Shown here one piece after another: positions 1 through 53,173 of a stretch of DNA of 53,173 bases. The stretch is taken from assembly GCA_003220155.1 (NCBI GenBank), contig QHRO01000023.1, positions 1-53,173 of the forward strand, written 5' to 3'. Numbering within the stretch: the stretch's first letter is position 1; every line of letters begins with the position of its first letter. Both the position numbers and the translations under genes were made by a program. This DNA comes from Verrucomicrobiota bacterium (GTDB lineage Bacteria > Verrucomicrobiota > Verrucomicrobiia > Chthoniobacterales > UBA10450). The notes beneath the pieces are model-generated. The model saw only the letters and a list, made by a program, of their open reading frames with translations, searched no databases and was not told where the DNA came from.

Positions 1-3
1 TGG

Positions 4-174
4 TCAAGCACGACGCTGATTTGTTTTACCACTCGTAAATCCGGTTTCATTTCTTGGATTGAAAGCGAGCAGGCGTTTGCCGGTGACATCGAAAATCACT
101 TCACTAAAGGGGATTCCACGCAGCTGTGCATCTTCCCGAAGCAACCAAGGAATTAACGCATCAACTGGCGTTTT
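4..174 (-). other. Coding-like 3' fragment, unrecognised
   Basis: On the minus strand a 56-codon open frame with no start codon runs to a TGA near the window edge. It begins after an in-frame TGA at 177-175. The translation looks protein-like (it contains RGIPFSEVIFDVTGKRLLAF), but I do not recognise the family. It lies beyond the stop of the decayed phosphorylase, so it may be the tail of another broken gene. It could also be chance. Confidence 0.2.
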
Positions 175-283
175 TCATTTGTTTGCGACGCGGCGATGGT
201 TTGCGCTTGAATGCTCCAGACAAACACGGCCCCCCGTCGTCCCGATCCGGCAAAGGCGAGAAGGGGATCTCACAAACATTCGC

Positions 284-1002
284 CTAAAGATCGCATTCAT
301 CTCCAACCACCGTCGCCGTCCTCAGCAACGGCAAGACTTGTTCGAGATCATCGTTTGTTCGTGCATGCACACGCATGAGCGGTTCGTCCTGTTGCACGCT
401 CTCGCCGATTTTTTCAAATCGGAAATGCCGACGGCCAAATCAATTTTGTCGTCTACTTGTTGCCGGCCTCCGCCAAGCAAGAATGAGGCGCGTCCGATCT
501 TTTCCGCGTCCATCGCAGTAATTTTGCCGGCGTGATCGGATCTGATTTGCCGATGAAAACGCCGATGCGCTCGAGTTGTTTGATCGCGCGCGTTCGATCC
601 AGGTTCACATTGAAGCCAGGAATGCTTTCGAGCTTATCAAGCGTGCCGCCAGTGATATCCAGACCGCGACCGGAAATCATTGCACCCAAACCTTCATCGC
701 AGGCCAGCAGCGGTGCCAGAACGAGTGAAGTCTTTCCGCCAATTGCGCCGGTCGAGTGTTTGTCGACCTTGGGCGGCGAGTTTGGTGGATACTCGAATAT
801 CTGGCCGCTCTCCAGCATTGCTTTGGTCAAATGCCAGGTTCCCCTGTCGCTCATGCCGCGGCAAAAAAATTGCCATCCCCAGCGCGCTCATCTGTTAATC
901 GGGAATTTCTCCGCGAGTAAAACCGGAGATAACCTGCGCGATTTCTTCCGAGCTCAATTCGCCGCCATCGCGCTTCTTCTCAATCAATGACGGTAGGTGC
1001 AT
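284..1002 (-). pseudogene. deoA: Decayed pyrimidine-nucleoside (thymidine) phosphorylase
   Basis: Pieces of a thymidine/pyrimidine-nucleoside phosphorylase can be read in order, but in different frames. The N-terminus (IEKKRDGGELSSEEIAQVISG) ends at a TAA where the family has Tyr in IPDYQM. A frameshift follows near 860. The phosphate-binding and glycine-rich segments (VDKHSTGAIGGKTSLVLAPL, SGRGLDITGGTLDKLESIPG) are then intact. Another shift leads to the C-terminal GRASFLLGGGRQQVDDKID segment, which ends at TAG 286-284. The whole remnant spans about 240 codons against roughly 430 in the family. Most of the middle, between the ITPADK and AAEIGRA regions, is therefore deleted. It once salvaged pyrimidine nucleosides and is now clearly non-functional. 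Confidence 0.75.
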
Positions 1003-1010
1003 GATCAGAA

Positions 1011-1100
1011 ACTGGAGTAATGGAGTGATGGAGTAGTGGAGCAATGGAGTTCAAAGCAACAGCTTTGCTTCCGCCTTATCATCACTCCATCACTCCATCG
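1011..1100. repeat. Short-period tandem repeat with inverted arms
   Basis: The plus strand reads TGGAGTAA, TGGAGTGA, TGGAGTAG, TGGAGCAA, TGGAGTT in near-tandem at about 1012-1050. It is then followed by the inverse, ATCACTCCATCACTCCATCG, at about 1080-1099. The two halves can fold into one imperfect hairpin. It sits between the decayed phosphorylase and the aldehyde-dehydrogenase-like gene. Confidence 0.75.
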
Positions 1101-1114
1101 CTGCCGCGCAGCGG

Positions 1115-1987
1115 TTAGAGTCCGATCGGATGCCACGCCGTTTTCATTTCGACCGTATCGAGAATCCAATACGGGTTTTCCCCCTCGCGACCGAAGTAAT
1201 TAGCTACAGTGCGACGGATGTAACGCTTGACGTTGATAGCGGTGCCAGCCTGCAATTCCTCGCCGATCTTTTCATCGTCGCTGGCATCGACGATTGCATT
1301 GACATCCATATGACTGGTGAAATGCGGAGCGAGTTCGTTGCGATCACCGGCAAGAAGATTGAAAACACCGGCCGGAAGATCACTCGTCGCGATGATTTCG
1401 GAAAAGGTAAGAGGGGCGAGCGCGTTCGCGGTCGAAGCGAGCACGATGACGCTATTGCCGCTGGCGATGATTGGGGCAATAACCGAGACCATTCCGAGCA
1501 AGGCCGGTTCATCGGGCGCCAGCGCGGCGACCACGCCAGTCGGTTCGGGGATCGTAAAATTGAAATGCGACGTCGCGACCGGATTTACCGATCCGAGAAT
1601 TTGCGAAAACTTGTCGGTCCAACCGGCGTAATGAACCAGGCGATCAATCGCGGCCGTGACTTCGCGGCGCGCCCTCGCCGCCGGGCTGCCAACGCGGGCG
1701 AGCTCGCTTTCCAACTCGCGTCGGCGCCCTTCCAGCATTTCAGCCGCGCGATACAAAATTTGGCCGCGCAAATAAGGACTGCATTTCGTCCAGCCCGCGA
1801 CGGCACTTCGTGCCGCCCGGACCGCGTCACGAAAATCTTTTCGCGACGCACGCCAGTAATTAGCCAGCACGTTTCCCTGCCCATCGCGCGCGGCAATGAC
1901 ACGTCCATTTTCACCACGAGCGAATTTTCCGCCGATGAAAAGCTTGTAAGTTTTCTGCACCGTCAGCCGGCGCCTTGGCCTGGGCAT
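1115..1987 (-). CDS. Short aldehyde-dehydrogenase-family protein, no catalytic half
   Basis: A 290-residue protein matching the N-terminal part of the aldehyde dehydrogenase superfamily. It has the usual entry segment (YKLFIGGKFARGENGR), the helical stretch with RGQILYRAAEMLEGRR, and the NAD-binding region ending in SDLPAGVFNLLAGDR. After that the family would continue with the ELGGK and GQxC segments, but the protein instead ends in an unrelated tail (NYFGREGENPYW). The catalytic cysteine is therefore absent. I chose the ATG at 1987 over the more upstream one at 2032, because the upstream residues are not family-like and lie against the divergent fcl. Short non-catalytic ALDH partners sit beside full-length ALDH and deoC in some genomes. 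The neighbouring phosphorylase remnant fits a deoxyribonucleoside-salvage origin, which is inference. Confidence 0.72.
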   Translation of the reverse strand: MPRPRRRLTVQKTYKLFIGGKFARGENGRVIAARDGQGNVLANYWRASRKDFRDAVRAARSAVAGWTKCSPYLRGQILYRAAEMLEGRRRELESELARVGSPAARARREVTAAIDRLVHYAGWTDKFSQILGSVNPVATSHFNFTIPEPTGVVAALAPDEPALLGMVSVIAPIIASGNSVIVLASTANALAPLTFSEIIATSDLPAGVFNLLAGDRNELAPHFTSHMDVNAIVDASDDEKIGEELQAGTAINVKRYIRRTVANYFGREGENPYWILDTVEMKTAWHPIGL

Positions 1988-2042
1988 GAACTCAGGATTG
2001 CGTGGGCGGCAAAAAAAGAAAATGCTAAACACTCATTCGCGG

Positions 2043-2996
2043 ATGAAACAAAACGATAAAATTTACGTCGCCGGTCACAGTGGACTGGTCGGCGGCGCCT
2101 TGGTCCGCCTGTTGAAGGCACGCGGTTTTAACAATTTGATCACTCGCTCGCGGGCGGAAGTTGATTTGCGAGACGAACGAGCGGTCCGGAATTTTTTCGC
2201 CGAGGAAAGGCCGGACCTGGCGGTTCTGGCAGCGGCGAAGGTTGGCGGAATAAAAGCCAATATTGATGCGCCCGTCGAATTCCTGATCGAAAATTTACAG
2301 ATCCAGAACAACGTTATTCGTGCGGCGCACGAGGCCGGGGCGCGCAAACTTTTGTTCCTCGGCAGCTCGTGTATCTATCCGAAATTTGCACCACAACCAA
2401 TTCCGGAGAGCGCGCTCCTGAGCGGGCCGCTTGAACCGACCAACGAACCGTACGCGATTGCGAAGATTGCCGGCGTAAAATTGTGTCAGGCTTTCGCGCG
2501 CGAGTATGGCGCAAATTTCATCTCGGTCATGCCAACAAATCTTTACGGCCCGGGTGATGATTTCGATCTTGAGACTTCGCACGCGCTGGCGGCGTTGTTG
2601 CGCAAAGCGCACGAGGCCAAAATGAGCGGAGCGGGGGAGATGATTGTTTGGGGAACGGGCGTGCCGCGCCGTGAATTTCTTCACGTGGACGATTTGGCGG
2701 CGGCAGTTCTGTTCCTGCTGGAGAACTACGATTCGCCGGAAATTATCAACGTTGGGTGTGGCGAAGACATTTCCATTCTGGAATTGGCGGAATTGATTTG
2801 CGACGTGGTCGGCTTTCGGGGCGAGTTAAAGTGGGACCGCTCAAAACCGGACGGCACCCCGCGCAAATTGCTCGACATTTCCAAGATCAAAAAGCTCGGC
2901 TGGCAGCCAACGATTTCGCTGCGGGACGGGGTCGCCCGGTTTTACGAATGGTTTCTTGATAATTACGTGCCGCAGTCGATGGCAAGTGTGCGATGA
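2043..2996 (+). CDS. fcl: GDP-L-fucose synthase
   Basis: This short-chain dehydrogenase (317 aa) converts GDP-4-keto-6-deoxymannose to GDP-L-fucose by epimerisation and NADPH reduction in the cytosol. The Rossmann motif GHSGLVG is at residues 11-17, the catalytic Ser lies in SSCIYP (108-113), and the YxxxK pair is Y137/K141. PTNLYGPGDDFD (164-175) is typical of the family, and the length is normal. I take the ATG at 2043, since the fold begins a few residues later and upstream starts add an unrelated tail. The stop overlaps the next start by 4 bp. The partner GDP-mannose dehydratase is not in this window. It probably supplies fucose for surface glycans. Confidence 0.93.
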   Translation: MKQNDKIYVAGHSGLVGGALVRLLKARGFNNLITRSRAEVDLRDERAVRNFFAEERPDLAVLAAAKVGGIKANIDAPVEFLIENLQIQNNVIRAAHEAGARKLLFLGSSCIYPKFAPQPIPESALLSGPLEPTNEPYAIAKIAGVKLCQAFAREYGANFISVMPTNLYGPGDDFDLETSHALAALLRKAHEAKMSGAGEMIVWGTGVPRREFLHVDDLAAAVLFLLENYDSPEIINVGCGEDISILELAELICDVVGFRGELKWDRSKPDGTPRKLLDISKIKKLGWQPTISLRDGVARFYEWFLDNYVPQSMASVR

Positions 2997-3910
2997 AAAA
3001 ACTGCGGGTTGGCGTCGTTGGCGTCGGTCACATTGGCGGCAATCATGCGCGGATTTATGCCGAGCTGCCGCAGGCCGAGTTTATTGCCATTTTCGATATT
3101 GATCCCGTCCGTGCTGCTGAAATTGCGGCCAAATACAAGGCTAAGGCGGCGAGATCACTTGAGGAATTTGCCGGAATGGTCGACGCGGCGTCAGTCGCTA
3201 CCCCCACTAGCGCGCATTTTTCGGTCGCGCGTGATTTGCTTGTGCGCGGCAAACATTTGCTCATCGAAAAACCGATCACCGAAAATACCGCCGATGCGCG
3301 CGAACTCGCACAACTCGCGGCGGAAAAACGACTGGTTTTGCAGGTTGGCCATGTCGAACGCTTTAATCCCGTCCTCAGCGCGCTGGAACAGCGCCTGACC
3401 CATCCGCGTTTCATCGAAGCACATCGCCTCTCGCCTTATCCAAATCGCAGCACCGAGATCGGGGTTGTGCTCGATCTGATGATTCACGATCTGGAAATCA
3501 TTTTGCATCTGGTCGATTCGACGGTGGAAAACATCGACGCGGTAGGTGTGCCGGTGCTGAGCCGCGGTGAAGACATTGCGAATGCGCGGTTGCGTTTCAC
3601 CGATGGTTGCATCGCCAACATTACCTCGAGTCGCATCAGTCCGGAGCGGATGCGCAAGATCCGGGTGTTCCAGGAAGACGCCTATCTCTCGTTAGATTAT
3701 CAGGGGCAAAGCGGTGAAATTTACCGGCGGGTCAACGGGCAGATCACGCGCGAGCCGGTCGCAATTGAGAAAGAAGAGCCGTTACGGCAACAGCTCGCTT
3801 CCTTCGCCGATTGTGCGCTCACCGGCGGCGAACCGAGAGTCTCCGGTTCGCACGCCGCCGCCGCCCTCGAGCTGGCGGTCGAAATAACGAAACGAATCGC
3901 GAAAGCGTAG
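2993..3910 (+). CDS. Gfo/Idh/MocA-family oxidoreductase, lpxB neighbour
   Basis: A 305-residue NAD(P)-dependent sugar oxidoreductase. The nucleotide-binding motif is GVGHIG (10-15), the family EKP is at 92-94, and VGHVERFNP near residue 118 is typical. It overlaps fcl by 4 bp and ends one base before lpxB, so it is translationally linked to lipid A synthesis. In several phyla a Gfo/Idh enzyme beside lpxA or lpxB is GnnA, which oxidises UDP-GlcNAc at C3 so that the GnnB aminotransferase can make the diamino sugar for amide-linked lipid A. No gnnB is present here, so the GnnA role is a hypothesis from context. The general family call is secure. Confidence 0.85.
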   Translation: MKKLRVGVVGVGHIGGNHARIYAELPQAEFIAIFDIDPVRAAEIAAKYKAKAARSLEEFAGMVDAASVATPTSAHFSVARDLLVRGKHLLIEKPITENTADARELAQLAAEKRLVLQVGHVERFNPVLSALEQRLTHPRFIEAHRLSPYPNRSTEIGVVLDLMIHDLEIILHLVDSTVENIDAVGVPVLSRGEDIANARLRFTDGCIANITSSRISPERMRKIRVFQEDAYLSLDYQGQSGEIYRRVNGQITREPVAIEKEEPLRQQLASFADCALTGGEPRVSGSHAAAALELAVEITKRIAKA

Positions 3911-3911
3911 A

Positions 3912-5150
3912 ATGTCCGACGCAACCGTCTACTTCGTTGCGGGCGAGCGCAGCGGTGACAATCATGGCGCGGCCTTACTCAAGGCTTTGCGGGCACGTGC
4001 GCCGGAAATGCGATTTGTGGGACGCGGCGGGCCGAAAATGCGCGCGGTCGCCGGCGGAAAGTTTCGTGATTGGATCGATTACACCGCTGTCGTCGGATTA
4101 TGGGAAGTGATCAGGCGTTACCCTTTTTTTCGAAAGCAATTTCAGGCCACCATTTCCGAGATTGATGCTGCGCGGCCAAGCGCAGTCATGCTGATCGATT
4201 ACCCGGGATTTAATTTGCGCCTCGCCCGTGCGCTGCGCGCGAAATTTCCAGAGTTGAAAATTATTTATTACATCAGCCCGCAAGTTTGGGCGTGGAACCG
4301 GCGTCGCGTTTCGCAGATGGCCCAGTCGATTGATTTGATGCTCTGTATTTTCCCATTCGAACCCGAGCTCTATGAGACATCGTGCTTACGCGCGATTTTT
4401 GTAGGCCACCCGATGATGTCAGTCATCCCGAGCCCCTCTTCCATCATCGCGAGCGAAAACGCCAGTCCGTCTCGAACCGAGGGATCCCGTGACGAAATCT
4501 CAAAGCCAACTTCAACAGGCCTCATCACTGCAAGCCGGACTGACGTTTCCGCACGGGATGAAAACCTTGTCGGTTTATTTCCGGGCAGTCGCGAGCGCGA
4601 GGTGAAGAAGATTTTCCCGATCATGCGCAAAGCAGCGGTGGAATTGTCGCATCAAGATCACGATCTGCGTTTCGTCGTTTCAGCTGCGTCCGAGCCATTG
4701 GGCGAATTGATCCGCGCCAATCTTTACGGCAAGCACGCCACGGGAAAGTTTTCCATCGTTACGGGCGACGCTCGTTCTGTAATGGCCCGCGTGAATGTTG
4801 GGATGGTCGCTTCCGGCACGGCCACGCTCGAAGCCGCACTTTTGCAATTGCCTTTCGTCCTGATTTACCGGGTGGCGTGGCTTACTTATTTGGCTGCGCG
4901 CCTGGTTGTGAAAGTAAAGTATTTGGGAATGCCAAACGTGCTCGCCAATCGCGAGATTGTTCCCGAGTTTATTCAGCACAAAGCAGAACCGCGCGCGATC
5001 GCCGCGGCGGTGGCGCGTTTGCTCGCCGACAAAACGGAACGCGGCCGCATGCTCGCCGATTTTGCAAATGTAGCCCAGAAACTCGGGCGGGGTGAGGCGA
5101 GTGCGAATGCGGCCGAGGCAATCGTGACCGAATTGCGCCACGCAGGATGA
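3912..5150 (+). CDS. lpxB: Lipid-A-disaccharide synthase
   Basis: LpxB (412 aa, GT19) joins UDP-2,3-diacylglucosamine with lipid X to form the tetra-acyl disaccharide at the inner membrane. It has the family start FVAGERSGDNHGA (8-20), the YYISPQVWAWNRRRV segment (119-133), VGHP (164-167), and LFPGSREREV (222-231). Between VGHP and LFPGSR lies an extra low-complexity stretch of about 43 residues (roughly 171-213), rich in Ser, Thr, Pro and Arg. Its DNA resembles the intergenic palindromes of this genome (see the separate entry). The stop overlaps kynB by 4 bp. The rest of the protein looks intact, so function is probably kept. Confidence 0.92.
   Translation: MSDATVYFVAGERSGDNHGAALLKALRARAPEMRFVGRGGPKMRAVAGGKFRDWIDYTAVVGLWEVIRRYPFFRKQFQATISEIDAARPSAVMLIDYPGFNLRLARALRAKFPELKIIYYISPQVWAWNRRRVSQMAQSIDLMLCIFPFEPELYETSCLRAIFVGHPMMSVIPSPSSIIASENASPSRTEGSRDEISKPTSTGLITASRTDVSARDENLVGLFPGSREREVKKIFPIMRKAAVELSHQDHDLRFVVSAASEPLGELIRANLYGKHATGKFSIVTGDARSVMARVNVGMVASGTATLEAALLQLPFVLIYRVAWLTYLAARLVVKVKYLGMPNVLANREIVPEFIQHKAEPRAIAAAVARLLADKTERGRMLADFANVAQKLGRGEASANAAEAIVTELRHAG
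4422..4550. repeat. Repeat-derived in-frame insertion inside lpxB
   Basis: The segment opens with GTCATCCCGAGC and contains CGAGGGATCCC, the two ends of the palindromic repeat common between genes here. Bases 4460-4488 are the reverse complement of a core (GGATCCCTCG, then CGAG, then CGGACTGGCG) also found at 22105-22132 in the squalene synthase gene. A second, inverted copy of the GGACTG(G/A)CG part lies at about 4531-4553, which makes the insert itself imperfectly palindromic. The encoded residues 171-213 have no counterpart in the LpxB family as I know it. Confidence 0.6.
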
Positions 5151-5791
5151 AAAAGATCTGGGACATTTCGCGGCCGCTGACGAAAGATCTCGCCCCCTGG
5201 CCTGGGGATACGCCATTTCGGTATGAGCTAACCTGGCGTCTCAGCCAAACCTGTTCGGTCAATGTCGGTGCACTGAGCATGAGCGCGCACAACGGAACGC
5301 ACGCAGACGCGCCATTTCATTTCGACGGAAAAGGTGCCGCCATCGACTCCGTTCCACTCGCAAATTACATCGGAGCGGCGGTCGTGATCGATCTTGCGGG
5401 AAGGTTTTCCCGGACTCAGCCTTCCATCGGCGTTGTTGATTTGAAACATGCGCGTGCGCAAATCGCCAAAACGCGCCGGGTCCTGCTGAAAACGAATTGT
5501 TTTCCGGATTCGACGCGATTTCCGGACTGGATTCCGGTGCTGAAACCTGAGGCGATCGCCTGGTTGAGCGAACTGCACGTTGTCTTGCTCGGCATCGATG
5601 TCCCTTCAGTCGATCCGATCGAGGCGAAGGTTTTGGCGAATCATCAAGCTCTCGCAGTCCGAGAGATTGCCATCGTTGAGTCACTCGACCTGAGCGAGGT
5701 CAAAGCGGGAGTTTACAAATTTGCCGCGCTGCCACTGAAAATCGTTGGTGGCGATGCTGCGCCGATACGCGCGCTGCTTTGGCGCGAGTAG
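5147..5791 (+). CDS. kynB: Kynurenine formamidase / cyclase-family hydrolase
   Basis: This metal-dependent hydrolase (214 aa) of the cyclase family would hydrolyse N-formylkynurenine to kynurenine plus formate. The metal and catalytic motif HNGTHADAPFH is at residues 48-58. GIDVPSVDP is the usual C-terminal signature of KynB-type members, and the length is typical. Its start lies inside the lpxB stop (ATGA, 4 bp overlap). No other tryptophan-degradation gene is visible, so a related cyclase activity is possible. Confidence 0.78.
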   Translation: MKKIWDISRPLTKDLAPWPGDTPFRYELTWRLSQTCSVNVGALSMSAHNGTHADAPFHFDGKGAAIDSVPLANYIGAAVVIDLAGRFSRTQPSIGVVDLKHARAQIAKTRRVLLKTNCFPDSTRFPDWIPVLKPEAIAWLSELHVVLLGIDVPSVDPIEAKVLANHQALAVREIAIVESLDLSEVKAGVYKFAALPLKIVGGDAAPIRALLWRE

Positions 5792-5794
5792 GCA

Positions 5795-7288
5795 ATGAGT
5801 CAGATGGCATCGACTGAGACGGGTCAAAGTCGGCGAACGCTCCTAATCGTTAGCATGCTAACGGTTTGCTTTTTTGCGGTCGCGAACCTGCCCTGGACCC
5901 TGGACGATTACGACCAGGCGAAACAGGCCTTTGTCTCCTTTCAAATGATCGGTCAACAGCGCTGGCTCTATCAGACGACGCCGCACGAAGGAATGGGAGC
6001 CCGGGGGGGGCGCCACTCTTTCCACCATATCAGTGGCAAACCGCCTGCGGTCGCCTGGATTTCCGCCGCGCTCTATCGAATCACGCGCTCATGGGATTTT
6101 GCCTGGCGGTTTCCTTCTTTCGTTGCCGCGATCGCGCTCGCAGTTTTGGTTTTTCGCGGCGCGCGAACCTTTGGTGATTTGCCCGCGCTGTGCGCGCTTG
6201 CGGCATTTAGTCTGAATTTGTTGAGCGTGCGGTTGGCGACGCTAGTGCGAACCGATATGCCACTAGCGCTTGTTACTTTCGCGATCGGATTATTGATGTT
6301 CGAAAAAATCCGGACCCGAACGTCGTGGACGACGCGCGATCGACTCGCGCTTTGCCTGGTGCTGACCGCGGCGATGTTTGTCAAGGGACCAATCGTTTGG
6401 GCGTTCGTCCTCCCGCCACTGGTTATTTATCAATTGCGTCGAAAATGGCGTCCCACCTTTCCGAATGCGTGGAGCGGATGGATTCCCTGGGTTGCCTCTC
6501 TCGCGTTGTTCTATCTCTGGCTGATCTCAGGGATCCGTTTTATCGATGGATTTTACGAAGACGTTGTTTTAAACGAATTCGCCGCTCGCTTTCATGAGGG
6601 CATTCATCGTTCCCAACCATTGCTCTTTTACATCCCGCATTTGCTGCAAAAATTCGCGCCTTGGAGTTTGCTCATCATCGGATTGCTCGTGGCCGCATTG
6701 CGCAAAACGAAAGCGACAACCGGAAAGTGGCTGGGAAAGCTTTCGCCGGAAATGTTCTGGCTGATGACGTGGGCGCTCGGCGGCATCGTGGTGATGTCGT
6801 TAATTCCATCAAAGCGAGTAGACCGGATTTTTCCGGCAGTTCCACCGCTTTGCATGCTGCTGGCTGCGCAAATTAAGGCGAGTATGGCAGACAATGTTGC
6901 TCGCGTTCGCCGCATCGCCGTGTGCGCAATAATCTTTGCCTCAATTTTTACCGGTGCGTATTCGGCGATGCGGGTGATCGACGGTTACCTCAACGATCGC
7001 GATGCATTGGTGAAATTTGGCCGCGAAGTTCGCCGAATCGCAGAAGCGGAACATCTGCGATACGAAGTTCTACCGTCGCGCGACGAAGGGATGCTTTTGT
7101 ATTTGCAGCGGCCGCGTTTCTACACCCGCATAATCGAAGCGACAGCGACGCCGCCAGGTTTGGACGCGCTCGTCGTTCCAATCGATGAAGACCCCTGGCG
7201 CTCAGGCAAATTTCCCTATCGCGTCACCGTTGAAAAAAAGAGCGAAGATCCATCAAGTTATGGATTCCTGACGCTCCCGCGCGGATAA
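5795..7288 (+). CDS. Membrane glycosyltransferase (GT39/ArnT-like)
   Basis: A 497-residue polytopic membrane protein of the dolichyl-phosphate-mannose/ArnT type. A first hydrophobic segment (about 15-31) precedes an acidic loop with LDDYDQAKQAF (about 36-46), where the family places its catalytic Asp. ISGKPPAVAWISAALY and repeated hydrophobic helices follow up to about residue 400, then a soluble C-terminal part. Such enzymes move a sugar from a polyprenyl-phosphate carrier to lipid A, glycan or protein on the periplasmic side. The position just after lpxB and kynB makes a lipid A or envelope target plausible but unproven. Confidence 0.8.
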   Translation: MSQMASTETGQSRRTLLIVSMLTVCFFAVANLPWTLDDYDQAKQAFVSFQMIGQQRWLYQTTPHEGMGARGGRHSFHHISGKPPAVAWISAALYRITRSWDFAWRFPSFVAAIALAVLVFRGARTFGDLPALCALAAFSLNLLSVRLATLVRTDMPLALVTFAIGLLMFEKIRTRTSWTTRDRLALCLVLTAAMFVKGPIVWAFVLPPLVIYQLRRKWRPTFPNAWSGWIPWVASLALFYLWLISGIRFIDGFYEDVVLNEFAARFHEGIHRSQPLLFYIPHLLQKFAPWSLLIIGLLVAALRKTKATTGKWLGKLSPEMFWLMTWALGGIVVMSLIPSKRVDRIFPAVPPLCMLLAAQIKASMADNVARVRRIAVCAIIFASIFTGAYSAMRVIDGYLNDRDALVKFGREVRRIAEAEHLRYEVLPSRDEGMLLYLQRPRFYTRIIEATATPPGLDALVVPIDEDPWRSGKFPYRVTVEKKSEDPSSYGFLTLPRG

Positions 7289-7324
7289 GCTCGACTTTCT
7301 CCCATAAGCTCTTACTCTCGTTAG

Positions 7325-7840
7325 TTGGTGGAGTTTCCGAAAGCCGAGCTCGAAACTTTGTGGGCGCCCTGGCGCTTTGAGTACTTCGAGAAATCGGGCC
7401 CGCCCGATTTCCTGTCCGAGGCTGCGCGTGCCAGCGATGATGCCGCTCACCTCGTCCTCGTGCGCCGGAAAAATTCGTTTCTGATAATGAACCGCTATCC
7501 CTACACCGTCGGGCACTTGATGGCGGTGCCATATCGAAAGGTGGGCGAGCTGCGCGATCTCGGTGAAAATGAAGTCGTCGAGCTTTTTTCGCTCGTTGTG
7601 CGTGCTCAGGAGCTTTTGCGGCAGGTCACGAAAGCGCAGGGATTCAACATCGGTATCAACGTCGGCGAATGTGCAGGAGCGGGCGTGCCCGATCACCTGC
7701 ACATACACATTGTGCCGCGCTGGAGTGGAGACACTAATTTTATGCCGATGCTTTCCGGAACGCGTGTACTCTCACAAGGATTGAACGATCTCTACCAAAA
7801 GTTGAAGGCGGCGCAGACGGCGTTGGATGAAGCGAGATGA
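7325..7840 (+). CDS. HIT-family nucleotide hydrolase/phosphorylase
   Basis: A histidine-triad protein of about 171 aa with HLHIHIV at residues 124-130, preceded by GFNIGINVGECAGAGVPDH. Its N-terminus (TLWAPWRFEYF) resembles the Ap4A-phosphorylase-like branch of the HIT family. Its substrate is probably a dinucleoside polyphosphate or nucleotide conjugate. The frame opens at TTG 7325, and GTG 7328 is an equally good start; no clear Shine-Dalgarno sequence favours either. The stop overlaps the next gene by 4 bp. Confidence 0.85.
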   Translation: MVEFPKAELETLWAPWRFEYFEKSGPPDFLSEAARASDDAAHLVLVRRKNSFLIMNRYPYTVGHLMAVPYRKVGELRDLGENEVVELFSLVVRAQELLRQVTKAQGFNIGINVGECAGAGVPDHLHIHIVPRWSGDTNFMPMLSGTRVLSQGLNDLYQKLKAAQTALDEAR

Positions 7841-8556
7841 ACACCTGGATCGAAGGTCCGCCGCCGCGAGAGAAGCGTGGGATGGGATGTGTGGGCAAAG
7901 GTTGTTTGATTCTGGCTTGCTTCATCGTGTTTCTAATTATCGCCGGCGCAATCGGCTTGTATTTTGGAATGCGCACGCATTCCGCGGTGCTGCGCAGTGT
8001 TGTCTGGGCCAAGAAGACGCACGTTCTGTCTCAGGAACCTTCACCGGTGCCGCAGTTCGAAACCACCGACGAAAATATGAGCGCGGCAAGACAGAAATGG
8101 AAGGATTTTGAAAATACTCGCAATCAGCCTGCGCATATCGAACCGAGCGCCGACGACCGTACTCGCAATGAGCCTGCGCATATCGAACTGAGCGCCGACG
8201 ACCTAAACAATCTTATCGCAAGAAATAGACACGCTCGGGACAAGGCTTTCGTCACGATCGAGGGGAATCGTTTACGTATTCAAATCAGCGTTCCATTGGG
8301 CGAATACACCAGGCGCGGCCGCTATTATTTGAATGGTGACATCGTGATCACGAGCGAGGGGCCGCAATCGTTGGACAATCTGCGCCTGAGCGGCATCACC
8401 ATCAACAACGAGACCCTGCCTTCAGACGTACTCGATTGGAAATATCGTGCCCGCCCGCTGCGAGATTATCTCGGCGAATACGGTGCCACTTACGGGGACG
8501 GCACAATCGAGATTCGCGACAGCAAGGTGATCATCTACCGACGTGGCAGCGAATGA
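7837..8556 (+). CDS. Membrane-anchored hypothetical protein
   Basis: A 239-residue protein of unrecognised family. A short basic N-terminus leads into one transmembrane helix (about 24-44, GCLILACFIVFLIIAGAIGL), and the rest is likely extracytoplasmic. Two adjacent 15-residue units (TRNxPAHIExSADD) at about 94-122 result from a DNA duplication, and the second leads into a conserved-looking DLNNLIAR segment. The C-terminal half is rich in beta-strand-like sequence. It starts inside the HIT gene stop (ATGA), so the two are probably co-translated. Confidence 0.7.
   Translation: MNTWIEGPPPREKRGMGCVGKGCLILACFIVFLIIAGAIGLYFGMRTHSAVLRSVVWAKKTHVLSQEPSPVPQFETTDENMSAARQKWKDFENTRNQPAHIEPSADDRTRNEPAHIELSADDLNNLIARNRHARDKAFVTIEGNRLRIQISVPLGEYTRRGRYYLNGDIVITSEGPQSLDNLRLSGITINNETLPSDVLDWKYRARPLRDYLGEYGATYGDGTIEIRDSKVIIYRRGSE
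8116..8205 (+). repeat. 45-bp tandem duplication inside a coding gene
   Basis: Bases 8116-8160 and 8161-8205 are near-identical direct repeats; differences include C/G at 8125/8170 and C/T at 8144/8189, with divergence at the last bases. The unit is 15 codons, so the frame is kept. It starts ACTCGCAAT and ends near GCCGACGACC. Confidence 0.92.
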
Positions 8557-8688
8557 CTAAAGCAACTCAGAAATAGGGGAGTTAACATCTGAGTGTTGCA
8601 GGTGCGACACGCAAATGTAACTCGATCTGGGTTAGGCTTTCCAGCTTCCCTCGGCCGACATGTTTCCAGTTGGTCGCATCTTAATCAT

Positions 8689-8768
8689 CAACGGGCAGGA
8701 TGCCCGTTGGCCCCACAGCCTCGCCACGGCGAGTCCGTCCGGTGGCGGACAAGATGGCTGTGCTACCA
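8689..8768. repeat. Hairpin-rich intergenic repeat
   Basis: This convergent gap contains AACGGGCA-GGA-TGCCCGTT (about 8690-8708), then CTCGCCACGGCGAG and GTCCGGTGGCGGAC, all bracketed by CCACAGCC and GGCTGTG. The hairpins resemble those at 18251-18270 and 31155-31255. It lies directly after the stop of the minus-strand hypothetical gene and could help end transcription, although no T-run is present. Confidence 0.6.
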
Positions 8769-10292
8769 CTACGGTTGCATGATTTCGCGCGCGAAAACAT
8801 TCAGCTGACCATCTTCTTGTTTCCGTACTTCGGTAACCTCGAAGGGACGAACCTCATCGCGGCTCACGACTGAGCCTGGCTTGGGGGGAAGGTAACCGGT
8901 CGGATACTCGACAATGATTCGAGTGGAATTTCCACCGGTGAGAAACATCACGGAATCCGGCATGCGCGAGCGTGGCCGCAATACCGCTTTATTGGCATCG
9001 GCAAAATTCACCACAAATTGCCCTTTCAAATAAGTCCGTTCTCCGGAAAGACCGCGATCGGCGACTGCACCGAGGTCAGCTGCTGCAATGAGACGGCCAA
9101 CCGGCATTTTGCCCGGTGGATACGTTTTCCAATTTCCGCCGCCAGCAGTCGAGGCCAGCGCGGCGCCATCAGCGGGAAGCGCAGCGGTCGCACTCGGATT
9201 TGGGGTCGGACTTGATTCGGTGAACTTTTGCAGCGGCGTTGTCGATAATGTGGGAGCCGGACTGTTGATTTTTGCGACTTGTATCGGCGTGGCGCTTGGT
9301 GTCGCTGTCGATTTTTGATTTTTCGCGATTCTTCCGGCTTTCCCAACGGGGGTCGGCTTTGCTCCTTTCGATGGCGGCGGTGGTGGCGTGCTTGCCGGCG
9401 TTTCAATCGCTATGGCCTGTTCTACTCGAACAAGTTGATTCTCGCTCGGGGGTGGCGTGCCGCTCGGCGTGATTCCAGGAAAGGCAATCGATCCAGGCGA
9501 TGCCGGTTCAGTTTGACGTAACTGTGCGTATCGATCTTCGGCTGCGCGCAATGCCTCGCGTTTAAACAAAGGCCAACCGGCCGCGAGGTTTAGATCCAGC
9601 GGAGGCTCCAGAGTGAAGGTTCCGGTGCCGCGAGTAACCGTATAGGTTCCGTAAAGCAAAGGCATCGCCGTGACCAGGACCCGGCCATCAGCGCTGCGAT
9701 CGGCGTGAATCACTGCCGAAATATCGTGTGTCCGCTCGAGCTTAATTTCCAGACCAGGGGCAAGGGTTTGGCGCATGAGCGGGATATCGCGCCGATCCGC
9801 CGGGTAAACATGCTCGAGCAGCACCTCCCCGTTATCGATGGCGGCAGCGAGTGCCACCATACCGGAAGTGAAAACGTCCGCGGCGCCAAGTTGATGGACG
9901 TCGATAATACGGAAGCGACCGACAACGTAGGGGACGAGCCCGTGCACTTGCTGAAAATTACGAATGTAATTGCGTGCCAACTCGCTGTTCGTCTTGGATA
10001 ACTCCGCTTCGCCCAGCGGCGCGTAACGATCATGCAATTGTTTGGGATTGAGAAATTCGCCGGCCGGAGCCGCCGTTAATTCAAATCGCCGCGGCGGATC
10101 AATGCGATGCAGTTTCTTTAATAACCGATAACTGTCAGGCCGTTCCGGTTGCCAGAAAACATAGAAACTTCCCAACCAGGCTACGAAGGCGAAGCCGGTG
10201 AGAAAAAGAATTGCCAGCGTCCAGGCGAAATAATTCGTCCGCTGCCGGGGACGGCCGTAAGGTGTTTCGTAGCGAAAAAATTCCTGTGCCAT
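8769..10292 (-). CDS. Single-pass membrane protein with Pro/Ser/Thr-rich middle, unknown
   Basis: A 507-residue protein of unrecognised family. A cytosolic N-terminus of about 23 residues with a Tyr/Arg-rich stretch precedes one transmembrane helix (about 24-48). An apparently folded domain (about 50-250) follows, then a low-complexity linker rich in Pro, Thr, Ser and Ala (about 270-390), and a final domain (about 395-507) with VGRLIAAADLGAVADRGLSG and a beta-rich end. The layout suggests an envelope protein reaching into the periplasm. It is on the same strand as the downstream IscA-type gene but separated by only 18 bp, so the two may share a transcript. Confidence 0.75.
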   Translation of the reverse strand: MAQEFFRYETPYGRPRQRTNYFAWTLAILFLTGFAFVAWLGSFYVFWQPERPDSYRLLKKLHRIDPPRRFELTAAPAGEFLNPKQLHDRYAPLGEAELSKTNSELARNYIRNFQQVHGLVPYVVGRFRIIDVHQLGAADVFTSGMVALAAAIDNGEVLLEHVYPADRRDIPLMRQTLAPGLEIKLERTHDISAVIHADRSADGRVLVTAMPLLYGTYTVTRGTGTFTLEPPLDLNLAAGWPLFKREALRAAEDRYAQLRQTEPASPGSIAFPGITPSGTPPPSENQLVRVEQAIAIETPASTPPPPPSKGAKPTPVGKAGRIAKNQKSTATPSATPIQVAKINSPAPTLSTTPLQKFTESSPTPNPSATAALPADGAALASTAGGGNWKTYPPGKMPVGRLIAAADLGAVADRGLSGERTYLKGQFVVNFADANKAVLRPRSRMPDSVMFLTGGNSTRIIVEYPTGYLPPKPGSVVSRDEVRPFEVTEVRKQEDGQLNVFAREIMQP

Positions 10293-10310
10293 CAGCGAAG
10301 TTCACTCACT

Positions 10311-10637
10311 TTAGAGTGGGCGCGCCGGTTCGAAGGAGGAGCCGCAGCCGCAGGTCCGCGCTGCATTCGGATTAACGATTTGAAAACCAGCGCCGGTGAG
10401 GGCATCGCGATAATCCAGGGTCGAGCCACGCAATAACTGCGCGCTCTCTTGGTCGACAAAAAATTTCACGCCGTCACGCTCGATCACGGCATCGCCCGGA
10501 CGAGCGGCTCCGAGCGTCATCTCGTATTGCAGACCGGAGCAACCGCCCTTTGCAATCCCGATGCGCAATCCTTTTTCCGCGGCCGCGCCCACCAGTGTTC
10601 GCAATTGCCGCACCGCGCTTTCGGTAATTTCAATCAT
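10311..10637 (-). CDS. A-type Fe-S cluster carrier (IscA/ErpA/SufA family)
   Basis: A 108-residue HesB/IscA-family protein that receives and delivers Fe-S clusters. All three conserved ligands are present: C33 in GGCSGLQY and C96/C98 in TCGCGSSF. The length is normal. Which A-type carrier it is cannot be told from sequence alone. It is followed closely by the membrane hypothetical gene on the same strand. Confidence 0.9.
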   Translation of the reverse strand: MIEITESAVRQLRTLVGAAAEKGLRIGIAKGGCSGLQYEMTLGAARPGDAVIERDGVKFFVDQESAQLLRGSTLDYRDALTGAGFQIVNPNAARTCGCGSSFEPARPL

Positions 10638-11016
10638 TCACTCCAGGAAACGTACGATCCACCCTCCTTAAGTCAATCAGCACACGCCTTGCCTTGCCGC
10701 GTGAAAAAAATCATCGGAGACAACCCGGGGCCATACCCCGTCATCCCGAGCGGATGCGACGGACCCTGCCTATCCTATACAGCACTACGAGTCAGTTTTC
10801 GCGCATATTAACGCTATGGCGCCCTACCAGATCGTGATGATGCTTGATAGGGCGACGCTCTGCGGAGCCGCAAATGTGATGTCCTGAACGTCAGAGAGTT
10901 TGCCTTGAGATCTCCAAAAGGTTGGAGCTTCCTCAGGACAGCAAATGAACTCATGATGGGTGTACTTAATTGGCTGCGAGCGAAGTGAGTCGAATGGATC
11001 TAAAATCAAGAATCCA
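10638..11016. other. Divergent intergenic region with repeats
   Basis: This gap of about 380 bp separates two divergent genes (the IscA-type gene and mutL), so both promoters should lie here, but I cannot pick a convincing -35/-10 pair. It holds a half-repeat starting GTCATCCCGAGCG at 10740. A palindrome of CGCCCTAC(C)A and TGATAGGGCG lies at about 10820-10855. Next to it is GGGCGACGCTCTGCGGAGCC (10850-10869), which recurs at 22986-23012. No coding potential was seen. Confidence 0.6.
10818..10876. repeat. Dispersed repeat with GGGCGACGCTC core, copy 1
   Basis: Arms CGCCCTACCA and TGATAGGGCG can pair. The right arm runs into GGGCGACGCTCTGCGGAGCC followed by GCAAATG. A closely matching stretch (GGGCGACGCTCCGCGGGGCC followed by ACAAAAG) lies at 22986-23012, so this is a dispersed intergenic element. 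Confidence 0.6.
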
Positions 11017-12861
11017 ATGAGCCGGATTAAACTTCTCCCCGAAACTCTCGCCAGCCAGGTGGCCGCCGGCGAGGTAGTGGAGCGGCCTGCGTCAGTGGTA
11101 AAGGAGCTAGTCGAGAACAGCATTGATGCTGGTGCGCGTGCGATCGAGGTGGGAATTCAGCGAGGCGGAATGTCGCGCATTCGGGTAGTCGATGACGGCT
11201 ATGGTATGGACCGCGATGATGCCCTGCTTTCGCTCGAACGGCACGCCACTAGCAAAATCGCTTCCGCGGCTGATCTCGCCGCCATCAACACGCTTGGTTT
11301 TCGCGGTGAAGCGTTGCCGAGCATCGCCAGTGTTTCGCGCTTTCGGCTGACCACGCGCGAGCACGGTGCGGTCGCCGGCACGGAAATTCTCGTAAACGGC
11401 GGACGGATCGAAACAGTGCGCGACGGCGGCGAAGCGCCTGGGACACAGATCGAAGTGCGTTCGTTGTTTTACAATGTGCCAGCGCGACGAAAATTTCTCC
11501 GCTCCGAAACGACAGAAACGCGAAATATCGAACACCAATTTTTTCTCCAGGCGTTGGCTCATCCGGCGATCGGGTTCAGCCTGGTGCGGGAAGATAAAAT
11601 CGCGCTGCAATTACCAATAACGACCTCGCTGCGCGACCGGATCCGCGATATCTATGGCGCCGAGCTTCTCGGCGATCTGTTGGAAATTTCCGCGCGCGAT
11701 CGGGGTGGTGTCCAAGTTCGGGGCTGGATCGGGCGCGCCGGGGTAAGCCGGCAGACGCGGTCGCAGCAATTCGTCTTCGTTAACGGTCGCGCAATCGAGA
11801 GCGGCATGCTCTCCACGGCCTTACGCGAAGGTTATCACACCGCTCTCATGCGCGGACAATTTCCGATTACGTTCCTGTTCGTTGAGGTCGACCCGCGCGA
11901 GGTGGATGTGAATGTACATCCGGCAAAACGCGAAGTTCGTTTTCGCGATCCTGCCAGAGTTCGCGAGGCAGTTGTCGAGGCGGTTCAGAGGACACTCGAG
12001 AGCGGTCGCCCTGATTGGCAGCGAAGATTTAGCGCGCCGGTTCCAGGGACAATCTCCCCCGGCTCTGAGCCGGTCGAACGTGTGCCGTCCCGAACCCCAG
12101 GAGAGATAACGACGGCGCCGTCCCAGGCGGAAACAATGGGACAGGACAGCGCCCGTCCCTCCAGTTTTGGGGTGCCGCATCAACCCGCGTCATCGCTACC
12201 GCCGCTGGGGGATAAGGGCGATTCGCGGCCGATTGAGGTCAATCGCTCTTACCTTGAGCCGCCAGCCGAACCGCGACGCGATCAGCAGTTTCAAATCATC
12301 GGTGTGCTTAACCGGCTTTACGTGCTGATGGAAAACTCCGATGGGCTCGTTTTGGTGGATCAGCACGCCGCGCACGAGCGAATTTTGTTCGAGGAATTGC
12401 GCCGGCGAATGGAAGAGCAAGGGGTGCCGTCGCAGCGCATGCTTTTGCCACAGATCTTTTCGTTGCCGCCGCGCGATGCGGAATGGGTCGAGCACAACGT
12501 TGCAACGTTGCAGAAAATGGGGATCGGAATCGAAAGTTTCGGCGCAAACAGTTTTCGGGTCGATAGCTTGCCCGCGTTTCTCGAAGTCGCGGATGCCGCG
12601 GGATTCTTGTGCAAAGTGATTGATGAATTGAAAACAACCAGCCACAGCAGTTCGCCACTGCGTCTGGGCGAAGACATGATCGCGAAGACGGTTTGCCGTC
12701 ACGCCGTCAAAGCCAACGATCCATTGCGTTATCCCGAAATCGAAAAACTAATTCGTGATTTGCTCGCTTGTGATCTGCCCTACTGCTGTCCCCACGGCCG
12801 TCCCACCATGATCCAAATTTCGCACGCTGAATTGGAGAAAAAATTCGGGCGAAAAGTCTAG
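11017..12861 (+). CDS. mutL: DNA mismatch repair protein MutL
   Basis: MutL (614 aa) links mismatch recognition by MutS to strand incision. The GHKL ATPase motifs are present: ENSIDAGA, DDGYGM, and ATSKIAS followed by GFRGEAL. A variable Pro/Ser-rich linker lies at about 340-420. The C-terminal domain carries DQHAAHERILFEE, matching the DQHA(X)2E(X)4E endonuclease metal motif, and CCPHGRP near the end. This is therefore a nicking-type MutL as found in bacteria without MutH. I chose the ATG at 11017 because MSRIKLLPETLASQVAAGEV is the family's normal N-terminus. Confidence 0.95.
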   Translation: MSRIKLLPETLASQVAAGEVVERPASVVKELVENSIDAGARAIEVGIQRGGMSRIRVVDDGYGMDRDDALLSLERHATSKIASAADLAAINTLGFRGEALPSIASVSRFRLTTREHGAVAGTEILVNGGRIETVRDGGEAPGTQIEVRSLFYNVPARRKFLRSETTETRNIEHQFFLQALAHPAIGFSLVREDKIALQLPITTSLRDRIRDIYGAELLGDLLEISARDRGGVQVRGWIGRAGVSRQTRSQQFVFVNGRAIESGMLSTALREGYHTALMRGQFPITFLFVEVDPREVDVNVHPAKREVRFRDPARVREAVVEAVQRTLESGRPDWQRRFSAPVPGTISPGSEPVERVPSRTPGEITTAPSQAETMGQDSARPSSFGVPHQPASSLPPLGDKGDSRPIEVNRSYLEPPAEPRRDQQFQIIGVLNRLYVLMENSDGLVLVDQHAAHERILFEELRRRMEEQGVPSQRMLLPQIFSLPPRDAEWVEHNVATLQKMGIGIESFGANSFRVDSLPAFLEVADAAGFLCKVIDELKTTSHSSSPLRLGEDMIAKTVCRHAVKANDPLRYPEIEKLIRDLLACDLPYCCPHGRPTMIQISHAELEKKFGRKV

Positions 12862-12862
12862 A

Positions 12863-13021
12863 ATGACCGCACTGACAATCGACGCCCTCGGCGTGCGAAT
12901 TAGTGTCATCGACCGGGATCGCGCGCGCGAAATTCTTTTCGACGCGGCGCGCAGCTGCCGCCGGGGATACGTGAGATCTGGGGCACGACGGCCATCAGAC
13001 GCGCAGCTTCATGTGGATTGA
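12863..13021 (+). pseudogene. WecG/TagA-type glycosyltransferase stub
   Basis: A 52-codon frame starts one base after the mutL stop. Its first 36 or so residues (ending ARSCRRGYV) look like the extreme N-terminus of WecG/TagA/CpsF N-acetylmannosaminyltransferases, which usually open with LGVRI followed by a (R/N)YV strand. After about 12970 the sequence instead matches a GDP-mannose 3,5-epimerase in another frame. It is therefore the 5' end of a gene cut off by a deletion or rearrangement. The family call rests on a short segment. Confidence 0.5.
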
Positions 13022-13343
13022 TGACTGCGTGAAGGGTACACAGATGATCATGGACGGCGATTTTGTCGAGCCGCTAAACCTCGGCAGTAGTGAACTCGTT
13101 AGTAGCAATCAGCTAGTCGACATTGTAGAGGAGATCGGCGGCGTAAAACTAAAACGGAGCTACAATCTAAAAGCACCCAAAGGAGTAAATGGTCGTAACA
13201 GCGACAACACGCTAATCCAAAAAATTTACAATTGGGAGCTGGCACCGAAGCTACGCGATGGTTTGGAGCGTACCTATCACTGGATCTATGATCAGATGAC
13301 AAAGGGGAAGGTTTTACGAGTAGAAGCCGGCGTCCGTAGCTGA
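12973..13343 (+). pseudogene. GDP-mannose 3,5-epimerase C-terminal remnant
   Basis: From GAGATCTGG (EIWG) the sequence matches the C-terminal third of GDP-mannose 3,5-epimerase: DGHQTRSFMWIDDC, LNLGSSELVSSNQLVDIVEE, GRNSDNTLIQKIYNWE, and a final GLERTYHWIYDQM. Two extra bases after EIWG shift the frame, and the N-terminal two thirds (nucleotide-binding motif and catalytic residues) are missing. An open frame from ATG 13011 covers 110 residues but would be inactive. The break point lies against the WecG stub, so a single rearrangement probably joined the two. Confidence 0.75.
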
Positions 13344-13551
13344 TAGAGAAACTCCGGTTTCTAGGCGCAATGGAACAATCAAAATCCTGGCCCCACTTGA
13401 TTAGTGATTGAGTTAAAGCTGAGCCTCTTTCTCCTGCACTTTTCGCTACATATTTTCAACCTTGTTATCTTCTTCGGCTTCGTTCCTCTTTTTCGGGGCA
13501 ATAATCCCCGGACAACAGAACAGCCAGAACGAACGCCCGAGTTTCGGCAGC
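13344..13551. other. Gap with no recognised gene
   Basis: These roughly 210 bases between the epimerase remnant and the glycosyltransferase-tail remnant hold no recognised coding sequence. A small GC hairpin (CGGGG-CAATAAT-CCCCG) lies at about 13495-13512. It is A-rich rather than T-rich on its 3' side for minus-strand genes, so it is not a good terminator. Confidence 0.4.
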
Positions 13552-13614
13552 TTCACTCGATTTCTTTTGGCAGTCGCCTTTGCTAAAATATTTTTCGAGC
13601 CTGACGTATTTCAT
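13552..13614 (-). pseudogene. Glycosyltransferase C-terminal tail remnant, divergent copy
   Basis: Right after the first methyltransferase stop (TGATG junction) the minus strand encodes MKYVRLEKYFSKGDCQKKSS. This matches the last residues (IWLEKYFSRGDYKKTSEPSE) of the glycosyltransferase ending at 15001, with several differences. It is a more diverged third copy of that tail. The reading frame runs on to about 13465 without further similarity. Confidence 0.6.
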
Positions 13615-14288
13615 CAAGATGATTGTTTGCGAGCGACAAGAAGGAATTGTTCGCCGAAAAGCCGCCAAAGGAAAGGAAGCTTCAGGTAAATCGCGATTAA
13701 GAACCTAGGAAAGCGTGGCCCCGTGGCCATGGTATAGGGCAAGAATTGTGCAACTGCCTGCTCGATAGTAAATCCGGTCGCGCGTAGCCCTTCGGACAAT
13801 GATTTTTCCGTCAACGGAAGTGAGTGGTCCCAAAAGTCCCAATATCTTCCCGGTAAGCATTTGATGTTCGGCCCCAATGCGATAAGGCAGCCGCCTTCAC
13901 GCAGACAGCGATGGGCTTCGTGGAGAGTTCGGTTGAGCGATTCCTTATCGGGCAAGTGCTCAAAAAAGTTACTGGTAAAAACAACATCAAGATCTTGGTC
14001 GGGCAGGTTCCAACGAGTCGAGCAGTCTTGTTCGAGGAGGGTTACCGACTTGTCCAGGTATTGTTTGGTGGAAGGATTCAGGTCCATCGCCCATTTGCAG
14101 CGGGAACGAATATGATTAATGAATTGCCCGTAACCACAACCAAGATCAAGAACATTACCATCTTCGGGAACCAAGCGTTGCCAAAACTCCGAGCATAAAG
14201 TCGCCCATACTTGGTCGCGATATTCCAAGCGCTCGCCGAAACGATTCTGATAAAGTGACTGTAGTTGGGCTTTATTCGCTGGGTTCAC
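13614..14288 (-). CDS. Class I SAM-dependent methyltransferase, copy A
   Basis: A 224-residue class I methyltransferase with motif I VLDLGCGYGQF (46-56), acidic AMDLNP after strand 2, and DLDVVFTSNFFEHL (motif IV region). The likely substrate is a lipid-linked sugar or nucleotide-sugar product of the neighbouring glycosyltransferase; this is context only. The start is GTG at 14288. Its translation is identical to copy B. The start overlaps the glycosyltransferase-tail remnant by 17 bp, just as copy B overlaps the intact glycosyltransferase. Whether this copy is expressed is unclear, because the gene that would deliver ribosomes to it is only a remnant. Confidence 0.85.
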   Translation of the reverse strand: MNPANKAQLQSLYQNRFGERLEYRDQVWATLCSEFWQRLVPEDGNVLDLGCGYGQFINHIRSRCKWAMDLNPSTKQYLDKSVTLLEQDCSTRWNLPDQDLDVVFTSNFFEHLPDKESLNRTLHEAHRCLREGGCLIALGPNIKCLPGRYWDFWDHSLPLTEKSLSEGLRATGFTIEQAVAQFLPYTMATGPRFPRFLIAIYLKLPFLWRLFGEQFLLVARKQSS

Positions 14289-14343
14289 TTGTTTTCTTGT
14301 AGTCGCCGCGACTAAAGTATTTTTCGAGCCAAATGTATTTCAT
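14272..14343 (-). pseudogene. Glycosyltransferase C-terminal tail remnant between the copies
   Basis: A 23-codon frame from ATG 14343 reads MKY followed by IWLEKYFSRGDYKKTSEPSE and then TAA. All but the first three codons equal the C-terminus of the glycosyltransferase ending at 15001. Its start shares a base with the stop of methyltransferase copy B (TGATG). Two nucleotide differences from the parent are synonymous. Confidence 0.75.
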
Positions 14344-15017
14344 CAAGATGATTGTTTGCGAGCGACAAGAAGGAATTGTTCGCCGAAAAGCCGCCAAAGG
14401 AAAGGAAGCTTCAGGTAAATCGCGATTAAGAACCTAGGAAAGCGTGGCCCCGTGGCCATGGTATAGGGCAAGAATTGTGCAACTGCCTGCTCGATAGTAA
14501 ATCCGGTCGCGCGTAGCCCTTCGGACAATGATTTTTCCGTCAACGGAAGTGAGTGGTCCCAAAAGTCCCAATATCTTCCCGGTAAGCATTTGATGTTCGG
14601 CCCCAATGCGATAAGGCAGCCGCCTTCACGCAGACAGCGATGGGCTTCGTGGAGAGTTCGGTTGAGCGATTCCTTATCGGGCAAGTGCTCAAAAAAGTTA
14701 CTGGTAAAAACAACATCAAGATCTTGGTCGGGCAGGTTCCAACGAGTCGAGCAGTCTTGTTCGAGGAGGGTTACCGACTTGTCCAGGTATTGTTTGGTGG
14801 AAGGATTCAGGTCCATCGCCCATTTGCAGCGGGAACGAATATGATTAATGAATTGCCCGTAACCACAACCAAGATCAAGAACATTACCATCTTCGGGAAC
14901 CAAGCGTTGCCAAAACTCCGAGCATAAAGTCGCCCATACTTGGTCGCGATATTCCAAGCGCTCGCCGAAACGATTCTGATAAAGTGACTGTAGTTGGGCT
15001 TTATTCGCTGGGTTCAC
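14343..15017 (-). CDS. Class I SAM-dependent methyltransferase, copy B
   Basis: This is the same 224-residue protein as copy A, with motif I VLDLGCGYGQF and FTSNFFEHLPD. This copy directly follows the intact family 2 glycosyltransferase: its GTG start at 15017 lies 17 bp inside that gene, so translation is probably coupled. With the epimerase and glycosyltransferase it forms a three-gene minus-strand operon, likely for modifying a surface or lipid-linked sugar. Confidence 0.87.
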   Translation of the reverse strand: MNPANKAQLQSLYQNRFGERLEYRDQVWATLCSEFWQRLVPEDGNVLDLGCGYGQFINHIRSRCKWAMDLNPSTKQYLDKSVTLLEQDCSTRWNLPDQDLDVVFTSNFFEHLPDKESLNRTLHEAHRCLREGGCLIALGPNIKCLPGRYWDFWDHSLPLTEKSLSEGLRATGFTIEQAVAQFLPYTMATGPRFPRFLIAIYLKLPFLWRLFGEQFLLVARKQSS

Positions 15018-15780
15018 TTGTTTTCTTGTAGTCGCCTCGGCTAAAGTATTTTTCGAGCCAAATATAAAGGCAAATGAAAAGGTAACGGCTGCCCATTTCT
15101 TTGATCTTGAGCTTGGCGGTGCCGGTTCGGCGATTGCGCCAGATAATTGGAATCACCGTCCAGGTATAACCGCGCACGATCGCTTTTAGCGGGATTTCGA
15201 CGGTCAAATTGAAATGCGGCGAGAGGAATGGACGGCAGCCATCAATGACTTGCCGCCGATAGGCCTTAAAGGCATTCGTAATGTCGTTAGGTTTGATGCG
15301 AAAAAGGGCGCGAATGAATAAATTAGCGCAGCGATTGATCCAAAGTTTGAGCCAGGGATAATCAATGGCACCACCACCTTTGGCAAAGCGACTGCCGAAT
15401 ACACAGTCATAACCGGAGTTAAGGACCTGCCAGTAACGCACCACGTCACGGCAATCGTCCGATTCATCAGCCATCATGATGACGAGAGCGTCGCCTTTGG
15501 CATGGTCGAAGCCGAGGACGACGGCGCGGCCGAATCCATGCGCTTCCAAATTTTGAAGTGGGCGCAAGGTTTCTACCCGTTTCTGCGTTTCCTGTAAAAC
15601 CTCCCAGGTTTTGTCGGTGCTGCCGTCGTCAATAACAATAATTTCATGAGGAACGTTGTTGAGACGTAACTCGACGTGCAGATGTTCCACCGTCGCGGCG
15701 ATGCATCCGGCTTCATCGCGCGCTGGAATAACAACGCTAAGGAGCTGGAGGGGCGGTTGCTCTCGTAGCGGGTCAGTCAT
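15001..15780 (-). CDS. Family 2 glycosyltransferase (polyprenyl-phosphate sugar synthase-like)
   Basis: A 259-residue GT-A enzyme of the dolichol-phosphate mannose synthase type. LSVVIPARDEAGCI lies near residue 14, EIIVIDDGSTDKTWEVL carries the first Asp pair, and VIMMADESDD is the metal-binding site. The WRNRRTGTAKLKIKEMGSRY tail is typical of the group. No long membrane tail is present beyond the LFICLYIWLEKYF segment. The ATG at 15780 overlaps the epimerase stop by 4 bp, and its own 3' end overlaps methyltransferase copy B. It probably charges a polyprenyl phosphate or transfers a sugar to a lipid carrier. Confidence 0.88.
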   Translation of the reverse strand: MTDPLREQPPLQLLSVVIPARDEAGCIAATVEHLHVELRLNNVPHEIIVIDDGSTDKTWEVLQETQKRVETLRPLQNLEAHGFGRAVVLGFDHAKGDALVIMMADESDDCRDVVRYWQVLNSGYDCVFGSRFAKGGGAIDYPWLKLWINRCANLFIRALFRIKPNDITNAFKAYRRQVIDGCRPFLSPHFNLTVEIPLKAIVRGYTWTVIPIIWRNRRTGTAKLKIKEMGSRYLFICLYIWLEKYFSRGDYKKTSEPSE

Positions 15781-16847
15781 GGCGCAGAGGAGAGGTCGAG
15801 CCAATGCGGATTGCATTGCGCGTGGTTGGCAATTTCATCGAGGATGGACGGCAGGTCACGCTTTGGACGCCAGTTAAACTGGGCAGCGATTTGTCGATTA
15901 TCCATCACCAGCCACGGAACATCGAAAGAACGCGGGGTCAGATCGGATTCGAGCGAATGTTTTCCGAAACGCTCCGCGCACCAGCTTGTAAGTTGCGCCA
16001 GAGACATGGCGTTAGCGGCGCCCCCTCCGACGTTGAACGTCATGGCTTCCGGTTTCTGAGAGTATTCTATTTGCTGTGCGACAAGCTCGGCCAAATCGTT
16101 GGGATGAAGCCCGTCCCTAACCTGCCGGCCCGAGCCATCAAACCCGATGTATTTCAGCGGGCGCTTTTGCGAGTAGGCATGTATCCAGTAAGAGAAAATC
16201 CCTTGCTCTGCGGTTCCAAACTGAGCTGCTCCCGCGATAACGCCGCAGCGATTAATCCATAATGGAAAAGAGAAACTGTGTTGGTATTCCAGAGCCAGGT
16301 ACTCGGAAGCCAGCTTGGTGCTGCCATAGAGTGAAACCGGAGGTGAAGTTGAGAATTCCGTCGTCAGCCCGTTAGCTGACGCGCCCTGGACCGGAGCGGC
16401 GGCTTTATCCCACTCGAAAGCGTGGTTGCCTTTGATTAACGGCAACCCTGCCAGCGCAGGAATAGAGTAGACACGGCTGGTACTCAGGAGAACCAGGCCT
16501 GCTTTAACGCGTTTGCAATATTCAAGGACATTTGCCGTTCCGTAGAGGTTGTGTTCGATCACCTGCCGCGAGCTGCTCTGATTGTCTACTCCGGCGAGGA
16601 CGCTGGGATTAGCAGCGGCATCAATTACCCAATCAACCGCGGGAAGGTTCTCGAAGTCCGAGGCGTTTCGAACATCGCCGTGCTGGACGGAGATTCCTCG
16701 TGAGCGCAAGATCGAACGATTCGTCTCGCTTCCGGGCCTGACGAAGTTGTCGATCCCGCTAATTTTGAAAGAAGGCTGGTGCTCACGAAACCAGGTTGCG
16801 AGCGAACTACCGACAAAGCCGCAGATTCCGGTAACGAAGAGTTTCAT
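15777..16847 (-). CDS. NAD-dependent epimerase (CDP-paratose 2-epimerase-like)
   Basis: An extended SDR of 356 residues. The Rossmann motif GICGFVG is at residues 7-13, the active-site Ser lies in LLSTSRVYSI, and YGSTKLASEY supplies YxxxK. The AGAAQFGTAEQGIFSYWI stretch is characteristic of the CDP-tyvelose/paratose 2-epimerase branch. It would interconvert 2-epimers of a nucleotide sugar, but the exact sugar is not settled. The ATG at 16847 is preferred because the nucleotide-binding strand begins there. It is the first gene of the minus-strand operon with the glycosyltransferase and methyltransferase. Confidence 0.86.
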   Translation of the reverse strand: MKLFVTGICGFVGSSLATWFREHQPSFKISGIDNFVRPGSETNRSILRSRGISVQHGDVRNASDFENLPAVDWVIDAAANPSVLAGVDNQSSSRQVIEHNLYGTANVLEYCKRVKAGLVLLSTSRVYSIPALAGLPLIKGNHAFEWDKAAAPVQGASANGLTTEFSTSPPVSLYGSTKLASEYLALEYQHSFSFPLWINRCGVIAGAAQFGTAEQGIFSYWIHAYSQKRPLKYIGFDGSGRQVRDGLHPNDLAELVAQQIEYSQKPEAMTFNVGGGAANAMSLAQLTSWCAERFGKHSLESDLTPRSFDVPWLVMDNRQIAAQFNWRPKRDLPSILDEIANHAQCNPHWLDLSSAP

Positions 16848-16970
16848 CGCGAAAGGCGACAATGAGGTTCGGTTGCGGACCAATCAAAATTAATTTTGAC
16901 CATGGACACGCTGAAGATGACGCTCCTGCGATTGTAGCGAAAGCACGAACAAGAGGGTAGAGCTGTCACA

Positions 16971-17831
16971 GTGAACGATTTTCTTCTGTCCATTTTACTC
17001 GGCGTAGTCGAAGGACTAACGGAATTTTTGCCAGTCAGCTCGACCGCTCATCTCCGGATCGTCGAGGCGCTGCTACATCTCGATCTGCACGATGCTTATT
17101 GGAAGATGTACACGATCGTGATCCAACTGGGAGCAATCCTGGCGCTGCCGGTTTATTTTTGGAATCGGATCCTCAAATTTCTTGCGACTTTCCCGCGCGG
17201 CGAAAGTGGAAGGCGTAATCTTTTCACGCATCCACTCGGGCTCACCCTCATCGCCTTTGTGATCACCGCGGTGCCATCGTTTCTTTTGAAAAAACAAATC
17301 GGGCAGAACCTGGAAAATCTTTGGGTGATGGCGTGGGCACTGTTCATCGGCGGCGTCATCATGTGGTTGGTGGACGCGTTGTGTCGCAATCCACGCACAT
17401 TGCGAATGGAGGAAATTTCGTTGCCGCAGGCAGCCTGGATCGGTTTCACCCAGATTGCATCGGCTGTTTTCCCGGGGACCTCGCGTTCGATGTCAACCAT
17501 CGCGGCCGGGCAGTTGGCCGGGCTTTCCCGGAGCGCAGCGTTGGAGTTTTCGTTTTTCCTTTCCATGCCGACGATGGTAGTTGCGACCGGCTACGATTTG
17601 CTCAAGACCTTGCGGCACGGTAGCGATGAAACAAGACTCGCGCCGCTGGTCATGACCGGGCACAATTGGGTAGTGCTAATGATTGGAGCAATTGCTTCGT
17701 TTGTGGTGGCATTGGGCGTTGTCGCCTGGTTTATGAACTGGGTGCGGGCGCGTGGCTTCGCGCCGTTTGCGATTTATCGAATTGTTTTGGCGGTGGTATT
17801 ATTCGCACTGCTAATGCGCGGTTTGATTTGA
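16971..17831 (+). CDS. uppP: Undecaprenyl-diphosphatase (bacitracin resistance)
   Basis: UppP/BacA (286 aa) is a polytopic inner-membrane enzyme that dephosphorylates undecaprenyl diphosphate to recycle the glycan lipid carrier. Both family signatures are present: EGLTEFLPVSSTAHL at 14-28 and FPGTSRSMSTI near 165-175. The start is GTG at 16971. The gene ends with GAGG overlapping its stop, which serves as the ribosome-binding site of the next gene. Confidence 0.94.
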   Translation: MNDFLLSILLGVVEGLTEFLPVSSTAHLRIVEALLHLDLHDAYWKMYTIVIQLGAILALPVYFWNRILKFLATFPRGESGRRNLFTHPLGLTLIAFVITAVPSFLLKKQIGQNLENLWVMAWALFIGGVIMWLVDALCRNPRTLRMEEISLPQAAWIGFTQIASAVFPGTSRSMSTIAAGQLAGLSRSAALEFSFFLSMPTMVVATGYDLLKTLRHGSDETRLAPLVMTGHNWVVLMIGAIASFVVALGVVAWFMNWVRARGFAPFAIYRIVLAVVLFALLMRGLI

Positions 17832-17835
17832 GGAA

Positions 17836-18240
17836 ATGGCTACGACCGACGTGATTCTGCCCGATCTGCAAAGCTGCGTGCTATGTGAGGATGTCCGGCA
17901 CGAATTCAATGGCATGCAGACGCTGGTGGGCGTGATCAATATCGTGCCTGCCCCGCAGTTACCCATCACCTGCATGCGACTTTGCATTTGGTCGCGCTGG
18001 TGCAGCGGCGCGGGGAGATTCAAGCAGCGCTCGCGCATCATCGGAGTGGATGAGCAACAGGTGCTGGCACAGGCGGAGGTGGATTTCGAGTTAAAGGAAA
18101 TGGAAGGACACGCCACGAATGTCCATTACTTTGGCGGGGTGCAGTTCCAGCAGTTTGGGCTGCATCACGTCGAGATTTATCTTCAGGACGAACTGCGATT
18201 GCGTTTTCCGTTGCCGGTGGTGCGAGTGGTGGCGAAGTAA
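17836..18240 (+). CDS. Conserved hypothetical protein (134 aa)
   Basis: A soluble protein of 134 residues with no motif I can assign to a function. It has two Cys near the start (C14, C17 in SCVLC), a GVINIVPAPQLPI segment, and beta-strand-like alternation through to FPLPVVRVV. That pattern resembles the small DUF6941-type family of bacterial proteins, which I name only tentatively. It begins 4 bp after uppP with the GAGGAA ribosome-binding site inside the uppP stop, so the two are probably co-transcribed. Confidence 0.7.
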   Translation: MATTDVILPDLQSCVLCEDVRHEFNGMQTLVGVINIVPAPQLPITCMRLCIWSRWCSGAGRFKQRSRIIGVDEQQVLAQAEVDFELKEMEGHATNVHYFGGVQFQQFGLHHVEIYLQDELRLRFPLPVVRVVAK

Positions 18241-18250
18241 ATGACTCATC

Positions 18251-18270
18251 ATTCGGCAGGGATGCCGAAT
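18251..18270. repeat. Small perfect hairpin
   Basis: ATTCGGCA-GGGA-TGCCGAAT is an 8-bp stem with a 4-nt loop, placed between two convergent genes. It resembles the hairpin at about 8690-8708. A bidirectional transcription-ending role is possible, but no T-run follows. Confidence 0.5.
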
Positions 18271-18311
18271 GTAGCGGAAGCCGACGCTCCCGAAATGCAG
18301 AAACAGACGCG

Positions 18312-18455
18312 CTACGCCCGCCAAAGGACCAGGATTAAGATTATCAGAAGCAATAAACCGCCGCCCGGATAATAACCCCAGCCCGAGCTATAGGGCCAGG
18401 TCGGCAATGCGCCAATTAATAACAGCAGCAGAATGATCAGTAGGATGGTACGCAT
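18312..18455 (-). CDS. Small membrane protein, DUF3309 family
   Basis: A 47-residue protein starting at ATG 18455. Two hydrophobic helices flank the family's ALPTWPYSSGWGYYPGGG loop, which is nearly invariant in DUF3309. Function is unknown; members are often stress-associated in proteobacteria. A longer in-frame upstream extension exists but is antisense to purA, so the short form is preferred. Confidence 0.78.
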   Translation of the reverse strand: MRTILLIILLLLLIGALPTWPYSSGWGYYPGGGLLLLIILILVLWRA

Positions 18456-18533
18456 ATTTTGTTCAGATACCTCATTATCGTGCCGCATGTCCAGAATGGT
18501 CTTGCGCGGCACGCCGCTGCTCTTATCCTGTGA

Positions 18534-19859
<1,326 letters not shown>

Positions 19860-19861
19860 GG

Positions 19862-20572
19862 ATGGCGACGCCAAAAATCATTCCGCGACATATCGCCATC
19901 ATCATGGATGGGAACGGTCGCTGGGCCAGGCAGCGTGGTTTACCGCGGATCAAGGGCCACGAGAAAGGGGCGGACGCGGTGCGCGAATGTGTGGAAGGCT
20001 GCGGCGAATTGAAGGTGGCGTACCTTACGCTCTACGCCTTCTCCGCGGAAAACTGGCAGCGACCAAAAAGCGAAGTCTTCGCGTTGATGCGGTTGCTCGA
20101 GAAATTTTTAAAGGATAAAACGCCAGAGCTAATCGAGAAAAATGTCCGGCTACAGGCAATCGGACGACTGACCGATTTACCGGACAACTGCCAGAAGCGA
20201 TTGCACGAATCGATCAAACGCACGGCCTCGAACACTGGGCTTACCCTCGTTCTCGCGCTCAGTTACGGTGGCCGCGACGAGATCATCGATGGAATTCGCA
20301 GTTTGCTGCGCGAAGTCGAAGCCGGCCACATTGATCGAGCGATGATTAATCCGGAGATGTTCAGCAAACATCTTTACACCCGGTATTATCCTGATCCAGA
20401 CCTGCTGATTCGCACCTCTGGTGAGATGCGGATTTCCAATTTTTTGCTCTGGCAGCTTTCTTATACCGAAATGTATGTGACGCCAAAGCTATGGCCGGAT
20501 TTCACGAAGAAAGATTTGTGTGCAGCGGTTGACGATTTCGCGAAACGGCAACGCCGTTACGGCGGGGTGTGA
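19862..20572 (+). CDS. uppS: Isoprenyl transferase (undecaprenyl diphosphate synthase)
   Basis: A cis-prenyltransferase (236 aa) that builds undecaprenyl diphosphate from farnesyl diphosphate and IPP. IMDGNGRWARQRG (14-26) holds the catalytic Asp16, and RTSGEMRISNFLLWQ near the C-terminus binds IPP. The start is ATG 19862, with TGAGG (the purA stop region) just upstream. It pairs functionally with uppP nearby. Confidence 0.96.
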   Translation: MATPKIIPRHIAIIMDGNGRWARQRGLPRIKGHEKGADAVRECVEGCGELKVAYLTLYAFSAENWQRPKSEVFALMRLLEKFLKDKTPELIEKNVRLQAIGRLTDLPDNCQKRLHESIKRTASNTGLTLVLALSYGGRDEIIDGIRSLLREVEAGHIDRAMINPEMFSKHLYTRYYPDPDLLIRTSGEMRISNFLLWQLSYTEMYVTPKLWPDFTKKDLCAAVDDFAKRQRRYGGV

Positions 20573-20579
20573 TTCTTTG

Positions 20580-20629
20580 CAGGGACGTGCTTCTGCACGT
20601 CCAGGGCGAGAAGAATCTCGTGCCTCCGC
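20580..20629. repeat. Dispersed palindromic repeat, copy 1
   Basis: CAGGGACGTGCTTCTGCACG is followed by TCC and a right arm (GAAGAATCTCGTGCCTCCG). The same plan, GGAGGGACGCGCTTCTGCGCG followed by GAAGCTCGTCCCTCCG, occurs at 29399-29449. It sits between the convergent uppS and hemW genes. Confidence 0.65.
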
Positions 20630-20663
20630 AGAAGCCGGTGCTACCCGGAGGGATTGCCGGCGG

Positions 20664-21800
20664 CTACAACAACTCTTCGGCGACGGAATCGGCCAGCAAT
20701 TTTCCGGCGCGAGTCAGAGCGACGCGATTTGCCTGGCGCGAGAGCAATCCGTCGCTGATCAATTCCTCTGCCTGATTTCGATCGATCGTATCGACGACAA
20801 TTCCCTCACCCGTCCGCAGACCGAGCGCGATGTGCTCGATCCGTTTCATTGCGGGAGTTAATTTTTCGATCGACGTGATCGGTGATTCGTTGGCGAACAG
20901 GCGCCGGGCGTATTCATTATGATCGGCGATGTTCTGCCAGCGCTCGAATCCGCGCGTCGAAAACGCACTTGGACCGATCCCGATATAGTCCGCGCCGCGC
21001 CAGTAAGCCCGATTGTGCTCGGAGCGAAATCCCGGACGCGCATAATTTGAAATCTCGTAATGCTCGTAGCCAGCGCTCTCGAGCGTCGTCATCGCCAAGT
21101 CAAGAAAGCGTGCTTCGGTTTCATCGTTAACAGCGAATTCGCCACGTGCGAATCGCGCGAGAAACTCAGTGTCCTCTTCGTAGGTAAGGCAATAGGTAGA
21201 AATATGTTTGGGCTGGAGCTCGATCGTTTTCTGCAATGAATTGCGCCATTGCGTTTCCGTTTGCCCGGGTAATGCAAACATCAAGTCGATGCTGATGTTG
21301 GAAAATCCAGCGCTGCGAAAAATCCGAAATGACTCTTCCGCCTGAGTCGCGTCATGCTCGCGGCCCATCAAATTCAAAAGCTGGTTGTCCCAACTTTGCA
21401 CGCCGAGGCTGATACGATTGATCCCGGACTCGCGTAACGTTGCCGTTTTCTTTGCCGAGACACTCCCAGGGTTTGCCTCAATGCTCCATTCGCGCAATGC
21501 GCCGAGATCGAAAATTTCGTGAAATAGCTCGAGCAAGTTCTTCAATTGAGCCGTGCTGAGAACGGTCGGCGTGCCGCCGCCGAAGAATATTGTTTCCAGC
21601 GTCAGGGGAAATTTTTCCGCAACTCGCGTCGCTTCGAAGACGAGCGCCTCGCAAAAACGTGCGACCTCCGCTGCGTTCCCGCGCGTCTTGTAGAAAGCAC
21701 AGTAAGGACAAATGCGCGCGCAAAATGGAAAATGAACGTAAAGATGCCGGATCAGGTTTGAGGTGTGCGTCTCAGTTTCGTTCACAGAATCGTAAATCAT
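20664..21800 (-). CDS. hemW: Radical SAM heme chaperone HemW
   Basis: A 378-residue radical SAM protein of the HemN-like group. The cluster motif CxxxCxxC is C27/C31/C34 in CARICPYCAF, and ETIFFGGGTPT is the SAM-binding stretch. The extra N-terminal Cys pattern of true coproporphyrinogen dehydrogenase HemN is missing, so HemW (heme trafficking) fits better. The start at 21800 is divergent from the squalene synthase gene, with only a short shared upstream region. Confidence 0.92.
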   Translation of the reverse strand: MIYDSVNETETHTSNLIRHLYVHFPFCARICPYCAFYKTRGNAAEVARFCEALVFEATRVAEKFPLTLETIFFGGGTPTVLSTAQLKNLLELFHEIFDLGALREWSIEANPGSVSAKKTATLRESGINRISLGVQSWDNQLLNLMGREHDATQAEESFRIFRSAGFSNISIDLMFALPGQTETQWRNSLQKTIELQPKHISTYCLTYEEDTEFLARFARGEFAVNDETEARFLDLAMTTLESAGYEHYEISNYARPGFRSEHNRAYWRGADYIGIGPSAFSTRGFERWQNIADHNEYARRLFANESPITSIEKLTPAMKRIEHIALGLRTGEGIVVDTIDRNQAEELISDGLLSRQANRVALTRAGKLLADSVAEELL

Positions 21801-21856
21801 TCGATGCTTCCACAGTTACATCTCGCGGATCGGATCGAGCTGAGCAACCTTTGTCT

Positions 21857-22894
21857 GTGAACGAGCTCGAATTGCTGAAACCGGTTTCGCGTTCGTTTTA
21901 TATTTCGATTCGCTTACTGCCACGTGCGCTGCGGGAACCAGTCGCCCTGGCCTATTTGCTGGCGCGAACGAGCGACACCATTGCCGATAGCAGTACCGTT
22001 GCTGTTGAAAAACGAATCGAATTGCTGGATCGCTTCGCGGCGGGAATTGCCGGGAAAGATGAAGCGATCGGAAGGGAACTAGGGGAGGTGCTCGCTTCGC
22101 CGCAGGATCCCTCGATCCGAGCCGGACTGGCGGATTCCGCCTCCGCTGGGCTACGGTATGACGAGTCGCCCGGGATGACGGAAGGGGAAAAGACGTTGCT
22201 GGAATCGGCGGAGGCGGTTTTGCGAGCGCTGGAAAATCTTTCACCGGAAGATCAGCGCGATGTTCGCGAATTGCTCGCGATCATCACGCGTGGTCAGCGA
22301 CAGGATTTGACACGATGGCGTGGAGGACTGACGGCGGTGGCCAATGCGGACGAATTGCGGGACTACACTTATTTGGTTGCCGGTTGCGTGGGCGAATTTT
22401 GGACGCGCATTTGTTTCCGCAAAGTGCAGAGTTTCACGGCACGGGACGAAGCGGACATGCTCGAGCTGGGAAGGGATTATGGCCGGGGGTTGCAGTTAGT
22501 AAATATTTTGCGCGATGCGGGAAGCGATTTGCGCGCTGGTCGCTGTTACTTTCCGGAGGACGAATTGCGTGCTGCTAACCTTTCGGCGTCCGATCTACTG
22601 AACGCACCGGCTGACTTTCTGTCAATTTATCTGCGCTGGGTGGCGGAAGCGCGCGCTGGTTTGGACGCGGGGCTGGAATATTCCATTGCGATCAATCCGC
22701 CGCGAGTGCGCGTAGCGACGGTTCTGCCGGCAATGATCGGAGTACGGACGCTCTCGCTGATCGAGGAAAGCGGATTGGAAGCTGTGCGTACGCGGGTGAA
22801 AGTTCCGCGCAGTGCAGTGCGCGGCATGATCGCGTCGACCACGATCACGCTTGCAAGTCAAAGCCGGTTGCGACGGGCGCGGGCAAAACTGTAG
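21857..22894 (+). CDS. Squalene/phytoene synthase family protein
   Basis: A head-to-head prenyl synthase of 345 residues. Both Asp-rich motifs are present: DTIAD at 40-44 and RDAGSD at 219-224, followed by RAGRCYFPEDEL. The N-terminal SRSFYISIRLLPRALREP is typical. It would condense two farnesyl (or geranylgeranyl) diphosphates to squalene or phytoene; which one cannot be told. Start GTG 21857 is inferred, with TTG 21851 possible, because upstream codons run antisense through hemW. Residues of about 83-108 form an extra Ser/Ala/Gly-rich loop derived from repeat DNA (see separate entry). Hopanoid or carotenoid genes are not adjacent. Confidence 0.85.
   Translation: MNELELLKPVSRSFYISIRLLPRALREPVALAYLLARTSDTIADSSTVAVEKRIELLDRFAAGIAGKDEAIGRELGEVLASPQDPSIRAGLADSASAGLRYDESPGMTEGEKTLLESAEAVLRALENLSPEDQRDVRELLAIITRGQRQDLTRWRGGLTAVANADELRDYTYLVAGCVGEFWTRICFRKVQSFTARDEADMLELGRDYGRGLQLVNILRDAGSDLRAGRCYFPEDELRAANLSASDLLNAPADFLSIYLRWVAEARAGLDAGLEYSIAINPPRVRVATVLPAMIGVRTLSLIEESGLEAVRTRVKVPRSAVRGMIASTTITLASQSRLRRARAKL
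22103..22180. repeat. Repeat-derived in-frame insertion inside the squalene synthase gene
   Basis: The segment begins with GGATCCCTCG and ends with CGGGATGAC, the two ends of the intergenic repeat that reads GGATCCCTCGACTTCGCTCG plus GGATGAC at 25140-25167. Bases 22105-22132 match the reverse complement of 4460-4488 in lpxB at all but a few positions. The encoded residues (PSIRAGLADSASAGLRYDES) fall between two conserved helices and have no family counterpart that I know. Confidence 0.6.
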
Positions 22895-23187
22895 CAGCGA
22901 CGTGGCATTCGGATTGTCGAATTAACGCTTCAGCCCTGGCTCGACAGAGTCTCGCCCTGCCAATTCACGGCGACGATTGTTGGTTGGGCGACGCTCCGCG
23001 GGGCCACAAAAGCGGGGTCCCTAACCCCAAAAGCGTTCGGAGCTCGGGACGGTACGAATGACAAGGAAAACGGTTCGCGAAACGTGTTGGCGAGTTCTAG
23101 CCGCCGTCGTTGGCCGCGGCTATCATCTGATCACAGATTCGATCGATTTTCGGCGGTCATAGACCGCGGCTACAGAAGAAGCCAAGC
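22895..23187. other. Convergent intergenic region with two repeat families
   Basis: These 293 bp between two convergent genes contain no coding sequence. At 22986-23012 lies GGGCGACGCTCCGCGGGGCC, a second copy of the element at 10850-10876. At about 23098-23175 lies a palindromic unit with GGCCGCGGCTA and CGGCGGTCATAGACCGCGGC followed by TACAG, related to 25044-25107 and to the insertion in queA. Confidence 0.65.
23098..23175. repeat. CCGCGGCTACAG repeat, copy 1
   Basis: CTAGCCGCCG, GGCCGCGGCTA and CGGCGGTCATAGACCGCGGC-TACAG form an imperfect palindrome. The same GACCGCCG/CGCTACAG words occur at 25044-25107 and at 24439-24498 within queA. Confidence 0.65.
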
Positions 23188-23976
23188 TCAGAGAAAGTAA
23201 TTTCGCTGTCTCTCGCTAATCGGGCGGTCGAGCCTTTCGAGCACCGTCATCATGTCTTCCCACACTTTGCGTTTCTCACTCGGCGATTGGTTCCGCAGCA
23301 AATACGACGGGTGATAGGTGATCATGAGAGGCGTGTCGTGATAGGACTGCCATTTACCACGCAACTCACGCATTACGCCGCGCGCTCCGAGCAAACCTTC
23401 CACCGCGGTTGCCCCCAGCGCGACCACCACGCGTGGTTGAATAATTTCGATTTGCTCAATCAGATAGCCGATGCAGGTCCGCATTTCTTCAGGCGTCGGC
23501 GGACGATTTCCGGACACGCCCTTCGGCATGTCGGGACGGCATTTTAAAATATTTGCGATGTAAACCTCGTCGCGGCTAAGGCCCATCGTCTCGATGATGC
23601 GAGTGAGCAATTGACCGGCCCGGCCCACGAAGGGCTCGCCGCGCGCATCTTCATCCGCGCCTGGTGCTTCACCGATGAACATCAACTCCGCATCCGGATT
23701 ACCGACACCGAAAACGGTTTGGGTGCGGCTCCGCGCGAGGTGCGGACACTTCATACAAACGCAGACGCGATCGCGAACCTGCCCGAGCGCCGCGGCTTTC
23801 GCCGCAATATCGGCAACGTTGTGGTCCGGTCGAGACTCAAGCAATCGGTTAAGCGTCGCGCGGGAAACGCGGAATGGTTTCTCCCGGGAATCGCGAATTT
23901 CCCTGAGCGCTTCGAGAACGAGGGAAAGCGCGGGCTGAAGCACGGCTGATGATGTCACCTTTGCGCGCTCGATCAA
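23188..23976 (-). CDS. Family 4 uracil-DNA glycosylase (Fe-S)
   Basis: A 262-residue uracil-DNA glycosylase that removes uracil from deaminated DNA. The family 4 active-site motif GEAPGADED is at 102-110, GRAGQLL follows, and HPSYLLR lies at 222-228. Likely 4Fe-4S ligands are C74, C77 (CMKC), C146 (LKCRP) and C168 (MRTC). About 60 poorly conserved residues precede the core. It is convergent with the squalene synthase gene, and its start is divergent from queA with 18 bp between them. Confidence 0.9.
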
Positions 23977-23994
23977 ATCCTTTCATGATGAAGC

Positions 23995-25023
23995 GTGAGC
24001 AGGCGGCTAAATGATTACAATTACGAACTGCCGCGCGAATTGATTGCGCAACATCCACTGCCGCGCCGGGAGGATTCGCGCATGATGGTGTTACATCGCG
24101 AACGGAAGAAAATCGAACATGCGCATTTTGTTGATCTCAGAAAATTCCTGCGCCATGACGATCTACTCGTTTTGAATAACTCGCGCGTTCTCCCGGCGCG
24201 TCATTTTTCCGACGACGGAAAATTCGAGTTTTTATTTCTGGAAAAGGTTGCGCCTTGTCGTTGGAAAGCGTTGGTAAAGCCGAACCGCAAATTTGGAAAA
24301 GGCGCAGCCGCCTTTATTCAAGGAGTGCACGCGGAACCGGGCGACATTTTTGCCAATGGCTCACGGGAAATCGTGATGTCTGACGACATCGATCTTCAGC
24401 ACGGCGGTGCGATGCCTCTGCCGCCATATATCAAGCGATCGGCGGTGATCCGCCTTCGCGCAGCTACGGCGCGACAGGTAGACCGCCGCTACAGGGCCGA
24501 AGATGAAGCGCGCTATCAAACGGTGTTCGCGAAATACGAGGGCTCACTGGCGGCGCCAACGGCCGGACTGCATTTCACGCCGCAAATTCTGGGCACTCTT
24601 CCGCACGTTTTCATCACCCTCCATGTCGGGACGGCAACTTTTCGTCCGGTCAAAGTGGAAGACATCACTCAACATCAAATGCATCCAGAGCGATTTTCGA
24701 TCTCTCCGGATGCAGCCGAGGCCATCGCGAAAGCAAAGCGCATCGTCGCGGTCGGAACAACAACCGTTCGGGTCTTGGAATCGGTTCAGCGCAGCCTTGG
24801 AGGAATTCAAGCGAGCGAAGGCGAGACGAATATTTTTATTTATCCGCCATTCAAGTTTCGAGTGGTCGATGTTTTACTGACGAATTTTCACCTGCCGCGG
24901 TCGACCCTGCTCATGCTGGTAAGCGCATTTGCCGGGCGCGAATTTATTCTGCGCGCTTATGAAGAAGCGGTGCGGGAGCGGTATCGATTTTTCAGCTACG
25001 GCGATTGCATGCTGATTTTGTAG
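23995..25023 (+). CDS. queA: S-adenosylmethionine:tRNA ribosyltransferase-isomerase
   Basis: QueA (342 aa) adds the cyclopentene ring of queuosine to tRNA, using SAM as ribosyl donor. Family landmarks are LPRELIAQHPLPRREDSRMM (12-31), NNSRVLPARH, MPLPPYIKR (140-148), LAAPTAGLHFT and VGTTTVRVLES. Start GTG 23995 matches the family N-terminus DYNYELP. Between PPYIKR and DEARYQTVF sit 20 extra residues (149-168), rich in Arg and Ala and encoded by repeat-like DNA. All visible motifs are otherwise intact. Confidence 0.95.
   Translation: MSRRLNDYNYELPRELIAQHPLPRREDSRMMVLHRERKKIEHAHFVDLRKFLRHDDLLVLNNSRVLPARHFSDDGKFEFLFLEKVAPCRWKALVKPNRKFGKGAAAFIQGVHAEPGDIFANGSREIVMSDDIDLQHGGAMPLPPYIKRSAVIRLRAATARQVDRRYRAEDEARYQTVFAKYEGSLAAPTAGLHFTPQILGTLPHVFITLHVGTATFRPVKVEDITQHQMHPERFSISPDAAEAIAKAKRIVAVGTTTVRVLESVQRSLGGIQASEGETNIFIYPPFKFRVVDVLLTNFHLPRSTLLMLVSAFAGREFILRAYEEAVRERYRFFSYGDCMLIL
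24439..24498. repeat. Repeat-derived in-frame insertion inside queA
   Basis: About 60 bp (20 codons) contain the perfect hairpin GGCGG-TGAT-CCGCC (24441-24454), AGCTACGGCGCGACAG, and GACCGCCGCTACAG at 24481-24494. Those last words match the repeat units at 23161-23174 (GACCGCGGCTACAG with one change before it) and 25094-25106 (GCGCCGCTACAG). The encoded residues are absent from QueA proteins as I know them. Confidence 0.55.
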
Positions 25024-25043
25024 CCGTGATTCACGTTAAATCC

Positions 25044-25167
25044 TATAGCGGCGTCTATGACCGCCGGGCGCATGAAAAATTTCGGCGCTTTTAGAGCGCC
25101 GCTACAGACAGAGCCCAGAAATCTTAAAGCTAGCTCATCGGGATCCCTCGACTTCGCTCGGGATGAC
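25044..25167. repeat. Two intergenic repeats: CCGCTACAG unit and half-palindrome
   Basis: Bases 25044-25107 read TATAGCGGCGTCTATGACCG, then a middle, then CGGCGC-TTTTAGA-GCGCCGCTACAG, which can fold into a hairpin. Bases 25140-25167 are GGGATCCCTCGACTTCGCTC followed by GGGATGAC, one arm of the element seen whole at 28182 and 31036. They fill the gap between queA and the thioesterase gene. Confidence 0.7.
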
Positions 25168-25190
25168 CGGTTATAAGGTGACCACTCAAC

Positions 25191-25586
25191 ATGCAGTCGC
25201 CCGAAAAACCGAAAGGCGAATTGGTCATTCGCACCATCGCGATGCCGGCGGACACAAATCCCAATGGCGATATTTTTGGCGGATGGTTGATGTCGCAAAT
25301 GGATCTCGGCAGCGGCATTCTCGCTTCGAAAACAGCGAAAGCGCGCGTGGTTACTGTCGCGATGGAAGGTTTATCCTTCCTGCAACCGGTAGGAGTAGGG
25401 GATACGGTTGCGTGTTATGCCTGGGTGGAAAAAATTGGCCGCACATCAATGACCATCCCGGTGGAGGTTTGGGTCGAACGCTTCCGGGAACACGGCCGGC
25501 AAATCCTGGTGACGCGCGGCGTTTTCGTTTGCGTCGCGGTCGATGATGCCGGCCGACCGATTCCGGTGCAGCGGGATGCCGGCTAG
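25191..25586 (+). CDS. Acyl-CoA thioesterase (YciA-type hotdog)
   Basis: A single-hotdog thioesterase of 131 residues that hydrolyses acyl-CoA. The YciA-type pattern is clear: AMPADTNPNGDIFGGWLMSQ (17-36) holds the active-site Asn/Asp region, followed by LQPVGVGDTVACYAWVEKIG and MTIPVEVWVER. The length is normal. It converges on the small secreted protein gene, with a 4-bp overlap at the 3' ends. Confidence 0.85.
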   Translation: MQSPEKPKGELVIRTIAMPADTNPNGDIFGGWLMSQMDLGSGILASKTAKARVVTVAMEGLSFLQPVGVGDTVACYAWVEKIGRTSMTIPVEVWVERFREHGRQILVTRGVFVCVAVDDAGRPIPVQRDAG

Positions 25587-25849
25587 TTTTCCGATGCGGC
25601 TTGTTCCGCGCTCGTGGTAACAGATTCCGGGCCGGTGCTAGTCGCGACTGTTGGTTCGCTTTGCATGCGCGGCGTCTGAATTTTCGGCGAACTGGAGAGC
25701 TTTCGTTGTAGCTTCATCCGGTTGTAGCTGGAGTGCCTAATATAACGGGCATATGCGGCCTGATGGCGACCGTTGGATGTAAGGTAGGAGCAACTTCCAT
25801 GAGTCAGCGCGATTAGGGCGACGAACAAAAAAAGGGGGATTTTTTTCAC
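25583..25849 (-). CDS. Small secreted or lipoprotein-like hypothetical
   Basis: An 88-residue protein with a clear signal sequence (MKKIPLFLFVALIALTHGSC). A Cys at residue 20 follows HGS, an imperfect lipobox, so lipidation is possible but not certain. The mature part is polar and rich in Ser, Thr, Gln and Arg, with no recognised domain. It overlaps the upstream cyclic-nucleotide-binding gene by 4 bp and is probably co-translated with it. Confidence 0.6.
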   Translation of the reverse strand: MKKIPLFLFVALIALTHGSCSYLTSNGRHQAAYARYIRHSSYNRMKLQRKLSSSPKIQTPRMQSEPTVATSTGPESVTTSAEQAASEN

Positions 25850-26895
25850 GACGCCTTCGCCAGTTGCGGCGTGGGATGAACGGTTGCGATTTGCCCAATC
25901 CGCAACATCTCGGAAACCACGAGATAGATTTTCAATTCACAAACCGCGTTCTGGCGAAACAGCTCATTAATAGTGAAGCGGCGATCAAAGCTGTAGTTCC
26001 AAATTCGTTCCGCCAACGGCTTCAGCTCCGGTTCTGCATCGGGCGGCCATTCAAAACTTGGGGCCAGCCGTTGCAGGAGCGTGTTGGGGTCAGGCGTTGT
26101 TTTCTTGAGATTGTGAAACTCGTCGCGATGCCGCATCGCGGTAATCAGCATATCGTTTGGAGATTGAGTGATCTCGACCGATTGCAGGCAATCGGTAATT
26201 GGCTGCACTCCGGAGGCGAAGGAAAAACTCCCGGGAATATCGTCGCTCAGGAAGAGCTGCCAGAATGCTTCCTCGCCGGTGAGCTGTTGAAATTGACCGC
26301 TACGAAGCGCGCCACCTTGAAAATAGAACGTGGCTATCCGTTCGTTGTGTTCGTTCAACACCTCAAGCTCGCCAGTTTGTCCGGAGCTGATGATGGTTTG
26401 GTGGACCGTAATCAAATCGAAGTTCGCCAGACTTCCGCTCAGTTTCTGAGATCCGCCTGGTCCCTTGCCCGCACGAACCTGATTGAGCCGGTGTGCCATT
26501 TGCTCGCACAAGAAAAGGAGAAACGACGGGACCCGTTGCGAGATGGCGACGAAATTCTCCCGGTTGAAACATTGCAGGCTGACGATTTCCTGGGCCCGCG
26601 CCGAACGTGAGCGCGGCATTTTGCCCAGGGCGTCAGCGACACCGAAAATATCGCCGCGAGTCACGAAACTGCGTTCGTCCGATTCGCCGGGAATGAGCTG
26701 GATCACCTCAACGACGCCCCGATTAACACTGTAGACTTCCTCCGCGAGCTCGCCGGTGGTATAGATCAATTCGCCTTTTTGCAAATGCCGCACGTGCGAC
26801 AGTTCGCCGAGGGCCTTCAGCTCAATCGGCCGGAGTGTCGTGCAAAAGGAGAAGAAATCGCGACGGGGCACGAGCCTGACTACAGCAAAAGTCAT
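25846..26895 (-). CDS. Cyclic-nucleotide-binding protein with DUF4388 domain
   Basis: A 349-residue regulator-like protein. Residues of about 15-130 form a Crp-type cNMP-binding fold (LQKGELIYTTGELAEEVYSV, RGDIFGVADAL, FLLFLCEQMAHRL). Residues of about 150-240 match the PatA-like DUF4388 domain (LSGSLANFDLITVHQTIISS, TGELEV, GGALRSGQ, GEEAFWQLFL). The C-terminal part may be winged-helix-like, but no clear DNA-binding helix is visible. It probably senses a nucleotide and acts through protein contacts, as in gliding or surface-signalling systems. It is the first gene of a two-gene unit with the small secreted protein. Confidence 0.8.
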   Translation of the reverse strand: MTFAVVRLVPRRDFFSFCTTLRPIELKALGELSHVRHLQKGELIYTTGELAEEVYSVNRGVVEVIQLIPGESDERSFVTRGDIFGVADALGKMPRSRSARAQEIVSLQCFNRENFVAISQRVPSFLLFLCEQMAHRLNQVRAGKGPGGSQKLSGSLANFDLITVHQTIISSGQTGELEVLNEHNERIATFYFQGGALRSGQFQQLTGEEAFWQLFLSDDIPGSFSFASGVQPITDCLQSVEITQSPNDMLITAMRHRDEFHNLKKTTPDPNTLLQRLAPSFEWPPDAEPELKPLAERIWNYSFDRRFTINELFRQNAVCELKIYLVVSEMLRIGQIATVHPTPQLAKAS

Positions 26896-26932
26896 GCAGG
26901 ACGCGCGTCTAACTTATATATAAGCGGATTTC

Positions 26933-28150
26933 GTGCCTCGCCGGCGTTGGCAATCAGGCCGGAGCGCGTTAAATCGGGAGGTGCTCGCCTACGTTTTTGA
27001 ACGGTTCCCGAAATTTTCCCAAACCTTTTGCTATCGGGAAATTGCCGAGCTTTTCCGACAGGGCATCCGCCCCGCAATTTTCTCGCTGCGCGGACCGGAC
27101 TTCGGCCCCGAAACCACGTGGGACCGCGCGATCATCTCGAGAGTGCATCAGTTGCCAGAGGGCGACGCTTTTGCCCGCCTTGCAAATGAGGCGGCAACCA
27201 GTTTGCCAAAGCCGATGCGAAGAATTTTACACGGATGGCGCGGAAAACCTGACTCACTTCGCCTCCATCAAGCGACTTACATCGGAACGCATTTGCAGAA
27301 ACTCGGTGTCCGGCATGTGCACACCCATTTCGCAGGCATGGCCGCCCGAACCGCGTTCTGGATGAAGAAATTCTTCGGGATCGATTACAGCGTCACTGTT
27401 CATGCCAACGATATTTTTGTTCCCGCCAATTTCGAGATCGGGTTATCCAAAATCCTCTCATCGGCCACTGCCGTCATCGCGGTCAGCGACTTTGCTGCGA
27501 ATCAGCTGCGGGAACGCCTTCCCGAAAACGCGCGGCGGGTGCATCGGATCTATAACGGGATTGACTGCGCCCAATTTAAGCCAGCGCAATTCGAGCCGCC
27601 GCCGCTTATTCTTTCCATTGGCCGTCTGATCAGCAAAAAAGGTTTTGATGCCCTGATCGACGCCTGTGCTTTGCTGCGACAACGCGGCCACGGATTCCGC
27701 TGCGAAATTATCGGTGAAGGACCGCTGGTAGGGGAATTGCAGGCGCGCATCCATCGGCAGGATTTGCGCGAGCACGTGCATCTAGCTGGCCCAAAAACGC
27801 AAGCCGAAATCGCAGCGCACTTGAGCAAGGCGACTGTTCTCGCACTGCCATGCCGGATCGATCCCGATGGTGCAATGGATAACCTGCCGACCGTCGTAAT
27901 GGAAGCGATGGCCTCAGCCTTGCCGGTTGTTTCGACCAATATTGGCGGGATTTCGGAAATGGTTCGCGACGGTGAAACGGGACTGCTGGTGGCCCAAAAT
28001 GACCCTGCTGCGACGGCCGATGCGCTCAGCCGGTTGATTAACGACATTGAGCTCGCGCGATCTTTTGGTGGCCGAGGTCGCAAGCGCGCGGAAGAAATTT
28101 TTTCGATCGAGAAGAACGTCCGCGCGCTGCGGCAGATTTTTGGGTTGTAG
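26933..28150 (+). CDS. Family 4 glycosyltransferase
   Basis: A GT-B retaining glycosyltransferase of up to 405 residues. The N-terminal domain opens with VLAYVFERFPKFSQTFCYRE, the WcaL/AmsK-like signature. The C-terminal domain has IYNGIDCAQF, LILSIGRLISKKGFDALIDA, and EAMASALPVVSTNIGGISE with the E-x7-E region. It likely adds a hexose during exopolysaccharide or O-chain assembly. The start could be GTG 26933 or GTG 26981; the fold begins just after the latter. Confidence 0.87.
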   Translation: MPRRRWQSGRSALNREVLAYVFERFPKFSQTFCYREIAELFRQGIRPAIFSLRGPDFGPETTWDRAIISRVHQLPEGDAFARLANEAATSLPKPMRRILHGWRGKPDSLRLHQATYIGTHLQKLGVRHVHTHFAGMAARTAFWMKKFFGIDYSVTVHANDIFVPANFEIGLSKILSSATAVIAVSDFAANQLRERLPENARRVHRIYNGIDCAQFKPAQFEPPPLILSIGRLISKKGFDALIDACALLRQRGHGFRCEIIGEGPLVGELQARIHRQDLREHVHLAGPKTQAEIAAHLSKATVLALPCRIDPDGAMDNLPTVVMEAMASALPVVSTNIGGISEMVRDGETGLLVAQNDPAATADALSRLINDIELARSFGGRGRKRAEEIFSIEKNVRALRQIFGL

Positions 28151-28181
28151 CTGCGATTGTCGCCACCGGCAGGGTCTCACT

Positions 28182-28269
28182 TTTGTCATGTCGAGCGAAG
28201 TCGAGACATCTCTGGTTTCTCCTGAGAAAGAATAGTTAGAGATTCCTCGACTTCGCTCGGAATGACAAA
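28182..28269. repeat. Long palindromic repeat, copy 1
   Basis: Left arm TTTGTCATG-TCGAGCGAAGTCGAG-ACATCTCT pairs with right arm AGAGATTCCTCGACTTCGCT-CGGAATGACAAA over 32 bp with four mismatches. The spacer is about 24 bp. The shared inner word is CGAGCGAAGTCGAG. A second copy with the same arms lies at 31036-31121, and the two flank opcA and zwf. Confidence 0.93.
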
Positions 28270-28290
28270 GTACGTTTTGAGGACGACCGC

Positions 28291-29352
28291 CTACAGCAGC
28301 TCGCGGACTTTCTCAACTGCGCGAAGGTAAACATGGTGCGGTCCGCCCCGCATCAGCTCTTCGCTCATTAATTTGACCGGATCGTTCTCCGACGATGGCA
28401 AAACCTGGCGAGCGGGAACTTCGCCTAATTTGCTGCGACAGACTTCGAGTAGATCGCCGCAATCTGCTTGCGTTACTTGGAATTCGATCCCGTGCGATTG
28501 TGCGGTAAAGGATGCAATTGGCGCGTCGTCGCCTTTTTCCTGTAATTGGATCCGCACCGTTTCTCCGTCGGAGTTTCCCAATTCAATTGGTCCGGCGTTT
28601 TTCTCACTCCGAATCTCCCAACCGAGTTGCGCCGCGAGCCATCCGACAAAAAGAATTGCGGTCGAGCGAAATCCGTTACCAAAGATGATCGAGCCATTTT
28701 TGATTTCACGGAAATGATGATGCGAGCCCGGATGATCGAAAAACTGGGCGAAAGCGAGACGGAAATGAACGAGTCGAGTCCAATTCAAATCACAGAGCAC
28801 GATGCGTTGTTTGGCTTCGCGCTGCGCCATCTCGACCAAGCGTATCTGGGCGTTGAAATCGCGCCACGATTGGCTGTCGTAAATCAATCGATCAATCCAC
28901 GACCAAAGCTGCGGGTCCATCGGCTCGGCAAATTCCGATTGCCACCAAAGATAGAGCGGGAGATCGGAATCGAGCTGGGAAAAAACAATGCTCGGGAGCA
29001 GCTTGACCATTGCGCCTTCGAGTAGAAATGAAATCTGTTCCGAGCAAACTCGCTTGGTCCCGGCGCGACTAAGGTGGCAGTGGGCGCTAATCCATGCCTC
29101 CATCCGATCGTTTTTAGCGCGGGGATCGGCCCCAATAACAATTGCCCGACAAGCGTGGTTCTCGGTGATTCGGGCCAGTAACTGGGTGTTGCGGGTGAGG
29201 GATCCGGGCTCTTCGCTGTAGACCGCGAGATTCATCAGCGACGCCCGTGTCATCGCTCCTTCGCCTTCGCTCCAAAGTTTTTTTAACTCGCGGTCGATGC
29301 GATCGATCGCGACTGGGAGACCGAGCGAAACAGTTTCAGCGGCAGCAGGCAT
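28291..29352 (-). CDS. opcA: Glucose-6-phosphate dehydrogenase assembly protein OpcA
   Basis: A 353-residue OpcA-family protein, known in cyanobacteria and actinobacteria as a redox-linked activator or assembly factor of glucose-6-phosphate dehydrogenase. Family-like segments are TRASLMNLAVYSEEP, ACRAIVIGADP, and DLPLYLWWQSEF. It lies downstream of zwf on the same strand, 152 bp away, which strongly supports the call. The intervening bases carry a palindromic repeat. Confidence 0.82.
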   Translation of the reverse strand: MPAAAETVSLGLPVAIDRIDRELKKLWSEGEGAMTRASLMNLAVYSEEPGSLTRNTQLLARITENHACRAIVIGADPRAKNDRMEAWISAHCHLSRAGTKRVCSEQISFLLEGAMVKLLPSIVFSQLDSDLPLYLWWQSEFAEPMDPQLWSWIDRLIYDSQSWRDFNAQIRLVEMAQREAKQRIVLCDLNWTRLVHFRLAFAQFFDHPGSHHHFREIKNGSIIFGNGFRSTAILFVGWLAAQLGWEIRSEKNAGPIELGNSDGETVRIQLQEKGDDAPIASFTAQSHGIEFQVTQADCGDLLEVCRSKLGEVPARQVLPSSENDPVKLMSEELMRGGPHHVYLRAVEKVRELL

Positions 29353-29398
29353 CCGTCATTAATTGGGTAGAGGTTGTCGCTGCGATTTGGTTTTCCTT

Positions 29399-29449
29399 GG
29401 AGGGACGCGCTTCTGCGCGTCCGGGAACGAGCGGAAGCTCGTCCCTCCG
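29399..29449. repeat. Dispersed palindromic repeat, copy 2
   Basis: GGAGGGACGCGCTTCTGCGC, then GTCCGGGAACGAGC, then GGAAGCTCGTCCCTCC. The outer GGAGGGAC and GTCCCTCC words are exact complements, and CGCGC-TTCT-GCGCG forms an inner hairpin. It is related to 20580-20629 and lies between zwf and opcA. Confidence 0.7.
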
Positions 29450-29504
29450 AATCGCGTTGGCACGCGTCGAAGATTCGGTGGGCACGCGTCGTTGTCGAAT
29501 AGCT

Positions 29505-31043
29505 TCATAATCGCCTCCACGCTCGGCCATCGCGAGCGAGAAGTTCGTCGGCTTCTTCCGGTCCCCACGAGCCGGCAGGATAAAATGTTAATGACGGCGC
29601 GTTTTTCTCCGTCCAGGCCTGTTCAATCGTGTCGATAAATGCCCATGCTTCCTCCACCTCATCGCGGCGAGCGAAGAGGGTGGCGTCGCCGCTCATGGCA
29701 TCGAGGAGCAGACGTTCGTACGCCTCCGGGCTGGCTTTGCCGAAACTGGTGCCGTAATGGAAATCCATTTTTACCGGCTCGATGCGCAGACTCGTTCCTG
29801 GGATTTTTGCCATCATCCGCAACGAAATTCCTTCGTCAGGCTGAATGCGAATGACGAGCACATTTTGATCGTGCTCGGTGCTATCGCGATTAAATAGAAC
29901 CATCGGTGCTTTCTTGAAATGCACCGAAATTTCCGTGGCAGATTTTGGCAGCCGTTTTCCGACTCTCAGATAGATGGGAACGTCTGACCAGCGCCAGGTA
30001 TCGACACTTAACCGCAGAGCAACAAAACTGTCGGTCTCGGACTTCGGATCCACTTTTTCTTCCTCGCGGTAACCGGGAACATTCTCGGCATTGATCGCGC
30101 CGCTGGTGTATTGACCGCGCACGACCAGCTTCGCGATGTCATCCACGCGGTAACGACGCAAGGAACGAACAACTTTCACTTTTTCGTCGCGAATACTGTC
30201 GGCGCTGAGATCGGTGGGCGCTTCCATTGCGACGAGGCAAAGAAGCTGCAGCAAATGGTTCTGCACCATGTCGCGCAAGGCGCCGGCGGTTTCGTAATAC
30301 CCGGCGCGCCCTTCTACCCCGAGTGTTTCTGCGGCGGTGATCTGGACGTGATCGATGTAGCGCGCGTTCCAGATCGGCTCGAAAATCGCATTGGCGAAAC
30401 GGAGAACGAGAATGTTCTGCGCCGTCTCCTTCCCGAGAAAATGATCGATGCGGTAAGTTTGATCTTCGGCGAAGGCATCGGACACGACCCGATTTAATTC
30501 TTGCGCGGAAGCAAGATCGCGGCCGAAAGGTTTTTCGATGATGACCCGAGCCCAGCTGCCTTCCTTCGCTTTATTGTGTCCGGCGGCTTTAAGATTTTTT
30601 AGGATCGGCTCGAATTGTTCCGGCGCGGCCGCGAAATAAAACAAACGGTTGCCGCGGGTACCGCGTTCTTCGTCGATCTTATCGAGACGTTTGGCGATCG
30701 ATTGGTATCCCGATTCATCTTCGAACTCGCTTTGATGGTAGAAAAGCGATTGCGAAAAAGTCTTCCAAATATCTTCGCGAACATCCTGACGCGAAAATTG
30801 TTTAGTGGTTTCCGCAAGTTCCTTGCGGAATTCATCGTCGCTTTTAGGGCGACGGGCGAAACCGACGACGGTCACCGCTGGTGGCAATTCTCCATCGGCG
30901 GCAAGATTGTACAGCGCTGGAATCAATTTCCGGTGGGTCAGGTCACCGGTGGCGCCGAAGATGACAATCGCACACGGCTGCGGCACGGCGCGCGTGCTTA
31001 AACCCTCGCGCAGCGGATTTGTTTGTTCAGTAGCCTTTGTCAT
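29505..31043 (-). CDS. zwf: Glucose-6-phosphate 1-dehydrogenase
   Basis: Zwf (512 aa) oxidises glucose-6-phosphate to 6-phosphogluconolactone with NADP+, the entry to the oxidative pentose phosphate path. IFGATGDLTHRKLIPALYNL near residue 28 is the nucleotide-binding motif. IIEKPFGRDL and RIDHFLGKETAQNI (active-site His and Lys) are intact. The first ATG (31043-31041) lies within the palindromic repeat at 31036-31121, so the repeat forms the gene's leader. Later starts (for example GTG near 30986) would still keep the fold. opcA follows on the same strand. Confidence 0.96.
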   Translation of the reverse strand: MTKATEQTNPLREGLSTRAVPQPCAIVIFGATGDLTHRKLIPALYNLAADGELPPAVTVVGFARRPKSDDEFRKELAETTKQFSRQDVREDIWKTFSQSLFYHQSEFEDESGYQSIAKRLDKIDEERGTRGNRLFYFAAAPEQFEPILKNLKAAGHNKAKEGSWARVIIEKPFGRDLASAQELNRVVSDAFAEDQTYRIDHFLGKETAQNILVLRFANAIFEPIWNARYIDHVQITAAETLGVEGRAGYYETAGALRDMVQNHLLQLLCLVAMEAPTDLSADSIRDEKVKVVRSLRRYRVDDIAKLVVRGQYTSGAINAENVPGYREEEKVDPKSETDSFVALRLSVDTWRWSDVPIYLRVGKRLPKSATEISVHFKKAPMVLFNRDSTEHDQNVLVIRIQPDEGISLRMMAKIPGTSLRIEPVKMDFHYGTSFGKASPEAYERLLLDAMSGDATLFARRDEVEEAWAFIDTIEQAWTEKNAPSLTFYPAGSWGPEEADELLARDGRAWRRL

Positions 31044-31121
31044 GTCGAGCGAAGTCGAGACATCTCTAAATTTTTCCGACGAGAATAGTTAGAGATTCCT
31101 CGACTTCGCTCGGAATGACAA
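31036..31121. repeat. Long palindromic repeat, copy 2, overlapping zwf start
   Basis: The arms are the same as at 28182: TTTGTCATG-TCGAGCGAAGTCGAG-ACATCTCT and AGAGATTCCTCGACTTCGCT-CGGAATGACAA, with a spacer that differs except for GAATAGTT before the right arm. On the minus strand the end of the left arm supplies ATGACAAAG, the first codons of the zwf frame. Confidence 0.93.
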
Positions 31122-31154
31122 GCGTCGGAACACAGACTTTCAGTCGGTGCGCCC

Positions 31155-31255
31155 AGCGGACATTCTGTCCGCTGTTGTAATTTCGGTGATGCCTCCGCAT
31201 TTGCAGCGTTCAGCGGAGTGTAACTCCGCTGTGCGCACAGGCCAGAAGGCCTGTG
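31155..31255. repeat. Row of three perfect hairpins
   Basis: AGCGGAC-ATTCT-GTCCGCT (31155-31173), CAGCGGAG-TGTAA-CTCCGCTG (31211-31231) and CACAGGCC-AGAA-GGCCTGTG (31236-31255). All are perfect stems of 7-8 bp with short loops. They fill the space between glyA (downstream side) and zwf (upstream side) and may limit read-through between the two minus-strand genes. No T-runs follow them. Confidence 0.7.
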
Positions 31256-31263
31256 TTCCTGGC

Positions 31264-33051
31264 CTAATTCGGCAGCGGGAATCTCCGTGTAAGCTCGCGT
31301 ACCTTTCCGCGGGTCCGTTCGAGCGCGGCATTATCATCGCGATTTTGCAGCGCTTCGGCAACGAGATCGGCAATCTCCAGCATTTCTTCCTCACGCATTC
31401 CGCGCGTGGTCACGGCCGGGGTCCCGACACGAATCCCTCCCGGCTTGAAGATCGGATAAGTGTCGAAAGGAATCGCATTCTTGTTTACCGTGATGCCTGC
31501 CCGATCGAGAACTTCCTGCGCTTGTTTTCCATTAATTTCCTTGGGGCGTAGGTCCACCAGCATCAGATGATTATCAGTGCCACCGCTGACGATGCGATAG
31601 CCGTGTTTGCTCAAACCGGCAGCGAGCGCTTTCGCATTCGTCACCACCTGCTTTTGATACTCGCGAAACTGTGGCTGCAATGCTTCGTGAAAACAAACCG
31701 CTTTCGCTGCGATCACGTGCATGAGCGGGCCACCTTGAATGCCCGGGAAAACCATCGAGTCGATCTGTTTCGCGTATTTCTCCCGGCATAACACGATACC
31801 ACCGCGGGGGCCGCGCAAGCTTTTGTGGGTTGTGGTGGTGACAAATTGCGCGTGTGGAATCGGGCTGGGATGCTGGCCGCCCGCGACTAGCCCGGCGACG
31901 TGCGCCATGTCAATGAAAAGGAGCGCCCCGCAGGCATCGGCGATGTGACGCAAACGCGGAAAATCGAGCGTGCGCGGATAAGCCGATGCGCCGGCCGTGA
32001 TCATCGCCGGCTTGGTTTCGTTGGCCAGCTTTTCGAGGGCGTCGTAATCGATCTGCTCGGTTTTCTCAGCTACGCCGTAATGTGTAACTTGATAAAATTT
32101 CCCGGAAAAGTTTGCCGGATGCCCATGGGTGAGATGACCGCCGTGGGCGAGGTTCATCGTTAAAATCTTGTCGCCTACTTTCAGCATCGAAAAATAGACT
32201 GCCATGTTCGCCTGCGAGCCGCTGTGTGGCTGCACGTTCACGTGTTCTGCGCCGAACAATCGCTTGGCTCGATCGATCGCGAGCGATTCGACAGTATCGA
32301 CATTTTCGCAGCCCCCGTACCAGCGTTTCGCGGGATAACCTTCGGCGTATTTGTTGGTCAACACGCTTCCTTGCGCTTCCATGACTGCGCGGCTGGTGAA
32401 ATTTTCCGACGCGATCAGCTCGATATTTTCACGCTGCCGTTTCTCTTCGGCCGCGACTGCGTCATAAATTTCCAAGTCGACTTTGCGCAGACCGCCGCTG
32501 GGCGCGCCTAAACTCGGTTCAGTCGAATGCGGAAGATCGCTCATCAGATAAGTGGAAGCACCGCCACTTCGCCCGCTGGAGCGCACGGCTACTTCGCTCT
32601 CTTCTACAAACGCGAGCACGCTGGGCAAGGCGTTTTTAATCGTCTCTGCGCAACTATTATAAACATCGCGCCCGAGTCCGATGGGATCGGAGACATCACG
32701 CCAGCAGGTTGCGCCCGCTTCTTCAAACTCGCGCAACAGAAAAGTCTTATCGGCTGCATTTGGAAAAAGCATCTGGATCGCTTCGACATGCGCTCCAGTC
32801 ATGGCAAAAATGTGGGTCGCGCGTTCGACTAATGCGCCGGTCAACGGCTGGCTCCGCAAATTGCTGATTTCGGCGCCTTCCTCTGCGCAGACCTCAATCG
32901 CGTGCGAACTCGGCGGCTGCCCGCGCACCGCATGAACCCCAGCCGAGGCCACTTCAATGTCCTTGCGATTTCCTAGGAGGCGGCGAAAAAGACCTTCCGC
33001 AATGGGACTGCGACAAACATTACCAGTACAAACGAAAAGGACGCTTTTCAC
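31264..33051 (-). CDS. glyA: Fused low-molecular-weight protein phosphatase and serine hydroxymethyltransferase
   Basis: One open frame of 595 codons encodes two enzymes. Residues 1-151 are a low-molecular-weight protein-tyrosine (or arginine) phosphatase, with the CTGNVCRS P-loop at 8-15 and the catalytic DPI at 122-124. After a Ser/Gly-rich linker (about 152-169), residues 170-595 are a complete SHMT. It has [26 protein letters not shown] and [11 protein letters not shown] with the PLP-binding Lys. SHMT interconverts serine and glycine with tetrahydrofolate. ATG at 32544 (MSDLPHS) could start SHMT alone, so internal initiation is possible. No stop separates the parts. Tight operon genes with a lost stop are the simplest origin. 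Confidence 0.92.
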
Positions 33052-33138
33052 AAGATGCGGCCGCGCGAACCTTGCACGGCGGCCAAGTACGTTCGCACAA
33101 AATTACGCCAACGCGACTCGGCTTTATCTGACCTATTT

Positions 33139-34089
33139 ATGAAACGAGCGTGGAAAAAATTGCGCTATCGCCTGGAGCACATCGGCCTGTTGATTGCGGC
33201 CAGGCTCGTGCCCCTTTTGCCGCGGCCTGTCCTCGTCGCGCTGGCGAAAATGTTCGGCGCCCTCGCCTCACTACTGGATCGTTATGGTCGCAGCATTGCC
33301 CTGGCGAATCTCGACTGCGCCTTTGGCCAAAAATATTCGGCTGCAGAAAAACACCGCATCATTCGCGAATCTTATCAGCATTTCGCCCAGACCATGCTCG
33401 ATCTAATGTGGAGCCCGCGGCTTACCCGCGAAAACTTCCTCCGTTACATCGACTTGGAGAAATATCCCACCCTTGCGCCGAATCAAAGCGGGATTGTTGT
33501 CTGCTATCACTATAGCAATTTCGAATGGCTCAGTCTGGGCTGCGGGTTTTTTGGACGCACCGGAACGATTGTGGCGCAGGAATTCAAGAATCCGTTGCTC
33601 GATCCAATTTTCCGCCGCTGGCGCGAACAGTCCGGCCATTCCTTCACCACGCGCACCGGGGGAATTCTACGACTTTTCAAGACCCTGCGCCGCGGCGGCA
33701 CTGCAGCGATGTTGGTCGATCTGACCGTATTCCCGGGCGCCGCTGCCGTCGCCATTCGGTGTTTCGGATTGCACACCAGTGTCACTTCCGCTCACGCCTG
33801 GTTACAGCAACGCTCAGGAGCCGCGCTTATTCCGGCCCATTGCGAGCCATTGCCGCGAGGACGTTACCGGGTTGTTTTTCATTCGCCGATTGACCTGGGG
33901 CCGAATGCAACCCCCCGCGAAATCGCGCAGGCTTGCTGGGATTCATTTGAGCCAGTCGTGCGCGCAAAGCCGGGGCCGTGGCTTTGGATGTACAAACATT
34001 GGCGCTACAGCCCGAAGAATCCTGATCGCTCCTATCCGTTCTATTCTGGGGTAAACGGAAAATTCGAAAGAATGCTGGCGCAAAAATGA
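33139..34089 (+). CDS. Lipid A acyltransferase (LpxL/HtrB family)
   Basis: A membrane-associated acyltransferase of 316 residues that would add a secondary acyl chain to lipid A from acyl-ACP. An N-terminal hydrophobic anchor (IGLLIAARLVPLLPRPVLVA) is followed by NLDCAFG and the HX4E catalytic motif in CYHYSNFEW. VDLTVFPGAAAV and a WLWMYKHWRY end are typical of LpxL/LpxM relatives. ATG 33139 is chosen because upstream codons are not family-like. The gene is divergent from the phosphatase-SHMT fusion. With lpxB and lpxI it supports a lipid A-bearing outer membrane. Confidence 0.86.
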   Translation: MKRAWKKLRYRLEHIGLLIAARLVPLLPRPVLVALAKMFGALASLLDRYGRSIALANLDCAFGQKYSAAEKHRIIRESYQHFAQTMLDLMWSPRLTRENFLRYIDLEKYPTLAPNQSGIVVCYHYSNFEWLSLGCGFFGRTGTIVAQEFKNPLLDPIFRRWREQSGHSFTTRTGGILRLFKTLRRGGTAAMLVDLTVFPGAAAVAIRCFGLHTSVTSAHAWLQQRSGAALIPAHCEPLPRGRYRVVFHSPIDLGPNATPREIAQACWDSFEPVVRAKPGPWLWMYKHWRYSPKNPDRSYPFYSGVNGKFERMLAQK

Positions 34090-34176
34090 TTAGGTTTACG
34101 AAAGAGCACGCCCCGCCACATCGAGCGCAAGACGTTTCCCGCTGGCGCGCGAGCGAATTTTCAGGACGCTGAGAAG

Positions 34177-35532
34177 ATGGAGGAGCAGGTTTCGAGCGGA
34201 TGGCGGACCGAGCGGGCGAGGCCAAGTTTGCCTGAAGTGCATCGCACTATCCCGATCGCGCGCGACGCAGGCTTTTGGCGAAAGCTGCTCGCGTTCTCCG
34301 GCCCTGGTTATCTCGTCGCCGTCGGTTACATGGATCCGGGAAATTGGGCGACCGACCTCGCCGGCGGTTCCCAATTTGGCTACATGCTGCTCAGCATCAT
34401 TTTGCTTTCGAATTTGATGGCGATTCTGCTGCAGTCGCTTTGTGCGCGGCTCGGCATTGTTACCGGGCGAGATCTCGCCCAAGCCTGTCGCGATCATTAT
34501 TCGCGTCCGGTTTCGTTTGGCCTCTGGATTCTTTGTGAACTCGCCATTTGCGCGTGCGACCTGGCGGAAGTCATCGGCTCCGCCATCGCGCTCAATCTTC
34601 TGTTCAAGATCCCGCTCGTTTTCGGCGTTTGCATCACTGCACTGGATGTTCTCGCAGTGATGTATTTACAGAACAAAGGTTTTCGTTACATCGAGGCACT
34701 CGTCATCGGATTGATCGTCATGATTGGTGGCTGTTTCTTGTTCGAGGTCATTTTCTCGCAGCCGAAGATTGTCGATCTTGCCTGCGGATTTTTTCCAAAC
34801 CCCGAGATTGTGCGCAATCGTGACGCGCTTTACATCGCCATCGGAATTCTGGGTGCCACCGTCATGCCGCATAATCTTTATCTTCACTCCTCGATCGTGC
34901 AGACGCGGATCTACGAACAGAACTCCGCTGGCAAAGCAGAAGCGATCAAGTTTGCCACGCTCGATTCCACCGTCGCGCTCATGTTCGCACTCTTCATCAA
35001 CGCCGCTATCCTCGTCGTTTCCGCCGCGACATTTCACACCCGCGGTCAACACGGCGTGGCGGAAATTCAAGATGCCTACAAACTACTTTCACCCATGCTC
35101 GGTGTGCCGATCGCCAGCGTGCTCTTCGCCTTTGCGCTACTCGCTTCCGGACAAAACTCCACCCTCACCGGAACGCTCGCCGGACAAATCGTCATGGAAG
35201 GTTTTCTCAACATTCGGCTGCGTCCATGGTTGCGCCGTTTGATCACGCGCCTTGTCGCGATCGTGCCGGCCGTGATCGTGGCTGCGCTCTACGGCGCAAG
35301 CGGCACCGCGAAATTACTCATTCTCAGCCAAGTGATTTTGAGTCTGCAACTTTCCTTCGCCGTCATCCCCCTGATCATCTTTACCGGTGACCGCCGCAAA
35401 ATGGGCGAGTTCACAGCCTCGGGCTGGCTGCGCGGACTTTCGTGGGCGACAGCTGCCCTGATCGTTTTGTTGAATGCGAAATATCTCTGTGATTGGGCCG
35501 GAATAAGCGACTGGGTTGGGCGCGTGCTCTAG
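34177..35532 (+). CDS. mntH: Nramp-family divalent metal transporter
   Basis: A 451-residue proton-coupled Mn2+/Fe2+ importer with about 11 transmembrane helices. The metal-binding DPGN motif is at 53-56 in [29 protein letters not shown] carries the second signature (MPHN). The last helix ends at the C-terminus. The start at 34177 leaves a cytosolic tail of about 35 residues. A universal stress protein gene begins 2 bp after the stop, so they form an operon. Confidence 0.93.
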
Positions 35533-35534
35533 CT

Positions 35535-35960
35535 ATGTATCAAAAAATCCTCGTTGCTTTGGAAAATAGTCGGGCGGACGAAGCACTTCTGCCGCACATC
35601 GTAGAGCTGGCGAAATTGCACGACTCCGAATTGGTCCTTGTACATGTGGCCGATGGATTCGTCGCGCGAAACTACGACCAATTAAAACTGGCTGAGTCGC
35701 AGGAAATGAAAGACGACCGCGCATATCTGGAAAGCTCCGCGCTAAAATTGCGCAGCCAGGGGTTGAAGGTCAGCACACTTCTGGAACTGGGCGATCCGGG
35801 CGAAGGAATCTTAAAAGCCGCGCAAGATCGACAATGTGATTTGATCGCCATGACGGCGCACGGCCACCGGCTTCTCGGCGACTTGCTTTTCGGCAGCGCA
35901 ATTCACACCGTCCGGCACAAAGCCGAGGTGCCAGTGCTCCTCGTTCGCGCCGGGAAATAG
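35535..35960 (+). CDS. Universal stress protein
   Basis: A 141-residue UspA-fold protein. It begins KILVALENSRADEALLPHIV and ends with DLIAMTAHGHRLLGDLLFGS and EVPVLLVRAG. The ATP-binding loop usually reads G-2x-G-9x-G(S/T). Here the second Gly is replaced (GHRLLGDLLFGS), so ATP binding is uncertain. ATG 35535 is 2 bp downstream of the mntH stop and begins the fold exactly. Confidence 0.86.
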   Translation: MYQKILVALENSRADEALLPHIVELAKLHDSELVLVHVADGFVARNYDQLKLAESQEMKDDRAYLESSALKLRSQGLKVSTLLELGDPGEGILKAAQDRQCDLIAMTAHGHRLLGDLLFGSAIHTVRHKAEVPVLLVRAGK

Positions 35961-36009
35961 TTGCGAATTTCGTTTAACAGCAAATCAGAGACTTGCTCTA
36001 CGTTCATTC

Positions 36010-37227
36010 GTGAAAGTGCTTCTGCTGACCAACGAATATCCGCCTTCCACTTACGGCGGGGCTGGAGTGCATGTGGAATATCTGTCGCGCGAATTGGCGA
36101 AGTTGATGCCGGTAGAAGTCCGCTGTTTCGGCGATCAAAGGGTCAGATCCGGGAATCTGACGGTGCGCGGTTTTCAATTGGATATGGCCGGCTGGAATTG
36201 TCCGAAAGCGCTTCGCTCGACTCTCGGCGCAGTGCGACGCTGCATCGACTTTAATGCCGCTGGCATCGATGCCCAGATCGTGCACTGTCACACCTGGTAT
36301 ACGCATTGGGGCGGGATTCTCGCGCGAAAAAATTACGGCATTCCGCTCGTCATCACCGTGCATTCACTCGAGCCGCTGCGTCCGTGGAAACGCGAGCAGC
36401 TCGGTGGGGGTTATGATTTTTCGCTTTGGGTTGAGAAGACCGCTCTCGAAATGGCCGACGCGGTGATTGCCGTTTCGAACGAGACCGGGGCCGACATTGC
36501 GCGTCTGTTCAAGGTCAAGAAGGACCGTTTACACGTTATCTATAACGGAATCGATCTTGATGAATATCGCCCGGTGAAGTCGAAGGATGCGCTCCGCAAA
36601 TTCGGTATCGATTCGGAAAAACCTTATTTGTTGTTCGTCGGTCGGATCACGCGGCAGAAGGGAATCATTCATCTGGTCCGCGCGATCGAGTTCATGGATA
36701 AAAATTTTCAAGTAGTACTTTGCGCGGGCGCGCCCGACACGCCGGAAATTGCTCAAGAAATGAAGAGCGCGGTTGAGCAGGCGCGGCGCGCGCGGGATGG
36801 CATAATCTGGATCGACCAGATGCTCGGTAAACCGAGCGTGATTCAACTTTACTCACATGCGGCGGTTTTCTGTTGCCCATCGATCTATGAACCGTTTGGC
36901 ATCATTAATCTCGAAGCCATGGCGTGTGAAACCGCGGTTGTTGCGAGCAAGGTTGGGGGAATCAAGGAAGTGGTAGTAGATGGCGGAACCGGTTTTCTCG
37001 TTCCGCTCGCGCAAATGAAAGAGAGCCCGTTTGAGCCAACTCATCCGGAAAAGTTCGCGCGCGATTTGGCAATGAAAATCAACGAACTGATGCGGGACGA
37101 AAGGTTACGCACGGGCTTTGGCAAAGCGGGCAGGTTGAGAGCGGAAAAGAAGTTTAGTTGGCGAGCGATCGCGCGGGAAACGAAGTCGCTTTACCAATCG
37201 CTGGTCGCAAAAAAATCCGCCGCATGA
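36010..37227 (+). CDS. GlgM-like alpha-maltose-1-phosphate/glycogen synthase
   Basis: A 405-residue GT-B family 4 enzyme that matches the actinobacterial-type glycogen synthase group (GlgM/GlgA of Corynebacterium type). NEYPPSTYGGAGVHVEYLSR is at 8-27, HCHTWYTHWGG binds donor, YNGIDLDEYRP and LLFVGRITRQKGI follow, and YEPFGIINLEAMACETAVVA closes the active site. In mycobacteria this enzyme makes maltose-1-phosphate from ADP-glucose for GlgE. No glgE or glgC is present here, so plain glycogen synthesis is equally possible. The start is GTG 36010. Confidence 0.85.
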   Translation: MKVLLLTNEYPPSTYGGAGVHVEYLSRELAKLMPVEVRCFGDQRVRSGNLTVRGFQLDMAGWNCPKALRSTLGAVRRCIDFNAAGIDAQIVHCHTWYTHWGGILARKNYGIPLVITVHSLEPLRPWKREQLGGGYDFSLWVEKTALEMADAVIAVSNETGADIARLFKVKKDRLHVIYNGIDLDEYRPVKSKDALRKFGIDSEKPYLLFVGRITRQKGIIHLVRAIEFMDKNFQVVLCAGAPDTPEIAQEMKSAVEQARRARDGIIWIDQMLGKPSVIQLYSHAAVFCCPSIYEPFGIINLEAMACETAVVASKVGGIKEVVVDGGTGFLVPLAQMKESPFEPTHPEKFARDLAMKINELMRDERLRTGFGKAGRLRAEKKFSWRAIARETKSLYQSLVAKKSAA

Positions 37228-37265
37228 AATTGGGATGTTTGCCACCCGCGCGCCTTGCCTAATCC

Positions 37266-38675
37266 ATGGCGCAACTAATGAGGAAGAACGTCTTGACCGG
37301 CGCGCTCGCAGCCCGCGAATACATCCACTTCTTTCGCGATCCGATTGGTTGCATGTGCACGCTACATCGGCAACGCGGAAAGTTGGTGGCACTTGGCCCG
37401 ATTGCGTTTGGCGAACCAACGAAACTGCACGTCCTCGCAATTGGGCCGGAATTCAATCGCCAAGTTTTGGGCGATCCCGCGAAATTTCGCACGACCGGTC
37501 AATTCATTCACGGACCGAAAGACTCCGCCCAACGCCGGATTCGCTTCGGTCTCACGCGGATGAACGGTCCGCAGCATAAGCAGCAACGCCAGCTCATCCT
37601 GCCGCCGTTCCATAAGAAAGCTGTTGCCGGTTATCACGATTTGATTGTTGAGCTCGCGCGGGAAGTCATCAGCCAATGGACCGTGGGTCGGCGCGATGTT
37701 TATGCCGACATGCGCGCGGTCACACTACGGATCGCGAGTGCTGTTCTGTTCGGCCACGAAGCGAGCGATGCTTATCGGATCGCGCGTTTGCTGGATATTT
37801 GGGCGCGTCGCAATTTCTCCGGACCAGTCTGGTTCTTTCCGATCAATATTCCCGGCACGCCATATCATCGGTTGCTCAAACATGCCGAACGCGTGGAACG
37901 CGAGATTCTTGCATTGGTGGAGAAACGCCGGCGCGATTCTACTAATCGCACCGATGTGCTTTCGCTCTTGATTCAGGCGCGTGATGATGAAAACCGCGGC
38001 ATGACCGACACCGAGTTGGTCGGTCAGGCGACAATTCTGTTCGGAGCCAGCTTCGAAACTACTGCCAGCACGCTGACGTGGACAACGTTTCTTCTCGCAC
38101 AACACCCCGCGATCATGCGCGAATTGATGGATGAACTTGATCGCGTCCTCGGCGGTAATGCGCCCACGCGTGATCAAGTGCCGCAGCTTTCCTTTCTCGA
38201 CCGCGTCATCAAGGAAAGCATGCGCATTTTGCCCCCGGTGCCGTTTACCATCCGTGCCGCTGAAGACGATGCCATCCCGATGGGATCGCTCACGCTTAGT
38301 CACGGTACTCGTGTCATTTGCAGTCATTTTCTCACTCATCATTTGCCGGAAACTTATCCGGAACCGGAAATGTTTCGTCCCGATCGATGGCGCGAGATCG
38401 ATCCAACGCAATATGAATACATGCCATTTAGTGCGGGGCCTCGCGCCTGCGTTGGCGCGATGTTTGCCATCCAGGTGCTGAAGATTTCGCTGGCGACGAT
38501 GTTGCAAAAATTCCGTTTCACCGTGGTACCAGGCGCGCGCATCGATCGCGTCGTTCGCATCACCATGAACCCACGATATGGAATGCCGATGCTGTTGACG
38601 AAGAACGATCGGCGTTATGAGAGTAGCAAAGTGCGGGGGCAGATTCACGAGATGGTGAAGTTGCCGTTGAAGTGA
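37266..38675 (+). CDS. Cytochrome P450
   Basis: A 469-residue heme monooxygenase. The I-helix oxygen-binding segment is FGASFETTASTL, the ExxR pair lies in VIKESMRILPP, and the heme loop FSAGPRACVGAMFA supplies the Cys thiolate. No N-terminal membrane anchor is evident, so it is probably soluble. The substrate is unknown. It starts 38 bp after the GlgM-like gene, but no ferredoxin partner is adjacent. Confidence 0.93.
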   Translation: MAQLMRKNVLTGALAAREYIHFFRDPIGCMCTLHRQRGKLVALGPIAFGEPTKLHVLAIGPEFNRQVLGDPAKFRTTGQFIHGPKDSAQRRIRFGLTRMNGPQHKQQRQLILPPFHKKAVAGYHDLIVELAREVISQWTVGRRDVYADMRAVTLRIASAVLFGHEASDAYRIARLLDIWARRNFSGPVWFFPINIPGTPYHRLLKHAERVEREILALVEKRRRDSTNRTDVLSLLIQARDDENRGMTDTELVGQATILFGASFETTASTLTWTTFLLAQHPAIMRELMDELDRVLGGNAPTRDQVPQLSFLDRVIKESMRILPPVPFTIRAAEDDAIPMGSLTLSHGTRVICSHFLTHHLPETYPEPEMFRPDRWREIDPTQYEYMPFSAGPRACVGAMFAIQVLKISLATMLQKFRFTVVPGARIDRVVRITMNPRYGMPMLLTKNDRRYESSKVRGQIHEMVKLPLK

Positions 38676-38741
38676 ATGCCGGGGCCGGCGTCCGCGGCTA
38701 AAGCTACGAAGATTTGAGCGCCCGTGGGGAGGTAAGTTTAA

Positions 38742-38978
38742 TCACTCTGGGGCGAACCATTCGGCAAAGGCGTCCCAGCTTCGTTGCTTCGAACGTTTTC
38801 CTTTGTGCGGCCGCCAGCGTAGACCGCCCACACTAATCGTAAGCGTGCCAAGCTTTCGCCGATTCTTTTTCCACTTTTCCCACACTTCAAACTTCACGCC
38901 CGGTTTACCTACCGATACATGTTCCTTCATCGTTGCCGAAACCCATTTCGTGGGCCGGCCCTGTTGGCGACCTTTCAT
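38742..38978 (-). CDS. Small basic hypothetical protein
   Basis: A 78-residue frame from ATG 38978, rich in Lys, Arg and Trp. FEVWEKWKKNRRKLGTLTIS and GGLRWRP-KGKR are followed by SWDAFAEWFAPE. The pattern of aromatic and basic residues looks like a real small protein, possibly nucleic-acid-binding, but I know no function. An upstream extension to 39029 is possible. No strong ribosome-binding site is visible. It converges on the P450 gene. Confidence 0.5.
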   Translation of the reverse strand: MKGRQQGRPTKWVSATMKEHVSVGKPGVKFEVWEKWKKNRRKLGTLTISVGGLRWRPHKGKRSKQRSWDAFAEWFAPE

Positions 38979-39361
38979 GACTACTGAGTGACTTGGGGGA
39001 GCTAACGATAAACAGGATGTGAATAGCAACCAAATTCGACGGACCGAGAATCTTGCAGCATAAGGCGTCTAGCTCAGAGGCCCCACCATCGCTGAATCGT
39101 TCGACCTCGTCTCCTCGTATGGCCTCGATTGCGAGCAATCCCGGGCGTGAGGGAACTGTGAATGCAACGGGTTGAAGTGACGCACGATGTCATCCTGAGC
39201 CGCATCAGACGGCGAAGGATCTCGCATTCAATCACACGTTTTCTTGATTGTGTGATGGTTGGAGTCATTGAGGGGTCCCCTCGCTTCGCTCGGGATGACA
39301 GAAGAAGCGTCGACCGGGGGAACGCAGTGCCAGAGCAGTGGGGTGACAGCGGAGGTTCACG
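38979..39361. other. Intergenic region upstream of obgE with degenerate palindrome
   Basis: About 380 bp with no convincing gene. At 39189-39301 it holds a degenerate palindromic repeat: GTCATCCTGAGC then GGCGAAGGATCTC on the left, and GAGGGGTCCCCTCGCTTCGC then TCGGGATGACA on the right, about 40 bp apart. It belongs to the same type as 28182-28269. The obgE ribosome-binding site is at its end. No clear promoter could be picked. Confidence 0.55.
39351..39355 (+). promoter_or_regulatory. Ribosome-binding site of obgE
   Basis: GGAGG lies 6 bp before GTG 39362. This decides the GTG start (MAVSRAVFVD) over the in-frame GTG 18 bp further on. Confidence 0.75.
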
Positions 39362-40531
39362 GTGGCAGTGTCCCGAGCCGTGTTTGTCGATCGTATCAAA
39401 GTTTTTGCGCAGGCCGGAAAGGGCGGACGCGGATGTGTCAGTTTCCGGCGCGAGAAATTCGTTCCTAAAGGGGGACCGGATGGCGGTGATGGCGGCCGCG
39501 GCGGCCATATTATCCTGCGGGCCGATCGACATACCGACCACCTCGCTCATTTGTTCTACGAGCCCATTATTAAAGCAAAAAACGGTGGGCATGGGCGCGG
39601 GAAGAAAATGCATGGCAAGAATGCGCCGGACAAGATCGTCAAGGTTCCGATCGGAACGATGGTTTATCAATTGCGGAGTGGGGATGGCGGAGTGCGGATT
39701 GAAGGGGAGCGATCAGACAATGCAATCCCCGACTTCGAAAATTCGATTGATGACGAAGAAATTGTAGGGCAAGCGCGTCGCTTGCCGGACGACCAGTCCG
39801 CGATCCACGATACGCAATCCGACCTTCTCGCTGATCTCACCCGCGAGGATCAGGAGTTTCTGCTCTGCAAAGGTGGCGCGGGCGGGAAAGGCAATGTGCA
39901 TTTCAAAAGCTCGCGCAATCGCGCGCCGCGCGAATACACCGAAGGCGGCGAGGGCGAGAGCGGTCATTTTCTTCTCGAGCTGCGTTCTATCGCAGACGTG
40001 GCGCTTGTCGGCTATCCCAACGCCGGGAAATCGACACTGATTCAGCAGATCTCGGCTGCCCAGTCAAAGATCGCGCCTTATCCGTTCACCACCTTGCATC
40101 CGGTCATTGGGATAGTGGAGCTTGGCGATTACCGGCGAGCAACCGTCGCTGATATTCCTGGTTTAATCGAAGGGGCGCATCGCAATCTTGGACTCGGCCA
40201 TGATTTTCTCCGGCACATCACGAGGTGCCGTTTATTGCTTTTTGTCCTGGACATGGCGGGAAGCGAAGGGCGAAGTCCAATCGCTGATCTCGAATCGCTC
40301 CGTCGTGAAATTGCTCTCTATCATCCCCGTTTGTCGGAGCGGCCATGGTTTGTTGTCGCAAACAAGATGGACCTGCCGCAGGCAAAGGAAAATTTGCGCG
40401 ATTTTCAAAAACGCTTCCCCCAGCGCACCATCGTCCCGATTTCGGCGAAGGAAGGACGCGGAATTAGCGAGCTCAAACGATTATTAGGAGAATGGATGCA
40501 TCAGCACTCGGAGCTTGTAACCAGTAGTTGA
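39362..40531 (+). CDS. obgE: GTPase Obg
   Basis: Obg (389 aa) is an essential GTPase for 50S ribosome assembly and stress signalling. The glycine-rich Obg fold spans about residues 5-200 (FAQAGKGGRGCVSFRREKF, GGPDGGDGGRGGHI). The G domain follows, with GYPNAGKST at 217-225, the switch-II region DIPGLIEGAHRNLGLGHDFL, and NKMD. Residues of about 104-153, where the family has a short turn before LLADL, are an extra stretch of roughly 50 mostly acidic and polar residues. It is encoded by repeat-like DNA (separate entry). The rest is intact. A C-terminal OCT domain is absent, as in many Obg proteins. Confidence 0.95.
   Translation: MAVSRAVFVDRIKVFAQAGKGGRGCVSFRREKFVPKGGPDGGDGGRGGHIILRADRHTDHLAHLFYEPIIKAKNGGHGRGKKMHGKNAPDKIVKVPIGTMVYQLRSGDGGVRIEGERSDNAIPDFENSIDDEEIVGQARRLPDDQSAIHDTQSDLLADLTREDQEFLLCKGGAGGKGNVHFKSSRNRAPREYTEGGEGESGHFLLELRSIADVALVGYPNAGKSTLIQQISAAQSKIAPYPFTTLHPVIGIVELGDYRRATVADIPGLIEGAHRNLGLGHDFLRHITRCRLLLFVLDMAGSEGRSPIADLESLRREIALYHPRLSERPWFVVANKMDLPQAKENLRDFQKRFPQRTIVPISAKEGRGISELKRLLGEWMHQHSELVTSS
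39671..39820. repeat. Repeat-derived in-frame insertion inside obgE
   Basis: About 150 bp (50 codons) contain the perfect hairpin GGCAAGCG-CGT-CGCTTGCC at 39768-39786. Two GCGGAGTG words lie near the start (39673-39697), and CAATCC-type words follow near both ends. Their reverse complement resembles the AATCCGC tandem at 45689-45718. The encoded residues interrupt the Obg fold just before LLADLTREDQEF, where relatives have only a few residues. Confidence 0.5.
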
Positions 40532-40597
40532 GTCTGGAACGGATGTGATTAAGCATTAGACAAGGTGAAGAACTTCGCACACAGTCAGCGGTTTCGC

Positions 40598-41818
40598 ATG
40601 GGTCAACTTAGGGTTGCTAGTTATTGCACTACTTTTTTGAAGTCGGAAATGCTGCACATTTACCGGCAGGTCACTTCATTGCGGCGCGCGCAGACCTTCG
40701 TCATGACGAAGAAGGTCGAACACCCCAGACGCTTTCACTTTGATGACATCGAACGAATTCCGCGGCCGCACCGAAATTTGCTCCGTCACGGCTGGATGAA
40801 ATTTGTCGAGCGCCGGCCGCCGCTGATTTATCGGGGCGAATATCAGATGCTGGTCTCGATCCTGGGTCGCCGCGGGGCCGACATGATGCACATTTATTTC
40901 GGACACACTGGAGTGCATCTATTGCCTTTCATCCGGCAATGGGACAAACCATGCCTGGTTTCATTTCATGGCGCCGACGTCGGCATTAAGCAGGACGTTG
41001 AAAATTATGTCGGGAAATTGCGCATTCTCTTCGATTCCGTCCCCGTGGTTCTGGCTCGATCCCAATCCTTGGCCGATCGCCTGATCAAATTCGGTTGCCC
41101 GCGAGAAAAGATCCGCATCAATCGTACCGGAATCCCGCTCCACGAATTCTCCATGGTGCCGCGGGAATTTCCCACCGACGGCCGCTGGCAAATCCTGCAG
41201 GCCTGTCGGTTAATCGAGAAAAAGGGCGTCGGATCGGCTATTCGTGCTTTTGCAATTTTTGCGCGGGAGTTTCCAAAGGCCGAATTTATCATTGCGGGCA
41301 AGGGGCCGCTGCAACCCGAATTGCAAGGGCTCGCGCAAAAGCTCGGCGTCGCTGAGAAAGTGCATTTCTGCGGTTTTCTCAGCCAGCCGGATTTACGCGA
41401 CCTTTACGGACGGACGCACATTTTCATTCATCCAAGCGAAACGCCGCCTGACGAAAATCAGGAGGGGGTGCCGAATTCCATTCTCGAGGCGATGGCGACT
41501 GGCTTGCCCATAATCGCGACGCGGCATGGTGGAATCCCGGAAGCCGTCACGGAAAATCTCAACGGTTTTTTGAGCGACGAGGGCGATACCAAGAGTCTCG
41601 GTCGCTCCATGGTCGCACTGGCGAAGTCACCTGAATTATATGCGCGCTTTAGTGCCGCTGCGCGCCTGGCCGTAGCGGAAAATTTCGATCAGGACATGAC
41701 GGTTCGGGAACTGGAACGCATTTACGAAGAAGTCTGTGACGCGGGGTTGGCGCAGGAATCGAAGCAGGGTGAGGTCGCATTGTCCGCGCCGCTGATCGAA
41801 AGTGCAGTGGCGAAATAA
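40598..41818 (+). CDS. Family 4 glycosyltransferase
   Basis: A GT-B glycosyltransferase of about 406 residues. MMHIYFGHTGVHLLPFIRQW and CLVSFHGADVG belong to the N-terminal domain, and INRTGIPLHEF and GRWQILQACRLIEKKGVGS open the C-terminal domain. GVPNSILEAMATGLPIIATR carries the E-x7-E donor motif. The target is probably a surface polysaccharide. A GTG at 40565 would add 11 residues; ATG 40598 is preferred because the protein-like N-terminus (LRVASYCTTFLKSE) starts just after. It lies between obgE and the ATP synthase operon. Confidence 0.85.
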   Translation: MGQLRVASYCTTFLKSEMLHIYRQVTSLRRAQTFVMTKKVEHPRRFHFDDIERIPRPHRNLLRHGWMKFVERRPPLIYRGEYQMLVSILGRRGADMMHIYFGHTGVHLLPFIRQWDKPCLVSFHGADVGIKQDVENYVGKLRILFDSVPVVLARSQSLADRLIKFGCPREKIRINRTGIPLHEFSMVPREFPTDGRWQILQACRLIEKKGVGSAIRAFAIFAREFPKAEFIIAGKGPLQPELQGLAQKLGVAEKVHFCGFLSQPDLRDLYGRTHIFIHPSETPPDENQEGVPNSILEAMATGLPIIATRHGGIPEAVTENLNGFLSDEGDTKSLGRSMVALAKSPELYARFSAAARLAVAENFDQDMTVRELERIYEEVCDAGLAQESKQGEVALSAPLIESAVAK

Positions 41819-41939
41819 CTTGTCATCCGCGGAAAAGAGGCTTTGGTAAGCGCGGCAAGCGCCCAGGGTCGAGCGCGGGACCGTGAAGGCTGGTCCCCCT
41901 CCAGGCAAATCGGGATTTCGTTTGCTCAAAACGCGCTCA

Positions 41940-42845
41940 ATGTTTTCGCATCGCTATTTTTTTCGAACCAAGCTGGTTGTTCTTTGCACGATCGGAGCTC
42001 TGGTCGCGCCAGCACTAGCGATGGCAGCCGAACCAAGCGAACACGAAACTCTTTCTCTCAAAGCCGCGCCCCTTTTCCAAATCGGAAAATTTTCGGTTAC
42101 AAATTCGATGCTTGTCTCGTGGATTGTCGCGCTGGCGGTGATCCTCTTCGCGCAGATCGCGACTCGAAATATCAAGACCGTCCCGACCGGCGCGCAAAAC
42201 TTTTGGGAATGGCTGGTGGAAAGTCTCTACAATTTTCTCGAGTCAATCATCGGACATAAGTTGGTAAAGAAAACCTTCTGGTTTTTTGCCACCATTTTCA
42301 TTTTTATCCTGTTTACCAACTGGGCGGGACTGATTCCAGGGGTCGGGACCGTGGGTTGGGGACATATCGATCCGGCGAGCGGCGTCTTTCGCATTGATCG
42401 CCCCTTGCTCCGGGGAGCCAACGCCGATCTCAACATGACTTCGGCCATGGCCATTATTTTCTTTGTTCTCTGGCTTATCTGGGCACTTCAGGCGAATGGT
42501 ATCGGAGGATTCCTGATGCACCTGTTCGGACCGAAAGGCGAGACTTCCGGCGTCCTTAAAATATTGATGGTCGTCGTCTTCTTTCTGGTTGGTTGGCTGG
42601 AAATCATCTCGATTTTGTTTCGGCCGGTTTCGCTCAGCTTCCGTCTCTTTGGGAATATTTTTGCCGGCGAAAGCATTCTCGACGCCATGTCGCACATGGT
42701 GCCAGCGCTGGCCTGGTTAATTCCAATTCCGTTCTACTTTTTGGAAATTCTGGTCGGGTTCGTCCAGGCCCTGGTCTTTATGTTATTGACCGCTATTTTC
42801 ACGCTTTTGATTGCGCAACACAGTCCCGGGGAGGAAGCGCATTGA
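41940..42845 (+). CDS. atpB: ATP synthase F0 subunit a
   Basis: Subunit a (301 aa) forms the proton half-channels against the c ring. It has several transmembrane helices, and the essential Arg lies in the SLSFRLFGNIFAGESI segment. Family-typical GFVQALVFMLLTAIFTLLI closes the protein. The ATG at 41940 precedes a signal-like hydrophobic stretch ending ALAMAAEPS, which looks like a cleavable leader; GTG 41883 is a possible longer start. It is the first gene of an eight-gene operon in the order B-E-F-H-A-G-D-C, and atpI is absent. Confidence 0.94.
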   Translation: MFSHRYFFRTKLVVLCTIGALVAPALAMAAEPSEHETLSLKAAPLFQIGKFSVTNSMLVSWIVALAVILFAQIATRNIKTVPTGAQNFWEWLVESLYNFLESIIGHKLVKKTFWFFATIFIFILFTNWAGLIPGVGTVGWGHIDPASGVFRIDRPLLRGANADLNMTSAMAIIFFVLWLIWALQANGIGGFLMHLFGPKGETSGVLKILMVVVFFLVGWLEIISILFRPVSLSFRLFGNIFAGESILDAMSHMVPALAWLIPIPFYFLEILVGFVQALVFMLLTAIFTLLIAQHSPGEEAH

Positions 42846-42893
42846 AATTTCGGCGATCAAAAAGCAAATCGCCAAAACCTAATAAGAAAAAAT

Positions 42894-43106
42894 ATGATAC
42901 TACCACTACTGGCAGAAATTAATGGAAGCATTCACGTCGGCCTCGCCGCCATGGGTGTTGGAATCGGCATTGGTCTTACCGGATTAGGCATGACCACCGC
43001 GGTTGGTCGCAACCCAGGCGCTTTTACGCCTGTCCTGGTGCACGCGATCCTGGCGATCGCCTTGACCGAAGCGATCGTCTTCTACGCACTCTACCTGGTC
43101 CGCTAA
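42894..43106 (+). CDS. atpE: ATP synthase F0 subunit c
   Basis: This c-ring subunit is only 70 residues long, against about 75-90 usually. Helix 1 has the GVGIGIGLTGLG glycine motif, the loop reads GRNP (RQP in most), and helix 2 carries the ion-binding Glu in LTEAIVFYALYLV. The Glu is followed by Ala rather than Ser or Thr, and the Gln of Na+ types is not seen, so proton coupling is likely. Confidence 0.94.
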   Translation: MILPLLAEINGSIHVGLAAMGVGIGIGLTGLGMTTAVGRNPGAFTPVLVHAILAIALTEAIVFYALYLVR

Positions 43107-43153
43107 ATAAAACGCAGCCGGCGGCGTTTAGCTATCCGGTCAAAGACTAAGTT

Positions 43154-43699
43154 ATGGCCCTACTAATTCTCGCAACCACCGGCAGCGTTATGGATACGGT
43201 GCGCGATACAGCCGACACCTTTGGATGGGATCCGAAGTTGTTCTTTTCGCAGGTAATCAGCTTTATCATCGTCGCCTATTTGTTAAAGCGCTTTGCCTAC
43301 AAACCGATTCTCGGCGTACTGGAGCAACGCCGGCAACAAATTGCGCAAGCTCATTTGAATGCCGAGAAGATCAAGCAACAGCTGGCCGAGGCCGAGCAGC
43401 GTCACGCCGAGATTCTGGCGAAGGCCAATGCCGAAGCGCAAAAGATGATCGAGGAAGCACGTAGCAGCGCTTCGCATCTGGCCGATCGTAAACAGCAGGA
43501 AGCAATCACGGCGGCGGAGCAGATCCTGGCCAAGGCGCGCGAAGCCAGTGCGATTGAACACGAGCGCACGATGACGCAATTGAAGCGCGAGTTAGGCAGA
43601 TTGGTGGTGGAGACAACGGCGAAAGTTACTGGCAAAGTTTTGACGCCGGATGATCAGCGGCGTCTGCAGGAGGAAGCGGCACGCACATTCTCCGCCTAG
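43154..43699 (+). CDS. atpF: ATP synthase F0 subunit b
   Basis: Subunit b (181 aa) is the peripheral stalk. One membrane helix (about 31-47, LFFSQVISFIIVAYLLKRF) is followed by KPILGVLEQRR and a long charged coiled coil rich in Ala, Glu, Gln and Lys up to about residue 165. A single b gene is present, with no b'. The start at 43154 could be preceded by no better in-frame ATG, though ATG at codon 13 is an alternative. Confidence 0.93.
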   Translation: MALLILATTGSVMDTVRDTADTFGWDPKLFFSQVISFIIVAYLLKRFAYKPILGVLEQRRQQIAQAHLNAEKIKQQLAEAEQRHAEILAKANAEAQKMIEEARSSASHLADRKQQEAITAAEQILAKAREASAIEHERTMTQLKRELGRLVVETTAKVTGKVLTPDDQRRLQEEAARTFSA

Positions 43700-43715
43700 A
43701 CCAAAGCCAAACACA

Positions 43716-44108
43716 ATGCAGGTCAAAAAGGAAGTCCGGCAAATCGCGCGCGAAATGTTGCGCGCGAGTTTCACCGATGGTCAGCTCGATCGCGGGCGGA
43801 TCACTTCGGTGGTCGATTCTATTTTGGCGAAAAAGCCGCGGAACTACCTCAAGATCCTTGAATATTATAAGCGATTGCTTCGCCTCGAAGCAGAAAAACG
43901 GCATGCCCGAATCGAGACTACGACGGCACTGGACCCGCAAATCGCCTCGCAAATTTCCCTTAATCTGGCAAGACGTTACGGCACCGATTTAACCACGGAG
44001 TTTCTGGTCAACCAGGCGTTGCTCGGAGGGATGCGGATTCGCGTCGGCAGCGACGTCTGGGACAGCAGCGTGCGCAATCGCCTGGAAAGACTTCAGCAAC
44101 AACTTTGA
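43716..44108 (+). CDS. atpH: ATP synthase F1 subunit delta (short form)
   Basis: A delta-family protein of only 130 residues, compared with about 175-180 in E. coli-type enzymes. The C-terminal part is recognisable (DPQIASQISLNLARRYGTDL followed by GGMRIRVGSDVWDSSVRNRL). The N-terminal helical bundle that binds F1-alpha is reduced to about 60 residues. ATG 43716 is right after atpF; the longer upstream frame runs inside atpF. Its place between atpF and atpA supports the call. Confidence 0.87.
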   Translation: MQVKKEVRQIAREMLRASFTDGQLDRGRITSVVDSILAKKPRNYLKILEYYKRLLRLEAEKRHARIETTTALDPQIASQISLNLARRYGTDLTTEFLVNQALLGGMRIRVGSDVWDSSVRNRLERLQQQL

Positions 44109-44124
44109 AATTATCTAACGAGAT

Positions 44125-45663
44125 ATGAGCAGCATCCTTGAAGAAATCGAAACAAAAATCGCGGGACTGAAAACCTCGACCACTAAGAGCAACATCGGTA
44201 CTGTCCGCGAAACCGGCGACGGCGTCGCGCGCATCGAAGGATTGAGCGACGTGATGTTAAACGAGATGATCGAATTTCCCGGCGGCGTTTTCGGACTGGC
44301 CCTTAACCTCGAGGAAACTGAGGTGGGGGCGATTTTGCTCGGTGACCCCACCAAGATATCCGAAGGCGACGAGGCAAAAACGACCGGCCGCTTACTCTCC
44401 GTTCCGGTAGGGAAGGGGCTGCTCGGTCGCGTCGTCAACACCCTCGGGGAACCCCTTGATGGTAAGGGAGAAATCAAATCGGAAACATTTTATCCGCTGG
44501 AAAAAATTGCACCCGGGGTAATCAAGCGCCGCGGCGTCAGTCAACCCGTGCAGACGGGTATCATGGCAATTGATGCGATGATTCCAATTGGCCGGGGTCA
44601 ACGGGAGTTAATCATCGGCGATCGCGCCACCGGCAAAACCACGATCTGCGTCGATACCATCATCAGTCAGGCGCGTTTGAACAAGGCGGGGGAGGATTCC
44701 AGGAGCAAAGACTACCGGCCCCTTTATTGCATTTACGTCGCGATTGGGCAGAAAAATTCCAATGTCGCACGTGTCCTAGCCGTTTTGGAAAAAGAGGATG
44801 CGATGCGCTACACCACGATTGTTTCCGCGCCGGCTTCGGACAGTGCGACCAATCAATATCTCGCGCCATTCGCAGGCGCAGCCATGGGCGAGTGGTTCAT
44901 GGATAACGGAATGGATGCGCTCATTATTTATGATGATTTGTCGAAACACGCGGTGGCCTATCGCCAAGTCTCGTTAGTTTTGAAGCGACCATCTGGGCGC
45001 GAGGCATATCCGGGCGACGTTTTCTATTTGCACTCGCGTTTGCTCGAACGCAGCGCCCGCGTCAGCGATGAATACGGCGGCGGATCGCTGACCGCGCTCC
45101 CGATTATCGAAACACAGGCTGGCGACGTCTCCGCTTACATCCCGACGAATGTGATCTCTATCACCGACGGTCAAATTTATCTCGAGACTGACCTCTTTTA
45201 TCAAGGGGTGCGGCCGGCAATTTCAGTCGGTTTGTCAGTCAGCCGTGTCGGTTCGGCCGCGCAGATCAAAGCGATCAAGCAAGTCGCTGGCAAAGTGAAG
45301 CTCGATCTGGCGCAGTTCCGTGAGCTGGCGGCGTTTGCACAGTTCGGCTCGGATTTAGATGCGGCGACCAAAGCGCGGCTCGATCGCGGACAGCGTATCG
45401 TCGAGCTGTTTAAACAGATCCAATACAATCCAATCCCAGTGGAGCTGCAGGTGGCGGTGATGTGGGCCATGCAGAATGGATTCGTCGATCCGGTGCCGGT
45501 GGACCGAGTGAAAGAATTCCAAAACAAACTGCAGGACTTTCTGGAAACGCGCAAGGAACCGCTTCTGGCCTCAATCCGCCAGAAAAAGCAGCTCGATGCT
45601 GAGCTTGAAGCCAATCTCAAAGCAACACTGGAAGAGTTCAGCGCAACGAAGCCGGTTGGCTAA
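44125..45663 (+). CDS. atpA: ATP synthase F1 subunit alpha
   Basis: AtpA (512 aa) is the non-catalytic nucleotide-binding subunit of F1. The P-loop is [27 protein letters not shown] follows, and the arginine-finger region lies in [18 protein letters not shown] short extra loop ([14 protein letters not shown]) before [10 protein letters not shown] is common in mitochondrial-like and some bacterial alphas, and I do not treat it as repeat-derived. Confidence 0.98.
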
Positions 45664-45688
45664 AGGGATCAGACGACGTGCTCGCGCC

Positions 45689-45718
45689 AATCCACAATCC
45701 ACAATCCGCAATCCGCAA
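45689..45718 (+). repeat. 7-bp tandem repeat upstream of atpG
   Basis: Two AATCCAC units followed by two AATCCGC units and AAT fill the atpA-atpG gap. Such tracts can change length by slippage. The gap also lacks a clear Shine-Dalgarno for atpG. Confidence 0.85.
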
Positions 45719-45725
45719 TTTCTAG

Positions 45726-46589
45726 ATGGCGAACACCCAGGATATCCGGCGCCGGATCAAATCGATTCGCAATACCGCCCAGATCACCAAGGCGATGCAA
45801 ATGGTGGCGGCGTCAAAAATGCGCAAAGCACAGCAGCACGCCCTGGCGGGGCGTCCGTACGCGGCGTTGATGAACAAGGTCCTGGTCTCGCTGCAACAAC
45901 GAACCGATCCCAGGCTTCATCCCTTGCTGCAGGTGCGCGACGTAAAAAAAGAGCTGGTCGTCGTGATTAGCACCGACAAAGGCTTGGCCGGGGCGCTCAA
46001 TACGAACTTGTTGCGCGAGGCGGCCCGATTTGAAGCCAGCAAGACCGGCTACATCGTGGTTGGCCGGAAGGCGCGACAATTCATAACGCGGACAAAACGT
46101 GAGCTACTTGCCGATTTCGAGTTGAAGGACGCGCCGACCTTTGTCGAAACCAAGCCGATTGCCAAATTCGCGACGGAAAAATTTCTAGCCCGAGAAGTCG
46201 ACAAGGTTTCGGTGGTTTACACCCATTTTATCAACACGATTAATCAACGGCCGACGGTGCAGACGCTTCTGCCCATCGAGCACGGTGAGCTTCCCAAGAA
46301 CGAGTCAACCTCCGCGAATGATCCTTTGCTTGGATATATCTTTGAACCCAACGCCGAAGGGGTATTAGAAGTGATGCTGCCCTATTATCTCCAGTATCAA
46401 ATTTTTCAGATGATCCTTGATGCGCGCGCTTCCGAGCATAGCGCGCGAATGGTCGCGATGAAGAACGCGACAGACAACGCGCATCAGTTCATCAAGGACC
46501 TCACGCTTGAGTATAACAAAATGCGCCAGGCGAGTATTACAACCGAGTTGCTCGAAATCGCGACCGCGCAGATGGCGCTCGGCCAGTAA
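45726..46589 (+). CDS. atpG: ATP synthase F1 subunit gamma
   Basis: The rotor shaft (287 aa). The N-terminal RRIKSIRNTAQITKAMQMVA and C-terminal ARMVAMKNATDNAHQFIKDL helices that form the coiled coil are both present, and VVISTDKGLAGALNTNLLRE marks the Rossmann-like body. Length and start are normal. Confidence 0.97.
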   Translation: MANTQDIRRRIKSIRNTAQITKAMQMVAASKMRKAQQHALAGRPYAALMNKVLVSLQQRTDPRLHPLLQVRDVKKELVVVISTDKGLAGALNTNLLREAARFEASKTGYIVVGRKARQFITRTKRELLADFELKDAPTFVETKPIAKFATEKFLAREVDKVSVVYTHFINTINQRPTVQTLLPIEHGELPKNESTSANDPLLGYIFEPNAEGVLEVMLPYYLQYQIFQMILDARASEHSARMVAMKNATDNAHQFIKDLTLEYNKMRQASITTELLEIATAQMALGQ

Positions 46590-48013
<1,424 letters not shown>

Positions 48014-48014
<1 letters not shown>

Positions 48015-48421
48015 TGGCGACGCTGCGACTTGAAATTGTAACGCCGGAAACAACCGCCTATTCCGAGGACGTCGAGATGGTGACACTGCCGGGCTCGGAA
48101 GGTGAACTCGGCGTTTATCCAAAGCACGTACCGGTGCTAACGATTTTAAAACCCGGTGAGCTGCGCGTAGTAAAGGACAAACGTGCTACTTCGCTGGCTG
48201 TCGGTGAAGGTTTCATTGAAATTACGCCAGAGCGTGTCTCGGTTCTTACCGATATGGCCCTGGAGGCCCAGGTAATCGATGAGGCCGCGGCCGAGAAGGC
48301 AGTCGCCCGGGCACAGGCCGCAATGAAGGAAGATCATACCGCGGAAGAAGTCGCTGCCATTCAGGCATCGTTGCAAAAAGCCCTTGCCCAATTGCACGTA
48401 AAACGCCGGCGGCATTCCTAG
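48014..48421 (+). CDS. atpC: ATP synthase F1 subunit epsilon
   Basis: Epsilon (135 aa) inhibits and couples the rotor. LRLEIVTPETTAYSEDVEMV and GSEGELGVYPKHVPVLTILKP form the N-terminal beta sandwich. EAAAEKAVARAQAAMKEDHT starts the C-terminal helix pair. It is the last atp gene, and lpxI follows 16 bp later and may be co-transcribed. Confidence 0.95.
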
Positions 48422-48437
48422 CCTGTTTCGCGCGAAA

Positions 48438-49247
48438 TTGCACGCGCCCGATCAACTCGCCATCATCGCCGGCAACGGCGTTTATCCGCGGGTCCTCGCG
48501 CGCGCGGCACGAGCAGCAGGCGTGCGGAAGATTCTCGCTCTTGCTTTCGAAGGAGAGACCGACACGGAACTTGGTCAGCTCGTCGATGAAATTTGCTGGC
48601 TGCGTGTCGGTCAATTGAATCGGATGCTTTCCACCCTGCGCGATGCCAAGATCAACAGGGCCATCATGGCAGGCCAAATCGCGCCGCGAAACCTATTCGA
48701 CCTTCATCCCGATTGGCGCGCCCTGCTGCTGCTCGCAAAAATGAGACAACGCAATGCCGAATCGATCTTTCGGGCAATCGCCGTCGAGCTCGACAAGATA
48801 GGTATCGCGCTTTTACCTGCGACCACTTTTCTGGAGGATCTTCTGGCAGGAAAGGGTTTGATTACGGGACCGAAACTATCGCGCCGGGAAAAGTCGGACA
48901 TCGACCTCGGCTGGGGTATCGCGCAAAAAGTTGCCGCGCTGGATATTGGGCAAACCGTAATCGTTAAAAATGGGACCGTCCTCGCGATTGAAGGATTTGA
49001 TGGAACCAATGAGACAATCCGCCGAGGCGGTGCGCTTGGTCGGGGTGGCGCTGTCATGATCAAGGTCGCCAAACCAGATCAAGACATGCGTTTCGACGTT
49101 CCTGTCATTGGTCCTGAAACCATTTCCGTGGCGGTCGAGGCAAAGATTCGAGCGATTGCGCTGGAAGCCGGCCGCACTTTGTTGCTGGAAAAAGAAGACG
49201 TGACTCGTGCGGCGCAAAGCGCGAGAATTTCCGTGCTTGGGCGTTAG
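48438..49247 (+). CDS. lpxI: UDP-2,3-diacylglucosamine pyrophosphatase LpxI
   Basis: LpxI (about 269 aa, DUF1009 family) hydrolyses UDP-2,3-diacylglucosamine to lipid X, the substrate pair of LpxB, in bacteria that lack LpxH. It begins LAIIAGNGVYPRVLARAAR, has ICWLRVGQLNRMLSTLRD, and contains the C-terminal AIEGFDGTNETIRRGG. The likely start is TTG 48438, since no ATG or GTG is available in a suitable place; CTG 48423 is another option. The unusual start suggests low translation. Confidence 0.9.
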   Translation: MHAPDQLAIIAGNGVYPRVLARAARAAGVRKILALAFEGETDTELGQLVDEICWLRVGQLNRMLSTLRDAKINRAIMAGQIAPRNLFDLHPDWRALLLLAKMRQRNAESIFRAIAVELDKIGIALLPATTFLEDLLAGKGLITGPKLSRREKSDIDLGWGIAQKVAALDIGQTVIVKNGTVLAIEGFDGTNETIRRGGALGRGGAVMIKVAKPDQDMRFDVPVIGPETISVAVEAKIRAIALEAGRTLLLEKEDVTRAAQSARISVLGR

Positions 49248-49500
49248 CCACAAGTTCTGCCAACTGAGATGGTTGCCGAGAAAAGCCCGTTCTATCGGCT
49301 TGAAATTTTTCCACGAGCTGACCAGTTGCGCCGTCAGACCGATTTTCTTTCATTTGTCGTATATAGTAAGGAGTGCCCGATAGGAGAACTTCGCCTTCAG
49401 CGAGGGTTTTCCTGAGAGTCGCAAAATATTATTCCAAGCTTTCTTAAAGCTGCAGGAGACCCCTGCGAAAGGGCATACAGTCTGCTGCGATTTTCAGGCA
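49248..49500. other. Intergenic region before the pilin-like genes
   Basis: About 250 bp with no coding sequence. It contains a short hairpin GCAGG-AGACC-CCTGC at about 49452-49466 before the pilin-like start and an AT-rich word GTATATAGTA at about 49359. A promoter for the three-gene unit should lie here, but I cannot define it. Confidence 0.4.
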
Positions 49501-50073
49501 ATGATATTTGCGCGCCCCACGCATCATCAGGCTGGTACCACGCTCGCCGAAACCCTCGTTGCGGTCACCCTTGTCGGCGCCTTTTTCGTGACCATTTTCG
49601 AAGTCAACGCCGTTTGCCTGCGTTACATCGAGGCTAGCAAGGAATGCGTAGCAGCCGTGCAAGGAGTCCAGGACCGCATCGAAGGCTTACGCAACCTCGC
49701 CTTCACCGATCTGATCTCACCGGCTTATATGATCAACCCGCAACCCACCCCTTCGGGGTCGCCCTCGGGGCCAAGGTCGATGTCGTTGGTTTATCCTTCC
49801 AATTCGTCTAATCTCGCTGCCCGGGTCACAGAAGAGGTTACCGTCAGCGGCTACCCAAGCGGCACTCCTCTTCCAGGCACCACACCCACTATCACTTACA
49901 CCCGCTCTCCCGGCACCGCGGTTTATCCAAGCGCTTCGCCGGCGACGGCGCCGGACTTCAGCAGCACGACCATGGTGAAGGTGAAGGTGAAATATACCTG
50001 GAGCGCGGCCTTCGGCGGTCGGCAACAGAGCGAAGAAACCGAAACGCTAATCGCGGCGGGAACCAAGAAATGA
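49501..50073 (+). CDS. Type IV pilin-like protein 1 (PilV-like)
   Basis: A 190-residue pseudopilin. After a short leader, GTTLAETLVAVTLVGAFFV gives the class III signal: Gly before the cleavage site, Glu at +5 and one hydrophobic helix. The C-terminal region has a Pro/Ser-rich part (NPQPTPSGSPSG) and beta strands. It would be processed by prepilin peptidase and act as a minor pilin in a type IV pilus or secretion system. It overlaps the next gene by 4 bp. Confidence 0.72.
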   Translation: MIFARPTHHQAGTTLAETLVAVTLVGAFFVTIFEVNAVCLRYIEASKECVAAVQGVQDRIEGLRNLAFTDLISPAYMINPQPTPSGSPSGPRSMSLVYPSNSSNLAARVTEEVTVSGYPSGTPLPGTTPTITYTRSPGTAVYPSASPATAPDFSSTTMVKVKVKYTWSAAFGGRQQSEETETLIAAGTKK

Positions 50074-50921
50074 AGCCGGCTCACCTGCAAAACCAGGGCT
50101 TCACCATGATTGAAATAATGCTCGCCGTGGCCATCGGCTCGCTCATGCTGGCCGCAACCATGGCTGCTTCGATCTGTCTGCAACGGAGCTTCAATGCGGT
50201 GGATAACTACTTTTCTTCGCACGTGCAACAGGTGCGGATCATCGACTATCTCAGCCGGGATGTGAGGCGATCCTACATCGTCACGACCAGCACAGATCTA
50301 CAAACTGTTACTTGCATCATTCCGAACTACCTGGTCGACAATGGCAGCAACCAGCCCACGCGCGCCACGCCGACGCTTTCGCTGGTTGGGAACAAAGTCG
50401 TCGCGAATTATCAGGCTAGTACTGTGAATAACGTTACAACAACGCAAGGTTCTACCACCGTTTCCTGCCCTGGGCTTGGACTGGTTTCTTCTCATTTTTC
50501 GAATGGGAACGTCGGCCAATCTGTTGTTGGCAACGGTATCCCGGCGGGAACCACGATTCAAAGCGTCTCGAATTGCCTTTTGGGGAATTGCAGTCAGGCG
50601 ACGATATCGCACGCGGCAACTTCCAGTAATAGCAATGATACCCTTACAATCGGCGCGCTTACCAACGTAGTTTACTCCGTCGTTAATCAAGCGATCCAGC
50701 GAAGGGAAAACGGCGGTATCACCAACATCGCTGCTAGTGCGGACAATTTGATTCCCGCCACTAGCGATATCGAGCTTCTCAACACTGAGTTTACGCAATC
50801 GACCGTAACCTTTCTGCCGAGGTTCGCCAGGGGCGATCAAACTTTTTTAAATAACGAGCGCGCTGGGACAACGGTCTTTTCTCTTTCATACCTTCGCAAC
50901 CGGAGAAGGGGGGACCGCTGA
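50070..50921 (+). CDS. Type IV pilin-like protein 2 (PilW/PulJ-like)
   Basis: A 283-residue pseudopilin with the N-terminal processing site QG before FTMIEIMLAVAIGSLMLAAT. SHVQQVRIIDYLSRDVRRS follows, as in PilW/PulJ minor pilins, and a Thr/Asn/Ser-rich beta region forms the rest. Its start lies in the stop of the first pilin gene (ATGA). No core pilus genes (pilB, C, D, Q) lie in this window. Confidence 0.75.
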   Translation: MKPAHLQNQGFTMIEIMLAVAIGSLMLAATMAASICLQRSFNAVDNYFSSHVQQVRIIDYLSRDVRRSYIVTTSTDLQTVTCIIPNYLVDNGSNQPTRATPTLSLVGNKVVANYQASTVNNVTTTQGSTTVSCPGLGLVSSHFSNGNVGQSVVGNGIPAGTTIQSVSNCLLGNCSQATISHAATSSNSNDTLTIGALTNVVYSVVNQAIQRRENGGITNIAASADNLIPATSDIELLNTEFTQSTVTFLPRFARGDQTFLNNERAGTTVFSLSYLRNRRRGDR

Positions 50922-50939
50922 ATTACTCCAGCTAACGAA

Positions 50940-52610
50940 ATGAAGACACAAGTTCAGCAGGGAAATAACGGCAACACTCTCATTTGTGCACTTTGCACCA
51001 TCGTGATTATCTCTTTAATCGGGGCCAACGTTTTGGTAAATTGTACCAGGCATTACAATATTACGGCCAAGCAACTCAAAGCATGGAAGGAAGCGCTTTA
51101 CGCGGCGGAAGCGGGCGGCGACGCGGGTTTCGACGAAGTGCGAAAAGCGCTCAACCCAAGTAGCCTGCCTTTTACCACCGACGGGTGGACCGTTGCGCCG
51201 TGGCCGGCTCCAACTCCCGGGCCTGCCTGGACCAAAACCATCAGTAGCCTCGGACAGGCGGGCAGCCTTTCTACGACTGTAACCATCGACAAGCTCACTG
51301 ATAACACTGGAGCCATTCCAGCTACTACCCCTTATTATCGGATTCGTTCAGTTGGAACTGCCCGGCTCTTTGGTTTACCCCGCGTCGGTCTGTCCGATCA
51401 GTTTTTTGCAGGTGGCCTCCATTTCGTGGCGAACTCCGCCAGCCGCGGTGTTGGTGACACGCTCCTGCGCAAGATCGATTTTAAATACGATCACTTTAAA
51501 GGAACTTATGGTGACGGTGACGGGAATAACATTGGCTTGTCGCCGGTCACATATCCTCAAATTACGCGGCGCATCGAACTTGTTGCTGTGCCGAAGTATT
51601 ATGTGTTTGGCGGTGCGCTCAGGGTCGTAAATGCGTTTGATGGCCCGGGCACTGCCGGCTTCGTCGACAGTTACAATTCCAAAAACCCAACCAATCCGAA
51701 TCCCAGCAGTCCTCAAATAGTAAGCAACGACATCCCGGGACCAAATACCACTTCGTACTACGGCTCTAACCCGTCGAACTCGACCTTTCTGGCAGACGCG
51801 CACGACGGCGACGTATCTGTTGCAACAAAGAACTTTATTGAAGGTGGGCCGATCTGGGGCGACGTGACCACAAACGGCGGCAACGTCACGCATTCCGGTT
51901 ATCAGATTAGCGGAACGATCGACAACAATATTCCCTTCACGATTCCGCCGCTATCGGCGCCTGACACAACCGGCTTCACCTCTATTAGTTCCGGGACCGG
52001 GACCATCACCGCGATCGGCACGGGCGATAGTAGTCCAACCGGGTTCGTCTGTTCAGGAATTAGCGGCAGCGTAACGATAACGAATGGTAACGCCGCCAGT
52101 ACTACCTTTCCGTACGCTTACGCGAAGGTCGTTGTCAACGGCCACGTTACCGGAAAGATCACCGTCAAGAGGGGCGTAACCGCGGAGATCTGGTTCACCG
52201 GGAACATGAACGTCAAAGGAGAGGATCTCGATAATCAGAATGTTGACCGGGGCACCCAAATCCCCAACCTTGGCAGCGCCGGTGTCCCACCATCGATCCC
52301 GGCAACCCCAGCTGATGATCCAAACCCGAGTCGGGTGGGCCACATGAAGTTTTTTGGGATCAGCCCCACGGCTCCTAGTGCTACTCAAACAATTCAAATC
52401 GATTCGCCTGGGAACGTTTTCGCAACCTTTTACGCGCCCAGCGCCGACGTTACGCTAACAGGCAACGTCGACGTCTTCAGCGCCATCGTGAGTCGTAGCT
52501 TCTCCGGTAACGGGAATACCGCATTTCATTACGACAAGGCACTCAATCAGGTCCAGATCGGTGTAGTGACGGATTACCAAGTCGCGAGTTACGTCGAAGA
52601 CGTTCGTTGA
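50940..52610 (+). CDS. PilX-like pilus assembly protein with large exported domain
   Basis: A 556-residue protein with an N-terminal hydrophobic helix (NTLICALCTIVIISLIGANV) followed by LYAAEAGGDAGFDEVRKAL, the usual AAEAG mark of PilX-type proteins. The long remainder is exported and rich in Gly, Asn, Thr and Ser. It ends in repeated beta-strand segments (GHVTGKITVKRGVTAEIWFT, ADVTLTGNVDVFSAIVSRSF, then HYDKAL), a pattern seen at the C-terminus of large PilX-like proteins. It probably forms the third part of a minor-pilin or adhesin set with the two preceding genes. Confidence 0.72.
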   Translation: MKTQVQQGNNGNTLICALCTIVIISLIGANVLVNCTRHYNITAKQLKAWKEALYAAEAGGDAGFDEVRKALNPSSLPFTTDGWTVAPWPAPTPGPAWTKTISSLGQAGSLSTTVTIDKLTDNTGAIPATTPYYRIRSVGTARLFGLPRVGLSDQFFAGGLHFVANSASRGVGDTLLRKIDFKYDHFKGTYGDGDGNNIGLSPVTYPQITRRIELVAVPKYYVFGGALRVVNAFDGPGTAGFVDSYNSKNPTNPNPSSPQIVSNDIPGPNTTSYYGSNPSNSTFLADAHDGDVSVATKNFIEGGPIWGDVTTNGGNVTHSGYQISGTIDNNIPFTIPPLSAPDTTGFTSISSGTGTITAIGTGDSSPTGFVCSGISGSVTITNGNAASTTFPYAYAKVVVNGHVTGKITVKRGVTAEIWFTGNMNVKGEDLDNQNVDRGTQIPNLGSAGVPPSIPATPADDPNPSRVGHMKFFGISPTAPSATQTIQIDSPGNVFATFYAPSADVTLTGNVDVFSAIVSRSFSGNGNTAFHYDKALNQVQIGVVTDYQVASYVEDVR

Positions 52611-52722
52611 CGAATTCGTTTTGCGGTGATCCGTAAATCCCCCGCTGTTCGCCCCCAAAGCATAGGCCCTAAGTCGTGGCGTCGCGTGCCCTCTGATTGC
52701 GATCATTGATCGCTGAACCCTG

Positions 52723-52751
52723 TTGCAAATCCGCATGCGGCGATCCAAAAT
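52723..52751 (+). promoter_or_regulatory. Candidate promoter of the truncated tRNA gene
   Basis: TTGCAA at 52723-52728 and CAAAAT at 52746-52751 are separated by 17 bp, resembling -35 and -10 boxes. The tRNA-like sequence starts 15 bp further on. Confidence 0.3.
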
Positions 52752-52766
52752 CAACAGTTCTTTTAC

Positions 52767-52805
52767 GGGGTCTTAGCTCAGTTGGTAGAGCGCCTCAATG
52801 GCATT
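52767..52805 (+). pseudogene. Truncated tRNA-Ala(GGC), 5' half only
   Basis: GGGGTCTTAGCTCAGTTGG and TAGAGCGCCTCAATGGCATT form an acceptor strand, a complete D-arm (GCTC/GAGC) and the 5' anticodon stem and loop with anticodon GGC. The next bases (AATACCCGG) cannot pair with CCTCA, and no T-arm (GTTCRANYC) follows within the window. The gene is cut at the 3' side of the anticodon loop. It cannot give a functional tRNA. Confidence 0.7.
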
Positions 52806-53059
52806 AATACCCGGCGAAAAGTCCCATTTAATCTCACGCGCTCCCATAATGCATTTGCCTCTAGCCGGCCTCTTGGCGCATTATCTCAAGCGCTCTGAAT
52901 CGAGTCTCAAAAAGTTTCGTCGGTGGATAAAAACGGTGGATAAAACGAGGCGGGTTCTTCAAATTCGCGAGCCGCTTGCGACAAATGGAGCGCGACCGAT
53001 CGTAATAACGTCGCGATCTAATTCGTGATTTACAGGATCGGGCAGGAGAAGATAAGCTT

Positions 53060-53173
53060 GTGGCTTTGCGACGGCTCGATAAAGGCCGACCATGGAGCTC
53101 CCTCGATGACCAGCTCTATTGCACCATCTGCAAAAGTGTAATCTCGGGCCGCCACATCGAAGTAGTAGGCGGG
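53060..53173 (+). CDS. Start of a small CxxC protein, cut by window end
   Basis: From GTG 53060 an open frame of 38 codons runs off the window end. It reads LRRLDKGRPWSSLDDQLYCT, then ICKSVISGRHIEVVGG. The CTIC pair and the spacing W...LDD...C..C...GR resemble a small zinc-ribbon-like protein family common in verrucomicrobial genomes, which I recall only loosely. AGGAG lies at 53044-53048. The start is uncertain, since the frame is open further upstream. Confidence 0.4.
   Translation, partial: MALRRLDKGRPWSSLDDQLYCTICKSVISGRHIEVVGG

Follow-up and report, generated by a model that had tools for sequence, protein, structure and literature searches.

Where do the extra codons in the queA gene of this verrucomicrobial soil bacterium come from, and why have they been retained? 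The window, that is the whole stretch of 53,173 nucleotides that was analysed, contains a queA gene (23995..25023, plus strand) for a 342-aa S-adenosylmethionine:tRNA ribosyltransferase-isomerase (Pfam PF02547 Queuosine_synth, E 3.6e-114), the product of which aligned end to end with the solved QueA structures 1vky, 1yy3 and 1wdi. Between PPYIKR and DEARYQTVF, positions 24439-24498 code for SAVIRLRAATARQVDRRYRA; this position is length-variable among QueA proteins and forms a short, variable link in the solved structures. The preliminary description of this DNA had reported GGCGG-TGAT-CCGCC and GACCGCCGCTACAG within the insert, and both are indeed present. It had also taken about nine residues to be typical of QueA at this site. 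Our alignment of ~110 QueA proteins, including outgroups and congeners, does not agree with this: from PPYxxR to the ARYQTVF block, nearly all of the verrucomicrobial outgroups have a bare link of ~4–5 residues, as against ~10 in close congeners. Our best explanation, to which as a whole we assign a probability of about 90%, is that a GTAG-tagged REP landed in this length-variable region and was retained there because it kept the reading frame and contained no stop codons, the sequences indicating that the insert is a composite of two repeats gained in two steps.

Searched against its own genome, the queA insert matched eight other places (best match 93% over 54 nt, E 1.5e-16). About 850 kb of the genome was sampled as stretches around REP sites, and coding counts given here are valid for this sample only. 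The insert had six matches in the sample versus none in the reversed sequence, and control stretches had no matches in it. With genome-wide matches found, the repeat origin proposed in the preliminary description holds. The proposed size of 20 codons does not, the net gain over the outgroups being 16 codons, of which six are common to the congeners and ten are seen only in the window genome. The similar words that had been pointed out on either side of queA (~23098-23175 and 25044-25107) proved to be GTAG REPs of the same kind as the insert. The upstream intergenic REP (23151..23173, minus strand; one mismatch to the consensus) is half of an inverted pair beginning near 23098, and an intergenic inverted REP pair (REPIN) lies immediately downstream of queA at 25044..25107, with no strand assigned.

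REPs are non-autonomous palindromes, and RAYT (Y1/HUH) transposases are believed to copy them in single-stranded form. The REP in question has the structure GTAG-CGGCGGTC-tat-GACCGCCG with an 8-bp stem, and its hairpin gave folding z-scores of -4.5 to -5. Its consensus GTAGCGGCGGTCTATGACCGCCG occurs at 90 sites in the window genome (<=3 mismatches; 52 plus, 38 minus), and at none in the reversed control; allowing <=2 mismatches, it was found in 57 of the 61 family genomes. Inverted pairs occur, with 26 plus-then-minus arrangements within 80 nt among 100 REP profile hits in the 850-kb sample. The window genome has ten Y1_Tnp matches, and a free-standing RAYT of 162 aa with an MPDHLH motif (L192, 9727-10212, contig C351) has an inverted REP on either side, which makes it a candidate for the cognate transposase of these REPs. 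The repeat has the features of GTAG REPs that were examined, namely the GTAG tag beside a short GC-rich palindrome (20-40 nt), a high copy number, inverted pairs and a REP-flanked RAYT. The uninterrupted palindrome is present in the ancestral copy, as seen in relatives. In the queA copy of the window there are 30 extra nt in the loop, for which reason we file this copy as a REP-derived composite variant and not as a simple REP.

The relatives are near enough for the order of events to be read. Two congeners placed deeper in the genus (G048 and G016) have a queA without REP. Six other congeners have only a short form with six extra residues, e.g. SAVVDRRYRA, encoded by GGCGGTCrTAGACCGCCGCTACAG, which on the other strand reads CTGTAG-CGGCGGTC-tay-GACCGCC, a GTAG-tagged palindrome; the copy in one of them (L093) is identical to the genome-wide consensus. 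Both arms of this REP can be recognized at the same spot in the window allele. The distal arm of the ancestral REP (CGGCGGTGA, 24440..24448, minus strand) is assigned from the unbroken REP of the congeners and is parted from the other arm by the 30-nt insert. The proximal arm with the GTAG head (24479..24494, minus strand; plus strand TAGACCGCCGCTACAG, with CTAC at 24489-24492) matches the consensus. As a first event, a simple REP of ~25 nt (net +18 nt) would therefore have entered queA in an ancestor common to most of the genus, presumably through the action of a RAYT. At the level of sequence comparison, the identity of the repeat, its history in two steps, its retention in frame and the existence of a free RAYT gene flanked by REPs are established.

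The second step concerns the 30-nt segment TCCGCCTTCGCGCAGCTACGGCGCGACAGG (24449..24478, plus strand; +10 codons), which lies exactly between both REP arms and was absent from queA of all congeners examined. It is itself a repeat: the unit gave a profile match (E 2.2e-7), has stand-alone copies in the window genome (two on contig C241, one each on C329 and C61), and found no match in the reversed control. REP and 30-nt unit joined at the same junction occur at 20 sites in 9 of the 61 genomes, five of them in the window genome including queA; thus, the composite is found in 8 of the 60 other family genomes. In the lineage of the window allele, an independent 30-nt palindromic repeat would have joined the loop of the REP, giving a composite that also occurs dispersed. 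The length of the unit, 30 nt, preserved the reading frame of queA. The nearest genome (G056) has the short form of queA. Its identity to the window is 98–99% over most of the length and ~90% in queA, and this local divergence means that one of the two queA alleles was exchanged by recombination, so that the second step is not datable from this pair. Of the 137 windows of 300 bp in the comparison, 25 were below 94% identity. Genes with insert differences may always lie in tracts of divergence, but with three genes concerned this is no more than a hint.

How the 30 nt entered queA is a sub-question on which the best explanation allows two answers, direct entry of the unit, or gene conversion in which a composite REP from elsewhere overwrote the simple REP of queA through the shared arms. 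The window genome has composite copies with this junction, and repeat inserts turn over at fixed sites elsewhere in the genus, both of which favor gene conversion. However, the arms in common have lengths of just ~9 and 16 nt, and queA has a left arm reading GGTGAT, a mismatch to the GGTCAT of the other composites. We regard conversion as quite conceivable, if somewhat short of an even chance.

An artificial join of repeat sequence into queA during assembly would also give a long form, and such a form is known from one metagenome-assembled genome, which consists of 354 contigs and has dispersed repeats. Yet the queA frame is intact, the DNA on both sides is collinear with relatives, and the short REP occupies the same place in several independently assembled genomes. 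We consider such an artefact the least probable of the explanations, and highly improbable in itself.

The queA insert is one of several. In-frame REPs were also found in metH and, as REPINs, in dnaE, uvrA and ileS of the window genome, and comparison with solved structures placed the insert sites in DnaE, UvrA and IleS between conserved blocks. REP units inside genes are a minority (~9 of 100 units in the 850-kb sample); an ORF of unclear identity (L148), for which the coding call by codon usage is doubtful, was left out of the coding counts. The REP has three naturally open readings, and all are used in genes. The SAVIDRRY-type reading is used in queA as well as in a small ORF (in L189), and the VAAVYDRR-type and GGHRPPLQ-type readings are used by the two REPIN halves in dnaE and uvrA, and in metH. 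One REP unit in ileS is even read in a normally closed frame. A bias of coding copies to a single frame and orientation, which the preliminary description had suggested looking for, was accordingly rejected.

These readings also bear on the idea that selection has kept the insert as an extension of QueA, for instance as a loop that binds tRNA or a partner, with its likeness to repeats being secondary. The short form stays open in several species, as would be expected of such an extension. Against this, it is the DNA, and not the peptide alone, that matches intergenic repeats at exact unit boundaries, and unrelated proteins use this repeat in other reading frames. In an AlphaFold model of QueA (mean pLDDT 80), the conserved core was well modelled and the insert was the stretch of lowest confidence, with values below 50 at residues 151-162 and nowhere else, which is consistent with a passive loop. 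We therefore hold a selected extension to be very unlikely. Most likely, the queA insert is tolerated selfish DNA that is read as a peptide linker, and its presence would be neutral for the enzyme.

The statement of the preliminary description that more than one repeat family enters genes was found to be correct, as the lpxB insert (window 4419-4583) belongs to another family than that of queA. In the 850-kb sample, the lpxB insert had 39 matches and an insert in the squalene/phytoene synthase gene (window 22097-22186) had 22, with none for either in the reversed sequence; both in-frame inserts belong to one shared second family, about TCATCCCGAGCGAAAACGCCAGTCCGGCTCGGACCGAGGGATCCCG. Different inserts also occur at one site. 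A loop in DnaE (L282-L291), between PPDVNRSGLKF and AIRFGLAA, is empty in G016. It holds a GTAG REPIN in the window genome and in G056; G023, G003 and G037 have different palindromic pairs there, and G051 and G054 a palindrome of the TGGGAGRGGCC type. What these genomes have in common at DnaE is the loop and not the sequence of the insert. Some further stretches were noted in passing. The obgE gene (window about 39763) contains an in-frame palindrome, TGTAGGGCAAGCGCGTCGCTTGCC, for which the 850-kb sample has two weak matches at other places; it possibly represents another GTAG-tagged family. A stretch in mutL had only weak repeat matches in this sample. QueA of G003 (L130) has a different extra stretch of seven residues, PSRTGGY, near residue 57, and the uracil-DNA glycosylase encoded next to queA in that genome has PAASVEANAS; both are possibly further repeat inserts.

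RAYTs are usually treated as separate genes. In the window genome (G000), three of the ten Y1_Tnp matches fall inside long open frames, namely those for CarB (1346 aa; G000:C182:15078-19115), RecG (942 aa; G000:C261:37-2826) and MetH (1613 aa; G000:C300:1373-6214). The host names CarB and RecG were given by eye from conserved sequence, and MetH by comparison with solved structures. Each insert consists of a RAYT of ~170 aa or more plus repeat-coded linkers; in recG, reading by eye found these components only. The CarB RAYT is present in six genomes of the genus (G000, G030, G054, G023, G003 and G043) with an intact HUH motif, MPNHVH. In G051 this site is occupied by a RAYT of another type, and CarB of G016 (1108 aa) is without RAYT. 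The MetH RAYT is present in G000, G030 and G037 and absent from G023, G003, G048 and G043. In the window genome it has lost the first HUH histidine, and MetH there also bears a REP and another repeat-like stretch (GSAGCQPAGAGSLPATSASRQ). The RecG RAYT (L124/L241, L242-L247, L271-L275) was found in seven genomes of the genus and is absent from G016 and G048. Beyond the genus it recurs at the identical loop, between RTGARQE..PLF and PHIIVGTHALL, in five more genomes: G006 and G011 belong to two further genera of the family, G154 and G164 to two further families of the order, and G169 to a different order of the class. This distribution is patchy, with empty relatives interspersed. The motif MP[ND]HVH is kept in all RecG and CarB copies read. 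Several of the assemblies with a RecG RAYT have just 10-30 contigs, so that assembly error is not a general explanation. Other Y1_Tnp matches in open frames of ~800-1500 codons were seen at G033:C52:6469, G033:C25:57360, G040:C50:3509, G024:C72:3087, G026:C20:128305, G012:C180:11218 and G016:C96:9400.

Within insert types, pairwise dN/dS of the embedded RAYTs was ~0.12-0.25, and that of the hosts 0.03-0.11. The embedded RAYTs are thus under constraint, in which host folding and transposase function are not separable. For the RecG pairs L242/L246 and L241/L246, dS was 0.24-0.32 in the host and 2 or more in the insert, which simple vertical descent does not explain. The trees differ as well. The RecG inserts of G000, G056, G051 and G003 group against those of G030, G023, G037 and G006, the last from another genus. 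In the host tree, G030 and G003 pair up and the remaining five congeners form a group, and support for these forks is strong. This conflict shows that inserts were replaced or exchanged at the same site; allelic recombination, conversion by way of the flanking repeats and homing driven by the RAYT itself are all possible. HUH nucleases act on single-stranded hairpins. Unlike inteins, RAYTs are not known to splice. Patchy occupation of the same site in a host gene, in frame and by an endonuclease-type element, as for the RAYTs of recG, carB and metH, is otherwise known from inteins and in-frame homing insertions such as ShiLan (PMC11855218). It is a speculative proposal, and on balance a doubtful one, that RAYTs in this class live partly like inteins: they would hold fixed permissive loops of recG, carB and metH in frame, with a nuclease active while fused to the host, and would repeatedly re-occupy these loops or replace one another in different species, perhaps through the action of their own single-strand nuclease. 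The small REP inserts, such as that of queA and the changing ones of dnaE, would then be the non-autonomous end of this way of life.

GTAG and CGTC REPs inside genes, many of these for replication and repair, were described by Di Nocera et al. 2013 (PMC3733652), who found intragenic GTAG REPs to be most numerous in the verrucomicrobium Opitutus terrae and to recur in DNA repair genes, replication genes and tRNA synthetases. The insert described here shares with these the GTAG-tagged palindrome, the occurrence as singles and inverted dimers and the position in frame in genes, and it belongs to this published kind. Their main text is without queA and, unlike here, without a nested second repeat, a per-site history across close relatives or whole RAYT genes inside host genes (PMC3733652); what is added here in detail is the 30-nt repeat nested in the REP and the two-step history that could be resolved. 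Rickettsia palindromic elements (RPEs) are likewise selfish palindromes read in frame in many unrelated proteins (PMC10969869, PMC3733652), as is the dispersed palindrome of queA, dnaE, uvrA, ileS and metH. However, the short, REP-equivalent RPEs are CGTC-tagged and have no dedicated transposase, whereas the repeat studied here has a GTAG tag and a REP-flanked RAYT; RPE-1 is longer, and the RPE host is obligately intracellular. The queA repeat works like an RPE but, having no CGTC tag, is not filed as one. Inverted REP pairs and a RAYT flanked by the same REPs are also typical of the REPIN/RAYT systems (PMC3116915), in which REPINs were described from extragenic space and RAYTs as separate genes; here, both are also found within the reading frames of housekeeping genes. 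In a phylogenomic analysis of HuH proteins, REPs were noted that lie in frame within tnpAREP genes, and proteins of unusual length were put aside as fusions or annotation errors (PMC6006769). Our searches of the open-access literature gave no description of RAYT genes that sit in frame at conserved sites of housekeeping genes. The in-frame transposases at fixed loops of such genes are more surprising than the queA insert itself. Mobile palindromes and transposases are thus tolerated inside housekeeping proteins, from six codons up to a transposase of ~170 aa, and for annotators 10-20 extra residues or a Y1_Tnp domain inside such a protein can be real. With the RAYTs of recG, carB and metH, it can now be tested whether a host enzyme can carry a transposase as a lasting passenger domain, and whether these loops serve as landing sites.

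Two other features of the window are duplications. A 45-bp tandem duplication (8115-8203) adds 15 codons to the ORF at 7837-8556 and is absent from the relatives compared. A longer tandem duplication with a period of 729 bp (13565-15059) contains two identical ORFs of 224 aa (13614-14288 and 14343-15017), which look like methyltransferases.
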